NCBI GenBank assembly: GCA_003009795.1
Contig: PXPE01000001.1
Location: 248,001-312,000 of the forward strand
Reading direction: 5' to 3'
Origin: Nanohaloarchaea archaeon SW_7_43_1
GTDB taxonomy: Archaea > Nanohalarchaeota > Nanosalinia > Nanosalinales > Nanosalinaceae
Length of the DNA: 64,000 nt
Shown here: positions 1 to 64,000 of the stretch, in pieces
How the letters are laid out: the number at the start of each line of letters is the position of its first letter
Position numbering within the stretch: the first letter of the stretch is position 1
The notes under the pieces: generated by a model
What the model saw: only the letters and a program-made list of their open reading frames with translations
What the model was told of the DNA's origin: nothing
Databases searched by the model: none
Program-made: the position numbers and the translations under genes

Positions 1-512
1 CGGCTTCAGTTCTAGAGTTCAACGGTCAAGAACAGAACCTCAAGCATTCAATAGTGGACTTCCTTGGCGATAAAGACTTTGTACTGATTGATGCTGCTGC
101 AGGAACTGATGATGAGGTACAGGCAGCGATAGAGACCTCAGATGAAGTATTACTTGTTTCACATCCGGAGCTCCCTGCTTTAACAAATACTCTAGGAGCC
201 AAAAAACTGGCCGAAGAGATGGATAGAGAGATACTCGGGCTTGTGATGAACATGGTAAGAGATGAAAAATCCGAGGTCGAACACGAAGATATCAAAGAAC
301 TGGTAGATGAGAAGATTATAGGAGAAGTTCCTGAACATAAGCATGTAAGGGAAGGAATTGCATTGAGAAAACCGGTTGTATCATACAAACCGGATTCAAG
401 AGCATCCTATGCAATTGAGGATGTTGCTCATAAGTTAAAGGGGCGTGAACCTCCGAAGAGACCTCTGCAAAAAAGACTGAAGATGCGGCTTCAAGATGTG
501 TCGCCTATTTGA
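1..512 (+). CDS. MinD/ParA-family P-loop ATPase, 5' end outside the window
   Basis: The reading frame is open from the window edge, so the N-terminal Walker A part is missing and only about the last 170 residues are seen. The visible part has the Walker B-like strand (FVLIDAAAG), then the SHPELPALTNTLGAKKLAEE stretch that resembles the MinD segment following the switch region, and VMNMVRDEKSE. In this family such ATPases place or partition cellular components at membranes or on DNA. The stop codon overlaps the end of the convergent HD-hydrolase gene by 8 bases. The family call is solid; which MinD paralogue it is cannot be told without the N-terminus and partners. Confidence 0.8.
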   Translation, partial: ASVLEFNGQEQNLKHSIVDFLGDKDFVLIDAAAGTDDEVQAAIETSDEVLLVSHPELPALTNTLGAKKLAEEMDREILGLVMNMVRDEKSEVEHEDIKELVDEKIIGEVPEHKHVREGIALRKPVVSYKPDSRASYAIEDVAHKLKGREPPKRPLQKRLKMRLQDVSPI

Positions 513-1653
513 TCATGTTATTTACTTTTTCCGATGCAGCTTCTCCAACTTCTTCTCTGACTTCTTCGGGAGAAAAGACTTTCAGGTCAACAGTCTGCCA
601 TTCCGCCTCTGATAGCATATCCGGGAAACGGGATATATCTGACATATTGACGACTTCTCCATTACTTTTCTTTATATTGATACCGAAATCGGTTATTCCG
701 GGTGTTGACGGAGGATCCACTATAACTTCATGAGGTCTGACTCCAGCTCTCTCCGCTATTTCCCTTTCTATCTCCTCAGGGCTGTCTATTCTCTGCTCCA
801 GATGTTTGAGCTCTTCCTGATCTCCTCTGTATATAAACGCTCTTTTGTACAGTTTGCGGTTCTTCACTCTCTCGTACAATTTATGCGACACACCTTCTGA
901 TTCCAGGAGTTCATTGTGGGCATCATAGTCATCCAGCCTCATGATCCTCTCTAGACGGTTATCCTCAAGATGGTTGTCCAGAGCTCTCTGAATCATTTTC
1001 TCTGCAATTTCCACTGCGTGATGTTTGTAAACAGATTTAGTCATATGGAAACGGGATGCGAGCAGTGATTCCAGTGATGTAACCGCTTTTTCATCATATA
1101 CAAGTCTACGTGAGTCTATCTCTGCTAACCGTATAATAGTATCAACGTCTATCTCTCCGTGCTTTACTCCTGTAGCGTGAGCATCCCGGATAAGATAATC
1201 CATTCTATCCGCATCTATATCTCCGGCTACTATCTGTCCGATCTCCAGATCTCCTCTGATTATCCTGTGCAACCGGTATTTATCCGCGGAGTATAGATCC
1301 TCAAGTCGGTCAATAACCTCACAGGAGAAATCTTCGTGTGAAACCCCATACTGTTTTGACATCATTTCGCTGACATGGGAGAACGGTCCGTGGCCAGTAT
1401 CGTGGAATAATGCAGCAAGTCTAAGTTCCTTTCTTTTCTCATGTTTAAGGTTCAGGCTGTCAGCGAACTTTCCGGTCAGATGCGTAACTCCCAGTGAGTG
1501 CTGGAACCGGGTATGTGTGGCAGAGGGGTAAATCAGTGATGTAAATCCCAGCTGCCTGATTCTTCTCAGCCTCTGAAATGCTGGAGAATCAACTATCTTT
1601 TTCTCCTCTTCGCTGAGGTTTATGTAGCCATGGACTGCATCCTGAATATCCAT
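505..1653 (-). CDS. HD-superfamily phosphohydrolase (dNTPase/SAMHD1-like)
   Basis: A 382-residue cytosolic HD-domain protein. It opens with the dNTPase-like pattern QRLRRIRQLG and the metal-binding series H (THTRFQHSLG, about residue 47-56), HD (LFHDTGHGPFSH, about 83-94) and a distal D (DIDADRMDYLIRDA, about 145-158). This architecture matches archaeal and bacterial proteins annotated as dGTPase-like or metal-dependent phosphohydrolases, which hydrolyse dNTPs or other phosphoesters; the substrate here is not decidable. It is convergent with the upstream MinD gene and its tail overlaps it. The start is the ATG before DIQDAVHGYI, the usual family N-terminus. Confidence 0.85.
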   Translation of the reverse strand: MDIQDAVHGYINLSEEEKKIVDSPAFQRLRRIRQLGFTSLIYPSATHTRFQHSLGVTHLTGKFADSLNLKHEKRKELRLAALFHDTGHGPFSHVSEMMSKQYGVSHEDFSCEVIDRLEDLYSADKYRLHRIIRGDLEIGQIVAGDIDADRMDYLIRDAHATGVKHGEIDVDTIIRLAEIDSRRLVYDEKAVTSLESLLASRFHMTKSVYKHHAVEIAEKMIQRALDNHLEDNRLERIMRLDDYDAHNELLESEGVSHKLYERVKNRKLYKRAFIYRGDQEELKHLEQRIDSPEEIEREIAERAGVRPHEVIVDPPSTPGITDFGINIKKSNGEVVNMSDISRFPDMLSEAEWQTVDLKVFSPEEVREEVGEAASEKVNNMIK

Positions 1654-1741
1654 CCTATGAACTATTTAGAACGTCATCTGCTTTAATCTAATGGTTCCCC
1701 AAACCTTCATGCTTAAATCTTCAGCTCAACAACTTCCACAT

Positions 1742-1834
1742 ATGACAGATTTTAAGACCTATGAAAAATACCTCTGGAGCCCTAAAAGAGAGGAATACCA
1801 GCAGGAAACACAGATACTGGAAGACTACTGGTGA
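1742..1834 (+). CDS. Possible 30-residue leader-type ORF coupled to the mutase gene
   Basis: An ATG opens a 30-codon frame (MTDFKTYEKYLWSPKREEYQ...) whose TGA overlaps the GTG start region of the phosphomannomutase gene in a GTGA arrangement. The peptide is rich in aromatic and charged residues and resembles no family I know. The overlap geometry is typical of translational coupling, but a frame this short can arise by chance. It could also be the tail of a decayed gene. No function is proposed. Confidence 0.25.
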   Translation: MTDFKTYEKYLWSPKREEYQQETQILEDYW

Positions 1835-3174
1835 TCAACTTGGCATCATTCTTCCATGCATACGATCTCAGAGGCAAGTATCCAGACGAGATAGGTGAGG
1901 GAAAGGCGGAGAAAGTCGGCAAGGCATTCGGAACATTTACTGAAGCCGAGAAAGTTCTGGTGGGCAGGGATGGAAGAACTCATGGAGAGAAGATAAAAGA
2001 TGCATTTATTCGTGGTGTAAACTCCACAGGAGTTGATGTGCTGGATGCCGGAATGGTTCCAACACCTGTAATTTACCAGGGGATGAGGCTGAGAGATATT
2101 GAGGCCTCAACGGTTATAACTGCATCACACAACCCTCCGGAGTACACCGGTTTCAAGTTTTCTAAGGAAGAGGCGCTGGCAATGTCTCGGGAGGGAGGAA
2201 TGAAACAGATCGAAAAGCTCTATGAACTGGGCGGCTTTGAATCAGGTAACGGTGTACGAAAAGAGGTTGAACTGGAAGAAGATTATGTTGAAGCAGTTAA
2301 GGATAAGCTGGAAATAGAGGAAAGTCTTGATATAGCTGTAAACTACGGTAACGGCGTTGCAGCGGGATTAGGTGAGAAAGTTCTCGAGGGGATTGAATGT
2401 GACGTGGAACCAATTAATGATGAGATAGATGGAAGATTTCCAAACCACCTTCCAGATCCAACGAATAAGGATGCAAAAAAAGCGCTCAGAGAGGAAATGA
2501 AGTATGAGGATCTAGGAATAATACTTGACGGCGATGGCGACCGCGCAGGATTTATTTTACCAGATAAAGGTTATATTACGGAAGATGAAGTCCTTGCATT
2601 GTTCTCACAGCACTGTCTAGAGAGGGAGAAGGGAAAAGTTGTGCATGATTTGAGAGCCTCTAAACTGGTGCCAGAAAAAATTAGAGAGAGCGGCGGAGAA
2701 GCCGTTGAGACTAGGGTCGGCCACACATTTATCTCGGAATCAATCCATTCGGATCAAGGTATAGTCTTTGCTGGAGAGCTTTCCGGCCACTACTATTTCC
2801 CGGTTTATGGTTTCCCGTTTGATGATGGTATTTTTGCAGCGGCTTTAATGTGTAAGATTGCATCCGAGAATGAACTTGAGAAGATTATTGAGAATTATCC
2901 TGAGTATCCTGTTTCTCCGGAGTTGAGGATTGACTGTCCCGAAGGAGCTAAGGAGAAAGTGGTTGAAGAAATAAAGAATTCCTATTCTGATCACGATGTA
3001 TCGACTATTGACGGCGCCAAGATAATATTTGAGAATGGCTGGGCATTGGTCAGACCCTCCAATACCGAGGAGAAGATGTCTGTCAGATGTGAGGGAGACA
3101 CTCAGGAAGATGTAGATGAAATTCTGGAGGAAGTCAAGGCAGAAGTAAAACGGCTGATAGGTAACTATTCCTGA
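1831..3174 (+). CDS. manB: Phosphomannomutase/phosphoglucomutase
   Basis: An alpha-D-phosphohexomutase that interconverts hexose 6- and 1-phosphates via a phosphoserine enzyme. The catalytic serine loop TASHNPP lies at residues 97-103, the metal loop DGDGDR at 233-238, the sugar-binding loop GELSGHY at 315-321, and the C-terminal phosphate site RPSNTEEKMSVR at 408-419. All four hallmark sites are present, so it should be active. The GTG start overlaps the TGA of a 30-codon frame; an in-frame TTG nine bases later would give an N-terminus closer to relatives. It precedes a decayed glycogen synthase and a glucose-6-phosphate isomerase, which fits a sugar-phosphate or glycogen locus. PMM versus PGM specificity cannot be read from sequence. 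Confidence 0.9.
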   Translation: MINLASFFHAYDLRGKYPDEIGEGKAEKVGKAFGTFTEAEKVLVGRDGRTHGEKIKDAFIRGVNSTGVDVLDAGMVPTPVIYQGMRLRDIEASTVITASHNPPEYTGFKFSKEEALAMSREGGMKQIEKLYELGGFESGNGVRKEVELEEDYVEAVKDKLEIEESLDIAVNYGNGVAAGLGEKVLEGIECDVEPINDEIDGRFPNHLPDPTNKDAKKALREEMKYEDLGIILDGDGDRAGFILPDKGYITEDEVLALFSQHCLEREKGKVVHDLRASKLVPEKIRESGGEAVETRVGHTFISESIHSDQGIVFAGELSGHYYFPVYGFPFDDGIFAAALMCKIASENELEKIIENYPEYPVSPELRIDCPEGAKEKVVEEIKNSYSDHDVSTIDGAKIIFENGWALVRPSNTEEKMSVRCEGDTQEDVDEILEEVKAEVKRLIGNYS

Positions 3175-3177
3175 TCG

Positions 3178-3508
3178 GTTATTCGAGGCTTGTTCTATGT
3201 TTGTTCGGGTATTCCAACCAGTTTTCCGGATTATGGATCAACTGCCTCGAGCAGGGCTCCCGACCGGTTTCTGTACGATAATACCGAAGATGATTATAGA
3301 AAAAGTATAAGAGTACTCGACAGGAAATTATTTCATACAGCGAGGCAACCAATGATCTGGTTGAAATGATTGAGGATGTAGTATCTTACTCAAAGATAAA
3401 TATTACTGAGAAAAAGCAAAAAGCCAGGAAAATGACTCATTTAGCCTCTTACAAAAAATTTGGGAAAACTACAAGCAGGCGCACAATGTCTCTAGAGGAC
3501 GGAAAACA
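3178..3508 (+). pseudogene. Decayed C-terminus of a GT3 (GYS-type) glycogen synthase
   Basis: There is no intact frame here, but three consecutive frame segments together read like the end of a eukaryote-type glycogen synthase: FEACSM, then GIPTSFPDYGSTA and DDYRKSIRVLDRKLF, then SEATNDLVEMIEDVV...KKQKARKMTHLASYKKFGK. In GYS enzymes the matching order is GVPSVTTNLSGFG, then YGIYIVDRRF, then an ERLSDLLDWRYLGRYY-type stretch. The match is by eye and by order of motifs. At least two frameshifts separate the pieces and the N-terminal two thirds are absent. The last piece runs to the base before the isomerase start. Position between two sugar-phosphate genes supports the assignment. Confidence 0.5.
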
Positions 3509-4678
3509 ATGTCAATAAAGATTGATATCGACCAATTCAGTGAAGACAAGAGAGAACACCAGGAACTTGTAAAGAAAGATGAACCGGGTTTCGTCTCTGT
3601 TAAACCCGATATAGAACAGATTAAAGAGGCAAGAGACAACTATGAGTATGAAAATTTAGTGGTAATAGGAAACGGGGGTTCTATAACAACTTTTCGAGCG
3701 TACCTATATGCTTTCCTGGGAGAGACTGATGTAAGTGTGCGTCTGGTTACAACAATGGATCCGGATTATCTCAATAATTTAACAGATGACTTTGAGCCTG
3801 AGAATACTGTTGTAATGCCTATCAGCAAATCCGGGGAGACAGTAGGAGTAATCGAATCGCTTATGTACTTCATAGACAAAGATTATCCTGTCTGTGCAGT
3901 TACTTCGGAAAACGATGGAGCGTTAAAACAGATAGTTGAAAGACACGACTATAGATTCATTGAGCATCAAGATGTTGGAGGAAGATTCTCAGGTCTTACT
4001 GAAACCGCTCTGGCGCCTGCACTGTTTGCAGGGATTGATGTTGAGGAGATAAGAGAAGGAGGTGAAGAAATGTATGAAAAGCTCTCACCCAAAATGCAGT
4101 ATAATCCGGCATTAAACGTGGCATCAGCGCTTTACGACTCAGAGCAAGATGGCTTCCAGGAGGTTTTCACACCTTTCTATTCCACGAGACTTTTCGGTTT
4201 CTACCCACTATTAGTACAGCTCATGCATGAAACAGTATGTAAAGAGGGGAAAGGACAGACCTTCTACGGTGATATAGGGCCTGAATCCCAACACCACACC
4301 AATCAGAGACTTTTCGGCGGAAAAGAAAATATAATGACAATGTTCATCCGGACCGATGCACATGAGAAAACCAGTATTATCATTTCAGAGGACCTCTCAG
4401 ATATCAGTATTAGAGGGAAAAAACTCGCCGAGTTAGATGGCCAGAAGCTCGCCGATTCTCTAAAAGCAGAGTATCAAGGAGTCAGAGAGGCTCTTGACGA
4501 TGATGGAATACCAAATATTACGGTAACATTGACTGATGTTTCGCATAGAACTCTCGGAAAGCTTGTAGCATTTCTTCAGTATGTAGGAGTTTATTCGGCC
4601 TGGCTTAGAAATGTGGATCCTTTCGATCAGCCTGATGTAGAGAAAAGCAAAGAATTAGGTTTTAATGAAAGGTTTTGA
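3509..4678 (+). CDS. pgi: Glucose-6-phosphate isomerase
   Basis: A 389-residue member of the PGI superfamily (two SIS folds), not the cupin-type archaeal isomerase. It interconverts glucose 6-phosphate and fructose 6-phosphate. Visible sites are the VVIGNGGS loop (51-58), the phosphate-binding SKSGET loop (106-111), DVGGRFSGLT (155-164), which is a PGI signature, and GDIGPESQHHTNQ (254-266) with the conserved Glu-Ser-Gln-His-His. The protein is shorter than bacterial PGI (about 450-550), as in many archaea. The ATG directly follows the remnant of a glycogen synthase. The call is firm from the signatures. Confidence 0.9.
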   Translation: MSIKIDIDQFSEDKREHQELVKKDEPGFVSVKPDIEQIKEARDNYEYENLVVIGNGGSITTFRAYLYAFLGETDVSVRLVTTMDPDYLNNLTDDFEPENTVVMPISKSGETVGVIESLMYFIDKDYPVCAVTSENDGALKQIVERHDYRFIEHQDVGGRFSGLTETALAPALFAGIDVEEIREGGEEMYEKLSPKMQYNPALNVASALYDSEQDGFQEVFTPFYSTRLFGFYPLLVQLMHETVCKEGKGQTFYGDIGPESQHHTNQRLFGGKENIMTMFIRTDAHEKTSIIISEDLSDISIRGKKLAELDGQKLADSLKAEYQGVREALDDDGIPNITVTLTDVSHRTLGKLVAFLQYVGVYSAWLRNVDPFDQPDVEKSKELGFNERF

Positions 4679-4846
4679 AGGCGGAAACCTGTATTTATGG
4701 CCCAGAAATTTGAGGATGGCTGAGCTAAAGCATGATACGCAAAATTTGTACCATGTGAAATAGTTGAAGAATAGAATGGAGGAGAACTTCCAGTGGGAAC
4801 GGATTTCTGCTTGGATTATGTCTATTTGCAGCAGCGCCTTTAATGA

Positions 4847-5551
4847 CTAGATACTTTCCAGCCACTGTAACATCGAGTTGAGGAGTTTACCGTTCGCTTC
4901 ATCTGACATCTTGTGTTTTTCTCCTTCGAACATCTCAACTCTCGTATTCTTTTCCAGGTTCTGTGCCGCTTTCCATGTATATTCTGGGTGTACGGTTGTA
5001 TCTTCCCTGCCATGGTAGAAGGCGACCGGAACTTCCAACTGTTCTGTTACTTCCTTAAACCTATTCTTTTTTAGGTCATCAACGAATCGATGATCTATAG
5101 TCTTGTCTCCAAAATGTGTGTATTCTCCTTTCTCCTCTATAACTGATCTGAACTTCTCCATCGTCTTATTATAGGTAACGGGTGACTTCCCAATTACCGC
5201 CTCGGGTTCAAGTTCTGGTGCTGAATGAAAGACAACTTTACCTCCAAAACTCATGCCGAATAGAACGTAGCTTCCCGGTTCAAAGAAGTTAATTACTGCT
5301 TTCAAATCATTCATCTTCGAGCTCAGGTTCTGATCTATGAAATCGCCATCCGATTCTCCGTTACCTCTGAAGTCGAACCTGACAGCGTTCCGGCCCTCCT
5401 CAACAGCTCTTTCGCATCTTATCTTGTAACTTCCTTCTTTGTCACTTCCGAATCCATGGCAGAAGAAGATCCATTTATCAGAACCGGATTCATGATGTAC
5501 TGCAGAGACTTCCTCATTTTCCTCGATCTCAATAAGGTGTTTATCTGTCAT
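4847..5551 (-). CDS. Alpha/beta-hydrolase (serine hydrolase)
   Basis: A 234-residue single-domain alpha/beta hydrolase without signal peptide. The oxyanion strand FFCHGFGS lies at about 29-36, the nucleophile elbow GMSFGG at 99-104 (Ser101), the acid Asp184 in HGREDTTVH and the histidine His213 in GEKHKMSD. The complete triad suggests an active esterase, lipase or peptidase-like enzyme; the substrate is unknown. The RGNGESDGD motif after strand 4 is typical of the family. It stands alone between two convergent or divergent neighbours and shows no operon partner. Confidence 0.8.
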   Translation of the reverse strand: MTDKHLIEIEENEEVSAVHHESGSDKWIFFCHGFGSDKEGSYKIRCERAVEEGRNAVRFDFRGNGESDGDFIDQNLSSKMNDLKAVINFFEPGSYVLFGMSFGGKVVFHSAPELEPEAVIGKSPVTYNKTMEKFRSVIEEKGEYTHFGDKTIDHRFVDDLKKNRFKEVTEQLEVPVAFYHGREDTTVHPEYTWKAAQNLEKNTRVEMFEGEKHKMSDEANGKLLNSMLQWLESI

Positions 5552-5748
5552 GTTTCTGGTTCAATTAGATTAGTTGAAAAACTTATTCTTTCGGAATAAC
5601 CGGTTTAGAGAGGTTTTTACACATGTTGATAATCTGTACTTTCGGCTTAGAGAAAGTATTTAAGCATCGTCAAGGCAGATCTGAGCGCTCTCAGTGCTTT
5701 ACTGCGTTCTTTTAGCGTTTTTATCATCTTTCGGTGTAAAATAATATG

Positions 5749-5756
5749 TTTATACT
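5749..5756 (+). promoter_or_regulatory. TATA box for the 140-residue hypothetical gene
   Basis: TTTATACT within an A/T-rich stretch. Placed at -31 it predicts transcription from about 5780, giving a leader of 4 bases to the GTG or 10 bases to the alternative ATG. The nearly leaderless arrangement recurs at many genes in this window. Confidence 0.5.
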
Positions 5757-5783
5757 AAGTACTACAATTAGAAGATATGGTGT

Positions 5784-6206
5784 GTGGAGATGGCATTAGA
5801 CGAAACTTTAGAACACGGGAAAGTATATCGTTCCCCGGTAGGCTTCCTAGAAGATACTGAAGATGAGTTACCCGAAGACCAGGAATACTGGTTAGAAAAC
5901 TCGACTGGTGACGAATGGGTTTTCGACTCTCTACCGGAGCTCAGAAAATTTCTCGAAACCAAAGAAGACGACTGGGAAAAATATAGGGATTTCATTCCGG
6001 TGGAATCCGATTCCGAAAGTGTCCAGATCAGAGAATCCGATGAGGCCAGATATTTCGGAATAGAGTTTCCTTACATGGAGCTTGAAACAAACTACGCTCA
6101 GGGATCGGCAGGTCAGACAGGAAAAGTAAGTCTCGGATATCTGACGGAGAAAGAAGTTGTTGACAGGACTGTTGAGAAACCGACTCCCAATCTGGCGAAT
6201 GACTAG
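5784..6206 (+). CDS. Hypothetical acidic protein
   Basis: A 140-residue soluble acidic protein (138 if the ATG two codons downstream is used) that I do not recognise. It has no Cys, no transmembrane segment and no signal peptide. The first half is rich in Glu and Asp around a DEWVFDSLPELRKFLETKEDDW stretch, and the C-terminal third contains YAQGSAGQTGKVSLGYLTEKEVVD. A TATA box 35 bases before the start and codon use like the neighbours support it being real. The gene stands alone before the convergent NMN adenylyltransferase. Confidence 0.6.
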   Translation: MEMALDETLEHGKVYRSPVGFLEDTEDELPEDQEYWLENSTGDEWVFDSLPELRKFLETKEDDWEKYRDFIPVESDSESVQIRESDEARYFGIEFPYMELETNYAQGSAGQTGKVSLGYLTEKEVVDRTVEKPTPNLAND

Positions 6207-6271
6207 ATAGAATCCCGGTCTTCTTTCATTTTATTTTTTACTGATTAAGGTCTTAGAATTCTTTTCTGGAT

Positions 6272-6820
6272 TTAGTTATCTGCGGTGCCATGATATGCGT
6301 TCTCTTTCTTCCAACCGGGCTCGAATTCGTACTGTATACCTGACTTCTTGATTGTACTTTCCATACTGTCGATCATTTCTACGGCGCAGTCAGGTACGAG
6401 GTAACGCCATTCGCTGCCTGATCTGATTCTTCTCCTTATTTCTGTGGCGGAGTAGATTTCCTTGTCAAACATCTCCTGCTCTATTATTTCCAGATCGGTA
6501 TGTGATTCTGCCAGTTTCTTCACAACCTTGTTCTGGGTAATGATTTTTCCCGCTCCCACTTTTTCTTCAACTTCATGTATCCACTCTCTGTTTCCTTCTT
6601 CAGTTCTTTCAGTATCTTCTATATGGATTGTTTCGATATCAGGGAAACATTCCTTGATTATTTTCTCTCTTTCCTCTGCGCTTAAAGGATTTTTCTCTGT
6701 CCTTGATTTATCTGCACTCCCTATCACTAATGTGAGATCATATTTTTCTCGATATTTCTCTATTACTTTGTAGTGTCCTGAATGGAATGGCTGGAATCTT
6801 CCGGGAAATACTGTTTTCAT
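6272..6820 (-). CDS. Nicotinamide-nucleotide adenylyltransferase, archaeal type
   Basis: A cytidylyltransferase-fold enzyme that joins NMN and ATP to NAD+. The N-terminus carries the nucleotidyltransferase signature GRFQPFHSGH (7-16, with the HxGH histidines) and the C-terminal half the SATEIRRRI motif (124-132), equivalent to the ISxTxxR motif of the family. At 182 residues it matches archaeal NMNAT (about 170-180). The gene is preceded by the zinc-less metalloprotease paralogue, with only 4 bases between them, so the two are probably co-transcribed. Confidence 0.88.
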   Translation of the reverse strand: MKTVFPGRFQPFHSGHYKVIEKYREKYDLTLVIGSADKSRTEKNPLSAEEREKIIKECFPDIETIHIEDTERTEEGNREWIHEVEEKVGAGKIITQNKVVKKLAESHTDLEIIEQEMFDKEIYSATEIRRRIRSGSEWRYLVPDCAVEMIDSMESTIKKSGIQYEFEPGWKKENAYHGTADN

Positions 6821-6824
6821 TTTT

Positions 6825-7382
6825 TCAGTTGAAGGCCTCGTCCCCTGTTTCTATAATATCGCTTTTTCTGGCTTTCGTAAGTTCTTCTACTTGGTTTTTC
6901 TCACTGTATATACTGCCTATACTCTCCGCTATAATTCCGGCGCTCACATATAGATCCTCGTCAAACTCCTCAGATTTATTATCTAGTTTCTGTTTCAGTT
7001 GTCCCCACTTATTCTCCAGTTCAGGTTCCTCTATTTCTTCGTCTCTGAGGTTAGTTTCTCTTGCTCTTACATAAGCCATTCTTGCGATCTCCTGCCAGTT
7101 ATATCTCAGTTCTTCGTACTCGGCTTTCTCCATGAACTCGATCTCCAGGAATCCCCGGAGAACGTTTTTCTCAAGGTTCTCCCTTTCTCTCTCAGGGTTG
7201 ATTATCACCGTTAAGTTATTGTCTCTAGATACTACATTGGAATCTTTCTCGAATCTCTGCCACCCCAAGCTTAACTCCACGTTTTCTACTTCGAGGCTAT
7301 AGCTGTATTTCTGGATTATTTCCTCAATCTCTCCTTTTACTGCTTCAAGTTCATGTTTATCCGGGTTGATAGAGTAATTCAT
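6825..7382 (-). CDS. Metalloprotease-like paralogue lacking the zinc motif
   Basis: A 185-residue protein visibly related to the HEYAH metalloprotease encoded 0.3 kb away. Both have an ELxLGW/ELKVGLGW strand near residue 35-40, an (N)LTVIINPER / YFRIRFNTGP strand, a matching helix, and nearly the same C-terminal end (DIIETGDEAFN versus DVIEAGDQLFN). Where the relative has VHEYAHTW this protein has LEIEFMEK, so the HExxH zinc site is absent and peptidase activity is not expected. It lies 4 bases upstream of the NMN adenylyltransferase. Function unknown; a regulatory or binding pseudoenzyme is one possibility. Confidence 0.65.
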   Translation of the reverse strand: MNYSINPDKHELEAVKGEIEEIIQKYSYSLEVENVELSLGWQRFEKDSNVVSRDNNLTVIINPERERENLEKNVLRGFLEIEFMEKAEYEELRYNWQEIARMAYVRARETNLRDEEIEEPELENKWGQLKQKLDNKSEEFDEDLYVSAGIIAESIGSIYSEKNQVEELTKARKSDIIETGDEAFN

Positions 7383-7473
7383 ATTTTAAGGTGTGGGGAG
7401 CAAGCTCTTGAATCTGGTCATCAACATAGCAAAAGTTGTAAACTTGAACGCACATATTGGTACTATATTCAGC

Positions 7474-7701
7474 ATGATCTCTGTCTCGGATGATGTCTAT
7501 GAATGGATGAAGAGGAAGAAGATGGATAGAAGTTTCTCAGAGCTAATAAGAGATTTGATGAAAGGTTCAGATCTTAGAGAACTTGAAGACATCGGCTTTT
7601 CTGAGGGCTGGGAAACTCTAGATGAAAAGGTAAAGAAATCCTCGGATAAGACATGGGATAGAATAGAGAATTTGGAAGTTATAGACTGGAACAAAATTTA
7701 G
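7474..7701 (+). CDS. VapB-like antitoxin, apparently without toxin partner
   Basis: A 75-residue protein beginning MISVSDDVYEWMKRKKMDRS and continuing FSELIRDLM, the ribbon-helix-helix-like N-terminus of archaeal DUF217/VapB antitoxins, which bind operator DNA and neutralise a PIN-domain RNase. A longer frame opens at a GTG 27 codons upstream, but the family begins at this ATG. No PIN-domain gene lies beside it: both neighbours are metalloprotease-family genes on the other strand. Its last four bases overlap the end of the convergent protease gene. The toxin may be elsewhere, or the gene is an orphan. Confidence 0.6.
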   Translation: MISVSDDVYEWMKRKKMDRSFSELIRDLMKGSDLRELEDIGFSEGWETLDEKVKKSSDKTWDRIENLEVIDWNKI

Positions 7702-8354
7702 TTGAAAAGCTGGTCGCCTGCTTCAATAACATCTTCTTTCCCGAGCTTTGGGAACTCTTCGAGATTGTGCTTCTCAAGCAGTTTTTCGCCTAGACGGTAT
7801 GAAAGGGAGTATCCGAGCCATAGAGGGTAATTTTCTTCACTTTTGTCAATGTAGAGAGGATAAGGGTAGGTTGTGTTTTCAGTCTTTCTGTCTAGTTCTT
7901 CACTCTTGATTCTTTCCCAGTGTTCCGATATTTCTCCAATTGAATTCTTTTTTCTCCAAGGCGTTTCATAATCCGGATAGATCATCTCGGTAAATATCTG
8001 TGTTATTGCTTCATCAATTACATATTCCCAGACAAATTTGTTTCTGTCTACATCTTCGTGGTTCTTGTGCTCGTAGTTCCAGGTATGTGCGTATTCATGA
8101 ACGGCACTGGCTTTTACTGATTTTTTCCAGTCTTCGGGACCGGTATTGAATCTTATTCTAAAGTATCCTGGTGCGAAAGCCATTCCTGCAGCACCATCCA
8201 TATTCTCTAGAACATGAGGATCTTCGCTCCATCCGAGCCCTACTTTCAGCTCTCCTTCCTTTGGAAGTTCTTTCTGTGCCTTATCCAGAGCCTGGTTCAC
8301 GAGATCCTTTGCTTCTTCTAACTCTTCTTGAGTTGGCCTAAGTTCTTCACTCAT
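7698..8354 (-). CDS. Predicted zinc metalloprotease (HEYAH)
   Basis: A 218-residue cytosolic protein with the zinc-protease helix HEYAH at 86-90, a further His at 96, and a downstream acidic helix YVIDEAITQIFTE (111-123) whose Glu115 could be the third ligand, as in gluzincins of the DUF2268 type. There is no signal peptide. The C-terminus (DVIEAGDQLFN) and the N-terminal strand are shared with the zinc-less paralogue at 6.8-7.4 kb, so the pair arose by duplication. Substrate unknown. Confidence 0.7.
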   Translation of the reverse strand: MSEELRPTQEELEEAKDLVNQALDKAQKELPKEGELKVGLGWSEDPHVLENMDGAAGMAFAPGYFRIRFNTGPEDWKKSVKASAVHEYAHTWNYEHKNHEDVDRNKFVWEYVIDEAITQIFTEMIYPDYETPWRKKNSIGEISEHWERIKSEELDRKTENTTYPYPLYIDKSEENYPLWLGYSLSYRLGEKLLEKHNLEEFPKLGKEDVIEAGDQLFN

Positions 8355-8509
8355 TTTTCTTCAACGGTATCATTGTTTTTGGATCTGATTTTTATGAGAT
8401 TCACGCAAAAAATAGGTCTCTGACTCTGATAACATCATTCTAAATCTTTGTCGTGTCATTGGAGTAATTCATTTTTTGGTAGTTTTCTAACCGATTTTCT
8501 CCCTTAACG

Positions 8510-9061
8510 TTACTTCCATTTAATTGAACATCCCTGGCTTGGTTTCTGTTCTTCTGGAGGTTCTTTTCTCTTCAGCATATCTTCGATTACTGATTTCATT
8601 TCTCTTTCCTCTACTTCCTGATCTGGTGACTTCTTGTCGTTCAGTCTTCCGTGATAGTGGAGCCGGTGTCTCCAGTCAAGCAGAAATGGATCGGGCGTGC
8701 ATTTTGCTCCGTATTCTTCTGTTACTTCTTGATCTGGGTCTGCGAGATAGTAGAAGTTTGAGGTACCTAGATTGTTTTCTTTGATGAACTCTGACATTTT
8801 TTCAACCGAGTCCTGTGGATGTGTCTCTGTATTAGGGTTGATACCTACGAATGCTATGCTTGAGAATTCTTCTGCCAGTTTTCTGAGTTCAGTTGTCTGG
8901 GTTTTTACATACGGACAGTGGTTGCACATGAATACTACCAAAACTCCGTCATAGTTGTCAAGATCGGAGAGAGCAACTTTTTCTCCTTCATAGTTTTCCA
9001 GTCCGAATTCCGGGACGGGTTTTCCTTGTTGTGGTCCGGAATCTGATTCCTCTAGAGACAT
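8510..9061 (-). CDS. Thioredoxin-fold redoxin (TlpA/AhpC-like)
   Basis: A 183-residue thioredoxin-like protein with the opening GKPVPEFGLENYEGEKVALSDL typical of redoxins and an active-site motif CNHCPYV (Cys46, Cys49). The CNHCPYVK form is characteristic of a widespread family annotated as thioredoxin-family or alkyl hydroperoxide reductase-like proteins. It has no signal peptide, so it probably acts in the cytosol as a thiol reductase or peroxidase. The C-terminus carries one further Cys in a GCSIKWK tail. It stands alone. Confidence 0.85.
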   Translation of the reverse strand: MSLEESDSGPQQGKPVPEFGLENYEGEKVALSDLDNYDGVLVVFMCNHCPYVKTQTTELRKLAEEFSSIAFVGINPNTETHPQDSVEKMSEFIKENNLGTSNFYYLADPDQEVTEEYGAKCTPDPFLLDWRHRLHYHGRLNDKKSPDQEVEEREMKSVIEDMLKRKEPPEEQKPSQGCSIKWK

Positions 9062-9139
9062 AATCTTTTCTTGAGTACGCAGATTCTTATTTCGGTCCCC
9101 TTATTAAATATTAAATATCGTGCGAGATCATGATTAATC

Positions 9140-9397
9140 ATGAAACATGAAAACATCTGGAAGGCAGCTAAAATGTCTTCTTTAATCACCTGGACTTTCA
9201 TCTTATCTTTTGCTCTTGCAATTTTTCTTGATACTTCGGGTATTCTCGATCTCGGAATAAATATTCGCCCTAACTTAATAATATACTTTTTCGCTATCCT
9301 GTATTCATCTTTATTCACGGTTTCTTATGTGAAATTTCGACAGCATTCATCTCAAAAGGATTCGGTTAGAGAGGCTTTAATCGGCTTTAGAAAATAA
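9140..9397 (+). CDS. Small membrane protein with two transmembrane segments
   Basis: An 85-residue protein with two hydrophobic helices (about residues 13-30 and 46-62) separated by a short polar stretch, and a basic C-terminal tail. A competing frame on the opposite strand has cysteine-rich, membrane-incompatible composition and was rejected. No family recognised. It is divergent from the redoxin gene with 78 bases between the starts. Confidence 0.5.
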   Translation: MKHENIWKAAKMSSLITWTFILSFALAIFLDTSGILDLGINIRPNLIIYFFAILYSSLFTVSYVKFRQHSSQKDSVREALIGFRK

Positions 9398-9611
9398 TTT
9401 CGAAGCTATACTCTGGAGAAAGCTGTATTAATTTTGAGAATTTTCTCTGGCAGCAACCTGTAAATAAGAAGCTGAGAGCTTATATCTTTGAAAACGCCGG
9501 CGGAACAGCTACATCAATGAACATTTTTCTTTGTTAGGAACTAAGAATCGGTTGATAGAGTTGAAGAAAGGTTCTGAGCTAAGAGTTTTAAACTGATTTC
9601 TTCAATTTAAG

Positions 9612-9986
9612 TTGGTGGGAATACCGAATACAGATGGTATCGATAAGGAATATGCCGAAAGCTCTGAAATAGAAATAGATGGATTTAGAGGTCTTGAAAC
9701 CGGTTCTTATGATATTTTAGATTATTTTGAAGTTGTTGAAGATGATTCAGATCATGAAAACTGCGATATACTGGCTGTTTTAGATTCATGGCAAAACTTA
9801 GGAGACGGGGATTTATCTCAGGGTTTGGAGGAAGGTGTTGATGTAGTTCTGGATTCCCGGGATTATTATGACAGTGAGGTTTTGGATATGCTTCCTAATG
9901 ATTACGATGTTAATGAGGATCTAGAATCTTACTGGGGTACTATCGATGGTCAAGGCTCCAAATATTTTGTGATATCTCTGGACTAG
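9612..9986 (+). CDS. Hypothetical, strongly acidic protein
   Basis: A 124-residue protein beginning at TTG, or at the adjacent GTG. About a third of its residues are Asp or Glu and it has almost no basic residues, giving a very low pI even for this genome. There is no signal peptide or membrane segment. A GTTTTAAAC TATA-like element lies about 26 bases upstream. It ends one base before the convergent Hel308 gene ends. No family recognised. Confidence 0.5.
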   Translation: MVGIPNTDGIDKEYAESSEIEIDGFRGLETGSYDILDYFEVVEDDSDHENCDILAVLDSWQNLGDGDLSQGLEEGVDVVLDSRDYYDSEVLDMLPNDYDVNEDLESYWGTIDGQGSKYFVISLD

Positions 9987-12287
9987 TCAAAAATAATCTG
10001 TAATGTTTTCTCTGTCGAAAATATTTTCCTGACCGACTTGTTTTTTCAGTTTTCTTGCAGTTGCACTGCCGATCAGTTTTTTCAACTTCTCAAACTTTGC
10101 TTCTCTAATCGCTTCTTGATCTCTTATACCGTGATTATGGAGTTTTCTGGCTCTGACTCTCCCGATCTGGTCGTACTGCACTAAGTTTAGTAGTTCTTCT
10201 TTGATGCCGTGTTGGAGTCTTATCCTGAGTTTTTCCAGGTCTTTCTCGACGTCAAAATCCTTCATTCTGGCCAGTTCCTTTGATGAATAAATCAGCCAGT
10301 CGGCGTTACTCATTTTTGCTCTGATTCCGCCCGGCGCCACCCCGTACTTATCCATAAGTCTTTCCTCTTCTACCTCTGAAATCCAGCCTTGCATCAGCAT
10401 CGAGTTCTTCATGCATTCCATGAACTGCTCATACTCTGGTTCCCACTCGTTAGGAACAGTCTCGAGAACATACTCCTCTGCATCGCTTAAAGCTTGTTGG
10501 ATCTCACCCCATTCCTTGTCCTTGACCCTAGGCCTTGGCTTCATCTCGGTGGTCCTTGAAAGCATAAAAAGAAATGAGACCGGACGAGTGGTTTTTTCCG
10601 ATGCCTTCTCCATTGATTCGATCATCAGATTAGCGGAATCCGGGTCAATATATAACTCGGAGACTCTCTTCCCGGTCTTGGTTGCTGAAACATCTTCGTC
10701 CAGAAAGCCGTACTCTATTAGATCCTCGACAACGCTACTAATTTTTTTCTCCACCTCTTCCATATCCCCGAACTGGTAGGCGTAGAAAGTCTTCTCATAG
10801 AAATCCATTAAATCCTCAAAATCAGTGCAGAAAGAAGACGCCACCAACGATAAAGTATGCATCCTGAGAACAGGCTCAACCGCCAGTTTTGACTGGATGT
10901 GCTCTGCCTCACCCAAGACATATCTCTCTAGAATTTCATCCTTCATACCCGGATTCTTGGCAAGTGAAATCGCCTGCCCTTCATCATCGTATTTTGGGCG
11001 ACCAGCTCTCCCCGTCATTTGCTCAAACTCGAGTACAGGTATCCAGTCCATTCCTCCGCCCGTATATCTCTTCAAATCACGCATTATAACTCTGTAGGCC
11101 GGTAAGTTGATCCCAGCGGCTAAAGTAGGTGTAGCGGACACTGTTTTGATTAGGCCTTCCCGGAAAGCTTCTTCAACCAGTGATCTCTGGCGGTTGACAA
11201 GTCCGGCATGGTGATAGGCAGCTCCATCCGCCACATTCTTCGCTAGACGTTTGCATTGGGAAGTTGGGCTTCCTAGAACGTTCAGAATTCTTTCGGAGTA
11301 TTCCTCCAGTTCTTGTCTTTCTTCCCGGGAGAGACCGTGTTCAGTTACTTCTGCGCATCTGTCACTGGATTTTTCCGCACCTTTTCTTGAAGAGCAGAAG
11401 ATTATCGCCTGCTTGTCTATTTCTAGAGTGTCTTCTACAAGGTTTGAGGTCGGTCTTCCGTGTTTATCCTCTATGAATACTTCTTCGGTTTCTACATCTT
11501 CTTTTTCCTCTTCATCCTTGACAATCTCTTTCCCAGTTTTGAATCCTGAGGATTCATCGTTGTTCGTTTTGTTTGAACTCTCATTACCGTAGTCTTCCGG
11601 GAAGAACTCAATTTCGTTTCCCTCCATGATTCCTTCCTTTAGTTCGACAGGCCGGTAATCGGATTCAACCAGTTCTGCATCCAGCCAGTCCGCTAGTTCG
11701 GATGAGTTGGATATAGTTGCGGATAGACCTAGCATCTGGAACTCGAGTAAATCTCTTAACCGGGTTAAAGTTACTTCAAGTGTTGGTCCCCTGTTTGGCG
11801 AGGTTAGTAAGTGGATCTCATCTGTAACCACAAGATTGATTTCATGAATCCAGCTAGGGTTATGTCTCAGCATTGAATCCAGTTTCTCTGATGTCACGAT
11901 GACAATGTCTGCTGTCTCTAAATAATCTCCGGAGTCGTCCCTGTCTCCTACGCTCATCATGACGTCCAGTTCTTGGTATCTTTCTGAGAAATCTTCGTAC
12001 TTTTCGGAGGCAAGAGCCTTTAAAGGCACGATATAGATAGCTTTTCCTCCTTCATTTTTTACCTGGTTGACCATTGCTAGCTCCGCAATGAATGTTTTTC
12101 CTGAGGCGGTAGGAGAAGCAACTATCATATCACTACCATCCATCAGACCCGCATCTACAGCTTTTTCCTGGGGCGGATTCAGCTCTGTGATTCCTTTCTC
12201 AATATATTTTTCTTTCAGGTCTTCAGGTATGTTCAGGTTTTTGGTCTCCACATTGAGATTTAAGGTTGGAAATCTTTTATCTCTCAT
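9987..12287 (-). CDS. hel308: Hel308-type DNA helicase (Ski2 family)
   Basis: A 766-residue superfamily-2 helicase that in archaea unwinds lagging-strand and fork DNA. Motifs in order are Q-like NPPQEKAV, Walker A ASPTASGKT (about 58-66), DEIH (about 151), LSATI, YHHAG, and motif VI QMTGRAGRP, followed by the winged-helix/ratchet region and a C-terminal helix-hairpin-helix (RKLHNHGIRDQEAI...KKLIGSATARKLKKQ), which distinguishes Hel308 from other Ski2 members. Between domains 1 and 2 there is an acidic low-complexity insert of about 50 residues (about 230-275). It is divergently arranged with the exported-protein gene. Confidence 0.92.
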   Translation of the reverse strand: MRDKRFPTLNLNVETKNLNIPEDLKEKYIEKGITELNPPQEKAVDAGLMDGSDMIVASPTASGKTFIAELAMVNQVKNEGGKAIYIVPLKALASEKYEDFSERYQELDVMMSVGDRDDSGDYLETADIVIVTSEKLDSMLRHNPSWIHEINLVVTDEIHLLTSPNRGPTLEVTLTRLRDLLEFQMLGLSATISNSSELADWLDAELVESDYRPVELKEGIMEGNEIEFFPEDYGNESSNKTNNDESSGFKTGKEIVKDEEEKEDVETEEVFIEDKHGRPTSNLVEDTLEIDKQAIIFCSSRKGAEKSSDRCAEVTEHGLSREERQELEEYSERILNVLGSPTSQCKRLAKNVADGAAYHHAGLVNRQRSLVEEAFREGLIKTVSATPTLAAGINLPAYRVIMRDLKRYTGGGMDWIPVLEFEQMTGRAGRPKYDDEGQAISLAKNPGMKDEILERYVLGEAEHIQSKLAVEPVLRMHTLSLVASSFCTDFEDLMDFYEKTFYAYQFGDMEEVEKKISSVVEDLIEYGFLDEDVSATKTGKRVSELYIDPDSANLMIESMEKASEKTTRPVSFLFMLSRTTEMKPRPRVKDKEWGEIQQALSDAEEYVLETVPNEWEPEYEQFMECMKNSMLMQGWISEVEEERLMDKYGVAPGGIRAKMSNADWLIYSSKELARMKDFDVEKDLEKLRIRLQHGIKEELLNLVQYDQIGRVRARKLHNHGIRDQEAIREAKFEKLKKLIGSATARKLKKQVGQENIFDRENITDYF

Positions 12288-12315
12288 ATCTGTTCCGAGG
12301 ATTCTGAATCCATCA

Positions 12316-12323
12316 TTTTTAAT
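12316..12323 (+). promoter_or_regulatory. TATA box for the 768-residue exported protein gene
   Basis: TTTTTAAT lies 33 bases before the ATG. Placed at -31 it predicts a start of transcription two bases before the ATG, hence an essentially leaderless mRNA. It sits in the 61-base divergent region shared with hel308. Confidence 0.5.
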
Positions 12324-12348
12324 GCAGAAAATATCTTAGTAGTATATT

Positions 12349-14655
12349 ATGTATGGTTCTAAAGCTTTTGCAGTATCTTTTACGCTGCTTTTGTTGGTTG
12401 GAATGGCTTCAGCGGAGGTAACTAAGTCTAAGGATGGAGTTAATCTGAGGATCGAACATACCGAATTTCAAGAAGATGATGATATGAAAATGTGGGCCAC
12501 AGTCACTGAGAGCAGCAATTTAACTGATTACAACGTCAGCTTCTTCGTCGAGGACAATAGTGTATTAGAACCTGAAGATCAGGAAAACAACACTTACATG
12601 TTTGAGGAAAGTTTTAGCTCAGGTAAATGGATTGTAGGAACCTCAGTCGAAGGAAAAAATGACCGGGTTAATATAAGCGAAACTGTAACCGTCAAAGAAG
12701 ACTCAGAGAAAGAAAAAGATGAAAACAAATCAGAAGAGGAGGATTCAAAGCAAACTGGGGATAACGAAGATAATCAAGGTTCAACAGATGGCGAGGAATC
12801 GAAAGAATCTGAGGAAATGAACGTTGGGATAGAGCTTGGAACAGAAAAGGTTACTCCCGGAGATCAACTTGAGATAAGAGCGGATATCGAAGAAGACGTA
12901 AATACTGATGACCTGGAATTTAACTGGGGAGAAAGAGGTCTTACGAGAGACCCCATTAATGAGAAAAACCAGAAAAATCTAACTGTTGAGACAGTTCAAA
13001 GAATCCGCAGAGAAGAACCAGAGCTCCATTTGACAGTGGTAAAGAATGAAAGACCTGTGGGAGAAGCAGAGAAAACTTTGACCTGGCACGTACCGAGCGT
13101 GGATGCAGAAGGCCTTGAAGTTGATTATGAGTCCGATTCATTGACAGCATCTGTCTCAGCAGAAAAACTCGATGACAACCCTGAGTTCAGGGCCGGAACA
13201 TCTTTGAAAGGCCTAAACCAGATAGAACTCGAAGGCAGAAATGTAGCAGGCGGAACAGAGCTGATGATGCAACAACAAGATACTTCTAATTACGAGGATA
13301 CTGATTTGATACCTTATTCGGTCATAGATATAACCGGTAACAACATTGAGGGCCTCGAGCTCAGAATGAGTGCTGACTTACCTGAGAACTGGCTTATGGA
13401 TAACGATCTTCTTGTTTCGAGCAAAGAGGCTTACGTAAGTTTCTACACTGTGGAAGGCGATGAGTGGAAGAGACTACCAGTTAGGACGGGAAATTCAGGT
13501 ATAGATAACTATTACAGAATAGAATCCGAAAGTGAATTTGAGGAAAGCTCTTACAGCTTGAAAGGCGATACCACGATAGCAATAGCCGGAGATCCAGATG
13601 GAATAGATCTGGGAAAGTTTGCTGTAAATCCTCAGGGTGAGTGTGAAAGACTTGAAGACGATGAGCCGATTCCTGCAGGATGGGAAGAAATAGAGGTGAC
13701 CTGTTATACTTACAAAAGCATTGATAGAGTCGAGCGAAACTTAGATAGAACAGCTCAAGACTTGAACAAGACCAGATACGGGGAAGAGATTGAAGAAGCA
13801 AGAAACTATTTGGAAGAAGATAGACCTGGTCCAGCCAGAATCAAGTTAGAGCAGTTACAGGGAGCTGAAGAAGTCAGCCAGATGAAAGATCAGTTGAAAG
13901 AAATTGAAGATGATCTGGATCGGGCAGAAGAATCCGGAGCTGAGGTGGATGAGCTTAGAGAAGATATTCTAGAAATAAGGGAAGATATCGAAGCTTTTGA
14001 AACCGGTGAAACAGGGGAACAATCCCTTGGAGAGATAGATAGAAGCATAGAGAGCCTTCAATCAGAAACGAGAGATGAAATAGAACGGTCAAGATCTGCT
14101 TCAAGAGAGGCAAGAGAGCGGCCTCCAGGAGCTCCAGTGGATGAGGAACAGCTAAATGAAAGGAGGCTGAATGCAGAGCTGGAAAGATCACGGAATCTGG
14201 AAAACGATACTTTCGATAGATTGCCAGAAGAACTTAAGGAGCTTGAAAACTTTTACCAGCCACCGGAAGACCTAGAAGAGCGGTACAGTAACATCGAACA
14301 ACTGATAGAAAATGGAAACCTGGAACAAGCCCAGCAAGAACTGGAACAAATAGAACAAGAAAAAATGGAGGCAGGTCTCGAAAAGGTTCAGACAGGTATA
14401 GAAACATATGATACAATTGAAAGACTGAGGGATCAAGAGGAAATAGAACAGGAACAACTGGAAACATTAAATGAATCCGAGAGACTACTTGTAGAAGATC
14501 AGAACGTTGAACAGGCCTCAAACCAGGTAGAAGAAGTTAGAAGGGATTTACAGGTCCAGATGATCAGAGATAAAGTGTTTGAAATGCTGGAAAACCAAGA
14601 GTTCCGACAACTCGTCAGAGACGTAATAGCGGAAGTCACTCCTGTAATTTCCTAA
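12349..14655 (+). CDS. Exported protein: PGF-pre-PGF-like domain plus coiled coil
   Basis: A 768-residue protein with a clear Sec signal peptide (hydrophobic core at 8-20, likely cleavage after ASA). After an acidic low-complexity linker (about 120-160), the middle part contains an Ig-like region ending in LEGRNV...LRMSADLPENW...AYVSFYTVEGDEWKRLPV, which resembles the PGF-pre-PGF domain of archaeal surface proteins and the equivalent part of the third gene in this cluster (VYIFHYEGGEWNKLDT). From about residue 450 to the end it is almost entirely Glu/Arg/Gln-rich helix of coiled-coil type. No C-terminal membrane anchor is seen. Likely a cell-surface structural protein; role unknown. Confidence 0.75.
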   Translation: MYGSKAFAVSFTLLLLVGMASAEVTKSKDGVNLRIEHTEFQEDDDMKMWATVTESSNLTDYNVSFFVEDNSVLEPEDQENNTYMFEESFSSGKWIVGTSVEGKNDRVNISETVTVKEDSEKEKDENKSEEEDSKQTGDNEDNQGSTDGEESKESEEMNVGIELGTEKVTPGDQLEIRADIEEDVNTDDLEFNWGERGLTRDPINEKNQKNLTVETVQRIRREEPELHLTVVKNERPVGEAEKTLTWHVPSVDAEGLEVDYESDSLTASVSAEKLDDNPEFRAGTSLKGLNQIELEGRNVAGGTELMMQQQDTSNYEDTDLIPYSVIDITGNNIEGLELRMSADLPENWLMDNDLLVSSKEAYVSFYTVEGDEWKRLPVRTGNSGIDNYYRIESESEFEESSYSLKGDTTIAIAGDPDGIDLGKFAVNPQGECERLEDDEPIPAGWEEIEVTCYTYKSIDRVERNLDRTAQDLNKTRYGEEIEEARNYLEEDRPGPARIKLEQLQGAEEVSQMKDQLKEIEDDLDRAEESGAEVDELREDILEIREDIEAFETGETGEQSLGEIDRSIESLQSETRDEIERSRSASREARERPPGAPVDEEQLNERRLNAELERSRNLENDTFDRLPEELKELENFYQPPEDLEERYSNIEQLIENGNLEQAQQELEQIEQEKMEAGLEKVQTGIETYDTIERLRDQEEIEQEQLETLNESERLLVEDQNVEQASNQVEEVRRDLQVQMIRDKVFEMLENQEFRQLVRDVIAEVTPVIS

Positions 14656-15051
14656 GTTAATGCGGCCAGAATTCTTTCTAATATCCTTAATTAGGAAAAA
14701 GAATTAAAGAATTCTAACATCTAAATGATATCTCAGTAGACTCGCCCCAAAACAGGCTAGAGATAATTGCTTCCATCAAGTCCATACAAAAATTTTCTAA
14801 TCAAGTATATTCCATATTCCCCCCAATCTATACAGATATATTTTCTCATTTGAAACCTGATTTCAAACTCTTCTTGTGACTTATGTTACCGATAGATGAG
14901 CACAGTTGAAATACAGATGACGTAGTAAAACACTGGACAAGCCGCATAATTACAAAAACTCATCCTAAAATAAACGCCGAAATAGAGCTTACAGGAAAAT
15001 TAGGTCGAAAAACGCGCCTTCTCAATTAGTGTTTAAAAAAGTTTATCCAGA
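14656..15051. other. Intergenic region without recognisable gene
   Basis: 396 bases of A/T-rich sequence between two exported-protein genes. I see no frame with coding character on either strand, no tRNA and no clear hairpin. The right end carries GTTTAAAAAAG (about 15030-15040), a TATA-like element that would start transcription roughly 20 bases before the ATG of the next gene. Confidence 0.5.
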
Positions 15052-15081
15052 TTGTTAACCTATAACTTGCAGGCAATAATC

Positions 15082-17517
15082 ATGAAGGATTACATTAATT
15101 CAAACACGTTAACGCTCTCTAAAACATTGATTGCAACACTAACAATACTACTTTTAACGGGCCTTGGTACAGCCGAAGACCTGAAAGTCACCGGCACCGA
15201 CACCGAAGACTCCTATGCTTCGATTCAGAATGCAATAGATAAAGCACAGCCTGAAGACACTCTGATATTAGAAAAGGGGACATATGAGGTTACCGAGGAG
15301 ATTAATGTCAGTAAATCTGTAACGATAAAATCAGCAGGAGACGGCAGACCGGTGATTAACAATACCGCGAGCGGATGGACAGCACTGATGGTGACGGCTG
15401 AAAATGTAACATTGGATGGCCTGAAGGTTGTCAACCTGAATAATGACGATGACGAAAGAATCAGAGGCATCCATGGTGATAGAGACTCAGACAGATTGGT
15501 GATCAAAGATACTGTAGTGGATGGAGTAGACGGTCAGACCAATGGAGAAACTGCATACGGAATGACACTTCAAGGAAACTCAACAGAAGTAATCAATTCA
15601 GAGGTCGAGGATGTAGAAGGCACAGACTTTGCTGCAGGAATAAGACTTGGAGGAAATTCTCAGTATAAGATTAAAAACGGTCGGATAGAGAATGTAGATA
15701 TTTCATCAATTGAAGCTGTCGGCAAAGGACCCGCATCTGCAGGAATTTTACTTGCCAGTGTATCATCTTCAGAACAGACTAAATTACTGGACAACAGTGT
15801 ATCTGACCTTGCGCCGAGCGAAAATTCTGCTGCTGTGAGCTTTGGAAGTACAAACAGCGATGCCACAAACCCTACTTTGATTATAAAGGACAATGATCTC
15901 TCAGCTGGTGTGGCAGCACTCAATATTGAAGATTCTCAATTAACCAGCCTGTCAAATGTTGATGTAAGCGAAAATGACTTTTCAGGAGTTGTAGTGGCAA
16001 ATAGAGATGAAGATACCAATCTCGATGTCTCTGAAAACTACTGGGGTCAGGCTCCAAGACCAGCTAACAAGCGGATATACGGAACTATCGATTTGGAATC
16101 TTGGTATGCAACTTCTGACTATTCACAGGACGTGAAGGTAGTCAGTTCGGGAGACACAGTGGCTTACTCAGGAACGATACAGGCAGCAGTGGACGCGGCT
16201 TCAAGCGGAGACAAATTAAATGTATCAGCAGGAACTTTCGATGAATCTGTAAGTATTGGAAAACAAAACGTCAGTCTTGTCGGCAGCGGTGAGGAAACAG
16301 TTATTGATGGCCGGATAGATATCCCGGTTGATGGTGTGGCCGTCGAGAATTTGACTGTGCGGAATGGTGCAAAGAGTGGTTCCGGCGAAGTTGAAGGGAT
16401 TTTCGTCGGCAACGCTAACGGCTTTGATAATATCAGCGAAGACATCGCTATTAGAGACGTAACTGTCGAGGACATCCGGCCGCATGGAACGACGAAGACA
16501 GTTGAAGGAATCCAAATCAAGAACTACGATAAAGGTGACAGTATCAACGGCGTAACAATCTCGGAGGTAGAGATCCGGAATATCATGCAGACTGGTGCCG
16601 GTGCCGACGGTATCAAGCTCCAGGCGGGTGTCCAGGATGTTTCGGTCACTGACTCGACTATTGAAGATATCAGAGGCAGATGGGCCTATGGAGCTGTGGC
16701 AACACCTTCCAGTACTGAATCTGGCGTCCCTGAGAATGTACTAGTCAGAAGCAACACGATTTCGAATGTCACTGCGACTAAATACAAAGGAGTCGGAGTT
16801 GGCATTGATGGAGGCAATGGTAATGGGTTTGCGAATCCGGATGAAATAACCGTTTCTGGAAATGGTTTTGAGAGAAACGACATTGCTGTTTTGAACAAGA
16901 ATAGTGATGAAAGTCTGAATGCCGTCCGAAACTACTGGGGACAAGATTATGGTCCAGATGAAAGCCAAGTATTAGGAAATGTTCATTTTGCTCCTTGGAA
17001 ATTAACTGAAAGTGGCGACTACGACAGACTGGTCCATGTTGAAGAAGGTTACACACCTGTCTCGCCAACTCAACAGCTTTCGGAGACTCCAGCTGTTGGA
17101 ACTAATGGTGCTGCTAGCTTCCAGAGTTTCTCCGGATTTGACTCTTCTGATTGGGAGAATTCGGCTACCCAGTCTCCTCTAGAGTCATTCTATGTAAATG
17201 TTGAGGGAGATGACGCAACGGTTGGCTTCAAACATGCTTCCGGTTCGGATAATGCACAGAATGTTGATTCAGTGAGCTTGGAAGAAGGATGGAACACTGT
17301 AGGTGTAGCCAGTGATGGAGATGCGAAGGATCGTTTCTCAGTTCTGGAAGGTCCGTTAAGAAGCCTATATGTTCCGACACAGTACAGCGAGTCTAGTGAC
17401 TTCAATACAGGAGAGATTCTAAGCACTGGCGATCTCTCAGGAAATGAGACAAGAGATGAACTTGGTTACTGGGTGAACCTTGCTGAGGGCGAGGAATACT
17501 CAGTAATCACTAATTAG
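15082..17517 (+). CDS. Exported protein with two parallel beta-helix domains
   Basis: An 811-residue protein with a signal peptide (hydrophobic core about residues 17-30; cleavage near GTAED). Two homologous halves follow. Each begins with a periplasmic-copper-binding (NosD)/pectate-lyase-type start (SYASIQNAIDKAQPEDTLIL and YSGTIQAAVDAASSGDKLNV), runs through N/D/V-rich rungs, and ends with the same ENYWGQ/RNYWGQ motif, so the halves arose by duplication. A C-terminal domain of about 170 residues follows. The ATG used here is preferred over an upstream TTG ten codons earlier because it gives a normal signal peptide. Likely extracellular carbohydrate binding or cleavage; no catalytic residues can be assigned. 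Confidence 0.75.
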   Translation: MKDYINSNTLTLSKTLIATLTILLLTGLGTAEDLKVTGTDTEDSYASIQNAIDKAQPEDTLILEKGTYEVTEEINVSKSVTIKSAGDGRPVINNTASGWTALMVTAENVTLDGLKVVNLNNDDDERIRGIHGDRDSDRLVIKDTVVDGVDGQTNGETAYGMTLQGNSTEVINSEVEDVEGTDFAAGIRLGGNSQYKIKNGRIENVDISSIEAVGKGPASAGILLASVSSSEQTKLLDNSVSDLAPSENSAAVSFGSTNSDATNPTLIIKDNDLSAGVAALNIEDSQLTSLSNVDVSENDFSGVVVANRDEDTNLDVSENYWGQAPRPANKRIYGTIDLESWYATSDYSQDVKVVSSGDTVAYSGTIQAAVDAASSGDKLNVSAGTFDESVSIGKQNVSLVGSGEETVIDGRIDIPVDGVAVENLTVRNGAKSGSGEVEGIFVGNANGFDNISEDIAIRDVTVEDIRPHGTTKTVEGIQIKNYDKGDSINGVTISEVEIRNIMQTGAGADGIKLQAGVQDVSVTDSTIEDIRGRWAYGAVATPSSTESGVPENVLVRSNTISNVTATKYKGVGVGIDGGNGNGFANPDEITVSGNGFERNDIAVLNKNSDESLNAVRNYWGQDYGPDESQVLGNVHFAPWKLTESGDYDRLVHVEEGYTPVSPTQQLSETPAVGTNGAASFQSFSGFDSSDWENSATQSPLESFYVNVEGDDATVGFKHASGSDNAQNVDSVSLEEGWNTVGVASDGDAKDRFSVLEGPLRSLYVPTQYSESSDFNTGEILSTGDLSGNETRDELGYWVNLAEGEEYSVITN

Positions 17518-17530
17518 AGGTGATCCTCAA

Positions 17531-18952
17531 ATGAGGAAAACCCTAGTTGTTTTTTCTTTTATTGTAGCGGTTGCGGGTTTTGTCTCCTCCCAACCGGTAG
17601 ATAATCCGGCGTCAGTCTATGGAAATATTTCTCTAGATGGAGGAGATATCTCAGACTCCAGCTTTGCCGACGCAACCATTCAAGTAAGAGATGGAGATGA
17701 AGTGTTTGATTCTATGAGTTTTAATGATGCGAGTTTTGGTGGTCCGGATGCTGGAGATGGAAAGCTTCTGGTACCTGCTGGAGTTAATGTCTCCCTTTAC
17801 ATTGGTGGAATAAAAACCCAGAATCAATATAACTTTGAGCAGGGCATCGAAAGCGTCTCAGTTGAACTCTCCCCTGGAAAAAGTATTTCGGCAAGAAGCG
17901 AGAAAGAATCAAGTCAGCAGAAAGCTTCAGTACCTGAGAATTTGCAAAACGAAAACGAATTCAGATCGGTAAAAGCAGATCTGAGCAAACCCGTTGAGGG
18001 AGGCTTTGATGTTACTTTAGATGCTGATATCCCTGAACTAGATGATTACGAGATCAAATCTAAAGCTAAGATAAATCCAGCAGGTTTCGGTAATTCAGAT
18101 GTAGAGGATGGAGAGGTTAGCTTCAAGGTCTCAAATAATGAGTTTGGTTCTAGTTCTCAAGTATATATCTTCCACTATGAGGGCGGTGAGTGGAACAAAC
18201 TTGATACATCAATTAAATCCGAGCAAGAGGATTACACTGTGTTTTCAGCCCCTGTTGAATCTTTCTCACCTTACTCAGTAGCGACAGATACAGAGAATCC
18301 ATCGGCAGATATCGCTTACGATCCTTCGAATCCGGAGCCCAGTGAGGATATAGATTTCAATGCTTCAGATTCAACCGACAATGTTGAGATCACAAGCTAC
18401 AATTGGGACTTAGACGACGGCAGTTCTGCTTCAGGAGAATCAGTCACTCATTCCTTTGAAGACGTAGGAAGTTACTTAGTTGAATTGACTGTCGAAGACT
18501 CGTCTGGAAATGAAGATACGGATACGGTTGAGATAGAAGTTGAAGAATCCCCGAACACGACAGATAATTCTACCGACAACTCTGCAAGTGGTGCCCAGCA
18601 ACAGGATAACATTGAACAGCAGTCAAATAATTCAACTGATCAAACTGGAGATGATCAGCAGTCTGATGCCCAGACTCAGAATCAAACAGATCCTGAAGAT
18701 GATACCACAGGTGAGTCAGATACCGATACTCAGCAACAGGATGATTCCCCATCAACTAACGGAGGAATTACCGGTCAATTCACGGGCTCGCCTGGAGCGC
18801 TGGGAGGAGTTCTGCTTATTTTGATTGTTTTGATTGTAGCTGCCTTGGAGTATACGGGTAGAACAGACGTTAAGGAATCAGTTAGAGAACTTACTCAATC
18901 AATTAGCTCAAATGATGAAGAAACTGAGAACACTGATTACAGCTTCAATTGA
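17531..18952 (+). CDS. Surface protein: PGF-pre-PGF and PKD domains, C-terminal anchor
   Basis: A 473-residue protein with signal peptide (residues 1-20, cleavage near SSQ), a PGF-pre-PGF-like domain (about 145-250, with VYIFHYEGGEWNKLDT), one PKD domain (about 255-340, YNWDLDDGSSASGE...TVTHSFEDVGSYLVELTV type), a Thr/Asn/Gln/Ser-rich stalk probably extending through the cell wall, a membrane helix (about 425-443) and a charged cytosolic tail of about 30 residues. There is no PGF-CTERM tripeptide. It starts 13 bases after the beta-helix gene with a GAGGTGAT ribosome-binding site, so the two are one operon. Probably an adhesin or surface-anchoring protein. Confidence 0.8.
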   Translation: MRKTLVVFSFIVAVAGFVSSQPVDNPASVYGNISLDGGDISDSSFADATIQVRDGDEVFDSMSFNDASFGGPDAGDGKLLVPAGVNVSLYIGGIKTQNQYNFEQGIESVSVELSPGKSISARSEKESSQQKASVPENLQNENEFRSVKADLSKPVEGGFDVTLDADIPELDDYEIKSKAKINPAGFGNSDVEDGEVSFKVSNNEFGSSSQVYIFHYEGGEWNKLDTSIKSEQEDYTVFSAPVESFSPYSVATDTENPSADIAYDPSNPEPSEDIDFNASDSTDNVEITSYNWDLDDGSSASGESVTHSFEDVGSYLVELTVEDSSGNEDTDTVEIEVEESPNTTDNSTDNSASGAQQQDNIEQQSNNSTDQTGDDQQSDAQTQNQTDPEDDTTGESDTDTQQQDDSPSTNGGITGQFTGSPGALGGVLLILIVLIVAALEYTGRTDVKESVRELTQSISSNDEETENTDYSFN

Positions 18953-19424
18953 GTCTTTCGTGCTCAACGAAAGAGAATTCATTTTTTTCTTCTCTTTCTG
19001 TTTCTCTCCATTTTTCTTCGTTCCACTCCGGGAAGTAGGTATCTCCTTCGTATTCTCCTTTTATTTCGGTTAGGATCATCTTGTCTGTTTGTTCAAGACT
19101 TTGCTCGTAGACTCCTTCCCCTCCAATAATGAATACCTTCTCATTGTTAGCTCTCACCCAAGCCTCATCGAGACTGTTCGCTACAGTTACACTCTCACTT
19201 TGTGGAGAAAAATCTGATCTTGTCAAGACTATGTTCTGGCGGTCCGGCAATGGCTTGAAGCTGTCCGGAAGAGACTGAAACGTTTTCCTGCCCATGATAA
19301 CAGTGTTTCCTGTTGTCTTCTGTTTAAAATGCTTCATATCTTCGGAATAATGCCAGGGTATATCGCCATCTTTACCTATTACATTGTTTTCCGCGACCGC
19401 TGCTATGATTATCTTCTCCATCAT
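18945..19424 (-). CDS. folA: Dihydrofolate reductase
   Basis: A 159-residue DHFR that reduces dihydrofolate to tetrahydrofolate with NADPH. The N-terminal IIAAVAENNVIGKDGDIPWH strand-loop, the catalytic acidic residue region EDMKHFKQKT, VIMGRKTFQSLP and the late IIGGEGVYEQSL motif are all present. Length is normal. It is the last gene of a thyA - unknown - folA operon and lies 2 bases after the middle gene. The pairing with thymidylate synthase is functional: ThyA oxidises methylene-tetrahydrofolate to dihydrofolate, which this enzyme recycles. Its stop overlaps the convergent surface-protein gene by 8 bases. Confidence 0.92.
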   Translation of the reverse strand: MMEKIIIAAVAENNVIGKDGDIPWHYSEDMKHFKQKTTGNTVIMGRKTFQSLPDSFKPLPDRQNIVLTRSDFSPQSESVTVANSLDEAWVRANNEKVFIIGGEGVYEQSLEQTDKMILTEIKGEYEGDTYFPEWNEEKWRETEREEKNEFSFVEHERLN

Positions 19425-19426
19425 CC

Positions 19427-19894
19427 TTAATCCTCTTTTACGAAAACTATCCTATCTCCGTCGTAAGTCACGGTTTCCTCTGATTTCAGGTAATCGGTTA
19501 ATTTACCTACTTTTGAGGCTCTGGACACAGTTGAAGCATTTTCCAGTTCTTCTGATACGATTTTGCTTATCTCGGTTTGATCTATTTCTCCTTCCTCCTC
19601 TAGGTATTCGAGAACAGAATCTCTCATCTGTTCTTCTTCTCTATAGAAATTGATTCCATGATCTAAAGTATTTCCTTCTACACTGTACTTTCCAGGATGA
19701 ACGTCAATCTTCTCTATTTCATATGAATCTTCTTCGGAGGCTTGAGTGAGTATTCTACCACAGAATGTACTCGGATGACCGGTTGCTTCAGCAACATGGG
19801 TTGATCGGAAAGGATCCTTATCCAAATTCTCTATAACAGGTTTAATTTCTTCCTCGTATAGCCGATCCATTGATTTTTCTTCAGTTTCTTTCAT
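19427..19894 (-). CDS. Hypothetical protein in the thyA-folA operon, possible winged helix
   Basis: A 155-residue acidic protein whose ATG overlaps the thyA stop by four bases (ATGA) and whose end is 2 bases from folA, so translation is coupled. The N-terminal part PFRSTHVAEATGHPSTFCGRILTQAS and the C-terminal EEGEIDQTEISKIVSEEL...VSRASKVGKLTDYLKSEETVTYDGDRIVF look like two small helix-turn-helix units, the second ending in a beta-wing. That suggests a DNA-binding or adaptor protein, possibly regulating the operon; this is inference. A second in-frame ATG eight codons in is an alternative start. Confidence 0.55.
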   Translation of the reverse strand: MKETEEKSMDRLYEEEIKPVIENLDKDPFRSTHVAEATGHPSTFCGRILTQASEEDSYEIEKIDVHPGKYSVEGNTLDHGINFYREEEQMRDSVLEYLEEEGEIDQTEISKIVSEELENASTVSRASKVGKLTDYLKSEETVTYDGDRIVFVKED

Positions 19895-20910
19895 TCTGCG
19901 ATCCCGAATTTGATTCCTTCATGAGGTTTGTAGTTTTTGAGTTGGAAGTCATCATGTTTCATTTCATCTATTGGTTTGTCCGGAACTTCCATTTCCGGTC
20001 TTTCACGTGGTTCACGGGAAAGCTGTTTCAACAACCCGGGTATGTGATCTTTTTTCTCTTCTCCTTCATTTTCTTCCGGTGCATTCTCCAGTATCCAGTC
20101 TCTGACTTCCAGATAGTCTTGTCTATCCTCGCATTTACTGACTCTATCTTTCAGTTCTTCCAAGTTGTTTCCATACCATTTACCTCTCTCTTCCGTCCCG
20201 CAGTAGATGTGTGCGTCTACGATTGTATGTGCGAACTCGCCGAGCTCAAGATCGGTCTGTTTCGCAATCATTCTCGTAATCAAGGAGTATGCAGCAATAT
20301 TGAAAGGTATTCCAAGCGCTGTATCACCGGATCGCTGTGTCAGATGAGTATTCAGTTTTCCGTCCTGAACATTGAATACAAAGCTGAAGTGACACGGCGG
20401 AAGCTTTGATACTGTAGCATTAGCGGGGTGCCATGCATTCACAACTATTCTTCGGGACTTCGGATTCTCGTTTAACTGATCAATAACGTACTGTATCTGG
20501 TCGAAAGTAAGAGCGCCATCTTCTTCCTCATCTACCCATCTGTGATCATCTTCTTCTGACCACGTCTCTCCAGGAAGATGAGAATTTTCATCTGGAACCG
20601 GGAATCTTCTCCAGAATCTGCCATAAGCGGTCTCCAGTTTTCCTTCCTCATCAGCCCAGGCATCCCAGATCTTCGTCTCCTCTCTGAGGTTCTTGATGTG
20701 TTCTTCTCCTGAGAAATACCATAGGAGTTCATGGATAAGGGAGTTCCACCGGTATCCGGACATGTCTTTAGTTGTCACCAGTGGAAATCCTTGCGATAGA
20801 TCGATTCTGTAGAACTGGCTGAAAGTCGAGATGGTGTCTACGGAGGTTCTGTTTGGCTTATAGTTTGCGTTTTCAAGTATGTTTTTGACAAGGTTCTGGT
20901 ACTTCTCCAT
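19891..20910 (-). CDS. thyA: Thymidylate synthase (ThyA type)
   Basis: A 339-residue enzyme that methylates dUMP to dTMP using methylene-tetrahydrofolate. The dUMP phosphate-binding Arg is in PNRTSVDTIS (19-28), the catalytic Cys173 in LPPCHFSF, and THLTQRSGDTALGIPFNIAAY and AHIYCGTEE follow. The His that usually precedes the second half of the active site is present. It is longer than E. coli ThyA (264) because of two acidic insertions (about 106-131 and 265-290), a pattern common in halophile proteins. First gene of the thyA-unknown-folA operon. Confidence 0.93.
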   Translation of the reverse strand: MEKYQNLVKNILENANYKPNRTSVDTISTFSQFYRIDLSQGFPLVTTKDMSGYRWNSLIHELLWYFSGEEHIKNLREETKIWDAWADEEGKLETAYGRFWRRFPVPDENSHLPGETWSEEDDHRWVDEEEDGALTFDQIQYVIDQLNENPKSRRIVVNAWHPANATVSKLPPCHFSFVFNVQDGKLNTHLTQRSGDTALGIPFNIAAYSLITRMIAKQTDLELGEFAHTIVDAHIYCGTEERGKWYGNNLEELKDRVSKCEDRQDYLEVRDWILENAPEENEGEEKKDHIPGLLKQLSREPRERPEMEVPDKPIDEMKHDDFQLKNYKPHEGIKFGIAE

Positions 20911-21011
20911 AGGTAATCATTATACCCTGAGATTCAAATTATCTTGTCTTTCCGTAAACCAAATTTTATCCTAACCGCTAGGTAACAAATATAAAGGTTT
21001 CGGGTAAAATC

Positions 21012-21896
21012 ATGGGCGTGGATTACACGGATTCGTTAGAGGAACTAGGAGAGACACGATGGACACTCCTCGTTGGAACTCCTGAAACAAAGAACCTAAT
21101 TGAAACTTATACACATGAATTAGGTAACCATCAGGCAAAGCTCGATGGATACAGACAATTCGCAGAGGAAAAGGATAACTTGGAAAAATTCAATGGACTG
21201 GCGAGTGACATTCAAGGCGATGAAGAAATGATGGCCGAATTCTTGGAGAATCTAGAACAGGTAAGAAAACCTGCTTCGAGAAGAGGCTTGCTGCTTGAAT
21301 CAACCGTAGAAGATATTTCGAACTTCAAAGGATATTTTGAAGGCCAGGCCGGTGTCTGCGCTGACTCGGTAATAGATATCTCAACAGATATACTTGATTA
21401 CCAGAAAAGGCTTGGGGGCATACCCGCTAGAGAATCGATCGAAGTCCAGGAATTACTTGAACCCGGTAAAAATATCGTAGAATCATGTAGTACCGATCTT
21501 GAGTTCAACGGACACGAGAAAGGAAAACTGGCGGCGGATTACGGTGCAAGAATTATAACTTGGACTTTAGCCAAGAACTGGAAAGACCATGCTGACAGAC
21601 TCGGAGCTGACCATCTTAATTCTGAAATAACCAGAGACAATGGTTTTTATGAAATAAATCTTTGGGACGATGGAAAGGGATTGTTCGAAAAACATTCAAC
21701 TAAAGAGCAAAGAGAGCAATGGGCCGAAAAACTTTTCCAGAACAAGGACGGCGGTCATGGTCTTTCAACAGCGACTAAAATAGCGGATTTATATGATGGC
21801 TCAATCCAATACACAGAAGAGAAATTAGAGGAGAAAGGATTTGGAGTAAAGCTGAGGCTTCCTGTCTATCAAAACTCTACTTCCGATCCCTCGTAA
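21012..21896 (+). CDS. Soluble histidine-kinase-like ATPase
   Basis: A 294-residue cytosolic protein with the layout of a minimal sensor kinase. An H-box-like THELGNHQAKL (33-43, His35) is followed by helices that could dimerise. A C-terminal HATPase domain shows an N-box region around 174-192, a G1 box DDGKG (219-223) and a G2 box GGHGLS (247-252), ending in the usual FGVKLRLP strand. There is no membrane segment, PAS or GAF domain, and no response regulator nearby. The N-box asparagine is poorly conserved, so activity is uncertain. The 3' end overlaps the convergent glyA gene by 28 bases. It may sense a soluble partner through the region between the two domains. Confidence 0.65.
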   Translation: MGVDYTDSLEELGETRWTLLVGTPETKNLIETYTHELGNHQAKLDGYRQFAEEKDNLEKFNGLASDIQGDEEMMAEFLENLEQVRKPASRRGLLLESTVEDISNFKGYFEGQAGVCADSVIDISTDILDYQKRLGGIPARESIEVQELLEPGKNIVESCSTDLEFNGHEKGKLAADYGARIITWTLAKNWKDHADRLGADHLNSEITRDNGFYEINLWDDGKGLFEKHSTKEQREQWAEKLFQNKDGGHGLSTATKIADLYDGSIQYTEEKLEEKGFGVKLRLPVYQNSTSDPS

Positions 21897-23131
21897 AGCG
21901 GATACCTTTCTAATAGTTCTGATACCCTCTGTCTAATTTCTTCACCCAAATTCTTGTCCTCAGGATTCTCAATTCTATCACCGATTACTTCTCCGATCTC
22001 TCTGAGCTCATCTTCCTTCATTCCACGTGTGGTAAGGGCCGGTGTTCCGATTCTAATTCCGGAAGTTACCATCGGTGGCTCAGGATCATAAGGCACAGCG
22101 TTTTTATTGGCAACTATATTTACATCCTCGAGAGCTTTTTCTGCCTTTTTCCCGTTTATATCCTCATCTCTTAGATCAACCAGCACTAGATGATTGTCTG
22201 TTCCTCCAGATACAAGATTCAATCCCTGTGATTGAAGTCCTTCTGCCAGGGCTTCAGTATTTTTGTTTATTTGTTTCGCATAGTCTTCGAACTCTGGTTT
22301 CATCGCTTCCTTGAAACATACTGCTTTCCCGGCTATCTGATGCATAAGCGGACCTCCCTGTGAGTAAGGGAAAACTGCGCTGTCGACATCATCGGCATAT
22401 TCTTCCTTACAGAGTATCATCCCGCCCCTAGCGCCTCTGATCGATTTATGGGTGGTGGTAGTTACTATATCACAGTGCGGGAATGGAGAAGGATGTTCTC
22501 CAGCCGCCACCAGACCTGAAATATGTGCTATATCCGCCATCAGCATCGCATCTACCTCATCCGCGACCTCCCGGAACATTTCAAAGTCAACTTCTCTTGG
22601 GTAAGCTGAGTACCCGCAGACGATAAGTTCTGGGTCATGTTCTTTTGCTGCTTCCATTATATCCTCTTTCTCAAATCTTCCTGTTTCCTTACTTATTGGA
22701 TATGTTCCAAAGTCAAACATGTCACCGGATATGCTGACACTGTGTCCATGAGATAAGTGTCCGCCATGTGATAGAACAGGGCCGAGTATCTTACCATCTT
22801 GTCCGACAAACTTGCCGTAGATCCCTATGTTCGCTGTAGTACCTGAATGAGGCTGGACATTGGCGTGATCTGCATTGAATATTTCACATGCACGGTTCCT
22901 GGCCAGGTTTTCGACTTTATCATGGTATTCACATCCTGCATAGTATCTTTTACCAGGGTATCCTTCGGCATACTTGTTCGTCAAAACTGAACCTTGAGCC
23001 TCTAGAATCTGTTTGGGCACAAAATTTTCGGAAGCGATCATCTCCAGTGACTCACTTTCCTGCCTCTCAATTTCGTTTTTTAGTGCTTTGTAGACTTCGG
23101 GATCTGCCTCAGAAAGATCTCGGTGCTCCAT
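21869..23131 (-). CDS. glyA: Serine hydroxymethyltransferase
   Basis: A 420-residue PLP enzyme that transfers the serine hydroxymethyl group to tetrahydrofolate, producing glycine and the methylene-tetrahydrofolate used by ThyA. The PLP lysine is Lys229 in TTTTHKSIRGARGG. Other family sites visible are EMIASENF (29-36), YAEGYPGKRYYAG (54-66), PHSGTTAN (94-101), and MADIAHISGLVAAGEHPSP. Length is normal and the N-terminus is intact. Lying within 1 kb of the thyA-folA operon, it completes the thymidylate cycle. Confidence 0.93.
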   Translation of the reverse strand: MEHRDLSEADPEVYKALKNEIERQESESLEMIASENFVPKQILEAQGSVLTNKYAEGYPGKRYYAGCEYHDKVENLARNRACEIFNADHANVQPHSGTTANIGIYGKFVGQDGKILGPVLSHGGHLSHGHSVSISGDMFDFGTYPISKETGRFEKEDIMEAAKEHDPELIVCGYSAYPREVDFEMFREVADEVDAMLMADIAHISGLVAAGEHPSPFPHCDIVTTTTHKSIRGARGGMILCKEEYADDVDSAVFPYSQGGPLMHQIAGKAVCFKEAMKPEFEDYAKQINKNTEALAEGLQSQGLNLVSGGTDNHLVLVDLRDEDINGKKAEKALEDVNIVANKNAVPYDPEPPMVTSGIRIGTPALTTRGMKEDELREIGEVIGDRIENPEDKNLGEEIRQRVSELLERYPLYEGSEVEF

Positions 23132-23189
23132 ATAATCATTTGTTCATTTTAGACTCAAGTGTCTTTCGATTCAATATCGAAACTGTTTT

Positions 23190-23837
23190 TCACCTTCTCA
23201 GGTACATTTCGACGATTATCTGGAGGATCTGTACGAAGACACCCATGAAGGCTACGTAGATTCCGACTGCGTTCAGATATACTCTACTAGATGTTTCCTT
23301 CATCTCCCAGATCTGGTAGATCAGGTATGTTATGAAGCCGGCGAGAGCCAGTAAGAAAGCTCCTGCGAGAACCACAGGTGTTAGACTGCCTACGAACGCT
23401 AATCCCATAACTCCTAGGAACATGTAGCTGGAGTATTTTCCCCAGTCGCTGAAGTCATGGTTTGTTCCATACACCACTATTCCGCTGAGAACTGTGATTC
23501 CTGCCGTGACAAGCCCGGTTATTCCGAGTACAACTGCATGAGCGCTCTGTGGTAGGAAACCTATTATTCCGGCGCCGAAGACCCCGTATGCAGCCTGAAG
23601 TATAACTGTACCTAGAACTGCTTTCTTGTCTGAATCATTTTTTATTCCGTTTCGCGCCAGGTAGGATCCTCCGGTTATCAGGGCACCGAATACAAGTACT
23701 CCTACTATGGGTATGCTGAAAGCCAGGTTGGCGAACTGTCTGGCAGGTGTTAGGGCAAGTAAAGCTATCAATGCTATGTTTGAAACTACTAAACCGGTGC
23801 TCAGACCAATACTCTTGATTTCTTCAGATTCTAGCAT
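23190..23837 (-). CDS. Seven-helix membrane protein, Bax inhibitor-1-like
   Basis: A 215-residue protein made of about seven hydrophobic helices with short loops. The spacing, the ITYLIYQIWEMK segment and the C-terminal YLNAVGIYVAFMGVFVQILQII helix resemble BI-1/YccA (UPF0005) proteins, whose last helices read DTQ...ALSLYLDFINLF. The pH-sensing di-aspartyl signature is not obvious, so the family call is tentative. It lies between glyA and the divergent tmk. If BI-1, it would be a cation-leak channel of the cytoplasmic membrane. Confidence 0.5.
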   Translation of the reverse strand: MLESEEIKSIGLSTGLVVSNIALIALLALTPARQFANLAFSIPIVGVLVFGALITGGSYLARNGIKNDSDKKAVLGTVILQAAYGVFGAGIIGFLPQSAHAVVLGITGLVTAGITVLSGIVVYGTNHDFSDWGKYSSYMFLGVMGLAFVGSLTPVVLAGAFLLALAGFITYLIYQIWEMKETSSRVYLNAVGIYVAFMGVFVQILQIIVEMYLRR

Positions 23838-23893
23838 ATGACTTTATTCTAGTTCCACTTTTTTCAACTATTGGATAGGATACAAATAGATTC

Positions 23894-24502
23894 GTGGATG
23901 AAAATTTGGGTGTGAAGGAACGTGATTACCCCGGTACTTTCATTGTCGTAGAAGGAGCCGACGGAGCTGGTACAACAACACAGTCAAAGAAACTTGCTGA
24001 GAAACTTGAGGCAGAATGGACTTTTGAACCTACAGATAAGAGGATAGGGGTTAAAGTCGATGAGATGATTTCATCGGAGGATCACTCTCCGGAGACAGTT
24101 GCTCTAGGATTCGCAGCTGATAGAATGGCACATCTTGAAGACAGAGTGATTCCATGGCTAAAAGAAGGTAAAACAGTAGTATCTGACCGCTACTATCATT
24201 CCTCACTTGTTTACCAGCCGGTGATGGGAGCTGACAGGGAATGGATCGATGGACTGAATAAAGAGACTTTGAAACCCGATCTCACTTTTATTCTCGATAT
24301 ATCTGCGGAAATAGGTATGGAAAGAGTAGATGAAAGAGGACGTGACGGCAATATCTTTGAGGATCTAAGCTTTCAGGAGAAAGTTGTCAAACGGTACCGG
24401 AGACTTGAGAACGAGTCAACAATTCTTGTTGATGCCTCAAATTCTGAGGAGGAAGTATTCAAAGAGATTAATTCCCGTGTCGAACAGAATATCGATCTAT
24501 GA
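23894..24502 (+). CDS. tmk: Thymidylate kinase
   Basis: A 202-residue kinase that phosphorylates dTMP to dTDP. The P-loop region reads FIVVEGADGAGTTTQ (16-30). The dTMP site DRYYHSSLVYQ follows at about 97-107, and the lid is RGRDGNIFE. One oddity stands out: in the Walker A sequence GADGAGTT the usual lysine is a threonine (Thr27; codons GGT ACA ACA ACA), while everything else is intact. A similar GTTTQ form may occur in other lineages, so the enzyme may still be active. The start is GTG. It continues the dTMP pathway encoded beside it. Confidence 0.85.
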   Translation: MDENLGVKERDYPGTFIVVEGADGAGTTTQSKKLAEKLEAEWTFEPTDKRIGVKVDEMISSEDHSPETVALGFAADRMAHLEDRVIPWLKEGKTVVSDRYYHSSLVYQPVMGADREWIDGLNKETLKPDLTFILDISAEIGMERVDERGRDGNIFEDLSFQEKVVKRYRRLENESTILVDASNSEEEVFKEINSRVEQNIDL

Positions 24503-24561
24503 GCAATGCATTCTTGTTATCAGATACTTTATCCAGTATCCGTAAAATACCGGGAATGACG

Positions 24562-24569
24562 TTTTTAAC
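24562..24569 (+). promoter_or_regulatory. TATA box for the M32 carboxypeptidase gene
   Basis: TTTTTAAC, 36 bases upstream of the ATG. At -31 it predicts transcription from about 24593, a 5-base leader. Confidence 0.45.
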
Positions 24570-24597
24570 GAGGTACAGTAACTTCAATTAGGAACCA

Positions 24598-26181
24598 ATG
24601 CATAAAGTTTTTAGATTAATAATGGAGAGACTGAGAAGTATGTTTCGAAGCCCTGAAGAGAAGATGCTTGAAGAAAGAGAAGAGATTGGAAGACTAAAGG
24701 TTGCCCAAGAATTACTCCGTTCGGAAAAGGCTTCAGGTCCTGGGATCAGACCTAAAGGTGATGATCAGCTTCTCCAACTTCTCAGTGATGATCTGGAAGA
24801 TGTTTTACAGAGTTATTCTCAGGAAGTCAGAAAGTTTGAAGACATAGTGGAGAAAGTTCATCTAGACGACCTGGATAGTTCCCTTTCTGAAGATGAGGAG
24901 GATAACATAAGACATGCTGTTAGAGAGTACAGAAATGACTCTGAAATCCCACAGACTGTAAGAGAACTGGTTGATGGGGAAAACGGATTAAGAAGCAAAT
25001 GGGGCGAAGCCACAGAACTTGAAGATGTTGAGGAAGAGTTCACAGATCTGGTATACGCTCTCAGAGATTTCTCGGGTCAGAACTATGGAGAAGTTCTGAA
25101 CATATGGGAGCCGAATGTCGAACAGGAAAAAATTGATAGTCTGATGGCGGAAGTGAAATCTGAGTCAATATCAATACTTGAGGATATTTCTAATGAAGAA
25201 ATTGAGGAACTCTGGAATAAGACAGGAGCTAAAGTTGATGAATCTGAAAGCCTGAATGAAGTTACCGGAAGCTCAGCTGCAATCCATGAATTCCTGGCGA
25301 ATTACATGCTTTCCGGCAACCCTATGAGAATGCCTGTCAGAATCGCTGAAAGCGGAATGGAATACGGTAACCCGTTGATGGCCCCGCTTCAAACCACCGA
25401 TCAATCTTTCTGGGCGAAAAGCCTGGATACAACCGCTCATGAATTCGGTCATACATTCGGGAGGCAGAATCTTTCAGAACAACACATGTACCTGCCTTTA
25501 GGAGAGCCTCCTTCCGAAGCAGTTGATGAAGGAAGCGCCCGGTTCTACCAGAACCACATTTTCAGATCAAAAGAATTCCTCGAGTTCCTATCCGAAGGAA
25601 GTAATGACAGTCCTAAGGGTTTCCTGAAAAATCATGGAGTACCGGATTTTGAGGCAGAAAACCTTTATGCCTGGTTCAACGCTATTGAACCTGAGAACAC
25701 GAAAAGAGTATCCGCTGACCCAATTACGTATCCGCTTCACGTAGCAGTGAGGTACGAACTGGAGAAAGAACTTATTGAATCAGACAGGTCTGTGGAAGAA
25801 CTGGTGGATAATCTGCATGAAAATTGGGAAGATAAAATGCAGGAATACATCGGCGATCACATTGGTATTGAGTACGATCTGGATGAGTCTGAAACTATTC
25901 TCCAGGATGTCCATTGGGGGAAAGGCAAGTTCGGTTACTTCCCCAATTACACGCTCGGAGATGTAATGGCGGCGAACTGGCGTCAAAAAATGAATGATGA
26001 CCTGGAAAGAAATGTATCAGAGTATGCGAATACAGCCGACTTGGATTCGATCAACAACTGTATCTCCGAGAATATCTGGCAACATGGTAAAGCAGTTTGG
26101 GAAAGAAGCGATTATACTGATCTGGAAACTGATGCCTACATCGAACATTTAAGATCCAAGGCCTCCGGATTATACAAGTAA
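24598..26181 (+). CDS. M32-family metallocarboxypeptidase
   Basis: A 527-residue soluble zinc carboxypeptidase of the Taq type, which trims C-terminal residues from peptides. The zinc helix HEFGH is at 281-285 and the third ligand Glu311 lies in VDEGSARFYQNHIFRS, the counterpart of the M32 GIHESQSRxWEN motif. Downstream, SADPITYPLHVAVRYELE and VHWGKGKFGYFPNYTLGDVMAANW closely parallel the M32 motifs DEVTYNLHI and WSxGxFGYFPTYTLGN. The first 100 residues are a divergent charged helical region. Length is usual for M32 (about 500). It has its own TATA box and is followed within 3 bases by a tRNA-Pro gene. Confidence 0.88.
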   Translation: MHKVFRLIMERLRSMFRSPEEKMLEEREEIGRLKVAQELLRSEKASGPGIRPKGDDQLLQLLSDDLEDVLQSYSQEVRKFEDIVEKVHLDDLDSSLSEDEEDNIRHAVREYRNDSEIPQTVRELVDGENGLRSKWGEATELEDVEEEFTDLVYALRDFSGQNYGEVLNIWEPNVEQEKIDSLMAEVKSESISILEDISNEEIEELWNKTGAKVDESESLNEVTGSSAAIHEFLANYMLSGNPMRMPVRIAESGMEYGNPLMAPLQTTDQSFWAKSLDTTAHEFGHTFGRQNLSEQHMYLPLGEPPSEAVDEGSARFYQNHIFRSKEFLEFLSEGSNDSPKGFLKNHGVPDFEAENLYAWFNAIEPENTKRVSADPITYPLHVAVRYELEKELIESDRSVEELVDNLHENWEDKMQEYIGDHIGIEYDLDESETILQDVHWGKGKFGYFPNYTLGDVMAANWRQKMNDDLERNVSEYANTADLDSINNCISENIWQHGKAVWERSDYTDLETDAYIEHLRSKASGLYK

Positions 26182-26183
26182 TT

Positions 26184-26256
26184 GGCGGGGTGGTTTAGCG
26201 GACTATAATCGTACAGTGGGGCTGTACGGACCCGAGTTCAAATCTCGGCCCTGCCA
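26184..26256 (+). tRNA. tRNA-Pro (anticodon GGG)
   Basis: A full cloverleaf can be drawn: acceptor GGCGGGG/CCCTGCC with one G-U pair, D-arm with AGCGGA loop, anticodon stem GTACA/TGTAC with loop GTGGGGC (T33, anticodon GGG), a 4-base variable loop, and T-arm CCGAG-TTCAAAT-CTCGG. Discriminator A. CCA is not encoded and there is no intron. It starts directly after the carboxypeptidase stop. Confidence 0.9.
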
Positions 26257-26318
26257 AATTAGAATGTAAACTCTGTAGTCTTCAATTTAAGGGTCTTTGC
26301 CACCGGCTACTATTTTGC

Positions 26319-26789
26319 TCAAAATATCGGTGTTCTGTCCGGTTCTTCTCCCTCGGTTACGTTACCTCTATAGACTCCGTTCAGCTGAGGTGCTTGCTCT
26401 ATCCCTACTTTTGATAGGACTTCTTCTGTTGCTTCTGCACCAATTGTAGGTTCCAAGACGTCTTCTATAGTGTAATCTTCAGCATCTTCCTCACCATCGA
26501 CGAATGCAGTCCGCATATCTTCATTCCCGCTTTCTGCCAGACTCCCGTTAATTATTCTGTCAAGAGTTTTTGGACCTTCTTCGGATTCCAATTCATATTT
26601 TCCTATCTCTTTGCCGTTGCCCAGATATACTGTTACCTCATCCTCCCATGGGTTGTCGTGAAGTGTAATCACTGAACCTCTGCTGGCTTGATATGAGTCA
26701 TAAGTTGGTTCCCCGCTTTCAGTGTTGGAGGGTCCCGGCATCGAAGTTTTTACTGCGTATTCAACAAATTGTCTTTGGTTATTAGTCAT
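26319..26789 (-). CDS. Hypothetical acidic protein
   Basis: A 156-residue soluble protein that I do not recognise. The first half is likely beta-rich (SRGSVITLHDNPWEDEVTVYLGNGKEIGKYEL) and the second half acidic, with GAEATEEVLSKVGIEQAPQLNGVYRGNVTEG. No Cys, signal peptide or membrane helix. A GGTGA ribosome-binding site precedes the ATG by about 8 bases. It stands alone between tRNA-Pro and the permease gene. Confidence 0.55.
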   Translation of the reverse strand: MTNNQRQFVEYAVKTSMPGPSNTESGEPTYDSYQASRGSVITLHDNPWEDEVTVYLGNGKEIGKYELESEEGPKTLDRIINGSLAESGNEDMRTAFVDGEEDAEDYTIEDVLEPTIGAEATEEVLSKVGIEQAPQLNGVYRGNVTEGEEPDRTPIF

Positions 26790-26896
26790 CTAAGAATCAC
26801 CTATAATTAATTACTAGTGAGTAACACCTTTAATTGTGCGGTTTTTCAATGTCGCTGAAAACCAAATTTGGCTTCATCAAACAAACTAATTTTTTT

Positions 26897-27850
26897 CTAC
26901 GAAAGGGGTGTGAAGTTGGTTACAATGTAGCCAACCACGAAAGTCAGAGCCGCGGAGAGCAGGAATGCTCCAATCCATGCGGCAGCTGTAGCTGCGATCT
27001 TTGTGTTGTCGCTGCTGGATCTTCCTTCTACGAGGCCTGAGCCAACGACTGCTGCAATTATAGCTTCGTTAAATGACATCGGGATTCCGTAGAATATTCC
27101 TATCTGGGCAAGTATTGCTGCGGTTGTGAGTGCAGCGAATGAACGTCTCGGTCCTATACTTGAATAGTCGAACGATATCACACGGATTATACGTGGTGAG
27201 TAGACCCAAGCACCGATCATTATAGATAAGCCTCCCATCAAGAGCAAAGCATTCAGCGATGTGAAAACTCCTGTAAGAGGCCCTACCGCCAGTCCAACCG
27301 CCGAGGCACCTGCAGAGTAAGATACGTAGCAGCCAGCCCCAAGTAAAGCATATTTTATCTGTTTCTCGGATCTTTCTAGTGATACATATTTTCTGACAGC
27401 CTTCGACAAAACATAGCTAATTACGATGGCTAGAGGCGGTATTATAAGCCAGTAAAACAGTATGCCGCTGAGAACACTCCAGTTAACAGCGTTCCCGAAG
27501 CCAAGTGCACTTCCTACAACACCTCCAATAACGGTGAAAGTCGTAGGCATAGGGTAATCTCCTATAACACTGATTATCACAAGCAAGGCGGCTATAAGAA
27601 GTACTGAAGCAGCCTGAATTTGCAATACTTCACCTCCAATCAGTCCAGCACCCACAGTCTTCGTAGTATTTGCTCCTTGAAATACAGCTCCGAACAAAGC
27701 GAATATTCCTGCTAAAAGAGCGGAGCGAAGGACATTGGTGGACCTGGCATTGTTAACCGGGCCGAAAGCGGAGGCAACGGTTGATGCACCAATAGAAATT
27801 CCCATAAAAACTGATGATAAAAGCGCAAGAACTGTTACTACTTCACTCAT
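26897..27850 (-). CDS. PiT-family anion permease
   Basis: A 317-residue membrane protein with about ten helices and the inverted-repeat architecture of PiT (PHO4) transporters. The first signature reads GASTVASAFGPVNNARS (21-37) where classical phosphate PiT proteins have GANDVANAFG, so the ion-binding Asp is a Thr. DYPMPTTFTVIGGVVG corresponds to the PVSTTH repeat and IPMSFNEAIIAAVVG to its second copy. This variant resembles halophile proteins called anion permeases, so the substrate could be phosphate, sulfate or another anion. Its start overlaps the end of the upstream coiled-coil gene by 8 bases, indicating a two-gene operon. Confidence 0.75.
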   Translation of the reverse strand: MSEVVTVLALLSSVFMGISIGASTVASAFGPVNNARSTNVLRSALLAGIFALFGAVFQGANTTKTVGAGLIGGEVLQIQAASVLLIAALLVIISVIGDYPMPTTFTVIGGVVGSALGFGNAVNWSVLSGILFYWLIIPPLAIVISYVLSKAVRKYVSLERSEKQIKYALLGAGCYVSYSAGASAVGLAVGPLTGVFTSLNALLLMGGLSIMIGAWVYSPRIIRVISFDYSSIGPRRSFAALTTAAILAQIGIFYGIPMSFNEAIIAAVVGSGLVEGRSSSDNTKIAATAAAWIGAFLLSAALTFVVGYIVTNFTPLS

Positions 27851-28403
27851 CTTCTTTGAATTCCTCTTTCAGCTTTTCTCGCTTGTCCTCAATAGGAACA
27901 TTGACATCCAGTTCATATTCTTTGTCTTTAGACTTCATATCAACTGAGATATCATCTGTATCCAAGTAGTATGTGCTTCTCAATGAAATCTTTGAGTATA
28001 TCATGGCTTCAAATTTCCTGAAAAACTGTGCGAACCTTGTGTAGAAAGGCTTTGCGATATTTTCGGATGCTTCGGATATTTCTTTTGCTGGAGGCTTCTT
28101 CTTTTCCGTGGCTTTTTTACCTGCTTTTGCAACTTTTTCAGAGGCGTCTTTAAGATCTTCCTTGACGCCTTCGCTTTCCTCCTCAAGTTTGTTCTTGCTT
28201 ATTACAGCTTTATCGACTGTTTTCCGCTTCATATCGTTTTCTGCTTCTTCTTTCTTTGGTCGCCATTCTTTGAAATCCTCTGCGGATTTTTCGTTGACCA
28301 CGTTCTTTATAATTTCTTCGACTTTCTCTCCAAACCTTACTACTTCTTTCCAAGTCCCTTTCTTCTTCATACCGGAGTTTGTTTCCTCCGCATCTTTATC
28401 CAT
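27843..28403 (-). CDS. Lys/Glu-rich helical protein paired with the permease
   Basis: A 186-residue protein, highly charged and mostly helical (EKVEEIIKNVVNEKSAEDF, EEESEGVKEDLKDASEKVAKAGKKATEKKK), with a C-terminal region SKISLRSTYYLDTDDISVDM that may form strands. No membrane helix. The start chosen is the internal ATG before DKDAEETN, because a TATA box lies 31-36 bases ahead of it, whereas the longer frame would begin upstream of that promoter. It overlaps the permease start, as PhoU-like partners often do in phosphate operons, but it shows no PhoU or DUF47 signature. Possible cytosolic regulator of the permease. Confidence 0.6.
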   Translation of the reverse strand: MDKDAEETNSGMKKKGTWKEVVRFGEKVEEIIKNVVNEKSAEDFKEWRPKKEEAENDMKRKTVDKAVISKNKLEEESEGVKEDLKDASEKVAKAGKKATEKKKPPAKEISEASENIAKPFYTRFAQFFRKFEAMIYSKISLRSTYYLDTDDISVDMKSKDKEYELDVNVPIEDKREKLKEEFKEDE

Positions 28404-28431
28404 AATAAGTTCTAGATTGTAGACAGGCTTA

Positions 28432-28439
28432 AATATAAA
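28432..28439 (-). promoter_or_regulatory. TATA box for the coiled-coil/permease operon
   Basis: On the minus strand TTTATATT within GGTTTATATTTAAG. At -31 it predicts transcription from about 28408, 5 bases before the chosen ATG. It decides the start of the first gene. Confidence 0.6.
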
Positions 28440-28599
28440 CCTTCGCTCACAGCTTTGTACCAAATCTGAGTTATCGACAGGAACTCTTGAAACGAGAATT
28501 ATTAGACCTGCGACAAATATTTCTCCCTGAATGCCGATACTATACTTCCTATTAAAGAACTCATAAATTATTTTAAATCAAGTTTGGAATTATGCTGTT

Positions 28600-28845
28600 A
28601 TGGCGCCTTTTGATTCTATTATCTCCTCCTTGAGGTTGCAGAGTTTTGTATCGGTCCTTCTGCCCTATTTAGTTACATTTCTCGTTATTGGAGGATTGAT
28701 TTACTATATAACAGGATATATTTCTCAGATTAAGAATTTAAATGGATACTATAGAAAAGCCACCAGACTGGGAATAGCCCTAATATTAGGGGGAATACTC
28801 AGTATCTTTGTTTCCGGAGCTCTCCAAATGTTTGTCCCTATATAG
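28600..28845 (+). CDS. Small membrane protein with two helices
   Basis: An 81-residue protein with hydrophobic helices at about 17-38 and 56-78 joined by a short basic loop (KNLNGYYRKATR), which predicts the loop on the cytosolic side. A TTTTAAAT element about 25 bases upstream could drive it as a leaderless transcript. No family recognised and no operon partner. Confidence 0.5.
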   Translation: MAPFDSIISSLRLQSFVSVLLPYLVTFLVIGGLIYYITGYISQIKNLNGYYRKATRLGIALILGGILSIFVSGALQMFVPI

Positions 28846-28948
28846 CTATATTTAATGATTACAGGCCTAACTCTTTTTTCTCTGAGCTGCTATAAGAAAA
28901 GACTACTATATCTCTTAGTTCAAACAGGAATTATTATCTGAGTCGAGA

Positions 28949-28974
28949 ACAGAGTTCAAATCTTGTCCCTCCCA
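28949..28974 (+). pseudogene. Degenerate tRNA 3' end (tRNA-Pro-like)
   Basis: ACAGAGTTCAAATCTTGTCCCTCCCA resembles the T-arm and acceptor end of the tRNA-Pro at 26.2 kb (19 of 23 bases from GAGTTCAAAT to CCA agree). The T-stem pairs (ACAAG/CTTGT) only if one G is treated as an insertion. No matching 5' half lies within the preceding intergenic region, so it is a fragment, not a gene. Confidence 0.4.
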
Positions 28975-28979
28975 TCTGT

Positions 28980-30878
28980 TTATTCATCCATCTCTGATCC
29001 GCCTGGAGGCATAACTCTAATTATATAGTCGAGATCCAAATCATGACCTTCTTCGGCGAAGCGCTGGTTGATTTCCTTGGCTATATCCGATTTCTTTGTA
29101 TGTCCAGGTCTCAGTTTGATGCAGGTTTCAGAGTTCTCTTCAACTGCCTTCCTTGGACCGCATATAGGTACTTCATGATCTTCTATCTCGTATACACCTA
29201 TTGAAGCATCTACCTCGATATTTCTCATGTATTCTCGCTCACCCCGTATTACGAATGCGCCTTTTGCCAGGTACTCTCCTGATTCAGGGTTTTCTGTTAC
29301 CTGTTCAGGATTGACGTAGTATACATCATCCGCGCCTATACCGGCTTTCCATGTCTTTGAAAATGTGACAGCAGCTTGTGCGGCCTGTCTCAGGGTTTCC
29401 TCTCCTCCTTCTTGGCCTTTCTTCACAATGACACTGGGTGCGCCGTCAAAGTCAGCGTGGAAGTACAGATCATTGTTTTCCATATGTTTTTTGACAAGCA
29501 TGTCATTGGTCTGAGAGTCCCTACCCGCAAGCACTAAGAATCCCTCAGAGGAGTAGAACCAGCGGTACTTCTCGTACCATTTTTTCTCCCTTTTCTCGGA
29601 TTTATCCTCCATAACTTCCTCAAGTTTGATGTCTTCCTTCTCAAGTTCAGCGATCTGTTCCTCTGTCTTCTCCAGCGCCTTTTCCGCACTCTCAATCTTT
29701 GACTCCGATTCTTTGGCCTTATCGTAGAATCCTGAAGCAGTTGCTTCTAAATCTTGATCTAGATATATCTTCAGGTTTTTCTCGCCTACATCCACTGAGA
29801 TAAAGTTCTCTTGCTCGTTAATCGAGTTTATTCTCTTGGAAAGTTCGTTTTCAGTTTCTTTCAGAGTTTCTCTGGTTTCATCCCAGCCATGTTCCTTGAT
29901 AGCGTTTTCTATCTTGGTCTTTACTTTGTGGAGAAGATTGTGGTTTTCGTATATGGCTTCGGCGTCTTCTCTCTTCTGTTCGGCTGATTTTCTCAAACCT
30001 TCAATTTTTCTCTCCTGTTGTTCTTTCTGGGCTTCGAGACCCTCCATTTTCTCTCTGTAAGCGTCCAGTTTTTTCTTCTCCTCTGCCTTCTTTTCCCGTG
30101 TATAATAGTATTCGTCCAGTGCCTCTGAGAAACTATCAAACTGTTCTTCCTCACCGGAATAGGTTTCTAATCGGAACGGTGCGGCTCTCGAAGGGAAACC
30201 GTCTTCGTCATAGTAGAGTACAGGATACCTCTCATCTTTGATGAGATTCTCGATCTCGGAGTTGATCCTCTCTTTCTCATCTTCCTCAAGTTCTTCAACC
30301 TGTGTTGTCTTCTCGACGTTGGTTCTGGAACAGATTTCTTCGGCATAGGTTCCTCCCAGACTCAGATCTGAGGCGATTCTTCTAACTATCTCGCCATCAC
30401 TAAGGTTCTCAATGTAGTCTTCCATCCCTTCTGGATCTGGTGCTGGTTCCGGAAACTCGTATTTCTCTCCGACAAGTATATCTCTGTCAGCCCATTCCTC
30501 CTGTCTAAGAGCTCCGATTATCTTCCCGTCTTTGACCAGGATAAAGTTACCTTTCCCGAATATCTCACATATAAGCCGGGTATCTCCGCTCTTGATCTCA
30601 AGTATACGGTCGAACCCTCTCTGTTTAACTGACTCAACTTTCCCCAAGTGCTTTCTCAGCTCCATTGCAAAGCCTGGGGGCCGTGTCGGGTTCTCTCTTT
30701 TGTATTTGGATAGAAAAGTATGGTCTATTCCGATTATCAGCCTCTCTTTCCCGTCACCCGGAATGTAAACCTCAAGCGTAAGTTCGTTATCCCTCTGGTA
30801 GACTTTCTGGACGTGACCGTTCTCCAGCTTCTTCAGATCATCCATCAGTATTGAAAGATCAAGACTGGTTAGCTCCAT
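28980..30878 (-). CDS. rqcH: RqcH/NEMF/Rqc2 ribosome-quality-control factor
   Basis: A 632-residue protein with the NFACT layout. The NFACT-N domain starts at LTSLDLSILMDDLKKLENGHVQKVYQ and contains the IGALRQEEWADR stretch. A HhH-like middle and a long coiled coil (about 255-430) follow, then the NFACT-R domain (DUF814) with YRWFYSSEGFLVLAGRDSQTND and FHADFDGAPSVIVK. In this family the protein binds peptidyl-tRNA on split large ribosomal subunits and recruits Ala-tRNA for C-terminal tailing of stalled chains. Length is normal. It lies 34 bases downstream of scpB in the same direction. Confidence 0.9.
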   Translation of the reverse strand: MELTSLDLSILMDDLKKLENGHVQKVYQRDNELTLEVYIPGDGKERLIIGIDHTFLSKYKRENPTRPPGFAMELRKHLGKVESVKQRGFDRILEIKSGDTRLICEIFGKGNFILVKDGKIIGALRQEEWADRDILVGEKYEFPEPAPDPEGMEDYIENLSDGEIVRRIASDLSLGGTYAEEICSRTNVEKTTQVEELEEDEKERINSEIENLIKDERYPVLYYDEDGFPSRAAPFRLETYSGEEEQFDSFSEALDEYYYTREKKAEEKKKLDAYREKMEGLEAQKEQQERKIEGLRKSAEQKREDAEAIYENHNLLHKVKTKIENAIKEHGWDETRETLKETENELSKRINSINEQENFISVDVGEKNLKIYLDQDLEATASGFYDKAKESESKIESAEKALEKTEEQIAELEKEDIKLEEVMEDKSEKREKKWYEKYRWFYSSEGFLVLAGRDSQTNDMLVKKHMENNDLYFHADFDGAPSVIVKKGQEGGEETLRQAAQAAVTFSKTWKAGIGADDVYYVNPEQVTENPESGEYLAKGAFVIRGEREYMRNIEVDASIGVYEIEDHEVPICGPRKAVEENSETCIKLRPGHTKKSDIAKEINQRFAEEGHDLDLDYIIRVMPPGGSEMDE

Positions 30879-30912
30879 GGAGATTAATTGAACGGTGAGT
30901 TACAAAAAACCA

Positions 30913-31449
30913 TTATTCGAACATATCGACGCCCTGCTGTTCTCCCTCTCTCCCGGCTTGTTCGTTCTCGAACTGTCTCTTGAACTCATCGACGGATTCT
31001 ATATCGAAGTATTCGAGGAAGTGATCTGTTACATTGAGTATCGCTGTTCTACCATCTTTCTCTTTCGAGATAAAACCTCTGTTCACCATCTCCTTCACGT
31101 GCTGATAGGCTCTGTTCCCTCTTGTTTCAACCAGATCTGCCTGTTCAAGAGGAGCATTATATGCGATGAGGCTGAGAGTTCTCAACTGTCCTTCATTAAG
31201 ATCTTGGTGAGGAGCTAAATGGGCCACATGATCCAGATGATCCTTTTTCACTTTCAGTTCATAGCCTTTCGGTGTTTCTACCAGCTCTAGACCTCTGTGG
31301 TCTTCTTCCAGCTCTCCCCTATATTCTTCTATAAGCGTTTCCACATACCCCATGCTTCCAAGATCGAGTATGTCTGCTATTTCTTCTCTGTCGACCGGTT
31401 CTTCGGATAGGAAAAGTGCAGCTTCAAGCCTTGATTTCTTTTTATCCAC
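30913..31449 (-). CDS. scpB: Chromosome segregation protein ScpB
   Basis: A 178-residue two-winged-helix protein that binds the ScpA kleisin in the SMC-ScpAB complex. The N-terminal ALFLSEEPVDREEIADIL and the second-half LRTLSLIAYNAPLEQADLVETRGNRAYQHVKEMVNRGFISKEK are the diagnostic ScpB stretches. It follows scpA with a 15-base gap and precedes rqcH, so the three are likely one transcription unit. Confidence 0.88.
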   Translation of the reverse strand: MDKKKSRLEAALFLSEEPVDREEIADILDLGSMGYVETLIEEYRGELEEDHRGLELVETPKGYELKVKKDHLDHVAHLAPHQDLNEGQLRTLSLIAYNAPLEQADLVETRGNRAYQHVKEMVNRGFISKEKDGRTAILNVTDHFLEYFDIESVDEFKRQFENEQAGREGEQQGVDMFE

Positions 31450-31464
31450 TTTATATCACTTTAA

Positions 31465-32187
31465 TTAGTTTGCGATTTCCTCTTTCTGTTCTGCCGGTTT
31501 AACATGTAAATCATCGAGAAAGTTATCCTGTATACATCTAACTTTCTGGTCGTCTTCAAGATGGAGGACATGCAGAAACTTCTCCAGCTGCTCTTCGCTC
31601 TGGTCATTTTTAACCAGCTGATTGAACTTCACCTTGTCGGAGCTGGAGCCTATAAGATTCGTTAACCGGGAGAAAAGCGAGTTGATCTTCTCATCCAGGG
31701 ATTTTTCATCAACTTCCAACTCGTGGTCTATCTCTTCCCTCATTTCCTGTCGATCCTCCCGTCTTTCTTTTACCTCCATCGCATCGTCAAGAGCATCTTT
31801 CAACTCATTTAGGCTCATCCGTCTTTTCGGTTTAGGTTTGACCGGCATCTCCAGTTCTGGTCCTGGTGTTAGATCCAGTTTGTCATTCTCCATCATATCT
31901 TCTTCGAGAAGTTCGTCGTCGTCAAACGCCATCGGATTTTCTTCAGGCGCCTCTTCTATCTGTTCTCCGGTCATTGCTAGTGTTTTCATTCTCAGGAGTG
32001 CAGCGCATAACCTGATAGCTCTGGCAGGAACCTCAAGATCAAACTCTTCTAGTTCCTGTATGTAACCTCTGTACCTATCTGCGAGAACTTTGATATCTAT
32101 ATTTGAGGGATCCATGTCTGCGGTGAGAATTTCTAGAGTTTCCTCCCACGGCTGTTCTGCTAGCTCGTTAATTTCGTAGTCATCCAT
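31465..32187 (-). CDS. scpA: Kleisin ScpA
   Basis: A 240-residue kleisin that bridges the SMC heads. The N-terminal helix-turn region (WEETLEILTADMDPSNIDIKVLADRYRGYIQEL) and the following EVPARAIRLCAALLRMKT match ScpA, and the C-terminal winged helix is the weakly conserved part (KFLHVLHLEDDQKVRCIQ). A proline- and acid-rich linker lies at 85-125. It heads the scpA-scpB-rqcH unit and is separated from smc by 170 bases with a GTTAAAAAC promoter-like element. Confidence 0.85.
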   Translation of the reverse strand: MDDYEINELAEQPWEETLEILTADMDPSNIDIKVLADRYRGYIQELEEFDLEVPARAIRLCAALLRMKTLAMTGEQIEEAPEENPMAFDDDELLEEDMMENDKLDLTPGPELEMPVKPKPKRRMSLNELKDALDDAMEVKERREDRQEMREEIDHELEVDEKSLDEKINSLFSRLTNLIGSSSDKVKFNQLVKNDQSEEQLEKFLHVLHLEDDQKVRCIQDNFLDDLHVKPAEQKEEIAN

Positions 32188-32357
32188 TTTCGGTCTTTCA
32201 TTTTTGAATCCCTCTCCCCACGGAAAAATTTTCTTTCACAGTTTTTAACTCGTTCGGTTATAGATGCAGTAAGATTTTATTGTTAAATTAAAATTTGTAG
32301 CCGCAGAGATAAGACATTCCACAGAAACACTGGATAGGGATGTGAGGTGTCAGCAAC

Positions 32358-34916
32358 TTAGGCCTCAAGCTCCACGCTCCTCATCTTTGTGACGCCGTCC
32401 TGCATTGTGACTCCATAGGCTCTCTCTGCGTGTCTGACGGTTATCTCGTTGTGGCTTATGACAATGAACTGGTTCTCATCGGCATAATCTTTCAGTAGTT
32501 CTGAAAGTTTCTTCGAGTTACTCTTATCCAGTGCGGCATCAATTTCATCCATGATGTAGAAAGGCGATTCCTCGTATTCAAGTATCGCAAATATGAATGC
32601 GATAGCGGTCATGGTCTTCTCTCCACCGGATAATGCCTGAATTATATGCGGATCGTTGCCGGGAGGTTTCGCTCTTATCTTCAGTCCTTTCTCAATATCA
32701 TCGTCTTCAAGTACAAGCTTTGCTTCCCCACCATCGAACAGCTCTGTGAATATTCTTCCAAAGCTCTCCTGTATCTGCTCCAGGGTCTCCATGAAGCAAC
32801 TTCTCTTTTTCTGGTCGATCTCGTCTATCATGTCTTCGATTTCCAGTTTCTCCTGCCTGATCTCCGAGACCTGTTCTTGGAACTCATCTAACTCTTCTTT
32901 TTTCTCCTTGTATTCCTGAATCGCTCTCATGTTGACAGGTCCCATCGAGTTCTGCTTTCTCAGTATCTTTTTCTTTTTCTTTTTCAGATCTTCGGGCGAT
33001 GCCTCCAGCTTCAGTTCGTCCTCATCATAATCATGTTCCTCAAGATCATCTTTCACATTTTCAAGCTCTGCTTTCAAATTGGCTTTCTTCGATCCTACAT
33101 CGTCAATTTTGGTCTTCAGTTTCTGCTGCTCAGAGTACAGTTCCTGCCTTTTCTCTCGCTCGTCTTCAAGTTTGTCCCGAATCTCGTTTTTCTCCTTTCT
33201 CAGCTCCTCGTCCGACCCTTGATTCTCCTTTTTTCTCTCCTTCATCTGTTTGAGCTCGGCTATATCTTTTTGTAGGGATTCAATTTCTTTCTCTACTTCC
33301 TTCTTTTTCTCCTTCTTTTTCTCCGGATCCAGGTTCTGTGACAGTTTTTTACTTTTCTTTTTTCCTGATTTCTTCTTACCACCGGTCATTGATCCTCCCC
33401 GCGACATCACGTCGCCGTCAAGTGTGACGACCCTTACCCCGTCAATATTTTTGACAGAGTCAAGATCCTCGGCAATTAAAGTATCTGAGAAAACATGGTT
33501 GATTGCTTTCTCGTATTTGTTATCATAGTTTACTAGTTCTGTGGCGTATCCGATTACACCTTTCTTTTTTTTCGCCATCTGCGATTTGGCGCTCTTCGAC
33601 CGATCTTTAATCTTATCCATCGGCAGTGTTCTGGCCCTTCCGATATTCTCTCTTTTCAGGTAGTTGATGCATTCCATTGCCACGTCCTTGTCCTTGACAA
33701 CTAGGTCGTTCATGTGACCTCCCGCAGCTGTCTCCATAGCTATCCCAAACCGGTCCTCGGCTGAGATCAGATCTTGGAACGCACCGTAGACCCCGTCCTT
33801 GTTTAGAGATAGAACCGAGTCGACCGCCCTTGATCCCGTATTTTTCCTGCTCTGCATCTGTTGGAGTTCATTTACTGTCTCCTCAAGATCCTCTACTTTA
33901 TCTCTTTTGTTCTCAATCTTTCCTTTCTTCTTCTCAACCCGGTTTTCGAGGTGCTGGATATCATTGTTTCCTCCCATCTGCTCCTCGATCTCCTTGATAC
34001 GGTCCTGTTTATCATCTATTTCCTGATCAAGTTCTTCCAGCTCCTTGTCGACTTCTTCCAGTCTTTCCTTTTTCTCGGATGTATCGGTATTGATGTTGGC
34101 AAGTTGGTTCGAGAGTGCTCTCTTTCTAACCTCGAGTTTCGAGGCCTCCAGTTTTTCCTTTCTCTGTTCGAGTCCTCTGTACTGTTTTGCCAGCTCCTTC
34201 TCCTCTTTCAGTTTTTTAAGATGTTCTCTCTTCTCATTCAGCTTGATCTCTTGCTCCTGAAGTTTGTCCCCGACTTTTTCCAGTTCTTCTTCCGCCTCTT
34301 CTTTTCTCTCATCGAACTTTGCAACTCCTGATAATTCATCGATAACTTTTCTTCTTTCAGTATCACTTTGCTCAACGATTTCCGTAACCTTGCCCTGTCT
34401 CACGAAATGATATCCTTCCGGATCGATACCGGCTTTGTCCGCAATATCATCTATCTTGCTTTTCTTGCAGTTTGTACCCTGGAACTTGTACATGGAGCTT
34501 CCGGCCTGTGTGATTTTTCTCGCTATATTTACCTCATCGGTTTCCTCGTCCTCTACAAGAAACTCGTCGAATATACCGGATGAATTGTCTAGGTAGACTG
34601 TGACTTTGGCATAATCTGCGGCTTTCCGAGACTCCCCGCCGTTGAAGATAAGTTGGGTCATTTTTTCGGCTCGAAGATTGGAGCTTCTCCGTCCGAATAC
34701 GAAGCTGATGCCGTCTAGCAAATTTGACTTACCGTGACCGTTCTGACCTACAATAGCCGTTAAACCCTCGAATAGAGGTATAGCGGTCTTCTGTTGGAAA
34801 GATTTGAAGCCTTTGAATGTTACCTTGTTTATCTGTACATCTCCGGGTTCATAATCTTTCTTTTCAGTGTCGGTCTCTGTTTCTTCTGCTTCATGTTCCT
34901 GTAAGGCTTCTGGCAT
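32358..34916 (-). CDS. smc: SMC chromosome-condensation ATPase with short arms
   Basis: An 852-residue SMC protein with every functional module: N-head with Walker A GQNGHGKSN (57-65), R-loop and Q-loop region, hinge (about 363-513, DGVYGAFQDLI...DVMSRGGSMTGG), C-head with signature ALSGGEK (761-767) and Walker B FYIMDEIDAALD (786-797), and a D-loop/H-switch (VISHNEI). Coiled-coil arms span only about 155 (200-355) and 175 (515-690) residues, against about 300 or more each in typical 1150-1200-residue SMCs. The frame is uninterrupted, so shortening is by evolution and not damage. It forms the condensin core with ScpA and ScpB next door. Confidence 0.93.
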   Translation of the reverse strand: MPEALQEHEAEETETDTEKKDYEPGDVQINKVTFKGFKSFQQKTAIPLFEGLTAIVGQNGHGKSNLLDGISFVFGRRSSNLRAEKMTQLIFNGGESRKAADYAKVTVYLDNSSGIFDEFLVEDEETDEVNIARKITQAGSSMYKFQGTNCKKSKIDDIADKAGIDPEGYHFVRQGKVTEIVEQSDTERRKVIDELSGVAKFDERKEEAEEELEKVGDKLQEQEIKLNEKREHLKKLKEEKELAKQYRGLEQRKEKLEASKLEVRKRALSNQLANINTDTSEKKERLEEVDKELEELDQEIDDKQDRIKEIEEQMGGNNDIQHLENRVEKKKGKIENKRDKVEDLEETVNELQQMQSRKNTGSRAVDSVLSLNKDGVYGAFQDLISAEDRFGIAMETAAGGHMNDLVVKDKDVAMECINYLKRENIGRARTLPMDKIKDRSKSAKSQMAKKKKGVIGYATELVNYDNKYEKAINHVFSDTLIAEDLDSVKNIDGVRVVTLDGDVMSRGGSMTGGKKKSGKKKSKKLSQNLDPEKKKEKKKEVEKEIESLQKDIAELKQMKERKKENQGSDEELRKEKNEIRDKLEDEREKRQELYSEQQKLKTKIDDVGSKKANLKAELENVKDDLEEHDYDEDELKLEASPEDLKKKKKKILRKQNSMGPVNMRAIQEYKEKKEELDEFQEQVSEIRQEKLEIEDMIDEIDQKKRSCFMETLEQIQESFGRIFTELFDGGEAKLVLEDDDIEKGLKIRAKPPGNDPHIIQALSGGEKTMTAIAFIFAILEYEESPFYIMDEIDAALDKSNSKKLSELLKDYADENQFIVISHNEITVRHAERAYGVTMQDGVTKMRSVELEA

Positions 34917-34941
34917 CTGGATTAAAATTTCGTCTGGTAGG

Positions 34942-34949
34942 AATAAAAA
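34942..34949 (-). promoter_or_regulatory. TATA box for smc
   Basis: On the minus strand TTTTTATT; at -31 it predicts transcription about two bases before the smc ATG, so the mRNA is essentially leaderless. Confidence 0.5.
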
Positions 34950-34975
34950 GACTGCGCCTGTTAAATGCAGTTATT

Positions 34976-35091
34976 GTATTACATTATGCGTTTAATTAGA
35001 TAGAAAGTGACATTCCGTATTACATCACAAACAGTTTGTAATACAAAACTACAAATGAAAGGAATAAAATGCTGAAATGTATTACATTATG
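34976..35091. repeat. Cluster of GTATTACAttatg repeats between smc and aspS
   Basis: The 13-mer GTATTACATTATG occurs at 34976-34988 and again at 35079-35091, the latter covering the aspS stop codon. A shorter copy GTATTACA is at 35017-35024 and its reverse complement TGTAATAC at 35037-35044, making an 8-base inverted repeat with a 12-base spacer. Four copies within 116 bases are unlikely by chance even in A/T-rich DNA. They could be binding sites for a regulator or a transcription-end structure for aspS. Confidence 0.5.
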
Positions 35092-36397
35092 GCGTGAGCC
35101 TGTCCGGTGTTCTTGGGAACAGGATTCCTTCCTTGACGTTTTCGAGTTCGGCTACCTGTTTAACCAGTCGGTCTATACCTAGGCCGTATCCGCCGTGTGG
35201 AGGCATTCCGTACTTGAAGGATTCTAGATAGAATGAGATGTCTTCTGGATCGATTCCTTCGTCCTCCACAGCGTTCATCAGCCTATCCATATCGTGTTCT
35301 CTCTGTCCGCCGGATGCAAGCTCCAGCCCTCTATAGATGAAGTCAAATCTTCTGGACTGGTATTCGTCTCCTTCACGGGCCTCCATGTAATAGAACTTTT
35401 CTCCAGGATATCCCACAACGAAAACTGCTGGATGACCTTTCTCCATGAAGTGTTCGCCAAGCAGTTTCTCCCCTTTCGTGTCAAGATCTTCGGGATCATC
35501 CGGCTCGTGATCGTATTCCTCTCTGAGGATTCTCCGGGCTTGCTCAAACTTGATTCTCGGGAAATCTTCTTCAGGAACTTCAAGATCTATTCCAAGCATG
35601 TCAAGATCGTCTGCTGCCTCTTTTTTAGTTTCTTCCAGAGTGTATCTCAGTGATTCCTCCAAAACGTTCATTACATCATGTTGATCCTCAATGAATGCGA
35701 GCTCCACATCGAACATCGAGATTTCAGATACATGCCGGGATGTCGCGAATTCTTCTGCTCTGAATGCGGTCCCGGTTTTGTATACTTTATCGAATCCTGC
35801 TGCCATCAGCATCTGTTTGTAGAGCTGTGGACTCTGTGACAGGAAAGCCTCTTCATCATAGTAGATTACAGGGAACAGCTCTGCTCCTCCTTCCGCACCC
35901 ATCTTGGCGATTGTAGGAGTCTGAATGTTGATATACTCGTTCTCATCAAACCATTCCTCCATGTTTTCTATGAGATGAGATCTAAGTGAGAATACGGCAT
36001 GGACCTCTGGTTTTCTTAGATCCATAAATCGAGCATCCAATCTTGTGGAGAGATCGGAGTCAATATTCTTCGAAACATCCATCGGAAGAGGTGATTCGGC
36101 TTCTCCGATTACCTTTAATGTTTCAGGATGAATTTCCCTATCTCCGGGTGCCTGATCGTTTTCCTCTACGGTCCCTGTTACATGTACTATATCTTCTTTA
36201 CCGATTTCCTGTGCTTTCTCGAATAGTTCCTCGTCTTCATCCTCCTTGAATATTACCTGAATCTGTCCTTCACGGTCTCTGAGAACGACAAATGTTATTC
36301 CTCCAAGATCTCTGATTTCATGTGCCCAGCCGGCGACTGAGACCTTTTCTCCGCCATCCTCAGTTGTAATATTATGTGTATATTTTCTCTCTAGCAT
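35087..36397 (-). CDS. aspS: Aspartyl-tRNA synthetase
   Basis: A 436-residue class II synthetase that charges tRNA-Asp. It has an N-terminal OB fold (VAGWAHEIRDLGGITFVVLRD), motif 1 near INIQTPTIAKMGAEGGAELFPV, motif 2 KVYKTGTAFRAEEFATSRH, and motif 3 GGYGLGIDRLVKQ. The frame extends 55 codons further upstream, but the translation there is low-complexity, Cys-rich and unlike the family, and a TATA box sits within it at the right distance, so the start is the ATG before LERKYTHN. The archaeal form often also charges tRNA-Asn; the window has no asnS or gatCAB to decide this. Confidence 0.93.
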   Translation of the reverse strand: MLERKYTHNITTEDGGEKVSVAGWAHEIRDLGGITFVVLRDREGQIQVIFKEDEDEELFEKAQEIGKEDIVHVTGTVEENDQAPGDREIHPETLKVIGEAESPLPMDVSKNIDSDLSTRLDARFMDLRKPEVHAVFSLRSHLIENMEEWFDENEYINIQTPTIAKMGAEGGAELFPVIYYDEEAFLSQSPQLYKQMLMAAGFDKVYKTGTAFRAEEFATSRHVSEISMFDVELAFIEDQHDVMNVLEESLRYTLEETKKEAADDLDMLGIDLEVPEEDFPRIKFEQARRILREEYDHEPDDPEDLDTKGEKLLGEHFMEKGHPAVFVVGYPGEKFYYMEAREGDEYQSRRFDFIYRGLELASGGQREHDMDRLMNAVEDEGIDPEDISFYLESFKYGMPPHGGYGLGIDRLVKQVAELENVKEGILFPRTPDRLTP

Positions 36398-36429
36398 TGA
36401 TTGTCCACAATACCTGTTCCGTCTACAGT

Positions 36430-36437
36430 TTTTTATT
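36430..36437 (-). promoter_or_regulatory. TATA box for aspS
   Basis: On the minus strand AATAAAAA; at -31 it predicts transcription from about 36406, a 9-base leader before the chosen ATG. It supports that start against longer frames. Confidence 0.5.
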
Positions 36438-36486
36438 GCCTTTGAGTTCGAAAACATATTTGAGATTAAAAGCCGAAAACATTGAC

Positions 36487-37005
36487 ATGATACTGAATAG
36501 ACAGCAGCTAGAAAACGAAATAAAGAAGGGTCTTGTACAGGATTACATTGATCTGGAAACACAATTAACCCCCCAGGGTTTTGATCTGACTGCTGGAGAG
36601 ATCCACAGATACAGGAGCTCAGGGAGTCTTGATTTCTCTAATTCGGAAAGGGAAATACCTGATACTGAGAAGGTTGAACCGGTTAAAAGAAACGAAGATG
36701 ACGAGTATGGATGGTGGAGATTGGAACCTGGTGCTTACAAGGTTGTTATGAATGAGAGGGTAGACATTCCAGAGAATCTGACTGCTTTTGCCTATCCACG
36801 GTCCTCGCTGCTTCGGATGGGCTGCAGTATCGAAAATGCGGTTTGGGATGCGGGTTATACTGGTACAGGCAGCTTCATGCTAGTAGTAGAAAACGAGGAC
36901 GGTGTCAAGATAAAGGAAAACGCCCGTGTAAATCAACTGGTTTTCCATATGATAGATAAGACAGAAGAGGGCTACTCCGGAAGGTATCATGAGGGCGAGG
37001 TTTAG
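36487..37005 (+). CDS. dut: dUTPase / dCTP-deaminase-family nucleotide hydrolase
   Basis: A 172-residue trimeric-fold enzyme. Motifs are PQGFDLTAGEIHR, YGWWRLEPGAYKVVMNE, the nucleotide-binding YPRSSLLRMGCSIENAVWDAGYTGTG and a C-terminal KENARVNQLVFH strand. The AVWDAGYTG form is that of archaeal dUTPases, which turn dUTP into dUMP, the ThyA substrate; dCTP deaminase activity cannot be excluded. The upstream in-frame extension of 37 residues overlaps the divergent aspS promoter and was rejected in favour of the ATG before ILNRQQLE. Confidence 0.88.
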   Translation: MILNRQQLENEIKKGLVQDYIDLETQLTPQGFDLTAGEIHRYRSSGSLDFSNSEREIPDTEKVEPVKRNEDDEYGWWRLEPGAYKVVMNERVDIPENLTAFAYPRSSLLRMGCSIENAVWDAGYTGTGSFMLVVENEDGVKIKENARVNQLVFHMIDKTEEGYSGRYHEGEV

Positions 37006-37154
37006 AAGCTTTTGTAACCAATTTCAATTTAGTACAGCAGTTTTTCGATGATGAGGATTGACATCGTCTGAGCCCTGACCCAAAAGGGTTATGATGACAA
37101 CATGAACACCTCTGAGAGCTATTTTTCCCTCAAATCTGACTTCTTTGAGGTATA

Positions 37155-37162
37155 TTTTTAAT
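37155..37162 (+). promoter_or_regulatory. TATA box for the coiled-coil gene pair
   Basis: TTTTTAAT; at -31 it predicts transcription from about 37186, 7 bases before the ATG of the 116-residue protein, and argues against the longer frame that begins upstream. Confidence 0.5.
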
Positions 37163-37192
37163 AAGCGCCGAAGGATAGCTTATAATAAGGCA

Positions 37193-37543
37193 ATGCCACC
37201 AGAAGATGACCAGCTATATGTGAGAGTAGACGGCTACAAAGTACTTCTACAGGATCTAGAGGCTATAAGACAGATAATTGATAATATAAAGGAGGCTGAA
37301 GAGGTTCTGGAACAGGTAAGAATAGTGAAGGAGAAATCAATTGATACAATTTATGAGAATGTTGACAGGTTGAACGATAAGTTAGAGGATGTTGAGGTGG
37401 AAATGCCAGAGGTTGAGCCCGGGGAACAAACTTCTGTAGAGGTAGAACAGCACCAGCAGGTTGATCATATAGATGACTCGGTTAACGAGCTTCACTCAGA
37501 ACTGGAGAACCTTCAGAATGAATTAAGTGATCTTGGCGAATAA
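37193..37543 (+). CDS. Hypothetical coiled-coil protein
   Basis: A 116-residue soluble protein dominated by two predicted coiled-coil stretches (about 20-60 and 85-115) rich in Glu, Asp, Val and Leu, joined by an acidic Pro/Glu hinge (MPEVEPGEQTSVEVEQ). The start is fixed by the TATA box. Its stop codon overlaps the next start (TAATG), so it is translated together with the following unknown gene. No family recognised. Confidence 0.6.
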   Translation: MPPEDDQLYVRVDGYKVLLQDLEAIRQIIDNIKEAEEVLEQVRIVKEKSIDTIYENVDRLNDKLEDVEVEMPEVEPGEQTSVEVEQHQQVDHIDDSVNELHSELENLQNELSDLGE

Positions 37544-38280
37544 TGACAGTACTGAAACTTTTCCGTTCGGGGAACTTAGGTAACCCTCAAATGGTTTCAA
37601 ATTATTTTGAAATCGATGCCGATTATTTAGAAAACTTTCTAGAAGCTACAGGAGGTGACTTTGAGGAAATAAAACGTCTGAAACTATCTATTGTTGGAAA
37701 GCTAGACCGTTCGGAGGAACTCTCCGGGAAAGAGGAATTGTTTCTGACAGCCATCTTTATAGGCGACGCTGAATGGCTGGGACCTAATTCTGAATGGTAC
37801 AACAGGTCTTTAAGACACGTTATACAGCTAGCAGATGGATTTGCCCATCACCAATGGTATGGAATAGCTGAAGAATATGGAGATGTTTCAAAGGTCAGCT
37901 TGCCCAGTTTCTCTGAACCTGAAGGCTTTGATATAAATGGGAAGCCTCCTACTTTCTATGCCTCAGGTTTACGTCAAAGAGTTGATTTAATTGCTTCAGT
38001 AACTCAGTTAGAGTGGTGTCTCTATGTATGTGATCAAATAGATATAGAAAACGGTTTAGAAAATCCTGATAAGGTCGTGATGGACGGAATTAAGTACTTT
38101 GTTGGTGAGAAGGAATCCATACCGGAAAGGTCAGCACGAATACATAGGATGCTTTTCCTTTCGGATAAGAAATGGTTGAAGGATGTTAGAGAGCTGTTTG
38201 ATATCCGATCTCTTATCATGTATTATTTTGAGAGGAGATTTGATACAAGAAGTAAAGAACTGGAAAAACTAAGTGATTAA
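37543..38280 (+). CDS. Hypothetical protein coupled to the coiled-coil gene
   Basis: A 245-residue soluble protein that I do not recognise. It is mostly helical by composition, with conspicuous aromatic clusters (SLRHVIQLADGFAHHQWYGIAEEYG, QLEWCLYVCDQIDIE) and two close Cys at the latter. The His-His-Gln-Trp cluster could bind metal but no known motif is complete. Start and stop of the pair overlap by one base (TAATG), which usually indicates partners. Divergent neighbours do not suggest a pathway. Confidence 0.6.
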   Translation: MTVLKLFRSGNLGNPQMVSNYFEIDADYLENFLEATGGDFEEIKRLKLSIVGKLDRSEELSGKEELFLTAIFIGDAEWLGPNSEWYNRSLRHVIQLADGFAHHQWYGIAEEYGDVSKVSLPSFSEPEGFDINGKPPTFYASGLRQRVDLIASVTQLEWCLYVCDQIDIENGLENPDKVVMDGIKYFVGEKESIPERSARIHRMLFLSDKKWLKDVRELFDIRSLIMYYFERRFDTRSKELEKLSD

Positions 38281-38344
38281 CCTTCAGATTATATCGTTTG
38301 AACTTGTGATTTAGGGATTTGTTCTATCCAGAAATTGAACTATT

Positions 38345-38487
38345 TGCCGGGGATGAGATTTGAACTCATGAACCCCTACGGGACAGGATAACTTAAGTGA
38401 AAACCCTTTAGTTTTCTATGTCCTCGTTCCCTGAAGAGAACTTGAGGGTCTTAAGTCCTGCGCCTTTGGCCACTTGGCTACCCCGGC
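38345..38487 (-). tRNA. tRNA-Leu (anticodon TAA) with a 60-base intron
   Basis: Acceptor GCCGGGG/CCCCGGC, D-arm GCC-AAGTGGCCAAA-GGC, anticodon stem CAGGA/TCCTG, a long class II variable arm (TCCCGTAGGGG region) and T-arm ATGAG-TTCAAAT-CTCAT. The anticodon is at 38451-38453. The intron occupies about 38390-38449, directly after position 37, the canonical archaeal site. Discriminator A; CCA not encoded. Confidence 0.88.
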
Positions 38488-38527
38488 ATGTTTCTTATTC
38501 ATGAAATTAGAGTTAAAAGAAGAGATC

Positions 38528-39010
38528 TTAATCCGCAGCCTGTAGAAGTTTCTGTTTCGGTTCAAGTATGTAGCTTCCATCAACTTCCTTGCCAGGTGTC
38601 TGATCCAGTAGATGACCTAGGGCACGATTCAATTTCGCTAAATCTTTCTCCAGTTTATCATAGTTCGTTGTCAGGTCTTTGAAAACTTCTTCCTGTATAT
38701 CTGTATCTTCTATCTCGTTATCAAGATACTCCTGATATTCTTCCTCAAGATCAAATAAGAAGTATTCCTGTGCTTCTTCCCAAGCTCTGGAAACGAAGTA
38801 AGAAAAGACTTTCATATCGGCTAAAGCTCCATTCTCACTGACTTCAATACTTGGATGTAATTCTGATCCTATATGTGGTGTTGATCCAAGTTCATATGCT
38901 ATTCCAGGGTGTTGATGGGCTGCTTCGGCAAGTTTTTGTGTTTGGTTGTAGAGTTTGTTATATTTTTTACCTGCTTCAATAACAGGGTTGTCAGAAAAGT
39001 CCTCCTCCAT
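38528..39010 (-). CDS. Hypothetical helical acidic protein
   Basis: A 160-residue soluble protein, helical and acidic throughout (EEAQEYFLFDLEEEYQEYLDNEIED, TNYDKLEKDLAKLNRALGHLLDQ), with a His-containing stretch AAHQHPGIAYELGSTPHIGSELHPS near residue 30-55. The pattern is reminiscent of small translin or HEPN-like helical bundles, but no catalytic motif is visible, so no family is assigned. It lies 46 bases downstream of rpoD on the same strand and may be read through from that operon. Confidence 0.5.
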   Translation of the reverse strand: MEEDFSDNPVIEAGKKYNKLYNQTQKLAEAAHQHPGIAYELGSTPHIGSELHPSIEVSENGALADMKVFSYFVSRAWEEAQEYFLFDLEEEYQEYLDNEIEDTDIQEEVFKDLTTNYDKLEKDLAKLNRALGHLLDQTPGKEVDGSYILEPKQKLLQAAD

Positions 39011-39056
39011 GATAAATTACTTATAAACTAAAAGTTATAATGAAAACGGGTGTGTC

Positions 39057-39629
39057 CTAAATTTCGGCTACGGCTTCTTCGAACTCATTGAGCCGGTTTT
39101 TGATCTCTTCGACTCCTTTCTGTAGTAGTTCTTCGTTGCTGTATCCGGACGTTGATTCGATCCTGAACTCGTATGTGTCCTCACTTTTCTTTTCGTAACC
39201 GATTGTCCCTCCCTGATGTTTGGCATGTTCCTCTCCTTTCTTGAGTTCTGCCTCTGCTTCTAGGTCAACTGCCTGACCTTCATTCAGGTCGACAATCACA
39301 GCTTCTGGATTGACAGGTTCTGCTTCATCATTATCTGCCTGAAGGTCTTCTGCGAGAACTGTTCCAGGTCCTTCCTGCTTTAGAGCGATGTGAACCGTAT
39401 CATCCTCGTCGACGTTCTGAGGTATTGTTAAAGGTACTTGTCCGATTCTGTTTGCTAGGATTTCGTCTATAAGTGCGGAACCGTTTTTTCTAATTTCTAG
39501 TTCCTCGACTGAAAGTGTTGGGACTTTGATCATCATTGATCTTCTGAGCGAATTGGCTATCACTTCGTTTATATCTGAGATTTCTACCTTTAGAACGTCT
39601 TCCGTTTCTTCTACTGTTTCAACTTCCAT
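39057..39629 (-). CDS. rpoD: RNA polymerase subunit D (Rpo3)
   Basis: The archaeal alpha-like subunit that nucleates polymerase assembly with Rpo11. The N-terminal dimerisation strand and EISDINEVIANSLRRSMMIKVPTLSVEELEI are diagnostic, as is EILANRIGQVPLTI. At 190 residues it is shorter than most archaeal RpoD (about 210-270) because the 4Fe-4S-type domain found in some lineages is missing: the middle is an acidic insertion with no Cys. Last ribosomal/transcription gene of the uS13-uS4-uS11-rpoD operon. Confidence 0.92.
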   Translation of the reverse strand: MEVETVEETEDVLKVEISDINEVIANSLRRSMMIKVPTLSVEELEIRKNGSALIDEILANRIGQVPLTIPQNVDEDDTVHIALKQEGPGTVLAEDLQADNDEAEPVNPEAVIVDLNEGQAVDLEAEAELKKGEEHAKHQGGTIGYEKKSEDTYEFRIESTSGYSNEELLQKGVEEIKNRLNEFEEAVAEI

Positions 39630-39647
39630 TTTTTGAAAAACCTCTGT

Positions 39648-40031
39648 TTATACTCTGCGTCCTCTTTTACCGCCTTTTGCTCTACATCCATCGTGCGGTA
39701 CAGGTGTGACATCTTCAATGTTTCCGACCTCTAGGTCGGATCGGGAAATCGCTCTAATAGCTGGCTGTGCTCCCTTACCTGGCATCTTCTGTTTCTGTCC
39801 GCCAGGTGCTCTTACCTGTATGTCGACTTTCTCAATGCCTTTCTCCATAGCCTCATCTACTGCTTGTTTAGCTGCTTTCATGGCGGGGAAAGGGCTTCCC
39901 TGTAGTCTTCCTTTGTCTGTTACCATTCCGGCTGAGATTCTTGAGATTGTCTCCGCCCCGGTTGCATCTGTAATGTGTAGTATTGTGTTGTTGAAACTCG
40001 AGTAAATGTTAACTATCCCTTTCTTGGTCAT
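39648..40031 (-). CDS. rps11: Ribosomal protein uS11
   Basis: A 127-residue small-subunit platform protein. [27 protein letters not shown], the [24 protein letters not shown] helix and the C-terminal [21 protein letters not shown] are all typical of archaeal uS11. Length is normal. It sits between uS4 and rpoD, the conserved archaeal order. Confidence 0.95.
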
Positions 40032-40079
40032 TATCTGAGCACCTCTGCTTTGTTAAGTTGAAAATCCCTGACTTTCATA

Positions 40080-40679
40080 TTATTCTTCACCTTCTTCGTT
40101 ATCCTCGTTTTCTGTGGTTTCTTCTTCAGATTCGTTTTCTTCAGCTTCATCTGTCTCATCTGATTCATCTACTGTTTCCTCCTGTTCCTCAGTCTCCTCT
40201 GTTTCTTTGTTCTCTTCTTGTTCTGGAAGTTCGACTTCCAGATTTTTCTCTTCATCCTTTGTGAGCAGGTATCCTGGAATGTTTACTCGTTTTCCGTCGA
40301 TCTCTGTATGTCCATGTGTTACCAGTTGTCTTGCCTCTTTGACGGTATCGGAGTATCCTTTTCTATTGACTGCTGTCTGCAGCCTTCGGTCTAGGATGTC
40401 TGTAGTATTCAGTGTTAGAATATTTTCAAGTTGTGCATCACTCTTCACAAGTCCGAGTGACTGCGCCTTGTTGATCAGGTTCCTGTTCTGTTCCTCATCC
40501 TCCTCTGCAACAAGCTTTCTTGCTTCTCTTCTCAGGTCTCTGAGCATGCTTTCTGCTTTGTATACTTCTTTCTTGTTCTTAAGGCCGTACTCCTCAACTA
40601 GCTGGTCTTCTTTTTGGATTCTTTCTTCGCTCCAGCCTTCGTTTGGTGTCTCGTACTGTTTCTTTAATTTTTTAACCAT
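40080..40679 (-). CDS. rps4: Ribosomal protein uS4 with acidic C-terminal tail
   Basis: A 199-residue small-subunit protein. The N-terminal QYETPNEGWSEERIQKEDQLVEEYGLKNKKEVY and the S4 RNA-binding domain (LDRRLQTAVNRKGYSDTVKEARQLVTHGHTEIDGKRVNIPGYLL) are intact through about residue 148. The last 50 residues are almost purely Glu/Asp/Thr/Asn, a tail not seen in non-halophilic homologues (about 165-180 residues). Unlike uL24 and uS3 here, the tail carries no folded module at its end. Its ATG overlaps the uS13 stop by one base. Confidence 0.95.
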   Translation of the reverse strand: MVKKLKKQYETPNEGWSEERIQKEDQLVEEYGLKNKKEVYKAESMLRDLRREARKLVAEEDEEQNRNLINKAQSLGLVKSDAQLENILTLNTTDILDRRLQTAVNRKGYSDTVKEARQLVTHGHTEIDGKRVNIPGYLLTKDEEKNLEVELPEQEENKETEETEEQEETVDESDETDEAEENESEEETTENEDNEEGEE

Positions 40680-41167
40680 TATTCATCACCTTCCTCGCTG
40701 CTTCCCTCTGCGGCTTCTTCCTGAAGTCTTGCTCGGGAAACCCCGATTTTGCTTCCTGTTCTGAATGATGATTTTGTCTTCTGACCTCTCACTGGTAGGC
40801 CGATCTCATGTCTCCACCCTTTGTATGAATTAATTTCTTTCATTCTTCTGATATCGAACTCTTCTTTGAGCTCCAGATCGGATTCGATCAGATGATTATC
40901 TTCGCCAGTATCTCTTTCCTTTCTCCTGTTTCTTACCCATGTCGGCAGATCAATCTGGTCAGGATTTTTGATTATTTCTTCGATCTCATCTATTTTGTCT
41001 TCTGAAAGATCTCCAAGTGTCTGATCTGCGTCTATATCAAGTTTCTGTGAAACGGCATTTGCATACATATCTCCTACACCTTTAAGCCCTGTAAGCGCTT
41101 TGCTTACCGGTTTAGCTCCGCCCACACCTGTTCTTGCAATCCTTACAATTTGCTGTGTCTCGGCCAT
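40679..41167 (-). CDS. rps13: Ribosomal protein uS13
   Basis: A 162-residue small-subunit head protein that contacts the large subunit. VRIARTGVGGAKPVSKALTGLKGVGDMYANAV (helix-hairpin-helix) and the C-terminal SYKGWRHEIGLPVRGQKTKSSFRTGS are typical archaeal uS13. First gene of the uS13-uS4-uS11-rpoD operon, driven by a TATA box 33-40 bases upstream. The C-terminus carries a short acidic tail. Confidence 0.95.
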   Translation of the reverse strand: MAETQQIVRIARTGVGGAKPVSKALTGLKGVGDMYANAVSQKLDIDADQTLGDLSEDKIDEIEEIIKNPDQIDLPTWVRNRRKERDTGEDNHLIESDLELKEEFDIRRMKEINSYKGWRHEIGLPVRGQKTKSSFRTGSKIGVSRARLQEEAAEGSSEEGDE

Positions 41168-41199
41168 GATAACCTATACCCTGAAAATCTCGGTTAATT

Positions 41200-41207
41200 T
41201 TTATAAA
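41200..41207 (-). promoter_or_regulatory. TATA box for the uS13-uS4-uS11-rpoD operon
   Basis: On the minus strand TTTATAAA, a near-consensus archaeal TATA box. At -31 it predicts transcription from about 41176, a 9-base leader. Confidence 0.65.
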
Positions 41208-41233
41208 GGTAGACTAGGTGTTAGAGCCTGTCT

Positions 41234-41821
41234 TTAATTGTATGTTTCCCGTAGCTGTTCTATCAGAGAACTCGTGTTTATACTCTGCTGGAATTTTTCT
41301 GGAGCGTTCTCACGATCGATTATCTCCTTACTGAGATCGAATTTGCCGTGGTTGTCTGCCACCGTCTTATAGTTTCCTTCCCATCGATAGAGGAAAACCA
41401 GAACTTTTTCGCCTTCATCATAGTCCGCGCTAGGTTTGTTATTGGTATACCCATCTACAGTGCCGGAGTCGATTCTTACCGTGACCCAATCCCTGTCTTC
41501 ACCTTTGATCGTCTCATTTACGTCGATCCTGACATCATGATGAATATTATCGAGGTTTTCATTGGTAATGTTTTCTGGCCTCCGGTTGTTTGGAGTACTC
41601 CATTTTCCGTCGCTCACTTTTTCGACAGTTCCTGTCACAATAAGATCGGCTCTTTGAGCTTGATGGGTTGCATTGTGAACTTGTTCGCTGTACAATGATC
41701 TAGTATTTGCTTTCATTACACCGTTATTTTGGATTAAAACGAAGCCTCCGAATGCAGCCACAATTAGAGCTATTAACATGATTTTTCTACCGTGCCGTAG
41801 TTCTTGTCTAATAAATTGCAT
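41234..41821 (-). CDS. Signal-anchored extracytoplasmic protein
   Basis: A 195-residue protein starting MQFIRQELRHGRKIMLIALI, a positively charged N-terminus followed by a membrane helix (about 14-32), so the rest probably lies outside the cell. The exported part RADLIVTGTVEKVSDGKW...DVRIDVNETIKGEDRDWVTVRI...EGEKVLVFLYRW has the beta-rich pattern (TGTV...KG...VTVR...GE.VLVFL) that accompanies some archaeal secreted proteins. The frame is open further upstream, where it encodes a matrixin protease remnant; the start was placed at the ATG giving a normal signal anchor. Confidence 0.55.
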   Translation of the reverse strand: MQFIRQELRHGRKIMLIALIVAAFGGFVLIQNNGVMKANTRSLYSEQVHNATHQAQRADLIVTGTVEKVSDGKWSTPNNRRPENITNENLDNIHHDVRIDVNETIKGEDRDWVTVRIDSGTVDGYTNNKPSADYDEGEKVLVFLYRWEGNYKTVADNHGKFDLSKEIIDRENAPEKFQQSINTSSLIEQLRETYN

Positions 41822-41977
41822 TAATCCCACTGTTGTCGTCCCCAAGAGATCTTTTTCTGGTGTTACCCTTCCCTGTAAATGAATCATCGTTGCTTCATAG
41901 GTATCGGAGTGTTCTAGGCCTAAAAAATGACCAAATTCATGTGGGGCGGCGCTTTCTACATCAAATGAATTTATTGG
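41822..41977 (-). pseudogene. Truncated matrixin-type metalloprotease remnant
   Basis: Directly after the parvulin stop codon and in the same frame, the translation reads SFDVESAAPHEFGHFLGLEHSD followed by TYEATMIHLQGRV. HExGHxxGxxH is the zinc site of matrixins (M10), and ATM is the Met-turn position. Nothing upstream of the zinc helix is present and no start codon exists between the parvulin stop and the Met of the Met-turn, so this is the C-terminal scrap of a lost protease gene fused in frame to the anchored protein downstream. Confidence 0.6.
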
Positions 41978-42259
41978 TTATCTTTCATCTGTTTTCTTGA
42001 TTAGGTGCCATCCGAACTCTGTCTTTACAGGATCTGAGACTTCTCCTGTATCCATCTCAAATGCTTTCTTCTCGAAAGGCTTCACCATGTCTCCCCGGCT
42101 GAAGAATCCCAAGTCTCCGCCTTTGTCGCCGGAGGGTCCTTCGGATTTCTCTTTTGCTAGCTGGGCGAAGTTCTTATCGCTCCTCTCCAGCTCAAGCTTA
42201 ATCTGGTTTGCGTGTTCTTCATTGTCAACGAGAATATGGGATGCACGTACTTCAGTCAT
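41978..42259 (-). CDS. Parvulin-type peptidyl-prolyl isomerase
   Basis: A 93-residue single-domain PpiC-type rotamase. RASHILVDNEEHANQIKLELE, SEGPSGDKGGDLGFFSRGDMVKPFEKKAFEMDTGEVSDPVKTEFGWHLIKK is the full parvulin fold with both active-site His. No signal peptide, so it acts in the cytosol on prolyl bonds of folding proteins. It lies just upstream of tRNA genes and reads toward the uS13 operon. Confidence 0.92.
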   Translation of the reverse strand: MTEVRASHILVDNEEHANQIKLELERSDKNFAQLAKEKSEGPSGDKGGDLGFFSRGDMVKPFEKKAFEMDTGEVSDPVKTEFGWHLIKKTDER

Positions 42260-42298
42260 AGGTTATAGTTCTCAGTTAATAATAAGAAAAGTAGATTT

Positions 42299-42457
42299 TA
42301 GCCCCCAGAGGATTCGAACCTCCGTCACCGGCTATCTTTTTCGAAGATCAGAGATCTTCTCAATCCCCGTCCCTAAGGACTTGAGGTTCCAAAGGCCGAT
42401 ATGAATGGTCCTACCGAAGTCAAACATCAGATAGTTTGACCGCTACACCAGGGGGCT
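42299..42457 (-). tRNA. tRNA-Gln (anticodon TTG) with two introns
   Basis: The exons rebuild a cloverleaf matching the adjacent tRNA-Gln: acceptor AGCCCCC/GGGGGCT, D-stem GTGT/TCAT with loop AGCGGTCAA, anticodon stem TCGGC/GCCGG with loop CTTTGGA (T33, anticodon at 42390-42392), variable TGAC, T-arm GGAGG-TTCGAAT-CCTCT. Two insertions must be removed: a 31-base one within the D-loop (42405-42435) and a 55-base one after position 37 (42334-42388). Discriminator A at 42299. Confidence 0.8.
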
Positions 42458-42506
42458 ATATCTGTATACCATAAAATTTAGTTGAATTCTTAAAAAGAAA
42501 GATGGT

Positions 42507-42579
42507 TAGCCCCCGCAGGATTCGAACCTGCGTCGAGAGGGCCAGGGCCTCTCATGATTGACCGCTACACCAGGGGGCT
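42507..42579 (-). tRNA. tRNA-Gln (anticodon CTG), intronless
   Basis: Acceptor AGCCCCC/GGGGGCT, D-arm GTGT-AGCGGTCAA-TCAT, anticodon stem AGAGG/CCTCT with loop CCCTGGC, variable CGAC, T-arm GCAGG-TTCGAAT-CCTGC. The anticodon CTG is assigned from the 7-base loop. Position 33 is C instead of the nearly universal T. Same D-arm and acceptor as the intron-bearing tRNA-Gln next to it, so the two are duplicates that diverged in the anticodon arm. Confidence 0.82.
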
Positions 42580-42613
42580 TTACGGCAACAGTAAAGCCAA
42601 AAAGTTGAGAGTG

Positions 42614-42758
42614 CGCCGGAGCTGGGATTTGAACCCAGGAGGGCGGTAATGCCCACCACCTGACCGAATCGAAAACCTAGATGGTTTTCTCAAACTGCCA
42701 TCTCTTTCGGGAAAGCAGTATTCCAGGGTGGCACCTTAGGCCACTCAGTCACTCCGGC
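42614..42758 (-). tRNA. tRNA-Ser (anticodon GGA) with a 59-base intron
   Basis: Acceptor GCCGGAG/CTCCGGC, discriminator G as usual for serine, D-arm with AGTGGCC loop, anticodon stem CCACC/GGTGG with loop CTGGAA-A (T33; anticodon at 42722-42724), a long class II variable arm (TGGGCATTACCGCCC) and T-arm CTGGG-TTCAAAT-CCCAG. The intron lies at about 42662-42720, after position 37. Confidence 0.88.
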
Positions 42759-42816
42759 ATAAGCCTAGGTTTAGAAGCTGGTAGAAACTTTAAATGAGAA
42801 CTGGCAGATTAATGAT

Positions 42817-43779
42817 TTACTGTTTCCATCTTTTGGGATATGTTTCCGGTTTCATATGTACTGATTCTAGAGTTACCGCTTTGTCGTCTTTGTCGAACAT
42901 CTGCTCTGATGTCATCTCTGCGGTTCCGAGCGCTATTAGCTCGCCTTTCAGCGTGGTGATTGCCACTCTCTCACCTTCTTTTATGCCGTCCTGGAGTTTA
43001 GATATTCCTTGTGTTCCTAGGTCGGCGCCGTTTGCCACAGCGTTCACAGCGGAATCTTTGATAGCTATTTTTCTTAAGTGATTGATTGCTTTTTCGATCG
43101 GGCAGAGAACTTTACGTAGTTCTTCTTCGTCACCTTCGTTGTAGTAATGATAGGCATCGACTATCTCCTGTAAAGTGTTTGTCTCCGTTTCTGAGATATC
43201 TGCCTGCTGTGTTCTCCTGAGTTCCTCCATTTCTGCTTCGGTGTCAAGTTTCTCCCCTAGCTGGCTGATCAATACCCGGACATAGAACCCTGATTCACAT
43301 TTAACTCTTCCTAGAATCCTTTTTTCTTCTACTTCCAGAAGTTCAGTTTCGTATGCTTCTCTTTCCCTCTCCTCTCTTTTCACTGCGCTTTTCTCAGGGG
43401 GTAACTGTCTGTTGACTCCCTTGAAGCTTTTAAGCACCTCTCTTATCTTAGCCTTATTTTTTCCTTCTCCCAGCTCAGCTTCGAAGATATACTCCTTATC
43501 TGTTTTGCTCATGGCTTTGCTGGCTCTTGTTCCTTTGTTTACGCCGATCGGTAGAATGCCTGTGGCGTTTGGATCTAGGGTGCCGAAGTGACCTGTTTTC
43601 TTTACATTAAGTTCTTTCTTTATCCATGTAGAGACTTGGTTGCTCTGTGGGCCGAAAGGTTTGTCCAAGAGTATGATTCCTTTCTCCATTAACTCTTCTA
43701 TGCTTCCTTCCTTAGGTATACTCCCGAACTCCGGGTCGGTCTCTGCTTGTTCTTTTGTGTACCATTTAGCTGACTTCAT
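42817..43779 (-). CDS. cbf5: Cbf5/TruB-family tRNA/rRNA pseudouridine synthase
   Basis: A 320-residue archaeal Cbf5 that pseudouridylates rRNA with H/ACA guide RNPs and tRNA U55. GHFGTLDPNATGILPI holds the catalytic Asp; GIILLDKPFGPQSNQV opens the TruB fold and a PUA domain ends it (KDSAVNAVANGADLGTQGISKLQDGIKEGERVAITTLKGELIALGTA). The Gly-His-Phe-Gly form differs from the usual GHSGTLD at one residue. It has its own promoter and begins the stretch between secY/EMC3 and the tRNA genes, a location shared with other archaea. Confidence 0.92.
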   Translation of the reverse strand: MKSAKWYTKEQAETDPEFGSIPKEGSIEELMEKGIILLDKPFGPQSNQVSTWIKKELNVKKTGHFGTLDPNATGILPIGVNKGTRASKAMSKTDKEYIFEAELGEGKNKAKIREVLKSFKGVNRQLPPEKSAVKREEREREAYETELLEVEEKRILGRVKCESGFYVRVLISQLGEKLDTEAEMEELRRTQQADISETETNTLQEIVDAYHYYNEGDEEELRKVLCPIEKAINHLRKIAIKDSAVNAVANGADLGTQGISKLQDGIKEGERVAITTLKGELIALGTAEMTSEQMFDKDDKAVTLESVHMKPETYPKRWKQ

Positions 43780-43802
43780 GTATTAGAGAATGTACTGAAG
43801 TC

Positions 43803-43810
43803 TTTTTAAT
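43803..43810 (-). promoter_or_regulatory. TATA box for cbf5
   Basis: On the minus strand ATTAAAAA; at -31 transcription would begin at the ATG itself, so the mRNA is leaderless. Confidence 0.55.
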
Positions 43811-43825
43811 TGACGAGAATCGTTT

Positions 43826-44563
43826 TCACTGTACGCCAAGCATTTTCCTGAACACGAAGGTTAGTGGCATCGCTATCAGGATATAGAATCCAAGCCAGTT
43901 CAGTGCCGGTCCTATAAACGGCGGTGAGACTGGAAGCGGTATAAATACTGCATTTATTTTAGCATTGATTCCGTCACTTCCTGTTAGACCTAGGTAACCT
44001 CCTCCGCCTTCTCCAAATCTCTTGAATTTCCAAGATATTCCCTGTTGATTGAACTTTTGTCCCTGGTTTATTTCTTCCCCATCGACCTGAAGCACAGGTT
44101 CTGTCTCGTTGATCACAGTTATTTTATTGGTTTCTCCAGCGTAGCTAAAGTTCCCTTCGTAACTTGTACTGTCTACCTGTTTAAGATCTACTGAAGGTGC
44201 GAATGTTGCTCCAAGCCATGGAAAGATTAGTCCAACGAATACCATTGTGGCAATCATCGGTTTGAAGTTAAGCATCATCATTTTCTGGTTGAGTTCCATG
44301 GTCTTTTGCATGTGATCCGATGCTTTATCGGTCTCATCGTTCTTCCGGGCTTCCTTCATTTTTTCCTGTGTGTCACTAATTTTTTCCTTCAGATTCTTGT
44401 TTTTCTCAATATCAAGCAGGAACCAGTAAATTACGGAGAAGATACCTGCCAGCGCCACAGAGAAAAATGTTAATGCAAGATATGGCCCCACTGAAAGTAC
44501 TGGCTGGAATACGGTATTGTAGAAACCGAATAACCCGGTAAGTAATCCCTGTATCGATACCAT
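43826..44563 (-). CDS. EMC3/TMCO1/YidC-superfamily membrane insertase (DUF106)
   Basis: A 245-residue membrane protein of the Oxa1 superfamily in its archaeal DUF106 form. A first membrane helix is followed by a charged cytosolic coiled coil (KNKNLKEKISDTQEKMKEARKNDETDKASDHMQK), then MMLNFKPMIATMVFVGLIFPW and further helices near the C-terminus. Between helices 2 and 3 there is an unusually long extracytoplasmic segment (about 125-205). In this family the protein inserts membrane proteins, in line with its position just downstream of secY. It has its own TATA box. Confidence 0.85.
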   Translation of the reverse strand: MVSIQGLLTGLFGFYNTVFQPVLSVGPYLALTFFSVALAGIFSVIYWFLLDIEKNKNLKEKISDTQEKMKEARKNDETDKASDHMQKTMELNQKMMMLNFKPMIATMVFVGLIFPWLGATFAPSVDLKQVDSTSYEGNFSYAGETNKITVINETEPVLQVDGEEINQGQKFNQQGISWKFKRFGEGGGGYLGLTGSDGINAKINAVFIPLPVSPPFIGPALNWLGFYILIAMPLTFVFRKMLGVQ

Positions 44564-44591
44564 GCTGTGAAACTATCTTAGGTAGTGAAGC

Positions 44592-44599
44592 CTTTTAAA
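44592..44599 (-). promoter_or_regulatory. TATA box for the EMC3-like insertase gene
   Basis: On the minus strand TTTAAAAG within GGTTTAAAAGGC. At -31 it predicts transcription from about 44568, 5 bases before the ATG, so the gene can be transcribed apart from secY. Confidence 0.55.
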
Positions 44600-44643
44600 C
44601 CAAAGCTTTGTCCGGTATCAGAATAATAACGTAAATAATCCCG

Positions 44644-46089
44644 TTACTGCATAAAGTCTTTCATGGCCGGATGAAGTTCCTCCATGTGCTTCTGCGCCAG
44701 CTGCTCGTACAGCCTATAAAGAATCATAACTGTCAGCAGGATCCCGGTCCCTCCACCGGCTGCCTGTGTCATATTGGCCACCCCTGCTAGAAGACCTACC
44801 ACAAGTCCTGATAATATTGTTAGTCCTGGGATGTAACGGTTAAGCACTTTTTTGATAACTCGTTTATCCTTTCTGAATCCCGGCACTTTCATACCGGTTT
44901 GTTGTATCTGGTCTGCGACGGAGTCTGCGTCTTGTCCTGATGTTTTGACCCAAAAGATAGAGAACAGCATTGAACCGAATGTGTAGACGGATAGATAGAA
45001 CAGTACGTGGAATAGACTCCCTGTCTGAGTGCTTAGTACAGGGATGCTGAGTCCGGCTACTGATGCTTCGGATAGTATATTTATGCTGGCGGCTCCACCT
45101 GAAATTAGGTTGGTGACAAACTGGGTGGGAGCTGTTAGAAGACCGATTAGACCGGAGGATGCCTGTCCACTTGAGTTGACACATCCCAGTAAGCTGCATC
45201 CGTCCGCTCCTGCTAACGTTGTACCCAGGATTTGGAAGTTGGAGACGAGTGCTGCGATTAGAATTACAGGCATGTTCGATGTGTAAAGGAACTTGAGAGG
45301 CCATTTCTGGCCGAATCCTCTGACATTTCCGAAGGTGAGAGGAATTTCTACTTTCATTATCTGCATGTATACCACTGCTGCAAATACTAACGCGGTTGAG
45401 ATTATGGGTAAGAGGGAGGTAAATTCCAGTGTCGTTACAAACCGGAATATGGCTCCTACCGGGTTTCCGTTCACCATCCAGTAGAGGGTTCCTGAAGTCG
45501 TCAGAGGTGATATGATAGCTACATACACCTGTTTTGATACTCCGGCTGCGATGAACAAGCCTACTCCTGATCCGAATCCCCATTTCTGGACTAGGTCATC
45601 CATCATTATGATCAGCCATCCTCCGAGGGATATCTGTCCTGCAAGCAAAAATATGAGTGCCGGACTCCCTGTTACATTGCCGAATGTGCCTGATAGGACG
45701 TATCCGAATGCCTGGACAATTGTTAATACATAGGCAAGTAGTTTCTGTGTTGCCTGGAATTTCTGCTGTCCTGCATCGGTGTTAGTATCCCATGGAAGAA
45801 GCTCAGATCCTACCATCATCTGGAGGACAATGGAAGCTGTTACGATAGGTCCAATACCTAGAGTAATTATTGATCCGATCTGTGCTCCAAGCAGTGTCTG
45901 GAATGTCTGAAGACTGTTAAGTGCCTGTTCAACTGCTGCAGAGTTTGCTCCGTATATATCAATAGAACCTAGGACGAAGTACAGTACAAGTACGATCCCT
46001 GTCCATGTCAGCATCTGTTTCAGGGTCTGTTCCTTATCTGGTTCCTCTACGCTAGGTAGGTAGCTCGCTGCCTGAAGTAGTGCTGACAT
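44644..46089 (-). CDS. secY: Protein translocase subunit SecY
   Basis: A 481-residue, ten-helix pore subunit of the Sec translocon. The plug/helix-2 region GIGPIVTASIVLQMMVGSELLP, the cytosolic loop EIPLTFGNVRGFGQKWPLKFLYTSNMPVIL and the C-terminal PGFRKDKRVIKKVLNRYIPGLTILSGLVVGLLA are archaeal SecY hallmarks. It follows uL15 with a 53-base gap containing AAGGTG before the ATG, the conserved uL15-secY order at the end of the spc cluster. It exports the signal-peptide proteins seen at 12-19 kb. Confidence 0.95.
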   Translation of the reverse strand: MSALLQAASYLPSVEEPDKEQTLKQMLTWTGIVLVLYFVLGSIDIYGANSAAVEQALNSLQTFQTLLGAQIGSIITLGIGPIVTASIVLQMMVGSELLPWDTNTDAGQQKFQATQKLLAYVLTIVQAFGYVLSGTFGNVTGSPALIFLLAGQISLGGWLIIMMDDLVQKWGFGSGVGLFIAAGVSKQVYVAIISPLTTSGTLYWMVNGNPVGAIFRFVTTLEFTSLLPIISTALVFAAVVYMQIMKVEIPLTFGNVRGFGQKWPLKFLYTSNMPVILIAALVSNFQILGTTLAGADGCSLLGCVNSSGQASSGLIGLLTAPTQFVTNLISGGAASINILSEASVAGLSIPVLSTQTGSLFHVLFYLSVYTFGSMLFSIFWVKTSGQDADSVADQIQQTGMKVPGFRKDKRVIKKVLNRYIPGLTILSGLVVGLLAGVANMTQAAGGGTGILLTVMILYRLYEQLAQKHMEELHPAMKDFMQ

Positions 46090-46142
46090 CTAGTTTTGGA
46101 CACCTTGATGAATTCTTATCTCGAGAGCGTTATTAACTATGT

Positions 46143-46580
46143 TTATTCTTCTTCTCCGACTTTAACTGCTTTGGCTCCTGCTTCTTCAATCTTTCTTTCA
46201 GCTGTTGAGGAGAACTTTTCTGCGTGAATCTCTATTTCTTGTGTAAGTTGTCCGGATCCGAGAATCTTCTCGTATCCTGCTTCTTCAGCATTAAATACGT
46301 AGCCGTTGTCTGTCTCTTCTGCGAGTCCTGCTTCAATAAAGCTTTCAATTCTCTGGTCAATGTCTCTGAGGTTGATCCCGGTCTGGTCTTCGGCATCCTT
46401 GAATCCTTCTCCTTTCTCTCCAAGCTTGTGGAGTCCGTCTTCTGTCATTTTTTCGTGTTTCGCCTTCTTTCCTCTTCCAGCGTTTCCTCTTCCACCTCTG
46501 CTTCCTGCTCCCCGGTTTTTCTTGCTTGAGCCATGTCCGTGGCTTCCGGATTTGTTCTTCTTTGATCTTCTTTTTGTCAT
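46143..46580 (-). CDS. rpl15: Ribosomal protein uL15
   Basis: A 145-residue large-subunit protein. The Gly/Arg/Lys-rich N-terminus (KKNKSGSHGHGSSKKNRGAGSRGG) binds 23S rRNA, and the C-terminal LGSGQLTQEIEIHAEKFSSTAERKIEEAGAKAV is the globular domain. It is 10 bases downstream of uL30. Confidence 0.94.
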   Translation of the reverse strand: MTKRRSKKNKSGSHGHGSSKKNRGAGSRGGRGNAGRGKKAKHEKMTEDGLHKLGEKGEGFKDAEDQTGINLRDIDQRIESFIEAGLAEETDNGYVFNAEEAGYEKILGSGQLTQEIEIHAEKFSSTAERKIEEAGAKAVKVGEEE

Positions 46581-46590
46581 TGTTTTTTCC

Positions 46591-46938
46591 TCAAACCATT
46601 TTCTGGATCAGTTCATCCAGATTATCTCTTTTTCCAAGGCTTCCGCCTTGTCCGACCTGTTTTTTTGTGTTGCTGAATCCTCCTGTTGGAGGAGTAAGTT
46701 TTACAGTGTCTCCGCTTTCGATTTCTGAGCCTTTTCTTTCTTCAAGTTTTTCCAGTGTTTCCTCACTGATTTCTCCGTACGTTATGTAGTCTTTGGCGGT
46801 CTCCAGCATCCCTCTTATTGAGTTGTTATCTTCGAATATGACGCATTGGTTTCTTTTCTCAAGGTTGAGGTATTTGAGTGTTCTCTTTGCTTTGTGTCTT
46901 GCGTCGATACTTCCTCTAACTTTTACTGTCGCTATCAT
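46591..46938 (-). CDS. rpl30: Ribosomal protein uL30, short form
   Basis: A 115-residue large-subunit protein with KVRGSIDARHKAKRTLKYLNLEKRNQCVIFEDNNSIRGML as ferredoxin-like core, then a C-terminal part with LTPPTGGFSNTKKQVGQGGSLGKRDNLDELI. Archaeal uL30 is usually about 155 residues; this one has lost roughly 40, mostly in the archaeal middle extension. The N-terminus and the end agree with the family, so it is probably complete. Confidence 0.92.
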   Translation of the reverse strand: MIATVKVRGSIDARHKAKRTLKYLNLEKRNQCVIFEDNNSIRGMLETAKDYITYGEISEETLEKLEERKGSEIESGDTVKLTPPTGGFSNTKKQVGQGGSLGKRDNLDELIQKMV

Positions 46939-46945
46939 TCTTTTT

Positions 46946-47608
46946 TTACTCCTGTTTGTATTCTTCTACTTTTTTGAGGGCTTTGAAGGCTGCTTTCATC
47001 AGGTTTTCCCGGGTTCTTGTAGTTCCTCTTGCGTTTACCCATACGTCTGTGTATCCTGCGAGTTCAAACATTTTCTTCAGTTCGTCTGAGCATGCAAGCC
47101 CGATTCCTTTTGGTGCTGGTTTTACTGTTACTGTCACTGAACCTGAGTTTCCTTCTACTTCGAATGGTACTGTGTGTTTTGTTCCACATGAGCATTCCCA
47201 GGAACCGCATCCCCTTGTTATCTGAATGAGGTTGAGTTTGGCTTTCCGGTTTGCGTCTTCGATTGCTGCCCGGGTGTCGTTCGCTGTTCCTTCTCCGAGC
47301 CCGATTACGTTTCTTTTGTCTCCTAGTACTGACATTGCTTTTGTTGAGTATCTTTCACCTGATTTGTGCATCCGGGCGGTTCTCTTGGATACTGTTCTTC
47401 TTTTTCCGCCTCCTTTTCCAGGTGTTCCTCCGATCAGGATTACTTCTTCTTCAAGGTCTGTGAGTTGGTCGGCGATCTCTCCTTCCATTATTTTGTAGTC
47501 TGATTCAAGTGCTTCTACTATGTCTGTTATTTGGCCGTTTGCTACTTTTTTCCCGAGTTTTGTCTTCGGTTTCCAGATCTCCTCTTCCTCCATTTCTTGG
47601 TCAGCCAT
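46946..47608 (-). CDS. rps5: Ribosomal protein uS5
   Basis: A 220-residue small-subunit protein involved in decoding fidelity. The double-stranded-RNA-binding-like N-domain (RTARMHKSGERYSTKAMSVLGDKRNVIGLGEGTANDTRAAIEDANRKAKLNLI) and the C-terminal AGYTDVWVNARGTTRTRENLMKAAFKAL are intact. A CGSWECSCGTKH insertion with three Cys is also found in other archaeal uS5. The gene overlaps the uL18 stop by one base. Confidence 0.95.
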   Translation of the reverse strand: MADQEMEEEEIWKPKTKLGKKVANGQITDIVEALESDYKIMEGEIADQLTDLEEEVILIGGTPGKGGGKRRTVSKRTARMHKSGERYSTKAMSVLGDKRNVIGLGEGTANDTRAAIEDANRKAKLNLIQITRGCGSWECSCGTKHTVPFEVEGNSGSVTVTVKPAPKGIGLACSDELKKMFELAGYTDVWVNARGTTRTRENLMKAAFKALKKVEEYKQE

Positions 47609-48117
47609 TATTCTAGTTCACCTTCGATATTTTCCTTTACGGTTTCAAAGTTTTCAGGTACGTTATTGCCTGTCATTTCCTTGATGTGTTCGCCTCTGAG
47701 TCTTGATTCTTCAGGTATTACCTCTTCTCCTGCAGGGATTTCTACTCCAGCGTCTTTAAGTCCTTGTAGAGCTGCGAACATTTTTCCACCTTTTTTGGTT
47801 TCTTTGATTCCTAAATCGAGTACTGCTTCATCTACATCTGCTTTCATCCCCGCCAGATAACCTGTCAGGTATGTTGCTGGAAGGTTTCCGGTGTGGTACT
47901 CCCATCCGTGGTCTTCCAGTTCTTTGCTGACTGTCTGTGCAGTGTTCTTGTCTCCATCTCTGTCGTAGTGGGCGATATGTACTCTAGTATGGTTGTTTGA
48001 AAGTCTTACTACTGCTCTTGGTTTACCTGATTTCAGCAGGGTCCTTCTCTGCTTGTAGTCGGTTTTCTGCTCTCTTCTCCTTCTAAATGGTACTTCGTAG
48101 TTAGTGTTATCTGCCAT
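47608..48117 (-). CDS. rpl18: Ribosomal protein uL18
   Basis: A 169-residue protein of the central protuberance that binds 5S rRNA. YEVPFRRRREQKTDYKQRRTLLKSGKPRAVVRLSNNHTRVHIAHYDRDGD and PATYLTGYLAGMKADVDEAVLDLGI are typical. It lies 6 bases after eL19 and its stop overlaps the uS5 ATG. Confidence 0.95.
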   Translation of the reverse strand: MADNTNYEVPFRRRREQKTDYKQRRTLLKSGKPRAVVRLSNNHTRVHIAHYDRDGDKNTAQTVSKELEDHGWEYHTGNLPATYLTGYLAGMKADVDEAVLDLGIKETKKGGKMFAALQGLKDAGVEIPAGEEVIPEESRLRGEHIKEMTGNNVPENFETVKENIEGELE

Positions 48118-48123
48118 TGTTGA

Positions 48124-48567
48124 TCACTCCAGCTTGTTCTCCACGTGGTTTTCCAAGTGTTTTGTGTCTCTGAAGAATCCTCCTTTCGCTCTGTCATAGA
48201 GGCTCCAGTATGTGTCGTTGTCAACTTCTCCTTCTTCCTTCATCTCTTTGAGTCTTTTTCTGATCGCTCTGATTCTTTCCATCCATTTTTTCTTTGATCC
48301 TTTTCTTGCTGTCTTTTTTCCTTTCCTGTTTCCGTGACCTTTTCTTCTTCCTTTCTTCTTCTGTTTCTTGATTTCTTTGCTTCTGGCCTTGGAAGTTCCT
48401 TTAACATCTCTTTTCTCGATTACGCCTGACTCAACTAGGTTTCTGATGTCCTGTCGTGTGATGGCTTCCTCTACTTTCTCTTGTTCTCCAGGATCGATTC
48501 TGACCCTGGTTTTTCCTACATCCATTACTTCTGCTGCCATCCTTTTCTGTGATTTAAGGTCTGTCAT
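48124..48567 (-). CDS. rpl19e: Ribosomal protein eL19
   Basis: A 147-residue archaeal/eukaryotic-type large-subunit protein. The globular N-domain LKSQKRMAAEVMDVGKTRVRIDPGE and the basic hinge KKKGRRKGHGNRKGKKTARKGSKKKWMERIRAIRKRLKEMK are diagnostic. Its ATG overlaps the eL32 stop by four bases. Confidence 0.95.
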   Translation of the reverse strand: MTDLKSQKRMAAEVMDVGKTRVRIDPGEQEKVEEAITRQDIRNLVESGVIEKRDVKGTSKARSKEIKKQKKKGRRKGHGNRKGKKTARKGSKKKWMERIRAIRKRLKEMKEEGEVDNDTYWSLYDRAKGGFFRDTKHLENHVENKLE

Positions 48568-48911
48568 TCTTCCTCACCTTCTTTTTCTCCGTTCAGTACT
48601 TTGATATCTTCTTCATCAGCTTTTTCAATTATCTTTGCTCTTTTTCTTCCGCCTACTGTTGATCCGATTCTTGCTGCTTCTGTCTCCGGGTCTATATCTT
48701 CCAGGTCGCCTGTATTGTGGATCATTACTTCTTCGTATCCTGATGGGTGGAGTCCTCTTACTTCTGTATCTGTACGGTATCCTGCCTTTGGTTTTGCAGG
48801 TGCGCCGTTTACCTCAAGTCTTATTCTGGAATGCCCTCCTTTCGGTCTTCTCCACGATTCAGGTGTCTGAGTTTTCTTGTGGCTGTTTTCTCTCTTGAAT
48901 TTGTCACTCAT
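48564..48911 (-). CDS. rpl32e: Ribosomal protein eL32
   Basis: A 115-residue protein with SWRRPKGGHSRIRLEVNGAPAKPKAGYRTDTEVRGLHPSGYEEVMIHN and STVGGRKRAKIIEKADEEDIKVLN, the conserved eL32 core. The very long N-terminal extension seen in some haloarchaea is missing. It overlaps eL19 and directly follows uL6. Confidence 0.94.
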   Translation of the reverse strand: MSDKFKRENSHKKTQTPESWRRPKGGHSRIRLEVNGAPAKPKAGYRTDTEVRGLHPSGYEEVMIHNTGDLEDIDPETEAARIGSTVGGRKRAKIIEKADEEDIKVLNGEKEGEEE

Positions 48912-49445
48912 TTACTTTTCACCTCTGCTTGTGATGTAGACCCCGTCTTGGAATGTTCTGGGATCTCTGTTTCCTTTTTTGCATGCCTGTTCGATTTTTC
49001 CGGCGGTCTGGCTTACTGCATCTTTGTCTGGACCTCTTATTGTGAGGTCTTCGCCGTCGATTTCAACTGTTACTCCGTCTTCAACATTGATTTCTCGTGG
49101 GTTTCTCTCTCCCATGAAGTTTTCGATAAGTACTTTGTTTGATTGCTGTTTGATTGTCATTGGGAAGTGGGCGTATACGCCTTTCATTTTGTAGACGTGT
49201 TCGCTTTGGAGCCCTTCAATTATGTTTTCTGTGTGGCTTCTGAATGTGCTTACAATACTCTGTATATCCTTTCTTGTCTCTTTGGTGGAGATCTCTATCT
49301 CGTCTTTATTGGCTTCGACTTCTACCAGTGCGTGCTGCATTTTCTTCTCTACTTTTTCATCGTGTCCTTCAACTGTAAGTACTCCATCTGTGTATTCTGC
49401 TTCGAAGCCCTCTGGTAGTTCAATTGTTTCTTCCATTTCGATCAC
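48912..49445 (-). CDS. rpl6: Ribosomal protein uL6
   Basis: A 177-residue large-subunit protein near the factor-binding site. Two repeats of the uL6 fold are visible: TIELPEGFEAEYTDGVLTVEGHDEKVEKKM and VEIDGEDLTIRGPDKDAVSQTAGKIEQACKKGNRDPRTFQDGVYI. It follows uS8 directly with no gap. Confidence 0.95.
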   Translation of the reverse strand: MIEMEETIELPEGFEAEYTDGVLTVEGHDEKVEKKMQHALVEVEANKDEIEISTKETRKDIQSIVSTFRSHTENIIEGLQSEHVYKMKGVYAHFPMTIKQQSNKVLIENFMGERNPREINVEDGVTVEIDGEDLTIRGPDKDAVSQTAGKIEQACKKGNRDPRTFQDGVYITSRGEK

Positions 49446-49835
49446 TCAGTAGACGTATCCTAAGAGTTTTCCTCCCACGTTTTTTTCTACTGCTTCATCG
49501 TGGGTGAGTACTCCTTCTGGTGTTGTTACAATGATTTTTCCGAATCCTTGAGCGGGCAGGTATCTTTTAGCCCATTTTGTGTATTCGTCACTTCCTACGA
49601 AGAAGTTTGGTTTGATCGGTTCGCATTTGTTTAATGCTGATTCTACTTCTACCTTGAATTTTCCTCCTTTTCCATCTTCGATCAGTTCGAAGACTCCGAT
49701 GTATTCTTCTTCCTGTAGTTTCAGGAGGACGTTCTTGATCAGGTTGCTTGTGGGACTTACTTTGGCGTGTGTCCTGTCCTGTCTTGCTGCGTTGTTTATT
49801 GAGCTTAGTGCGTCGCTGAGTGTATCATGTTGCAT
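49446..49835 (-). CDS. rps8: Ribosomal protein uS8
   Basis: A 129-residue small-subunit protein that binds the central 16S domain. DTLSDALSSINNAARQDRTHAKVSPTSNLIKNVLLKLQEEEYI and GKIIVTTPEGVLTHDEAVEKNVGGKLLGYVY are typical archaeal uS8. Length is normal. Confidence 0.95.
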   Translation of the reverse strand: MQHDTLSDALSSINNAARQDRTHAKVSPTSNLIKNVLLKLQEEEYIGVFELIEDGKGGKFKVEVESALNKCEPIKPNFFVGSDEYTKWAKRYLPAQGFGKIIVTTPEGVLTHDEAVEKNVGGKLLGYVY

Positions 49836-49848
49836 TACTCTGCATCAC

Positions 49849-50073
49849 CTATTTGAGCTGTTCGAATCCGATTTCTTCTGCGATTTCTCGGAAGCATTGT
49901 CTGCAGTAGTTGAGTCCGTACTGGCCGATGACTCCTCTACCTGTTCTTCCGCATCTTCTGCATTCTTTTTTGGCTTTTCCGTAATCTCTTTCCTTTGGAG
50001 AGTTGTTTTTCTCGAATTTCTCTTTCTTTCCTTTCTTGTGTTTTATCTGTTCAAGTACTCCTTCGTAAGTCAT
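49849..50073 (-). CDS. rps14: Ribosomal protein uS14, zinc-binding type
   Basis: A 74-residue small-subunit head protein with the zinc knuckle [24 protein letters not shown] (four Cys). It is about 20 residues longer than usual, with an extra N-terminal helix-like, Lys-rich stretch ([22 protein letters not shown]). That stretch is preceded by its own ATG, which overlaps the uL5 stop, so it belongs to the protein. Confidence 0.92.
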
Positions 50074-50594
50074 TATTTACTCACCTCGATTTCGAACCGG
50101 TCTTCGATGAATTCGATTGCTTCGTCGTCGGATACTTTGTGTTCTTTCCCGATTTCATTTGGCTTGTGGTCTCTTTTCTTTACACGGTATCCTGGTCTTT
50201 CTAGTTTTACTGCGACTTCGAATCCCATCATGCCGATGTCGGAGTCATATTCTACGCCCGGTACATCTATGTACTCCGGGATTCCGAATCCGAAGTTTCC
50301 GTTTCCGTCGAATGATGATTTTTTGATTCCTTCTGCTGCAGGCAGTACTTTTTCCAGGAACTCTTCTGCTTCTTCGTCTCTAAGTGTTACCATTGATCCG
50401 ATTTCAAGTCCGGATCTCACCCCAAACTTTTTGGATCCTTCTTTTGATTCGGTTTTGACTGCTTGTTTTCCTGTTACCTTTTCCAGCAAGTCTTTGGCCT
50501 TCTCTACATCGTCGCTTACTTGCCCGATTCCAATATTTACTGTTACCTGACTGACCTGTATCTTCTTCATTTTGTTTTCTGCCATCCTGATCAC
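50073..50594 (-). CDS. rpl5: Ribosomal protein uL5
   Basis: A 173-residue central-protuberance protein that contacts 5S rRNA and P-site t[55 protein letters not shown] and [35 protein letters not shown] are family hallmarks. Its start overlaps the eS4 stop by four bases. Confidence 0.95.
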
Positions 50595-51241
50595 TCCTCT
50601 ACCTTGATATCTTCAACTGCTACAAGGTTTTCAAGATCTGTCTCGAACTCTCTATCGTTTTTAATTATTGCTGTGTTCTGCATTCCTTCTGTCCTCATCT
50701 CCTTGACTTCTGCTACGTCTCCTGCGTGTTTTCCTTGGACCACTAGTGCTTCTGATCCTTCCTCAAGTTCTACTTCGGTTACTCCGGAGTTGAAGATCAG
50801 TGTGTTTCCTGTCGAGTATTCGTCTTTTGTGGAGTAGTTCTCTCCGTTATGGAGTCTGTAGATGAACCGGTCTCCCTTAACATCTTTGTTTTCTATCTTT
50901 GCTGCAACCTTTGAGTCTCCTACAGGGATAAATTTGAGATATTTTCCGTCTCTTACTGCTCTGTAAGTTTCTTCTGTTTCCGGGATTTCAACTACGTCGA
51001 GAATACCTATTCCTTCCTTGACATCTCTGATTGTGTCGCCGTTTCTCTTGAGATCGCCGTTTTTAACTATTTCTTTTGCTTCTTTCTCGTTATCTGCATA
51101 CTCCAGTATGTCTCTGAGCAGTACTACTACTGGGATTGCGTCTTCTTTACTTCTTGATCCTTTGATGGTTGAGACATAGGTGTTGTCCTTTCTCTTGATT
51201 GAGTAATGTTTTGGTGCCGGAATTCTTTTCTGGTGTGTCAT
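50591..51241 (-). CDS. rps4e: Ribosomal protein eS4
   Basis: A 216-residue archaeal/eukaryotic small-subunit protein. An S4-type RNA-binding segment (EAKEIVKNGDLKRNGDTIRDVKEGIGILDVVEIP) is followed by the eS4 central domain and a KOW motif (EGSEALVVQGKHAGDVAEVKEM). Length is slightly under the archaeal norm (about 230-240). It precedes uL5 with an overlapping start. Confidence 0.94.
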   Translation of the reverse strand: MTHQKRIPAPKHYSIKRKDNTYVSTIKGSRSKEDAIPVVVLLRDILEYADNEKEAKEIVKNGDLKRNGDTIRDVKEGIGILDVVEIPETEETYRAVRDGKYLKFIPVGDSKVAAKIENKDVKGDRFIYRLHNGENYSTKDEYSTGNTLIFNSGVTEVELEEGSEALVVQGKHAGDVAEVKEMRTEGMQNTAIIKNDREFETDLENLVAVEDIKVEE

Positions 51242-51248
51242 GTATTTG

Positions 51249-52001
51249 TCACTCTTTTTGGTTCTCTAGGTATTCTTTGAGGGTTTTCCTGTCTTTGTTG
51301 TCTTTTTCTGCTTCGATAAGTGCGTCGAAGTCAGGATTCTCTATTTCTTTGATCTCGTCCTTTGAGTCGCTGATTGTTCCTGATACAACTTCATTATAAT
51401 CAACTTCTGCAGTTGTTTCTTCGTCCTCGTCAGCTTCCTCCTCTTCTTCCTGCTCTTCCACTGCTTCCTCTATCTTTTCTTCAGTTTCTTCGTCTTCAAA
51501 CTGTTCGTGTGCTCCTGATTCTCCGGACTGCATCTGCTGCATCATTTCCTGTTCCTCGTCTTCTTCAAGTGCTTCTTCCAGTTCTTCTTCGTCTACCTGG
51601 ATTGATTCATAGTCGTCGACCTCGAACTTCTCCAGTCTGTTAGAATCTTCTACGTTCAGTGCTACTATCTGAAGATTGGAGGGTCTGAGCGCTTTCTGCT
51701 GAAGTGAGCCATCGTTCCTTTCATTATCGATTCCGTCAATGTAGACTACTGTGTTTTCTCTATCGATATTATTGATTATACCTTCTGCGCCTGATTCATC
51801 TCCTCTCATCACTTTCGCTCTGTCGCCGGTTCTTACCTTTACTGTCCGGGTTCCAAGTTCATTTCTGAGTTCCTGTGAAGCGTTGGCTGAAACCAGTTTA
51901 TCCTTTACGTGTAGAGGTGCATTATCTCTGTATTTCCTCTGTTTGGAGGGGTTCTTGCTTGATTTCCATTCTTTGCTCCAGTTCTCTGTTTTCTGTGTCA
52001 T
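51249..52001 (-). CDS. rpl24: Ribosomal protein uL24 with long acidic tail and C-terminal module
   Basis: The first 120 residues are a normal archaeal uL24 (SKNPSKQRKYRDNAPLHVKDKLVSANASQELRNELG, KOW motif RTGDRAKVMRGDESGAEGIINNID). The protein then continues to 250 residues, twice the usual length: residues 128-198 are almost only Glu, Asp and Gln, and residues 201-250 form a compact module DYNEVVSGTISDSKDEIKEI ... NKDRKTLKEYLENQ. The same 50-residue module ends uS3 in this genome (28 of 50 identical, no gaps). No counterpart in uL24 is known to me. The frame is continuous, without a shift, and followed 8 bases later by eS4. Confidence 0.93.
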   Translation of the reverse strand: MTQKTENWSKEWKSSKNPSKQRKYRDNAPLHVKDKLVSANASQELRNELGTRTVKVRTGDRAKVMRGDESGAEGIINNIDRENTVVYIDGIDNERNDGSLQQKALRPSNLQIVALNVEDSNRLEKFEVDDYESIQVDEEELEEALEEDEEQEMMQQMQSGESGAHEQFEDEETEEKIEEAVEEQEEEEEADEDEETTAEVDYNEVVSGTISDSKDEIKEIENPDFDALIEAEKDNKDRKTLKEYLENQKE

Positions 52002-52011
52002 TATTTTTTCC

Positions 52012-52410
52012 TCAGACTACCTGTGATGCGATTTTCCCGATTGGAGTGTATCTTTCAACTACTTCTTTTGCAATCGGTCCTCTTGTTACGGATCCTTTTG
52101 GAAGCCCCGTCTCCTCTACGAGTACTGCTGCGTTGTCTTCGAACTTGACCCTGAGTCCGTTTGGTCTCTGGAACTCTTTTCTCTGTCTCACAACAACTGC
52201 CTCGAAGACCTGATTTTTGACTTCTTGGTCTCCTTTTAGAATTTTGACCATGACAACATCGCCGATTCCTGCTGAGTCTCTTCTACTTCTTCTTCCCTGT
52301 CGTGTTTTGACTCCGATTATCTCCAGTTTCTTAGCTCCCGAGTTGTCTGCGCATGTAAGTTCTGCTCCGATGTCCAGGGTTTTTGTGATATTGGATCCGA
52401 TCGGTTTCAT
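52012..52410 (-). CDS. rpl14: Ribosomal protein uL14
   Basis: A 132-residue large-subunit protein at the subunit interface. GAELTCADNSGAKKLEIIGVKTRQGRRSRRDSAGIGDVVMVKILKGDQEVKNQVFEAVVVRQRKEFQRPNGLRVKFEDNAAVLV is almost a textbook archaeal uL14. It follows uS17 with a 58-base gap. Confidence 0.95.
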   Translation of the reverse strand: MKPIGSNITKTLDIGAELTCADNSGAKKLEIIGVKTRQGRRSRRDSAGIGDVVMVKILKGDQEVKNQVFEAVVVRQRKEFQRPNGLRVKFEDNAAVLVEETGLPKGSVTRGPIAKEVVERYTPIGKIASQVV

Positions 52411-52468
52411 TTCAGAACCTGCCTCGCATGTTACTAGTGGAAAATCTTTGTTTTTCGGTCATTCGGGA

Positions 52469-52756
52469 TCACTCTTCAATTATTTCGGTTATGACTGTGC
52501 TTTTGGTTTTTGAGATAGGCTTTGTCTCTTCAATTCTTACCTCATCGCCTTCTTCTACTTCAAGGTCTTCAGGTACGTGTGAAGTGATCTTGGTGTTGCG
52601 TCTTTCGTATCTCTCATATTTTGGAACTTTCTGGCTGTGTTCCCATCTTACTGTTGCTGATTTCTCCATCTTTGTAGATTCTACTGTTCCTGTGAAGGAG
52701 CTCCCTCTAGTAGGAAACTCTATGCTCGTTGATTTTTGTGCTTCTTGCTGTGCCAA
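52469..52756 (-). CDS. rps17: Ribosomal protein uS17
   Basis: A 95-residue small-subunit protein (OB fold): GSSFTGTVESTKMEKSATVRWEHSQKVPKYERYERRNTKITSHVPEDLEVEEGDEVRIEETKPISKTKS. The start codon is TTG, identified by a GGTGA ribosome-binding site 8 bases upstream. In many archaea the RNase P protein Rpp29 gene lies just before uS17; here that position is taken by a structured non-coding stretch and the VapBC-type block. It has its own TATA box and starts the spc-type part of the ribosomal cluster. Confidence 0.94.
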   Translation of the reverse strand: MAQQEAQKSTSIEFPTRGSSFTGTVESTKMEKSATVRWEHSQKVPKYERYERRNTKITSHVPEDLEVEEGDEVRIEETKPISKTKSTVITEIIEE

Positions 52757-52794
52757 GACTTGTTCACCTATGGATGATCAAAGTGGATGTAATT

Positions 52795-52802
52795 CTTTTA
52801 AA
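52795..52802 (-). promoter_or_regulatory. TATA box for the uS17-uL15 operon
   Basis: On the minus strand TTTAAAAG; at -31 it predicts transcription from about 52771, 15 bases before the TTG and just ahead of the GGTGA ribosome-binding site. It lets the spc part be transcribed independently of the upper cluster. Confidence 0.55.
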
Positions 52803-52804
52803 CC

Positions 52805-52942
52805 AAGTGACTCTAGACGTAGACCTGAGAAGCGCTACTCGATGAAAAGCGGGTTTTCCCGGCCGCCCAGAGTATCGATCAAATCATGGATCCCTTACAA
52901 AAGGATCAAATGATCTACCCGACTCCAAACGAGTCGAACTAA
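52805..52942 (-). ncRNA. Candidate structured non-coding RNA upstream of uS17
   Basis: The interval between vapC and uS17 has no coding frame but is unusually G/C-rich and full of hairpins on the minus strand: CGACTC-GTTTG-GAGTCG (52920-52936), GATCC-TTTTGTAAG-GGATC (52889-52907), CGGG-AAAA-CCCG (52850-52861), a near-palindrome GAGTAGCGCTTCTC (52827-52840), and a possible closing helix GTAGA/TCTAC (52914-52918 with 52819-52823). A TATA box (TTTTTAAA, about 52966-52973) would start transcription near 52942, and the next TATA box, for uS17, begins where the structure ends. It shows no RNase P, SRP or C/D-box signature. Confidence 0.35.
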
Positions 52943-53002
52943 GTAACTCAAAATAGAATACAAGTTTTAAAAAGGAGTTTGGGTTTCTACAGCTTTTTTG
53001 TT

Positions 53003-53476
53003 TCAGGATACTACTTCTAGTTCTGGGAAGTATTCTCTGTGGAATCCGGTATCCAGACTAGCGAGTTGGTCGGCCTGTTGGATGGCGTGGCTGCCTATCA
53101 AAAAGTCGGGGTTAACGTGTTGTCTTCGGCTCAGGTTTGTTTCGCATTTCCGGCATTTTAGTTGGTTTTCTGTCCCGCATCTGGGGCACTGGAGTTTTTC
53201 TCCTCTGTTTTCCAGGTATTCTGAAAATTTCTTTCCAGCCAGTTGGGAAGCATCCTTACTCAGGGCTTCGAATCGGATTCCTGTGTCTTCGAGAAAGCTG
53301 TCCAGTTTCTGTTTGGAATCGAAGTAAACTGCCAGCTCGCTGTATACCACGGTATTTATGAATAGGCCTCCTTCTTGATTCAACTTTCCAAGAAGTTTTA
53401 CCGCCCGTTGATTATTGGGATCATCCTTGTTCAAGAGTGATATCAGTATGTTGGTGTCAACTACGGTCTTGGTCAC
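53003..53476 (-). CDS. VapC-type PIN-domain RNase toxin with zinc-ribbon insert
   Basis: A 157-residue PIN-domain protein. Acidic catalytic residues are Asp7 (VVDTNILISLL), Glu47 (VVYSELAV), Asp124 (VNPDFLIGSHA) and Asp142 (LDTGFHREYFPEL). Between the third helix and the VNPDFLIGSHA motif lies a zinc ribbon, CPRC at 97-100 and CRKC at 108-111, in a loop that is short in ordinary VapC. Its 5' end overlaps the AbrB-type antitoxin gene by 20 bases, so the two form a toxin-antitoxin operon. Such toxins cut tRNA or mRNA. The insert might set substrate or antitoxin specificity. Confidence 0.8.
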   Translation of the reverse strand: MTKTVVDTNILISLLNKDDPNNQRAVKLLGKLNQEGGLFINTVVYSELAVYFDSKQKLDSFLEDTGIRFEALSKDASQLAGKKFSEYLENRGEKLQCPRCGTENQLKCRKCETNLSRRQHVNPDFLIGSHAIQQADQLASLDTGFHREYFPELEVVS

Positions 53477-53684
53477 CGCGTAGCTCCTCCATTATCTCCT
53501 CTGTTTTCTTCCCGGTCTTTAGTACGCCTTCCCATCTCTTGAATGGATTCTCTTCTGTGTTTTTTCGGATCTTTATTTCTCCATCTTCGATATTAAATTT
53601 CAGGTCATCGCCAGGGCTTATACCGGTTTTTTCTCTTACCTTCTTTGGAATTGTTACTTGTCCTTTCTCTGTTACAGTAGTCAT
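53457..53684 (-). CDS. AbrB/MazE-fold antitoxin
   Basis: A 75-residue protein with the SpoVT/AbrB swapped-hairpin domain in its first half (TTVTEKGQVTIPKKVREKTGISPGDDLKFNI) and a helical C-terminus (KTEEIMEELRGDQDRS) that would wrap around the toxin. It precedes vapC with a 20-base overlap, the usual antitoxin-first order. A palindrome sits on its promoter, consistent with autorepression. Confidence 0.85.
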   Translation of the reverse strand: MTTVTEKGQVTIPKKVREKTGISPGDDLKFNIEDGEIKIRKNTEENPFKRWEGVLKTGKKTEEIMEELRGDQDRS

Positions 53685-53685
53685 A

Positions 53686-53713
53686 AGTATTAACTTTCAG
53701 TAATACTTAAAAA
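53686..53713 (-). promoter_or_regulatory. Promoter and palindromic operator of the toxin-antitoxin operon
   Basis: A TATA box CTTAAAAA (plus-strand reading, 53706-53713) lies 29 bases from the antitoxin ATG, giving a leaderless mRNA. Between them AGTATTA (53686-53692) and TAATACT (53701-53707) form a perfect 7-base inverted repeat with an 8-base spacer. A dimer bound there would cover the initiation region, the expected position for autorepression by the AbrB-type antitoxin. Confidence 0.6.
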
Positions 53714-53808
53714 TCTTACTAGAAGTAAATAGGTCTTTCATTGATTGGGCTATTTTCTTTTCAAACTCTCGAGTTAGATTTTCTCCATTCCTTATTCCAT
53801 ACTGCCGA

Positions 53809-55092
53809 TTATTCTTTTAGATCCGATATTTTGGCTGCTGCGAATGGTACTAGCATTTCTGCTTTGCTCATTCCTCCGTGATGGCCGTGGTAATCTTCGT
53901 ATGTCTTGTAGTCCTCATAGTTATACCATACCATTTTCTCTTCTTTTCTAGGAATCACTACTATGTCTCCAAGCCTTGATCGGTTATTTACTTCTCCTTT
54001 TCCGAATAGATCTAACTCTACAGCTTCTTCTGTTTTTAGGACCTCTGCGTTCAGTTTTTGATCAAGGAATTCTTTGACTCTATCCTCTTTCCCCGATTTG
54101 ATATGTAGGATTGCTGTTCTTGGCCCGCCGGTAGGTAGGATTATCTCTCCTTTTTGATCTCTTTCTAGGTTTTTCTCCACGGTTTCGAAGCTGAGAAGAT
54201 CTTCAATATTGTCTGGATCCACATCTGCTTGGCCGTGATCTGCTATAATTATCAAAAGAGTGTCTTCTGCTACAGAGTCGCTTGTTTTTTCAACAAGTTG
54301 TTTCTGAAGTGCCTGTGAGACTGCCTCTAACTGAGAAATATGTTCTTCAGAATCAGGCCCTAATTCGTGTAGTGCTTTATCGACTTGATCCGTATAGCAG
54401 TGGAGATATTCTCTATTATCCGAGCTTTCGAGACTTTTTCTCAGTTTTAAAGCCATATCGAATGTATTGTTGAACCCTTTAACAGCAGATTCCTTCATCA
54501 TCTTGGAGTTATAATCACTTCCTATGACCGCATCAGGCACTATGGCGGTAGAGTCAACTCCTCCAGAGCTCAAACGTTCAAATACTGTTTCGCCATCATA
54601 AAGCACTGATATATCTGTATCTCCCATTATTTCTCTTGGATCTTCTCTATCAAGTGTTGTAAAAGGCAAGGTTCTGATAGTTGTATCTAGTCCCTCCAGG
54701 AAAACCCTCCACGACACGATGGAGTGTTCTTGAGGGGTTAATCCCGTGTTCATACTTGTAACCGCTGCAGCTGTTTCCGATGGAAAAACTGCGGTTAGAG
54801 GAGTAACTTTTCCGTTCTCAATTAAGTTACTGAAGAACTCTAGATCTTGACCATACTTTTTCCACTGAACATAGCCGAACGCATCAACGAAAACAAGAGC
54901 TACATTCTGTACATCGCCAGTATCAATTCCCTCAAATACCGTCTCCGGAAGATCTCTTTCGGATTTGACATCTAACAGTTCCTCAATAGTTCCAGGTATG
55001 TTAGCAAAGTTATATTTGTTATAATGTGGAGTTACAAGCCCCTCGAGTTTTGATTCATCTAGAATTTTTTCTTCAATATCTTCATCCAGCAT
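53809..55092 (-). CDS. Alkaline-phosphatase-superfamily hydrolase
   Basis: A 427-residue soluble metalloenzyme of the phosphodiesterase/nucleotide pyrophosphatase branch. The first metal Asp is Asp70 in VALVFVDAFGY, the nucleophile is probably Thr107 or Ser105 in FPSETAAAVTSMNTGLTPQEH, a second metal pair lies in IIIADHGQADVD, and the last His in DYHGHHGGMSKAEM. No signal peptide, so it acts in the cytosol. The SETAAAVTSMNTG pattern is that of archaeal AP-superfamily proteins annotated as type I phosphodiesterase; substrate unknown. Confidence 0.85.
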   Translation of the reverse strand: MLDEDIEEKILDESKLEGLVTPHYNKYNFANIPGTIEELLDVKSERDLPETVFEGIDTGDVQNVALVFVDAFGYVQWKKYGQDLEFFSNLIENGKVTPLTAVFPSETAAAVTSMNTGLTPQEHSIVSWRVFLEGLDTTIRTLPFTTLDREDPREIMGDTDISVLYDGETVFERLSSGGVDSTAIVPDAVIGSDYNSKMMKESAVKGFNNTFDMALKLRKSLESSDNREYLHCYTDQVDKALHELGPDSEEHISQLEAVSQALQKQLVEKTSDSVAEDTLLIIIADHGQADVDPDNIEDLLSFETVEKNLERDQKGEIILPTGGPRTAILHIKSGKEDRVKEFLDQKLNAEVLKTEEAVELDLFGKGEVNNRSRLGDIVVIPRKEEKMVWYNYEDYKTYEDYHGHHGGMSKAEMLVPFAAAKISDLKE

Positions 55093-55095
55093 AGA

Positions 55096-55259
55096 TTAGA
55101 ATTCATCCTCAATTTTTTCTAGCTGTTGCTTAAGTTCCGTTTTGATACTATTTTGTTCTCTGTCTGCGGTTATATATATCATCAGAGTAACGTACGGCAG
55201 GAAATAGAGGTTTATTCTTTTCTCCCATCCATTTTTTATGAGTTCCCTATTTCTTTCAT
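55096..55259 (-). pseudogene. Frameshifted small membrane-protein gene (about 54 residues)
   Basis: An ATG near a GAGG sequence opens MKE and then leaves the coding frame; the neighbouring frame continues RELIKNGWEKRINLYFLPYVTLMIYITADREQNSIKTELKQQLEKIEDEF up to a stop four bases before the phosphatase ATG. Adding one A to the AAAGAAAT run near the start would restore one continuous protein with one hydrophobic helix and a coiled-coil end. Either the gene is decaying, the base is a sequencing error, or the frame shifts during translation. Close spacing to both neighbours favours a former real gene. Confidence 0.35.
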
Positions 55260-55276
55260 CCTAGTTAATCCTCTAA

Positions 55277-56014
55277 TTATTTCTTTGCCAACACTATTAA
55301 TCTGTCTGCTTCATCGTCAAAGTCTTCTCCTTCGACATTTCCGTAGAAATCTACTTCAGAGAATCCGACCTGTTTCAGCATTTGTTCTAGTTCGGAGGCG
55401 GCGTAAAGTCGTTGTTCCCAGGTGTATTCGGCGGTTTCCCCATTTTCGACTTTGATCCAGGTATTCTCGACCTTTTTCCAGTTGTTTTTGGGCCTTGCTT
55501 TTTCCATGTTATAAATTCCGTCTTGTTCGCTCCAGTGATGGCTTAGGTCTCGCATAGCTGCAATCTCTTTCCCGTAGTAGTCCATAACTAGAACTCCTCT
55601 GTCTTTTAAGGAAGTGTGAATGTTTTCCAGCATCTGCCTGTCGTCTTCTCTGTCTTCAAAGTAGCCGAAACTGTTCCACCAGTTGATAACTACATCAAAA
55701 CTGTTTTCTCTCCCGAAATCCTTCATGTCTTCCCGGATGAACTCTATGTTGCCTGACTCGTCTTCCGCTTTTGCGTCTTCGATATAGTCTGTGGTTTTGT
55801 CTACGCCCACTACTTCAAATCCTTTCTTCTGAAGTTCTATGCTGTGTCTTCCTACTCCACAGGGCATATCCAAGACTTTCATTCCTGCTTCTAAATCAGC
55901 TAAATCAATTATCTTCTCGATCTCCTCTTTGGAAGATTCAAGTTTCTCTTCAGCGAATAGCAGATTTTTGAACTCCATCCAGAACTCTTCGTCAGTAAGT
56001 GTTTCGTCGGCCAT
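55277..56014 (-). CDS. Class I SAM-dependent methyltransferase
   Basis: A 245-residue Rossmann-fold methyltransferase. Motif I is VLDMPCGVG (47-55), the acidic end of strand 2 is in VVGVDKTTDYIEDA, motif II region is FIREDMKDFG and FDVVINWWNSFGYF, then a beta-sheet-rich C-terminus. A substrate cannot be assigned: the fold covers small molecules as well as proteins. It lies 6 bases downstream of the S66 peptidase gene and is probably co-transcribed with it and the GNAT genes. Confidence 0.85.
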   Translation of the reverse strand: MADETLTDEEFWMEFKNLLFAEEKLESSKEEIEKIIDLADLEAGMKVLDMPCGVGRHSIELQKKGFEVVGVDKTTDYIEDAKAEDESGNIEFIREDMKDFGRENSFDVVINWWNSFGYFEDREDDRQMLENIHTSLKDRGVLVMDYYGKEIAAMRDLSHHWSEQDGIYNMEKARPKNNWKKVENTWIKVENGETAEYTWEQRLYAASELEQMLKQVGFSEVDFYGNVEGEDFDDEADRLIVLAKK

Positions 56015-56020
56015 CGAAGA

Positions 56021-57085
56021 TCAACTCAGTTTAATTTCCTTGTTTTTCGCATCTATTCTGATCTCTCCACCTATAGGCAGAGGGATTTTTGGGTGTGTAT
56101 GTCCGAAGTCTACATCGAATACTACAGGTGTACTCGGACAGTATCGCTGAACTTCGTCCTTAATTGTTTGTTTCTGTTCTTTGTGGTATTCTTGTTTTTC
56201 CTCTAGGTTTTTGTCTTCTCCTAATAGTGGACTTCTCATAGGTCTACCAACCAGAATTGCGGAGAATATCTGTAATATACCTCTTTCGCCCATACATAGC
56301 AGGTTTCTTTTCACTTCTAATGCGTCTGGGTTTTCTTCTGATGTTTCTAAAGCCAGTATCTTACCTTCTAAGTCTTCCATTTCTGGCAGGTATTTTTCCA
56401 CCGCCATCTGTTCTGGAATTATAGTAAGACAGCCTCCCCAGAGCCTTCCTTCAACTGTTTCCTCATTAAAGTTCCAGAACTCCCAGCCAGGGTTGTCATA
56501 TCTTTCACGGTCATCCTTGATTTCATCCTGAAACAAATTGAAGTAATCATCTGTGAACTGTTCTGAAGGCTGGACTATGCCTAAACTGTCTTCGAAGAAT
56601 GCCTTTTCCAGATGTTCACAGGTGTATTCGCCGATTTCTCCTTCAGCCAGTAAGTCATCGAGTATCTGACCACCGTAGAACGTCTGGATACCCAAGTTCC
56701 AGAGATAGATATGTAGGTTAGTGTTATCGCTTATACCGTAGAATCGAGTTGGGTTTTGTTTTAGTCTTTCTTGCTCTAAGTGTTTCAGCATCCTGATTTG
56801 TTCCGAACCTCCTGTCAATGCGATCACTCCTTTGATTTCGGGGTCTTCAAATGCCGCCATGAACTCCTCTGCCTTTTCTTCATGATGATTATCCAGGTAT
56901 TCTGTATCTTTTCTAGCAGTATCGTATACTACAGGTTCTAAACCGAATCTGTTTTCCAGTCTTTCAACTCCTTTATTCAATACTTTTGGAAAATCCTGAA
57001 CACCACTCGAAGTCGCAACAATAGCCACTTTATCGCCTTTCTCAAGTGCTGGCGGCAACACAAATTCTTTACCCATAGCATTCAT
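56021..57085 (-). CDS. S66-family peptidase (LD-carboxypeptidase/MccF-like)
   Basis: A 354-residue serine peptidase of family S66. LEKGDKVAIVATSSG opens the N-domain, Ser119 is in YGISDNTNLH (the GxSD nucleophile), EGRLWGGCLTII and ALETSE carry the catalytic Glu region, and the His is in DFGHTHPKIPLPIGG. Archaea lack murein, so cell-wall recycling is unlikely; the MccF subgroup instead cleaves aminoacyl-nucleotide or other peptide-linked toxins, and a protective role is an inference. It overlaps the upstream GNAT gene by up to 17 bases, or by 8 if the ATG three codons later is used. Confidence 0.85.
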   Translation of the reverse strand: MNAMGKEFVLPPALEKGDKVAIVATSSGVQDFPKVLNKGVERLENRFGLEPVVYDTARKDTEYLDNHHEEKAEEFMAAFEDPEIKGVIALTGGSEQIRMLKHLEQERLKQNPTRFYGISDNTNLHIYLWNLGIQTFYGGQILDDLLAEGEIGEYTCEHLEKAFFEDSLGIVQPSEQFTDDYFNLFQDEIKDDRERYDNPGWEFWNFNEETVEGRLWGGCLTIIPEQMAVEKYLPEMEDLEGKILALETSEENPDALEVKRNLLCMGERGILQIFSAILVGRPMRSPLLGEDKNLEEKQEYHKEQKQTIKDEVQRYCPSTPVVFDVDFGHTHPKIPLPIGGEIRIDAKNKEIKLS

Positions 57086-57608
57086 CCTCTAAAATACTCA
57101 TCCAAGTGACATTTATCCATTCCCCGTCTACACACTTGTAGTCTCTTTCTACTCCTTCTTCCTGAAAACCTGCTTTCTCCATTACTCGGCGTGAGGCAGG
57201 GTTTCCTTCCAAGTATCCGCCTCTAATCTTGTGGCGGTTCAAGGTTTCAAAGGCATAGGTTACGACCATTTTCAGGCTTCTTGTTCCGATCCCTCGACCG
57301 TGATAATCCGGATGAATGAAGTATCCTACATGGCTTTTACCATAATCGCTTTCGAGTCCGTCAAGAAATATATGACCGACTCTTTCCCCCTGATGTTCTA
57401 TGAGGAAATGAACGCTATTATCATCTGAATTGAATTCTCCGATGATTTCTTCCTGTTGCGATACGTTAGTCGGTCTTGGTTCTCTCCCAAGGTATGATCT
57501 TACTTCTTCGTGGCTAATTGTTTCGGTGATAAATTCGGCGTCACTCTTCTCTACTGGTCGGAGTACTACATCATCCCGTTCCATAAATTTGTTCTCAGTT
57601 TCCGTCAT
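57069..57608 (-). CDS. GNAT acetyltransferase, RimJ/RimL type (copy 2)
   Basis: A 179-residue GNAT protein. VLRPVEKSDAEFI opens the fold, the acetyl-CoA loop is HGRGIGT in IHPDYHGRGIGTRSLKMVV, and the last motif is NPASRRVMEKAGFQEEGVERDYKCVDGEW. Such enzymes acetylate protein N-termini, ribosomal proteins or small amines. It is a tandem paralogue of the next gene upstream, starting within its stop codon (ATGA). Placement within a ribosomal cluster could hint at ribosomal-protein acetylation but is not proof. Confidence 0.85.
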   Translation of the reverse strand: MTETENKFMERDDVVLRPVEKSDAEFITETISHEEVRSYLGREPRPTNVSQQEEIIGEFNSDDNSVHFLIEHQGERVGHIFLDGLESDYGKSHVGYFIHPDYHGRGIGTRSLKMVVTYAFETLNRHKIRGGYLEGNPASRRVMEKAGFQEEGVERDYKCVDGEWINVTWMSILEDECYG

Positions 57609-58135
57609 TCCCAGTCACCTTCTAAAATGCCGTAGTATACGATGTCTTTGTATTCTCCCTGTGTGAATGTATGGTCTTTGAATACCCCTTCCTTTTCGAA
57701 TCCAAGTTTCTTCCAGAGGCTGATTGAGGCTTGGTTGTCGGTGTGTGCTCGTGCATAAATTTTATGATAGTTGAGTTGTTTGAATCCGTATTCTGTGATT
57801 AGTCGTGCTGATTCTGTTCCGTATCCGTTTCCGTGATGTTCTGGGTGTAGCCAGATACCGATTTCCGCCATTTTCTCTGCATTACTGCCTTTCGGTATCA
57901 AACTGATGATACCTTTTCGTTCATTATTTTTGGTTATTAGCAGGTGAACTTTGTCTTCGTCGCAGATTTGCTCCTCGAAGAACTCCTGTTCATTCTCAAG
58001 GTTTTGAGGTCTTCTGTTACCCATATGAACACGGACATCAGGATGATTAACTCCATTCCTCAAAAACTCTATGTCTTCCTCCTCTACAGTTCTAAGGTTT
58101 ATTTTGTCTCCTTCCAGAAATACTGTTCCGGACAT
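57605..58135 (-). CDS. GNAT acetyltransferase, RimJ/RimL type (copy 1)
   Basis: A 176-residue GNAT protein with INLRTVEEEDIEFLRNGVNHPDV, the acetyl-CoA loop HGNGYGT in LHPEHHGNGYGTESARLI, and NQASISLWKKLGFEKEGVFKDHTFTQGEY. It shares the general layout of its downstream paralogue (about a third identical by eye), and overlaps it by four bases. Divergently arranged with the APH-fold kinase gene, with only 38 bases between the starts. Confidence 0.85.
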   Translation of the reverse strand: MSGTVFLEGDKINLRTVEEEDIEFLRNGVNHPDVRVHMGNRRPQNLENEQEFFEEQICDEDKVHLLITKNNERKGIISLIPKGSNAEKMAEIGIWLHPEHHGNGYGTESARLITEYGFKQLNYHKIYARAHTDNQASISLWKKLGFEKEGVFKDHTFTQGEYKDIVYYGILEGDWE

Positions 58136-58173
58136 ACCAATTAGTTAAACACGGATTGTTCTAAAACATAGGT

Positions 58174-59175
58174 ATGAAGCAAGTACCTGAGAAAGATATT
58201 ACAGAAGCAGTCAAGCAATTTGACTATAAAAACCAGATAAATGAGAAAGAAGACATCTCAGGTCATAACAATAGAATTTTCAAAGTCAAATTAGAGGACA
58301 AAACGGTTATCTGTAAGTCCTGCGTAGGTACTAAACCTAAGCAGGACTGCCGGAAAGAAGTCGGTATGAATCAACTTCTGAAAAGACGGACCAGCGTCAA
58401 GACCCCTGAGTTGCTTTACAGCAATCCATCCACAGACAAAACAGAATATCCGTTCTTCATAACCGAATACATCGATGGGAAAAGCCTACAGGACAGTTTT
58501 CCAGAACTTAATGCGGAAAATCAGGTTGAAATAGTGGAACAGGCAGGGCAGATTCTCGGAGAGGTACACTCCGAGATCAGTTTTCAACACGCAGGTGAAC
58601 TGAAACCAGAAAACGAAGGTATCAAAGTTGATAGGGAATCCAACTGGATAGAATACATAGTAGAAGAATTAAACCAAGCAATAGAGAAGGCAGAAGATAC
58701 AAGGTTCAAAGATTTAACGGGCAAAGCAGATAATGTAGTAGCTAAACTTTCCCAGCTTGAAGAACCTGAGAAAACACTGGTATTTTACGACTTCCGACCA
58801 GATAACGTGATTACTGAAGATGGCAAGATTAAAGCTTTGATTGATTTTGAGAGGGCTTGGTCGGGAGACCCGCTTTGGGACTACGCTTACAGCGAAATGA
58901 GCTTTGTTGAACCATATCATTACTTCACGATGCATAAACCGCGGAAGGCAGGCGATGCGGAGCTTCGAGAAGTCTTTCAGAAAGGCTACGAACAGGAAGA
59001 ACAGTTGGGAACTGGCTGGCGTAGAAAAGTCAAGCTCTACAAGCTAGGAATAATTATTAAGGGATTTATCACTTTCAAGGGTTTTACGGAGGGTATGGAA
59101 ATGTCCGAGGAAGAAATAAATCGGCAGGAAAAACTATTAAGAACTGCCTTTGGCAGGCTTTTTGAGAGTGTCTAG
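58174..59175 (+). CDS. APH/choline-kinase-fold phosphotransferase
   Basis: A 333-residue small-molecule kinase of the aminoglycoside phosphotransferase fold. The N-lobe carries ISGHNNRIFKVKLEDKTVICKS, the hinge TEYIDGKSLQD, the catalytic loop FYDFRPDNVI (Asp and Asn present; the usual His two residues before the Asp is Phe), and the metal motif ALIDFERAWSGDPLWDYAY. Family members act on aminoglycosides, homoserine, choline, fructosamine or methylthioribose; this substrate is unknown. It is the only plus-strand gene between 38.3 kb and the end and overlaps the aIF1 stop by four bases. Confidence 0.8.
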   Translation: MKQVPEKDITEAVKQFDYKNQINEKEDISGHNNRIFKVKLEDKTVICKSCVGTKPKQDCRKEVGMNQLLKRRTSVKTPELLYSNPSTDKTEYPFFITEYIDGKSLQDSFPELNAENQVEIVEQAGQILGEVHSEISFQHAGELKPENEGIKVDRESNWIEYIVEELNQAIEKAEDTRFKDLTGKADNVVAKLSQLEEPEKTLVFYDFRPDNVITEDGKIKALIDFERAWSGDPLWDYAYSEMSFVEPYHYFTMHKPRKAGDAELREVFQKGYEQEEQLGTGWRRKVKLYKLGIIIKGFITFKGFTEGMEMSEEEINRQEKLLRTAFGRLFESV

Positions 59176-59480
59176 TTCTGGACTTCTATCTGGTTTCGTG
59201 AGAAGCCTTCTTCTTCCAGAACATCTGTGATTCGGTGGGTGTGGTCGCCTTGGAGCTGGATCTGTCCATTCTTGGCTGTTCCACCGCATGCCAGTTTTGT
59301 CTTCAGCGTGGAGCTGAGTTCGCTGAGATCCACATCGTCGGATAGACCTTCGATGACGGTCATCTCTTTTCCAAAGCTTCTGGTATCGATTTTAACAGTT
59401 ATCTTTTGTTCGTCCCGCGCTATGTCGTCGCATACGCACAGGTCTTCAGGCATTCCGCATTTAGAACAATTTTCAGACAT
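59172..59480 (-). CDS. Translation initiation factor aIF1 (SUI1)
   Basis: A 102-residue SUI1-domain protein that monitors start-codon choice on the small subunit. An N-terminal zinc knuckle (CSKCGMPEDLCVC) is followed by VKIDTRSFGKEMTVIEGL and LKTKLACGGTAKNGQIQLQGDHTHRI, the SUI1 signature. In archaeal ribosomal clusters the SUI1 gene commonly follows uL29, as here with a 12-base gap. Confidence 0.93.
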   Translation of the reverse strand: MSENCSKCGMPEDLCVCDDIARDEQKITVKIDTRSFGKEMTVIEGLSDDVDLSELSSTLKTKLACGGTAKNGQIQLQGDHTHRITDVLEEEGFSRNQIEVQN

Positions 59481-59492
59481 TTTAGTATACTT

Positions 59493-59687
59493 TTAATCCT
59501 CGTTTTGAATAGTTTTGATACGTGCAATGGTTTTCTTGATTTCGCCTATTCTTCCAGGGTTGTCTGCGAATCCACCGGTTTCGATCTGTCCTCTCTCCTC
59601 TACGATTTCTTTCTTGAGATCTGCGAGTTTCTCATCGAGTTCTCTTTCGTTCATGTTTCTTATCTCGTCTGCTTTTAGGATAGCCAT
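59493..59687 (-). CDS. rpl29: Ribosomal protein uL29
   Basis: A 64-residue two-helix large-subunit protein: ILKADEIRNMNERELDEKLADLKKEIVEERGQIETGGFADNPGRIGEIKKTIARIKT. Length and sequence are typical. It lies 26 bases after uS3. Confidence 0.94.
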   Translation of the reverse strand: MAILKADEIRNMNERELDEKLADLKKEIVEERGQIETGGFADNPGRIGEIKKTIARIKTIQNED

Positions 59688-59713
59688 TTTTTGATCACCT
59701 TTTCTTCGAGTTC

Positions 59714-60808
59714 TTATTCTTTCTTACTTTCAAGCCATTGCTTGAAGGTTTTCCTGTCTTTGTTGTCTTTCTCTGTCTCAAGTGCTGCTTCGTAGTCCGG
59801 ATCGTCAAGATTATCTAATGCATCCTTTGCGTCGCCAATAGTTCCTGAGACGATATCCTCGTAGTCTGTTTCGTCCTCGGAATCTTCTGTGGCTGATTCA
59901 TCTTGTTCCTCAGTTTCTTCTGTATCCGGTTCCGGTGTCTCTTCGTCTGCATCGGGTTCTTCTTCGGATGTTTCTTCAGGTTCGTTTTCTTCTACTTCTT
60001 CAGTCTCGTCTTCTGACTCTATTTCCGCTACATCCCCGCTTTCGAACACATCTCTTACTTCTTCCTTGGAGACATCAGCTGGCTGTACCTCTTCAAGTTC
60101 TTCGACCGCTCTCTCGATTTCGGATGCGGTCATGTTATCCGCTTCATCTATGATCCTTGCGATGATCTGCGGTTTCTCTGCCTCATCTGGTGCTTCAACT
60201 GTTTCATGGATCAGTTCTTTCTCCACATCCACGTCTCTGTGCATGAAATCTGGGATTTCCTTCATCAGTCGGACTTTTACACCGATTGCTCCCGGTTTGG
60301 TTCTCGCCAGTTTGTATCCTGTATCAACGTTTTCCTGTGATGTGTTCCCACATCTCTTAACATATCCGAACGAGAATTTCTCTGTTCTTCCTCTGTTTCC
60401 TGATAGTTTTCCTGATACCTCGATTTCAGCTCCTAGTACTCCTGATTCTTTTACTCTTCTCAAGTATGTGTATCCTACTCTTTTTGCCTGTCCGCCTTTT
60501 TCCAGCCAGTCTGCCATTGACTGTGCTACGATCTGTGCGTCGGCGTCAGGGTTTTCTATTTCGTTTACCTCGATCTGAGGATTCTCGAAATCAAATACTC
60601 TTTCTGTTTTCTTCGTAAGTTCTTTGATTCTGCTTCCGCCTCTTCCGATTACAAGTCCCGGTTTCTGTGCGTGGATAACTATCTTGGTCGAGGTCGGTGT
60701 TCTCACGATGTCCGCGTGTGAGTATCCTGCGCCTTCAAGTTCGTCCTGAAGGTATTCGTGCAGTTTTACTTTTCTTGCACCTTTTTCGATAAACTCTTTT
60801 TTCTGCAC
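59714..60808 (-). CDS. rps3: Ribosomal protein uS3 with long acidic tail and C-terminal module
   Basis: Residues 1-205 are a normal archaeal uS3: KH domain (KPGLVIGRGGSRIKELTKKTE) and C-domain (SGKLSGNRGRTEKFSFGYVKRCG, PGAIGVKVRLM). A segment of about 50 residues (EAEKPQIIARIIDEADNMTASE...SKEEVRDVFESGDV) follows, then an acidic stretch (265-314), then residues 315-364, DYEDIVSGTIGDAKDALDNL ... NKDRKTFKQWLESKKE. This last 50-residue unit matches the end of uL24 without gaps (28 identical). At 364 residues uS3 is over 100 longer than usual. Normal downstream spacing to uL29 shows it is not a frame artefact. Confidence 0.93.
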   Translation of the reverse strand: MQKKEFIEKGARKVKLHEYLQDELEGAGYSHADIVRTPTSTKIVIHAQKPGLVIGRGGSRIKELTKKTERVFDFENPQIEVNEIENPDADAQIVAQSMADWLEKGGQAKRVGYTYLRRVKESGVLGAEIEVSGKLSGNRGRTEKFSFGYVKRCGNTSQENVDTGYKLARTKPGAIGVKVRLMKEIPDFMHRDVDVEKELIHETVEAPDEAEKPQIIARIIDEADNMTASEIERAVEELEEVQPADVSKEEVRDVFESGDVAEIESEDETEEVEENEPEETSEEEPDADEETPEPDTEETEEQDESATEDSEDETDYEDIVSGTIGDAKDALDNLDDPDYEAALETEKDNKDRKTFKQWLESKKE

Positions 60809-60868
60809 TCAGAGATCACTCTCGCGTTTTGAAATTCTTTTAGTTTCGCTCATATTATTCTTTACCTC

Positions 60869-61285
60869 TTATTTCTGTTCTACAACTAGTTTTACGTGTG
60901 AGCTTTTGATTTCACGGCCTCTGTGTCTTTTCGGTGTTCTAATGCTTGGTCCCTGGTTGGTTACCACGTTCTCAATCTTAAGAGCATTCCTGTTAAGACC
61001 TTCGTTCTCCGCGTTGCTTTCTGCCTGTTCAACCAGTTCAAGCATTTTCTCTGCTGACTTTACAGGGTATTTCCCTGGTCCTTTACCTGATTTGTGACCG
61101 GCTCCTGAGTCAAATTTTGTCATTGGTACAGGTAGTTTCTTTTCGATCACTCTTTCCAGTTTGTTCTTTGCTTTCTCTACTTCATCTCCTTTTATGAAGC
61201 GCCCGATTTCTGTGGAATCTTTCCATGATACTCGAAGGTTTTTGCCGACCGCCTTGGCTTGGTGTGGTTCTGTTTGTAATGCCAT
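60869..61285 (-). CDS. rpl22: Ribosomal protein uL22
   Basis: A 138-residue exit-tunnel protein. QAKAVGKNLRVSWKDSTEIGRFIKGDEVEKAKNKLERVIEKKLPVPM, then GPGKYPVKSAEKMLELVEQAESNAENEGL and the C-terminal beta-hairpin GPSIRTPKRHRGREIKSSHVKLVVEQK. Length is shorter than haloarchaeal uL22 (about 155) but complete. Confidence 0.94.
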   Translation of the reverse strand: MALQTEPHQAKAVGKNLRVSWKDSTEIGRFIKGDEVEKAKNKLERVIEKKLPVPMTKFDSGAGHKSGKGPGKYPVKSAEKMLELVEQAESNAENEGLNRNALKIENVVTNQGPSIRTPKRHRGREIKSSHVKLVVEQK

Positions 61286-61296
61286 CTATATTGCCT

Positions 61297-61677
61297 CTAT
61301 TTGAGCGGTACGTGCTGGGAAGATCTTGTAGCTCCCAGTCCTGGTGCGCTGTGTGATACTTCTTTCCGGGTTTTGGAGAACTCGCCTAGGTAGTGTCCGA
61401 GCATTTCTTCGTCGATCTCTACTTCCATGAATCTCTGTCCGTTATATACTTCTACAGTGTTTCCAACCATTTTCGGTACCACGATCATGTCTCTTTCATG
61501 TGTCCTTATTCGGTCTTTCTCTTCAAGGTCTTTGAGGATTTTCTTTTCGTTGTCTCTTAGTCCTCTCTGAATTTTTCTTCTTCCTCTTGCATCAAGCAGT
61601 TCTGAAAACTGGTTTAGGTTCATCTGCTTGAGTTCATCCATTGTTTTTCCTCTGAATGTGAATTCTTCATCTGACAT
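61297..61677 (-). CDS. rps19: Ribosomal protein uS19
   Basis: A 126-residue head protein of the small subunit: FTFRGKTMDELKQMNLNQFSELLDARGRRKIQRGL, TVEVYNGQRFMEVEIDEEMLGHYLGEFSKTRKEVSHSAPGLGATRSS. A frame 19 codons longer exists but overlaps the upstream gene and lacks family similarity; the chosen ATG overlaps that gene's stop (TAATG), so the two are translationally coupled. Confidence 0.94.
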   Translation of the reverse strand: MSDEEFTFRGKTMDELKQMNLNQFSELLDARGRRKIQRGLRDNEKKILKDLEEKDRIRTHERDMIVVPKMVGNTVEVYNGQRFMEVEIDEEMLGHYLGEFSKTRKEVSHSAPGLGATRSSQHVPLK

Positions 61678-61985
61678 TATAGTTTCACCTCGAATGGGTG
61701 ATCTGTGGTTGCTGCTATCATTGCATCTTCCCATGGTATTCCTTCGTCTTTTTCCTCTATTACAGATTCGTTATAGCTGATTAGATCATCAACTTTTTGG
61801 TATATGTCCGTAAGTGTGTCTTCTTCTAGAGTTTCTTTCTCTTTCCCTATTTCGTTTATGATATAATCTGTTGTGTTTTCCAGAACTGCTCTTCTCTTCC
61901 TTTGATATTCCTGACTTTCTGAGTCTATCTTTCCCAAAATATCATAGAAATCCTCATTTGCTGCTTCTAGTTTTATTTCGTTCAT
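61677..61985 (-). CDS. Unknown protein inserted between uL2 and uS19
   Basis: A 102-residue acidic, almost wholly helical protein (NEDFYDILGKIDSESQEYQRKRRAVLENTTDYIINEIGKEKETLEEDT...IYQKVDDLISYNESVIEEKDEGIPWEDAMIAATTDHPFEVKL). No Cys, no known motif. It sits 11 bases after uL2 and its TAA overlaps the uS19 ATG, so it is embedded in the ribosomal operon and coupled to uS19. In archaea uL2 and uS19 are normally direct neighbours. It may be a lineage-specific ribosomal protein or an assembly factor; that is inference. Confidence 0.7.
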   Translation of the reverse strand: MNEIKLEAANEDFYDILGKIDSESQEYQRKRRAVLENTTDYIINEIGKEKETLEEDTLTDIYQKVDDLISYNESVIEEKDEGIPWEDAMIAATTDHPFEVKL

Positions 61986-61996
61986 GTTTTCAACCT

Positions 61997-62701
61997 CTAG
62001 TCGTTTTTCTTCTTTCCGGAGCGTTTGGCCCCGATGTTTCCGACCTTGCTTCCTGGTGAAGCATGTTGGGAAACTGTCTTTGGCTGTCCTGGTTTTGCTG
62101 ATCCACCGAATGGGTGGTCTACTGCGTTCATTGATACTGCGGAGACTGTTGGGTAAGGCTTGCCTTTTGCCTTCATAGCGTGGTGTTTGTTTCCTGCCTT
62201 GGTGAATGGTTTCTCCTTTCTTCCGCCTGCTGCTACTTTACCGATTGTTGCCCGGCATTTAGTATTTAGTTTCTTGAAGTCCTTGCTTGGAAGCCGGATT
62301 CTTACTCCGTCTTGTTCATGTGTTACAACGAATGCATATGTTCCTGAGCTTCTGACAAGTTTTCCTCCATCGCTTGGCTGTAGCTCAATATTATAGATCG
62401 GAACTCCTTCAGGGATTTCTCCTACAGGCATTGTGTTTCCTTCCTTGATCTCTGCTGATACACCTATCTCTATTTCCTGTCCGACTTCAATATTTTCAGG
62501 TGCGAGAATATTTCTTTTCTCCCCGTCCTCGAATTCTATTACTGCTACAGGAGCTGTCCTCACTGAGTCATGCTGGAGATCTACGACTGTCCCTGTTGTT
62601 TCTGCGTTCTTGTTTTCTACATCTCCGTTTCCGTGATGTGAGTTTGCACGGTAGTTGGGAGATCCTTTTCCTCTTCTCTGTTGTCGTAGTGGTGATCCCA
62701 T
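61997..62701 (-). CDS. rpl2: Ribosomal protein uL2
   Basis: A 234-residue large-subunit protein near the peptidyl-transferase centre. GSPLRQQRRGKGSPNYRANSHHGNGDV, GVPIYNIELQPSDGGKLVRSSGTYAFVV and the C-terminal GGRKEKPFTKAGNKHHAMKAKGKPYPTVSAVSMNAVDHPFGGSAKPGQPKTVSQHASPGSKVG (with the functional His region) are complete. Confidence 0.95.
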   Translation of the reverse strand: MGSPLRQQRRGKGSPNYRANSHHGNGDVENKNAETTGTVVDLQHDSVRTAPVAVIEFEDGEKRNILAPENIEVGQEIEIGVSAEIKEGNTMPVGEIPEGVPIYNIELQPSDGGKLVRSSGTYAFVVTHEQDGVRIRLPSKDFKKLNTKCRATIGKVAAGGRKEKPFTKAGNKHHAMKAKGKPYPTVSAVSMNAVDHPFGGSAKPGQPKTVSQHASPGSKVGNIGAKRSGKKKND

Positions 62702-62702
62702 T

Positions 62703-62972
62703 TTACATCATCCCCATCTTGGTGGCAACATCCATCGCATCGTCAGAATCTGAAAGGCCGACAAACGCTTTTTTCTTTGCCTGTGGAGTGATATTCGTGT
62801 TTACTTTTTTAACCGTGACATCGAACAGTGTTTCGACTGCGTCCCCGATCTGGTTCTTATCTGCCTCTAGATCAACTATTAGAACAAGCTTGTTCTCCCT
62901 GTCAACCTGATCCATTGCTTTCTCTGTCATGTGAGGGTTCTCTATTACATCCCAAGCCTTGTCTGTTTCCAT
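62703..62972 (-). CDS. rpl23: Ribosomal protein uL23
   Basis: An 89-residue exit-site protein that docks SRP and the translocon: WDVIENPHMTEKAMDQVDRENKLVLIVDLEADKNQIGDAVETLFDVTVKKVNTNITPQAKKKAFVGL. Length is normal. It is one base from uL2 and 9 from uL4. Confidence 0.95.
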   Translation of the reverse strand: METDKAWDVIENPHMTEKAMDQVDRENKLVLIVDLEADKNQIGDAVETLFDVTVKKVNTNITPQAKKKAFVGLSDSDDAMDVATKMGMM

Positions 62973-62981
62973 TATTCTATG

Positions 62982-63740
62982 TCACCTGTAGAGTTCTTCG
63001 TGTTTTAGTTTTTCCACTGCTTTTTTGCTCCAGACCACAACTCGTCCAGGTTCAGAGCCTGGTGCAAGTTTCTCGGCGTTAAGCTGATCGACTAGCGATA
63101 CATCGACCCCTGCCAGATTGTTTGCTGCCTGTGCTACTCCTTCATCTTCTGCGATCACTACTAGGGGGCCGGTTTTTTTCCTGTATTTTCTTCCTCTGTT
63201 CTTTCCTTTTCCAGCTCTGACTTTCTTTTCACTGCATCTCTCCAGTTCTTCTTCAAGTCCTAGGCCTTCCAGTGCTTCTTCGAGTTCCTGAGTCTTCTCG
63301 ACTGTTTCAACTCCGTCTTCAATTATCGGGACCTCTCCGTTGTATGAATGTTTTTCTGAGACCAGTTCTTGGTCTGCTGTTGCTGTGATAGCTGATCTGA
63401 TTGCCTTTCTTCTTTCCTTGTCGTTGATTTCTTCGTCAAACTCTTTCTCCGGTTTCGGTCCGTGAGCTCTTCTTCCGCCTTTCGTGTTAGGGGATTCGGC
63501 TCCTCTTCCGAAAATTTGGCTTCCTCTTCTTAACATTATTTTTCTAGGTGTTCTGGATTGGCCTCTTCCTTTCTGTCCTCTGTATGCGTTGTTCCTCTTC
63601 TTCCAGTATGTTACATGTTTGTTACCTGCCTCTGGATCTGATCCGTATGGCTGTCTCTTCTTGGATTTGATTGATAGGAACGCTCTTTTGATGATGTCCG
63701 GTCTTACTCTTTCCTCGAACTGTGTCGGTAGGTCTGACAT
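62982..63740 (-). CDS. rpl4: Ribosomal protein uL4
   Basis: A 252-residue tunnel-constriction protein. FEERVRPDIIKRAFLSIKSKKRQPYGSDPEAG, RGQKGRGQSRTPRKIMLRRGSQIFGRGAESPNTKGGRRAHGPKPEKEFDEEIN (the loop reaching into the tunnel) and the C-terminal GPLVVIAEDEGVAQAANNLAGVDVSLVDQLNAEKLAPGSEPGRVVVWSKKAV are typical archaeal uL4. Confidence 0.95.
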   Translation of the reverse strand: MSDLPTQFEERVRPDIIKRAFLSIKSKKRQPYGSDPEAGNKHVTYWKKRNNAYRGQKGRGQSRTPRKIMLRRGSQIFGRGAESPNTKGGRRAHGPKPEKEFDEEINDKERRKAIRSAITATADQELVSEKHSYNGEVPIIEDGVETVEKTQELEEALEGLGLEEELERCSEKKVRAGKGKNRGRKYRKKTGPLVVIAEDEGVAQAANNLAGVDVSLVDQLNAEKLAPGSEPGRVVVWSKKAVEKLKHEELYR

Positions 63741-63751
63741 TTTTATCGCCT

Positions 63752-64000
63752 CTATTTGTTGATATGTGTTATTTCTGGTTCGCCTGGGTTTTCATCGTTT
63801 CTGATCGCGGTTCTCAGTCTTATCAGTCTCTTTGTTGCGCCGGGTACTGATCCCTTGATCAGGATGTAGTTGGATTCTACTTCTCCGTAGTTCTTGAATC
63901 CTCCATCTCTCTGTACTTCTTCTGCGTCTCCTGTGTTGAGGATTCTCTTGTTTAGTTCTGTCCTGTTGTTATATCCCTGCTGTCCTGGCAGAGGTACTCT
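63752..64000 (-). CDS. rpl3: Ribosomal protein uL3, C-terminal part (cut by window end)
   Basis: The last 82 codons are visible before the window ends: [20 protein letters not shown], then [32 protein letters not shown], then a TAG stop 11 bases before the uL4 ATG. This is the C-terminal core of archaeal uL3, first gene of the S10-type cluster. The N-terminal three quarters lie outside. Confidence 0.92.

What the first reader, a model, noticed from the sequence alone, without database searches (positions are those of the whole stretch)
42299..42457. tRNA-Gln(UUG) with two introns, one inside the D-loop
The exons match the intronless tRNA-Gln beside it only if 31 bases are removed from the D-loop and 55 bases from the anticodon loop. 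The 31-base insert begins with a stem that pairs GTCAAAC in the D-loop with GTTTGAC, as a bulge-helix-bulge would need. Non-canonical D-loop introns are known mainly from thermophilic crenarchaea and Thaumarchaeota, and would be notable in a halophilic DPANN archaeon.
Basis: seen in the sequence. Interest (0 to 1): 0.65.

Follow-up and report, generated by a model that had tools for sequence, protein, structure and literature searches.

The report
Two-intron tRNA-Gln gene in nanohaloarchaeon
A salt-loving miniature archaeon carries a glutamine tRNA gene interrupted twice, once at an unusual place in the D-loop, and the same kind of D-loop interruption recurs in its relatives even though they have only the single-subunit-type splicing enzyme that textbooks say cannot remove such introns.

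Summary
Window 42299-42457 (minus strand) is a tRNA-Gln(UUG) gene whose 73-nt mature form appears only after removing 31 nt from the D-loop (42405-42435) and 55 nt from the anticodon loop at 37/38 (42334-42388). The 55-nt intron has a canonical bulge-helix-bulge (BHB). Fourteen tRNA-Gln D-loop introns from ten nanohaloarchaeal genomes fit that geometry in 111 of 112 pairs (shuffles 43.5 +/- 5). Intronless relatives have the exact junctions. The same genome has D-loop introns in tRNA-Val(UAC) and tRNA-Leu(CAA). It is the genome's only tRNA-Gln(UUG), so it should be functional.

D-loop BHB introns are known elsewhere. The unexpected part is the enzyme: only one 181-aa alpha-type EndA was found, a class held to cut only strict BHBs. 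It lacks an ARMAN-length loop at the ASL site but carries an invariant lysine-containing insert between the catalytic Tyr and His, a candidate separate route to broad specificity. Splicing itself is inferred; there are no RNA data.

The parts
42299..42457 (-). tRNA-Gln(UUG) gene, 159 nt including the discriminator base
   Evidence: the only Gln(UUG) gene found in G000
42436..42457 (-). exon 1 (22 nt): acceptor 5' strand and D-arm up to GGTCAA
   Evidence: matches the neighbouring tRNA-Gln(CUG) and intronless relatives
42405..42435 (-). D-loop intron, 31 nt, relaxed BHB (HBh')
42438..42441 (-). central helix H, exon side, GGTC
42407..42410 (-). central helix H, intron side, GACC
42430..42434 (-). 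intron helix h', 5' strand, CTATC
42411..42415 (-). intron helix h', 3' strand, GGTAG
42389..42404 (-). exon 2 (16 nt): TCATATCGGCCTTTGG, D-stem 3' strand to position 37
42334..42388 (-). canonical 37/38 intron, 55 nt, hBHBh' (TCGGC/GCCGG, CTTT/AAAG, GG^A, AT^A)
   Evidence: same-genus G001 has the exons joined exactly here
42299..42333 (-). exon 3 (35 nt): A38 to discriminator
42507..42579 (-). intronless tRNA-Gln(CUG), comparison gene

Best explanation
This is a functional tRNA-Gln(UUG) gene whose transcript has two introns removed by the cell's only detected tRNA-splicing endonuclease (EndA), with the exons joined by RtcB. In the D-arm, exon GGTC pairs with intron GACC, leaving the 3-nt bulge AA^A (5' site) next to the intron helix CTATC/GGTAG and an open 3' side AT^T (3' site). 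That is a relaxed BHB (HBh'), because no helix stacks directly on the 3' bulge. In the anticodon loop a strict hBHBh' is cut at 37/38. Cleavage and ligation yield the 73-nt tRNA. Shown: the exon/intron anatomy, the conserved motif, exact junctions in relatives, single EndA and RtcB genes. Inferred: that cleavage and ligation happen, that a homotetrameric alpha-type EndA does it, and that its Tyr-His loop insert helps.
For: Exact anatomy, and ARAGORN calls a plain tRNA-Gln(ttg) only after removal. Motif in 14 Gln genes of 10 genomes, 111/112 pairs vs 43.5 +/- 5 in shuffles. Every h' pair exists as several different Watson-Crick pairs. Intronless and singly interrupted relatives show both junctions; G001 lacks the 37/38 intron and joins exactly there. 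The same architecture sits in Val(UAC) of G000, G001, G007 and Val(CAC) of G018, and Val(UAC) of G022 equals the spliced G000 sequence letter for letter. D-loop intron also in Leu(CAA) of G000. Sole Gln(UUG) gene found, while CAA codons occur in ribosomal protein, secY and rpoD-like ORFs nearby. One EndA and RtcB.
Against: No RNA data. In G000 the D-loop BHB fold is about 5 kcal/mol less stable than the predicted minimum-energy fold of the precursor (-53.3 vs -58.4). The outermost H pair is G-A in 11 of 16 genes, so H is often three pairs. Published alpha4/alpha'2 enzymes are described as narrow (PMC6379350, PMC4033280, PMC4090602), so the enzyme step is in tension with known biochemistry.
Confidence: 0.83

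Rival explanations
1. Both introns are spliced as described, but by a heteromeric EndA whose structural beta subunit is too diverged to be found, so the usual rule (broad specificity needs (alpha-beta)2 or epsilon-2) holds.
For: The A1 profile finds the N. equitans beta subunit in the PDB (3iey_B, E 3.6e-8) but does not list the shorter or more diverged A. pernix and P. aerophilum beta chains, so a diverged beta could be missed.
Against: Only one EndA gene found in a complete single-contig genome by three searches; 19 of 20 genomes have exactly one, and the exception (G004) has two near-identical copies. The protein has both N- and C-terminal domains like M. jannaschii alpha4 (TM 0.82 to 1a79).
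Confidence: 0.12
2. The D-loop insert is not an intron: the gene is a pseudogene, or the mature tRNA keeps an enlarged D-loop.
For: No direct evidence of splicing; the unspliced gene is not recognised by ARAGORN or Rfam.
Against: Sole tRNA-Gln(UUG) found in the genome; insert absent at an exact junction in relatives; paired-base conservation across very different insert sequences.
Confidence: 0.03
3. The splice motif is the first reader's stem GTCAAAC/GTTTGAC.
For: It is in the minimum-energy fold of the G000 precursor.
Against: It puts the 5' junction inside a perfect helix, gives no 4-bp helix flanked by two 3-nt bulges, and is not conserved in the relatives, while GGYC/GRC plus h' can form in all of them.
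Confidence: 0.02

Closest known systems
Non-canonical BHB tRNA introns of Crenarchaeota (Thermoproteales) and Thaumarchaeota
   Same: Short introns away from 37/38, several per tRNA possible, relaxed BHB motifs (PMC3218864, PMC6379350, PMC8450103)
   Different: Here in a halophilic DPANN phylum; recurrent at one D-loop position of tRNA-Gln; no (alpha-beta)2 enzyme found
Relaxed-BHB introns of ARMAN-2 (epsilon-2 EndA) and split tRNAs and introns of Nanoarchaeum equitans ((alpha-beta)2 EndA)
   Same: Tiny symbiont-type archaea, relaxed motifs; N. equitans alpha and ARMAN-2 also have a long Tyr-His segment (15 and 14 residues)
   Different: Nanohaloarchaeal EndA is a single 181-aa alpha-type chain, with no epsilon fusion and no detected beta
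alpha4 EndA of Methanocaldococcus jannaschii
   Same: Domain layout and size, 36% identity over the fold, TM 0.82
   Different: 7 fewer residues between catalytic Tyr and His; reported as narrow, strict BHB only (PMC6379350)

Membership tests
Archaeal BHB tRNA intron (canonical, 37/38) | 4-bp central helix flanked by two 3-nt bulges, plus outer and inner helices | tested here: met
   55-nt intron: TCGGC/GCCGG, CTTT/AAAG, GG^A, AT^A; present in the minimum-energy fold
Relaxed BHB (HBh') non-canonical tRNA intron | Central helix with 5' bulge and inner helix; position other than 37/38 | tested here: met
   GGTC/GACC, AA^A, CTATC/GGTAG in the D-loop; 14-gene comparison
Strict BHB (hBHBh'), D-loop intron | Outer helix h stacked directly on the 3' bulge | tested here: not met
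   The 3-bp D-stem GTG/CAT is separated from H by TAGC on the 5' side
Archaeal BHB tRNA intron | Excision and ligation in vivo | not testable with these tools
   no RNA data
EndA (tRNA-intron lyase) | Homology and catalytic Tyr, His | tested here: met
   PF01974 E 1.4e-25, TIGR00324 110 bits over cut-off 59.6; Tyr110 and His127 invariant
alpha4-type EndA | Single gene of about 180 aa with N and C domains, no fusion | tested here: met
alpha4-type EndA | Homotetramer | not testable with these tools
   inferred from the gene set only
(alpha-beta)2-type EndA | Separate structural beta subunit gene | tested here: inconclusive
   none found, but a strongly diverged beta might be missed
epsilon-2-type EndA (ARMAN) | Three-unit fused chain of about 390 aa | tested here: not met
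   182-aa open frame
EndA with ASL-type specificity loop | Loop at the ASL site carrying Lys161 in ARMAN-2 | tested here: not met
   Segment YYGKIIEEEGYLELS is about 5 residues shorter than ARMAN-2 there; judged by sequence alignment only
EndA with crenarchaeal CSL | CSL with Lys44 in A. pernix | not tested
   No residue-level alignment to A. pernix was printed; the literature places CSL and ASL at equivalent positions (PMC6379350)

The most novel reading that the evidence does not exclude
Nanohaloarchaeota and Aenigmatarchaeota reached relaxed-BHB (broad) tRNA splicing with an alpha-only EndA, using a lineage-specific lysine-containing insert between the catalytic Tyr and His (GVNPYKxGxK or GVKLKKGPK) instead of a beta subunit or the CSL/ASL loops, and this allowed D-loop introns to spread.
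Probability: 0.45. Interest if true: 0.66.

Novelty: new variant of a known kind. Interest (0 to 1): 0.52.

Why it matters
[quoted passage not shown] A whole phylum with recurrent relaxed D-loop introns but only an alpha-type gene breaks that correlation, or points to a new way of obtaining broad specificity. It is directly testable with one recombinant protein and two short RNAs. Practically, the missed tRNAs (Gln-UUG, Val-UAC, Leu-CAA) explain apparent gaps in tRNA sets from tools that do not look for D-loop introns.

Tried and rejected
ARAGORN with introns allowed gives a spurious tRNA-Ser on the unspliced gene. A 1-mismatch T-arm scan was too noisy; the 0-mismatch scan worked. A phylum-wide search added nothing, since only 28 genomes of one order are held. 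Group I or II intron: not pursued, because 31 nt is far too short. Trans-splicing or permutation rejected: exons are contiguous and in order. The initiator tRNA-Met of G000 (L114) has an enlarged D-loop that I could not place confidently as an intron, so it is not counted. Held papers were searched for nanohaloarchaeal or DPANN non-canonical tRNA introns: I saw none that describes them, though one reports intron counts for two species (PMC10266531). Subscription papers are not held, so absence of a prior report is not proven.

Full report
What is there. Window 42299-42457, minus strand, reads as tRNA-Gln(UUG) in three exons of 22, 16 and 35 nt (73 nt in all) separated by inserts of 31 nt (42405-42435) and 55 nt (42334-42388). 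The unspliced gene is missed by ARAGORN without introns and by Rfam. Removing only the D-loop insert makes ARAGORN call tRNA-Gln(ttg) with a 55-nt intron, removing only the anticodon insert does not rescue it, and removing both gives a clean tRNA-Gln(ttg). All four stems of the cloverleaf can form: 7-bp acceptor, 3-bp D-stem GTG/CAT, 5-bp anticodon stem, 5-bp T-stem.

The anticodon intron is ordinary. It sits at 37/38, with outer helix TCGGC/GCCGG, 4-bp central helix CTTT/AAAG, and bulges GG^A and AT^A, and this motif is in the predicted minimum-energy fold. The same-genus genome G001 lacks it, and its sequence continues across the junction exactly as predicted.

The D-loop intron. The junction can be set without any folding, from homology: intronless tRNA-Gln genes of relatives read GGYCAA|TCAT, and this gene reads GGTCAA-31 nt-TCAT. 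With that junction fixed, the last nucleotides of the intron supply the partner of exon GGTC (GACC), leaving AA^A as the 5' bulge, CTATC/GGTAG as the intron helix, and AT^T at the 3' site. The D-stem does not stack directly on the 3' site, so this is a relaxed BHB of the HBh' kind.

Comparative test. A 5'-end pattern found tRNA-Gln genes in 26 of 28 genomes of the order. Fourteen genes in ten genomes (G000, G001, G003, G007, G009, G010, G015, G017, G018, G025) carry a D-loop insert of 20-66 nt at the same place. Scoring the three inner H pairs and five h' pairs, 111 of 112 are standard pairs, against a mean of 43.5, sd 5.0, maximum 58 in 2000 dinucleotide shuffles. The genes are not all independent (the G003 pair and the G009/G025 UUG pair are similar), but the h' pairs occur as several Watson-Crick types at each position. 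The outermost H pair is G-A in 11 of 16 genes, so three pairs often suffice. Some closely related Aenigmatarchaeota (G038, G039, G042) have a tRNA-Gln D-loop insert of the same architecture.

Not only Gln. In G000, tRNA-Val(UAC) (C1:839051-839155, minus) has a 31-nt D-loop insert with exon GGTT/intron GACT, AT^C and AA^G. G001, G007 and G018 have the like, and G022 has the spliced sequence letter for letter. tRNA-Leu(CAA) (C1:899561-899712, plus) has a 69-nt D-loop insert with TCAA/TTGA, AG^A and AG^G.

Function. The search found exactly two tRNA-Gln genes in G000, CUG and UUG. CAA codons are used in neighbouring ribosomal protein, secY and rpoD-like ORFs (14 CAA against 60 CAG in seven ORFs), so by ordinary decoding rules a functional UUG tRNA is required. 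Pseudogene status is therefore unlikely.

The enzyme. Three searches of the complete 956,550-bp genome find one EndA (C1:853474-854010, minus; 181 aa from the first Met) and nothing else related. Nineteen of 20 genomes have exactly one; G004 has two near-identical copies. Its AlphaFold model (pLDDT 86) is closest to M. jannaschii alpha4 EndA (1a79, TM 0.82). RtcB is present. [quoted passage not shown] Exceptions for intron position exist: Korarchaeum, and three thermophilic euryarchaeal methanogens listed with non-canonical introns (PMC4033280, PMC3218864). The ARMAN-2 specificity loop is not matched in length here. Instead, all Nanohaloarchaeota EndAs examined have 15-16 residues between catalytic Tyr and His, with GVNPY and a lysine invariant in the 13-sequence alignment, against 9 in M. 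jannaschii. N. equitans alpha has 15 and ARMAN-2 has 14, both broad enzymes; M. kandleri has 7 and is 'constrained'; Aenigmatarchaeota have 15 (GVKLKKGPK). That this insert confers broad specificity is my inference, from a handful of enzymes.

Identity. The nearest named relative by EndA is Nanohaloarchaea archaeon SW_4_43_9 (97%). Published genome descriptions of two other nanohaloarchaea report 15 of 39 and 4 of 38 tRNA genes with introns; the passages found do not mention D-loop introns (PMC10266531). I found no held paper that describes them. tRNAscan-SE 2.0 is built to find such introns (PMC8450103), so database entries may already hold some.

Verdict. The feature is real and belongs to a known kind, the relaxed-BHB non-canonical tRNA intron. 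It is a new variant in that it is a recurrent D-loop intron in DPANN archaea whose only detected EndA is of the alpha type. Splicing and the enzyme's specificity remain to be shown by experiment.

Noticed in passing
window 42507-42579 (minus): tRNA-Gln(CUG) has C at position 33 (anticodon loop CCCTGGC) instead of the near-universal U33; the same loop is in many family-f1 relatives, while others have U33.
   Followed up: partly
window 42334-42388, window 38345-38487, and L026 (G000 C1:452822-452955): The 37/38 introns of tRNA-Gln(UUG), tRNA-Leu(UAA) and tRNA-Gly(UCC) share a similar two-hairpin sequence (CCTCAAGTYC...GRGGA, then a second hairpin), also seen in Gln introns of relatives, suggesting that introns spread between tRNA genes.
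   Followed up: partly
window 42614-42758 (minus): tRNA-Ser(GGA) with an intron of about 60 nt in the anticodon loop; missed by ARAGORN without introns and by the whole-window Rfam scan, found by the local scan.
   Followed up: no
G000 C1:317691-320414 (minus), L270: RtcB is split by roughly 1.2 kb of in-frame sequence inside one 951-aa open frame, as expected for an intein in the tRNA ligase itself.
   Followed up: no
L114 (G000 C1:855030-855460): Initiator tRNA-Met has an enlarged D-loop as well as an anticodon-region intron; I could not place a D-loop intron confidently.
   Followed up: partly
L242, L243, L261 (Aenigmatarchaeota G042, G038, G039): tRNA-Gln genes that look interrupted three times: D-loop, anticodon loop and around the T-arm.
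   Followed up: no
L118 (G000 C1:612157-612223, minus): A degenerate second copy of tRNA-His (compare L023) with a broken acceptor stem.
   Followed up: no
L050, L051 (G004) and L236: Two near-identical, diverged EndA copies about 4 kb apart in Ca. Nanosalinarum J07AB56, and a 364-aa two-unit fused EndA in an Aenigmatarchaeote.
   Followed up: no
L081 (G018) and L248 (G047): Very short D-loop inserts: 20 nt in tRNA-Gln(UUG) of G018 and about 12 nt, too short for an inner hairpin, in G047.
   Followed up: no

Follow-up and report, generated by a model that had tools for sequence, protein, structure and literature searches.

Why should uL24 and uS3, proteins of different ribosomal subunits, end in the same 50 residues? 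Few proteins are usually regarded as more conserved, or as less modular, than those of the ribosome. The question is raised by a ribosomal protein cluster on the minus strand of the window, by which we mean the whole 64,000-nucleotide stretch of contig PXPE01000001.1 of Nanohaloarchaea archaeon SW_7_43_1 that was analyzed. The features concerned, in window coordinates, are as follows.

51249..52001, minus strand: uL24 (rpl24) gene, 250 amino acids, module at the C-terminus
51402..51626, minus strand: Glu/Asp-rich linker of uL24, residues 126-200, from the translation
51252..51401, minus strand: module copy 1, uL24 residues 201-250 (profile E=1.8e-35, G000:C1:299252-299425)
59714..60808, minus strand: uS3 (rps3) gene, 364 amino acids, module at the C-terminus
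59867..60193, minus strand: Glu/Asp-rich extension and linker of uS3, residues 206-314, from the translation
59717..59866, minus strand: module copy 2, uS3 residues 315-364 (profile E=4.9e-35; four helices predicted by AlphaFold2, pLDDT 93)

The translations bear out the original prediction that residues 201-250 of uL24 and 315-364 of uS3, in each case the final residues of the protein, align without gaps and with 28 identities in 50 positions. The BLOSUM62 score of this alignment is 170, about 20 standard deviations over 20,000 shuffles (mean 7, SD 8, maximum 54), which rules out similarity by chance. At the DNA level the two genes are identical at 104 of 153 positions across the module and stop codon (about 70%), and at only 24 of 60 (40%) in the 60 nucleotides on each side, so the match is restricted to the module. 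No third copy was found in the window by motif scan. A shared module on long flexible linkers is thus real, but the linkers do not, as had been supposed, replace the normal C-termini. The conserved part of uL24 is nearly complete at residues 15-125 (TIGR01080 E=2.4e-29; Pfam Ribosomal_L26 E=4.2e-17), that of uS3 spans residues 2-205 (NF003219 E=2.2e-69), and linker and module extend both.

Nor is the module particular to these two proteins. A profile of the uL24 and uS3 copies finds five copies in the same genome of 956,550 bases, the other carriers being eS24 (L003) and uL10 (L004), each with the module at its C-terminus, and a 200-residue single-pass membrane protein (L005), in which it forms the N-terminus, judged to be cytoplasmic. 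A two-module protein that is common in the family, and that might serve as a hub, was not found in this genome. The original prediction would have been refuted by a widespread known domain in unrelated proteins, or by absence from the same genes in all close relatives. Unrelated carriers do exist; the domain, however, matches no known family, and in close relatives it is conserved, with 96% identity to the counterpart in Nanohaloarchaea archaeon SW_4_43_9.

The profile search of archaeal proteomes that had been proposed, in which genomes were read in stretches, recovers the module from 27 of 28 Nanohaloarchaeota genomes, at 1 to 11 copies per genome and on ribosomal and non-ribosomal proteins alike; the 28th holds a divergent version at the C-terminal end of uS3 (domain E 1.9e-4). 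Across the 27 genomes the most frequent ribosomal and polymerase carriers are uS3 (21), eS24 (20), uL24 (16), eL31 (10) and RNA polymerase subunit A'' (6), uL10 being a carrier in two genomes of a single genus, and membrane proteins carry the module at the N-terminus in 22 of the genomes and at the C-terminus in 11. When 137 carrier proteins are clustered with the module masked, more than 20 families emerge. Among them are two groups of membrane proteins, a winged-helix coiled-coil family and, in single or paired instances, a lipoyl acyltransferase, a KaiC-type ATPase, a chemotaxis receptor, a DsbA-like thioredoxin and a membrane protein with bacterial-PH and zinc-ribbon domains. The position is mostly terminal, with 102 of 144 modules at the C-terminus and 24 of 144 at the N-terminus, and the 40 residues preceding C-terminal modules are 42% Asp/Glu. 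In two genomes uS3 ends in a bare acidic linker, with no module. Together with the restriction of the uL10 copy to one genus, this implies that carriers are gained and lost and that no single carrier is essential, although many of the genomes are incomplete, which makes the absence of single carriers a soft observation except in closed genomes. We also considered whether the module replaces the tail with which uL10 recruits GTPases, but rejected this idea, since the uL10 of other members of the phylum has only a bare acidic stretch at its end.

Outside Nanohaloarchaeota the module is sporadic, occurring in 9 of about 366 sampled archaea and, in three phyla surveyed more closely, in 4 of 29, 11 of 156 and 2 of 19 genomes. 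Reading of the translations assigns its carriers there to uS3, eS24, eL31, eL32, uS4, eS6 and RNA polymerase A'': uS3, eS24 and eL31 in f9; eL32, RNA polymerase A'' and uS3 in f17; uS4 and eS6 in f107; eL32, eL31 and uS3 in f151; and uS3 in f39, f81 and f152. Several of these carriers have Lys-rich linkers in place of acidic ones, so adaptation to salt does not underlie the module throughout, and the halophile-specific factor that had been offered as its partner is rejected. The sampled relatives included no haloarchaea, and the sole match on the haloarchaeal side, where chromosomes lay outside the search, is a free-standing ORF of 50 residues on a plasmid of Haloferax mediterranei. No viral carriers were found in IMG/VR with two pattern sets, a phage motif had no phage match, and the module is absent from the examined half of Halorubrum virus HSTV-2.

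What kind of domain is this? Structure prediction, also proposed at the outset, gives four helices (2-7, 10-18, 25-34 and 39-49) with a pLDDT of 93.4 when AlphaFold2 is supplied with 140 aligned modules, a confident prediction of a domain that comprises some 45 residues and folds on its own into four short helices. No module departs from E32 or R38, conservation exceeds 90% at K14 and at T40, position 44 is aromatic in 99%, and the modules end in a helix with an aromatic-L/I-E motif. No family in Pfam or NCBIfam matches (for Pfam-A, among the 25 families listed for the 140 members), and the PDB yields no relative by sequence and none by fold at E<1 in Foldseek, in which small domains score poorly. 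Searches of the open-access literature turned up no account of a domain shared in this way. The nearest resemblance is to the phage protein families PHROG 29632 and PHROG 1983, of unassigned role, which are matched weakly and partially by 53 and 27 of the 140 modules (best E 8.8e-5 and 3.5e-4), across helices 2-4 where the matches were inspected. Foldseek against viral models reaches TM scores near 0.7 with a number of small proteins of phages, none with a significant E-value, and tblastn returned no convincing match. In other words, homology to these families may be treated as a lead, not as established.

A small helical fold with a KxR(K)T segment conserved ahead of the last helix, on carriers that include RNA polymerase and ribosomal proteins, might suggest nucleic-acid binding of the helix-extended-helix sort (SAP/HeH/LEM-like), by which ribosomes and polymerase would hold RNA or DNA. 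We regard this as improbable: C-terminal modules have a mean net charge of -6, neither SAP, HeH, LEM nor Rho_N is among those 25 listed Pfam-A families, and the fold search gave no PDB match at E<1. The module is also distinct from the peripheral subunit-binding domain of E2 enzymes (PF02817), since in L147 the true E3-binding domain occupies a stretch of its own, residues 167-202, and the module residues 66-110.

The original prediction had also raised the possibility of a mobile coding element spread by recombination, and movement between genes is indeed visible in the DNA, where the identity of module copies in different genes far exceeds that of their flanks. In G015 the eS24 and uS3 modules share 134 of 150 nucleotides and use the same codon for 39 of 41 identical residues, similarity dropping at both module ends to unrelated flanks (about half identical). 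In G487, from another phylum, eL31 and eS24 share at least 102 nucleotides of the module without a mismatch (102/102), and the assembly of this genome breaks inside these copies. Identical repeats of this kind interrupt metagenome assemblies at genes for ribosomal proteins. Within the genome of the window, codon-usage resampling singles out identical runs of 29 nucleotides between eS24 and uS3 (P=2e-4) and of 34 nucleotides between eS24 and uL24 (P=4e-4), whereas uS3 and uL24 show no codon excess (P=0.46), yet share a 24-nucleotide run (P=0.007). In the two genomes inspected closely, neither mobility machinery nor shared non-coding termini were found, and similarity stops near the module ends, a pattern that indicates gene conversion and not transposition. 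Such conversion is apparently not the general rule at all times: ribosomal paralogues of the same genome are no more alike on average than paralogues across the family (protein likeness 0.52 vs 0.52), which rules out continuous concerted evolution and indicates that conversion is episodic. The simplest account of these sequence patterns would be episodic gene conversion among existing carriers, with occasional addition of the module at the ends of charged tails.

Could the module then be a neutral or selfish coding repeat, spreading by recombination between exposed charged tails and tolerated without function? The visible copying from gene to gene, the shift of the carrier set between lineages and the great diversity of the carriers, from chemotaxis receptor, KaiC-type ATPase and lipoyl acyltransferase to tyrosine recombinase, are what such a repeat would produce, and an add-on that is neutral can also be spread by gene conversion. 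However, between the two genomes of this genus the module has a dN/dS of 0.074, as low as the remaining carrier protein (0.105) and lower than the linker (0.152). These substitution rates suggest a constrained domain under strong purifying selection on a looser linker. Two residues are invariant in 140 sequences of a confidently predicted fold, and the same ribosomal carriers reappear in separate phyla. Ribosomal and polymerase proteins are, moreover, over-represented when distinct families of carriers are counted (P about 0.007, falling to 8e-5 once the other phyla are included, in a rough count against a guessed 7% background). We therefore consider a functionless repeat rather unlikely.

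Instead, we hypothesize that the module is a docking handle on a flexible tether, bound by a partner common to all carriers, and that gene conversion both spreads it and keeps its copies uniform, a reading to which we give about an even chance. Its terminal site, flexible linker, purifying selection, multiple copies per ribosome and homogenization would together be explained by recognition by one partner. The domain hangs by a long charged flexible linker from the termini of peripheral proteins in both ribosomal subunits and, in some lineages, from RNA polymerase A'' and the cytoplasmic side of membrane proteins as well. Several handles would reach outward from each ribosome and be bound by the common partner, which may be a soluble hub or further copies of the module, and this partner would gather ribosomes together, plus RNA polymerase or membrane proteins where those carriers exist. 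New copies would join existing linkers, and gene conversion would keep the copies alike, such that all carriers track one partner.

There are precedents for parts of this scheme. In the P-stalk of archaea and eukaryotes (P0/P1/P2), uL10 and aL12 share a C-terminal unit on flexible acidic linkers that recruits common factors. The likeness is that more than one ribosomal protein bears the same C-terminal unit on an acidic flexible linker, but the stalk tail is a short unfolded hydrophobic peptide confined to one stalk, whereas the module is folded and occurs in both subunits, on several proteins, as well as on RNA polymerase and on membrane proteins. The stalk motif (GLGxLF / MGFGLFD) is missing from the modules, GLG-LF occurring only in aL12, which in this phylum keeps its usual GLG(D/S/N/E)(L/M)F tail and lacks the module. 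As a lead, haloarchaeal eL32 has an N-terminal helix-hairpin-helix extension, likewise a lineage-specific folded domain joined by a linker to an archaeal ribosomal protein, and eL32 is itself among the module carriers; that extension, however, is not known on any other carrier, and its hairpin glycine motifs are missing from the module. The bridges of the expressome, NusG and NusA, resemble the module in being flexible extensions that connect RNA polymerase with ribosomal proteins, but they are dedicated factors, whereas the module sits on A'' and the ribosomal proteins themselves, on the polymerase in some lineages only (PMC8116511).

A terminal, flexible and repeated placement that suits ribosome, polymerase and membrane carriers alike would also fit a handle for quality control, by which a protease, chaperone or modification enzyme recognizes the module and monitors the assembly of large complexes. 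Such a role is putative, and a well-folded 45-residue domain exceeds the usual size of a degron; we judge it improbable.

More can be said for a membrane tether, in which ribosomal modules bind membrane modules or a common adaptor and thereby hold ribosomes, with or without RNA polymerase, at the membrane for cotranslational insertion or secretion. All 26 Nanohaloarchaeota genomes with a ribosomal or polymerase copy have a membrane-anchored copy too, but this co-occurrence weighs little statistically, since within a single phylum both kinds of copy are almost fixed. The module is judged to lie on the cytoplasmic side from L079, which has the same layout and a DsbA-like thioredoxin domain beyond its single helix. 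Both uL24 and eL31 are located near the nascent-chain exit of the ribosome. Conversely, uS3, eS24 and RNA polymerase A'' do not face the exit, and outside the phylum several genomes, among them G031 (94% complete), have ribosomal copies while a membrane copy was not found in them. In a tree of 118 modules, limited to 50 columns, the main-family ribosomal carriers intermix and the membrane carriers are mostly separate. A natural tandem pair from a uS3 is predicted as two well-folded domains with no sign of module-module packing and a pTM of only 0.57, a model that neither supports nor excludes self-association between molecules. Taken as the general explanation, the membrane tether thus seems unlikely, if somewhat less so than a functionless repeat; within Nanohaloarchaeota, membrane or polymerase tethering is plausible but unproved.

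We put forward a broader form of the docking proposal tentatively, as something that may well not hold. Under it, archaeal ribosomes would bear several copies of one docking domain, on the small and the large subunit alike, and RNA polymerase and membrane proteins would bear it too. All copies would be read by one partner or mutually, gene conversion would keep them interchangeable, and the outcome would be a physical clustering of ribosomes, polymerase and membrane in ultrasmall cells. One carrier genome seems to be that of the cultivated Candidatus Nanohalococcus occultus SVXNc, with a chromosome of 948,351 bp (PMC10266531), which makes these ideas testable now. A single domain, hitherto undescribed, has become attached to no fewer than eight ribosomal proteins (uS3, uS4, eS6, eS24, uL10, uL24, eL31 and eL32) and, in several archaeal lineages, to RNA polymerase, with its copies homogenized as if all fit one partner. 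If the docking hypothesis is true, these tiny symbiotic archaea would possess an unknown layer of ribosome organization, and possibly a means of coupling transcription to translation or ribosomes to the membrane.

When the genus's two genomes are compared, the module that ends uS3 (window 59717-59866, minus strand, compared with L038, the uS3 locus of the second genome) has a dS of 0.57, three times the 0.18 of the uS3 core. Such an excess over the core is expected if the module of one genome had been overwritten from another copy.

In the ribosomal protein cluster itself, the usual order uS3-uL29-uS17-uL14 is broken by about 6 kb of non-ribosomal genes (window 53003-59480), whose products were assigned by eye from their translations only:

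53003-59480, within: PIN-domain/AbrB-type pair
53003-59480, within: phosphatase-like protein
53003-59480, within: methyltransferase
53003-59480, within: LD-carboxypeptidase-like protein
53003-59480, within: two GNAT acetyltransferases
53003-59480, within: phosphotransferase

The interval between uL2 and uS19 holds an ORF of unknown kind (102 residues, window 61677-61985), which overlaps the longest uS19 ORF.

Modules also occur outside ribosomal proteins. The Haloferax mediterranei plasmid pHME505 carries a stand-alone 50-residue module ORF (WP_004061043.1; L185 2998-3150) with an Hsp20 gene nearby, and a tyrosine recombinase-like protein (L248 1486-2925) bears the module at its N-terminus. 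A family of proteins of about 500 residues, found at nine loci (L048, L054, L073, L083, L092, L100, L105, L109 and L116, the last with a VWA-like gene nearby), combines a conserved domain at the C-terminus with two divergent N-terminal modules and long acidic coils; no member was found in the window's genome.

C2H2-like zinc fingers, which stand between core and module in eL31 and uS3 of other archaeal lineages (L166, L239, L242, L246, L247), are another domain appended to ribosomal proteins. Throughout the Nanohaloarchaeota, uL10 closes with a run of acidic residues and lacks the usual archaeal GLG-LF tail, whereas aL12 retains that tail (L222-L232).

In G487, a genome of another archaeal phylum, contigs end within identical eL31 and eS24 modules (L245, L253, L256, L262). 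Contig breaks inside identical modules may be one route by which ribosomal protein genes are lost from metagenome assemblies.
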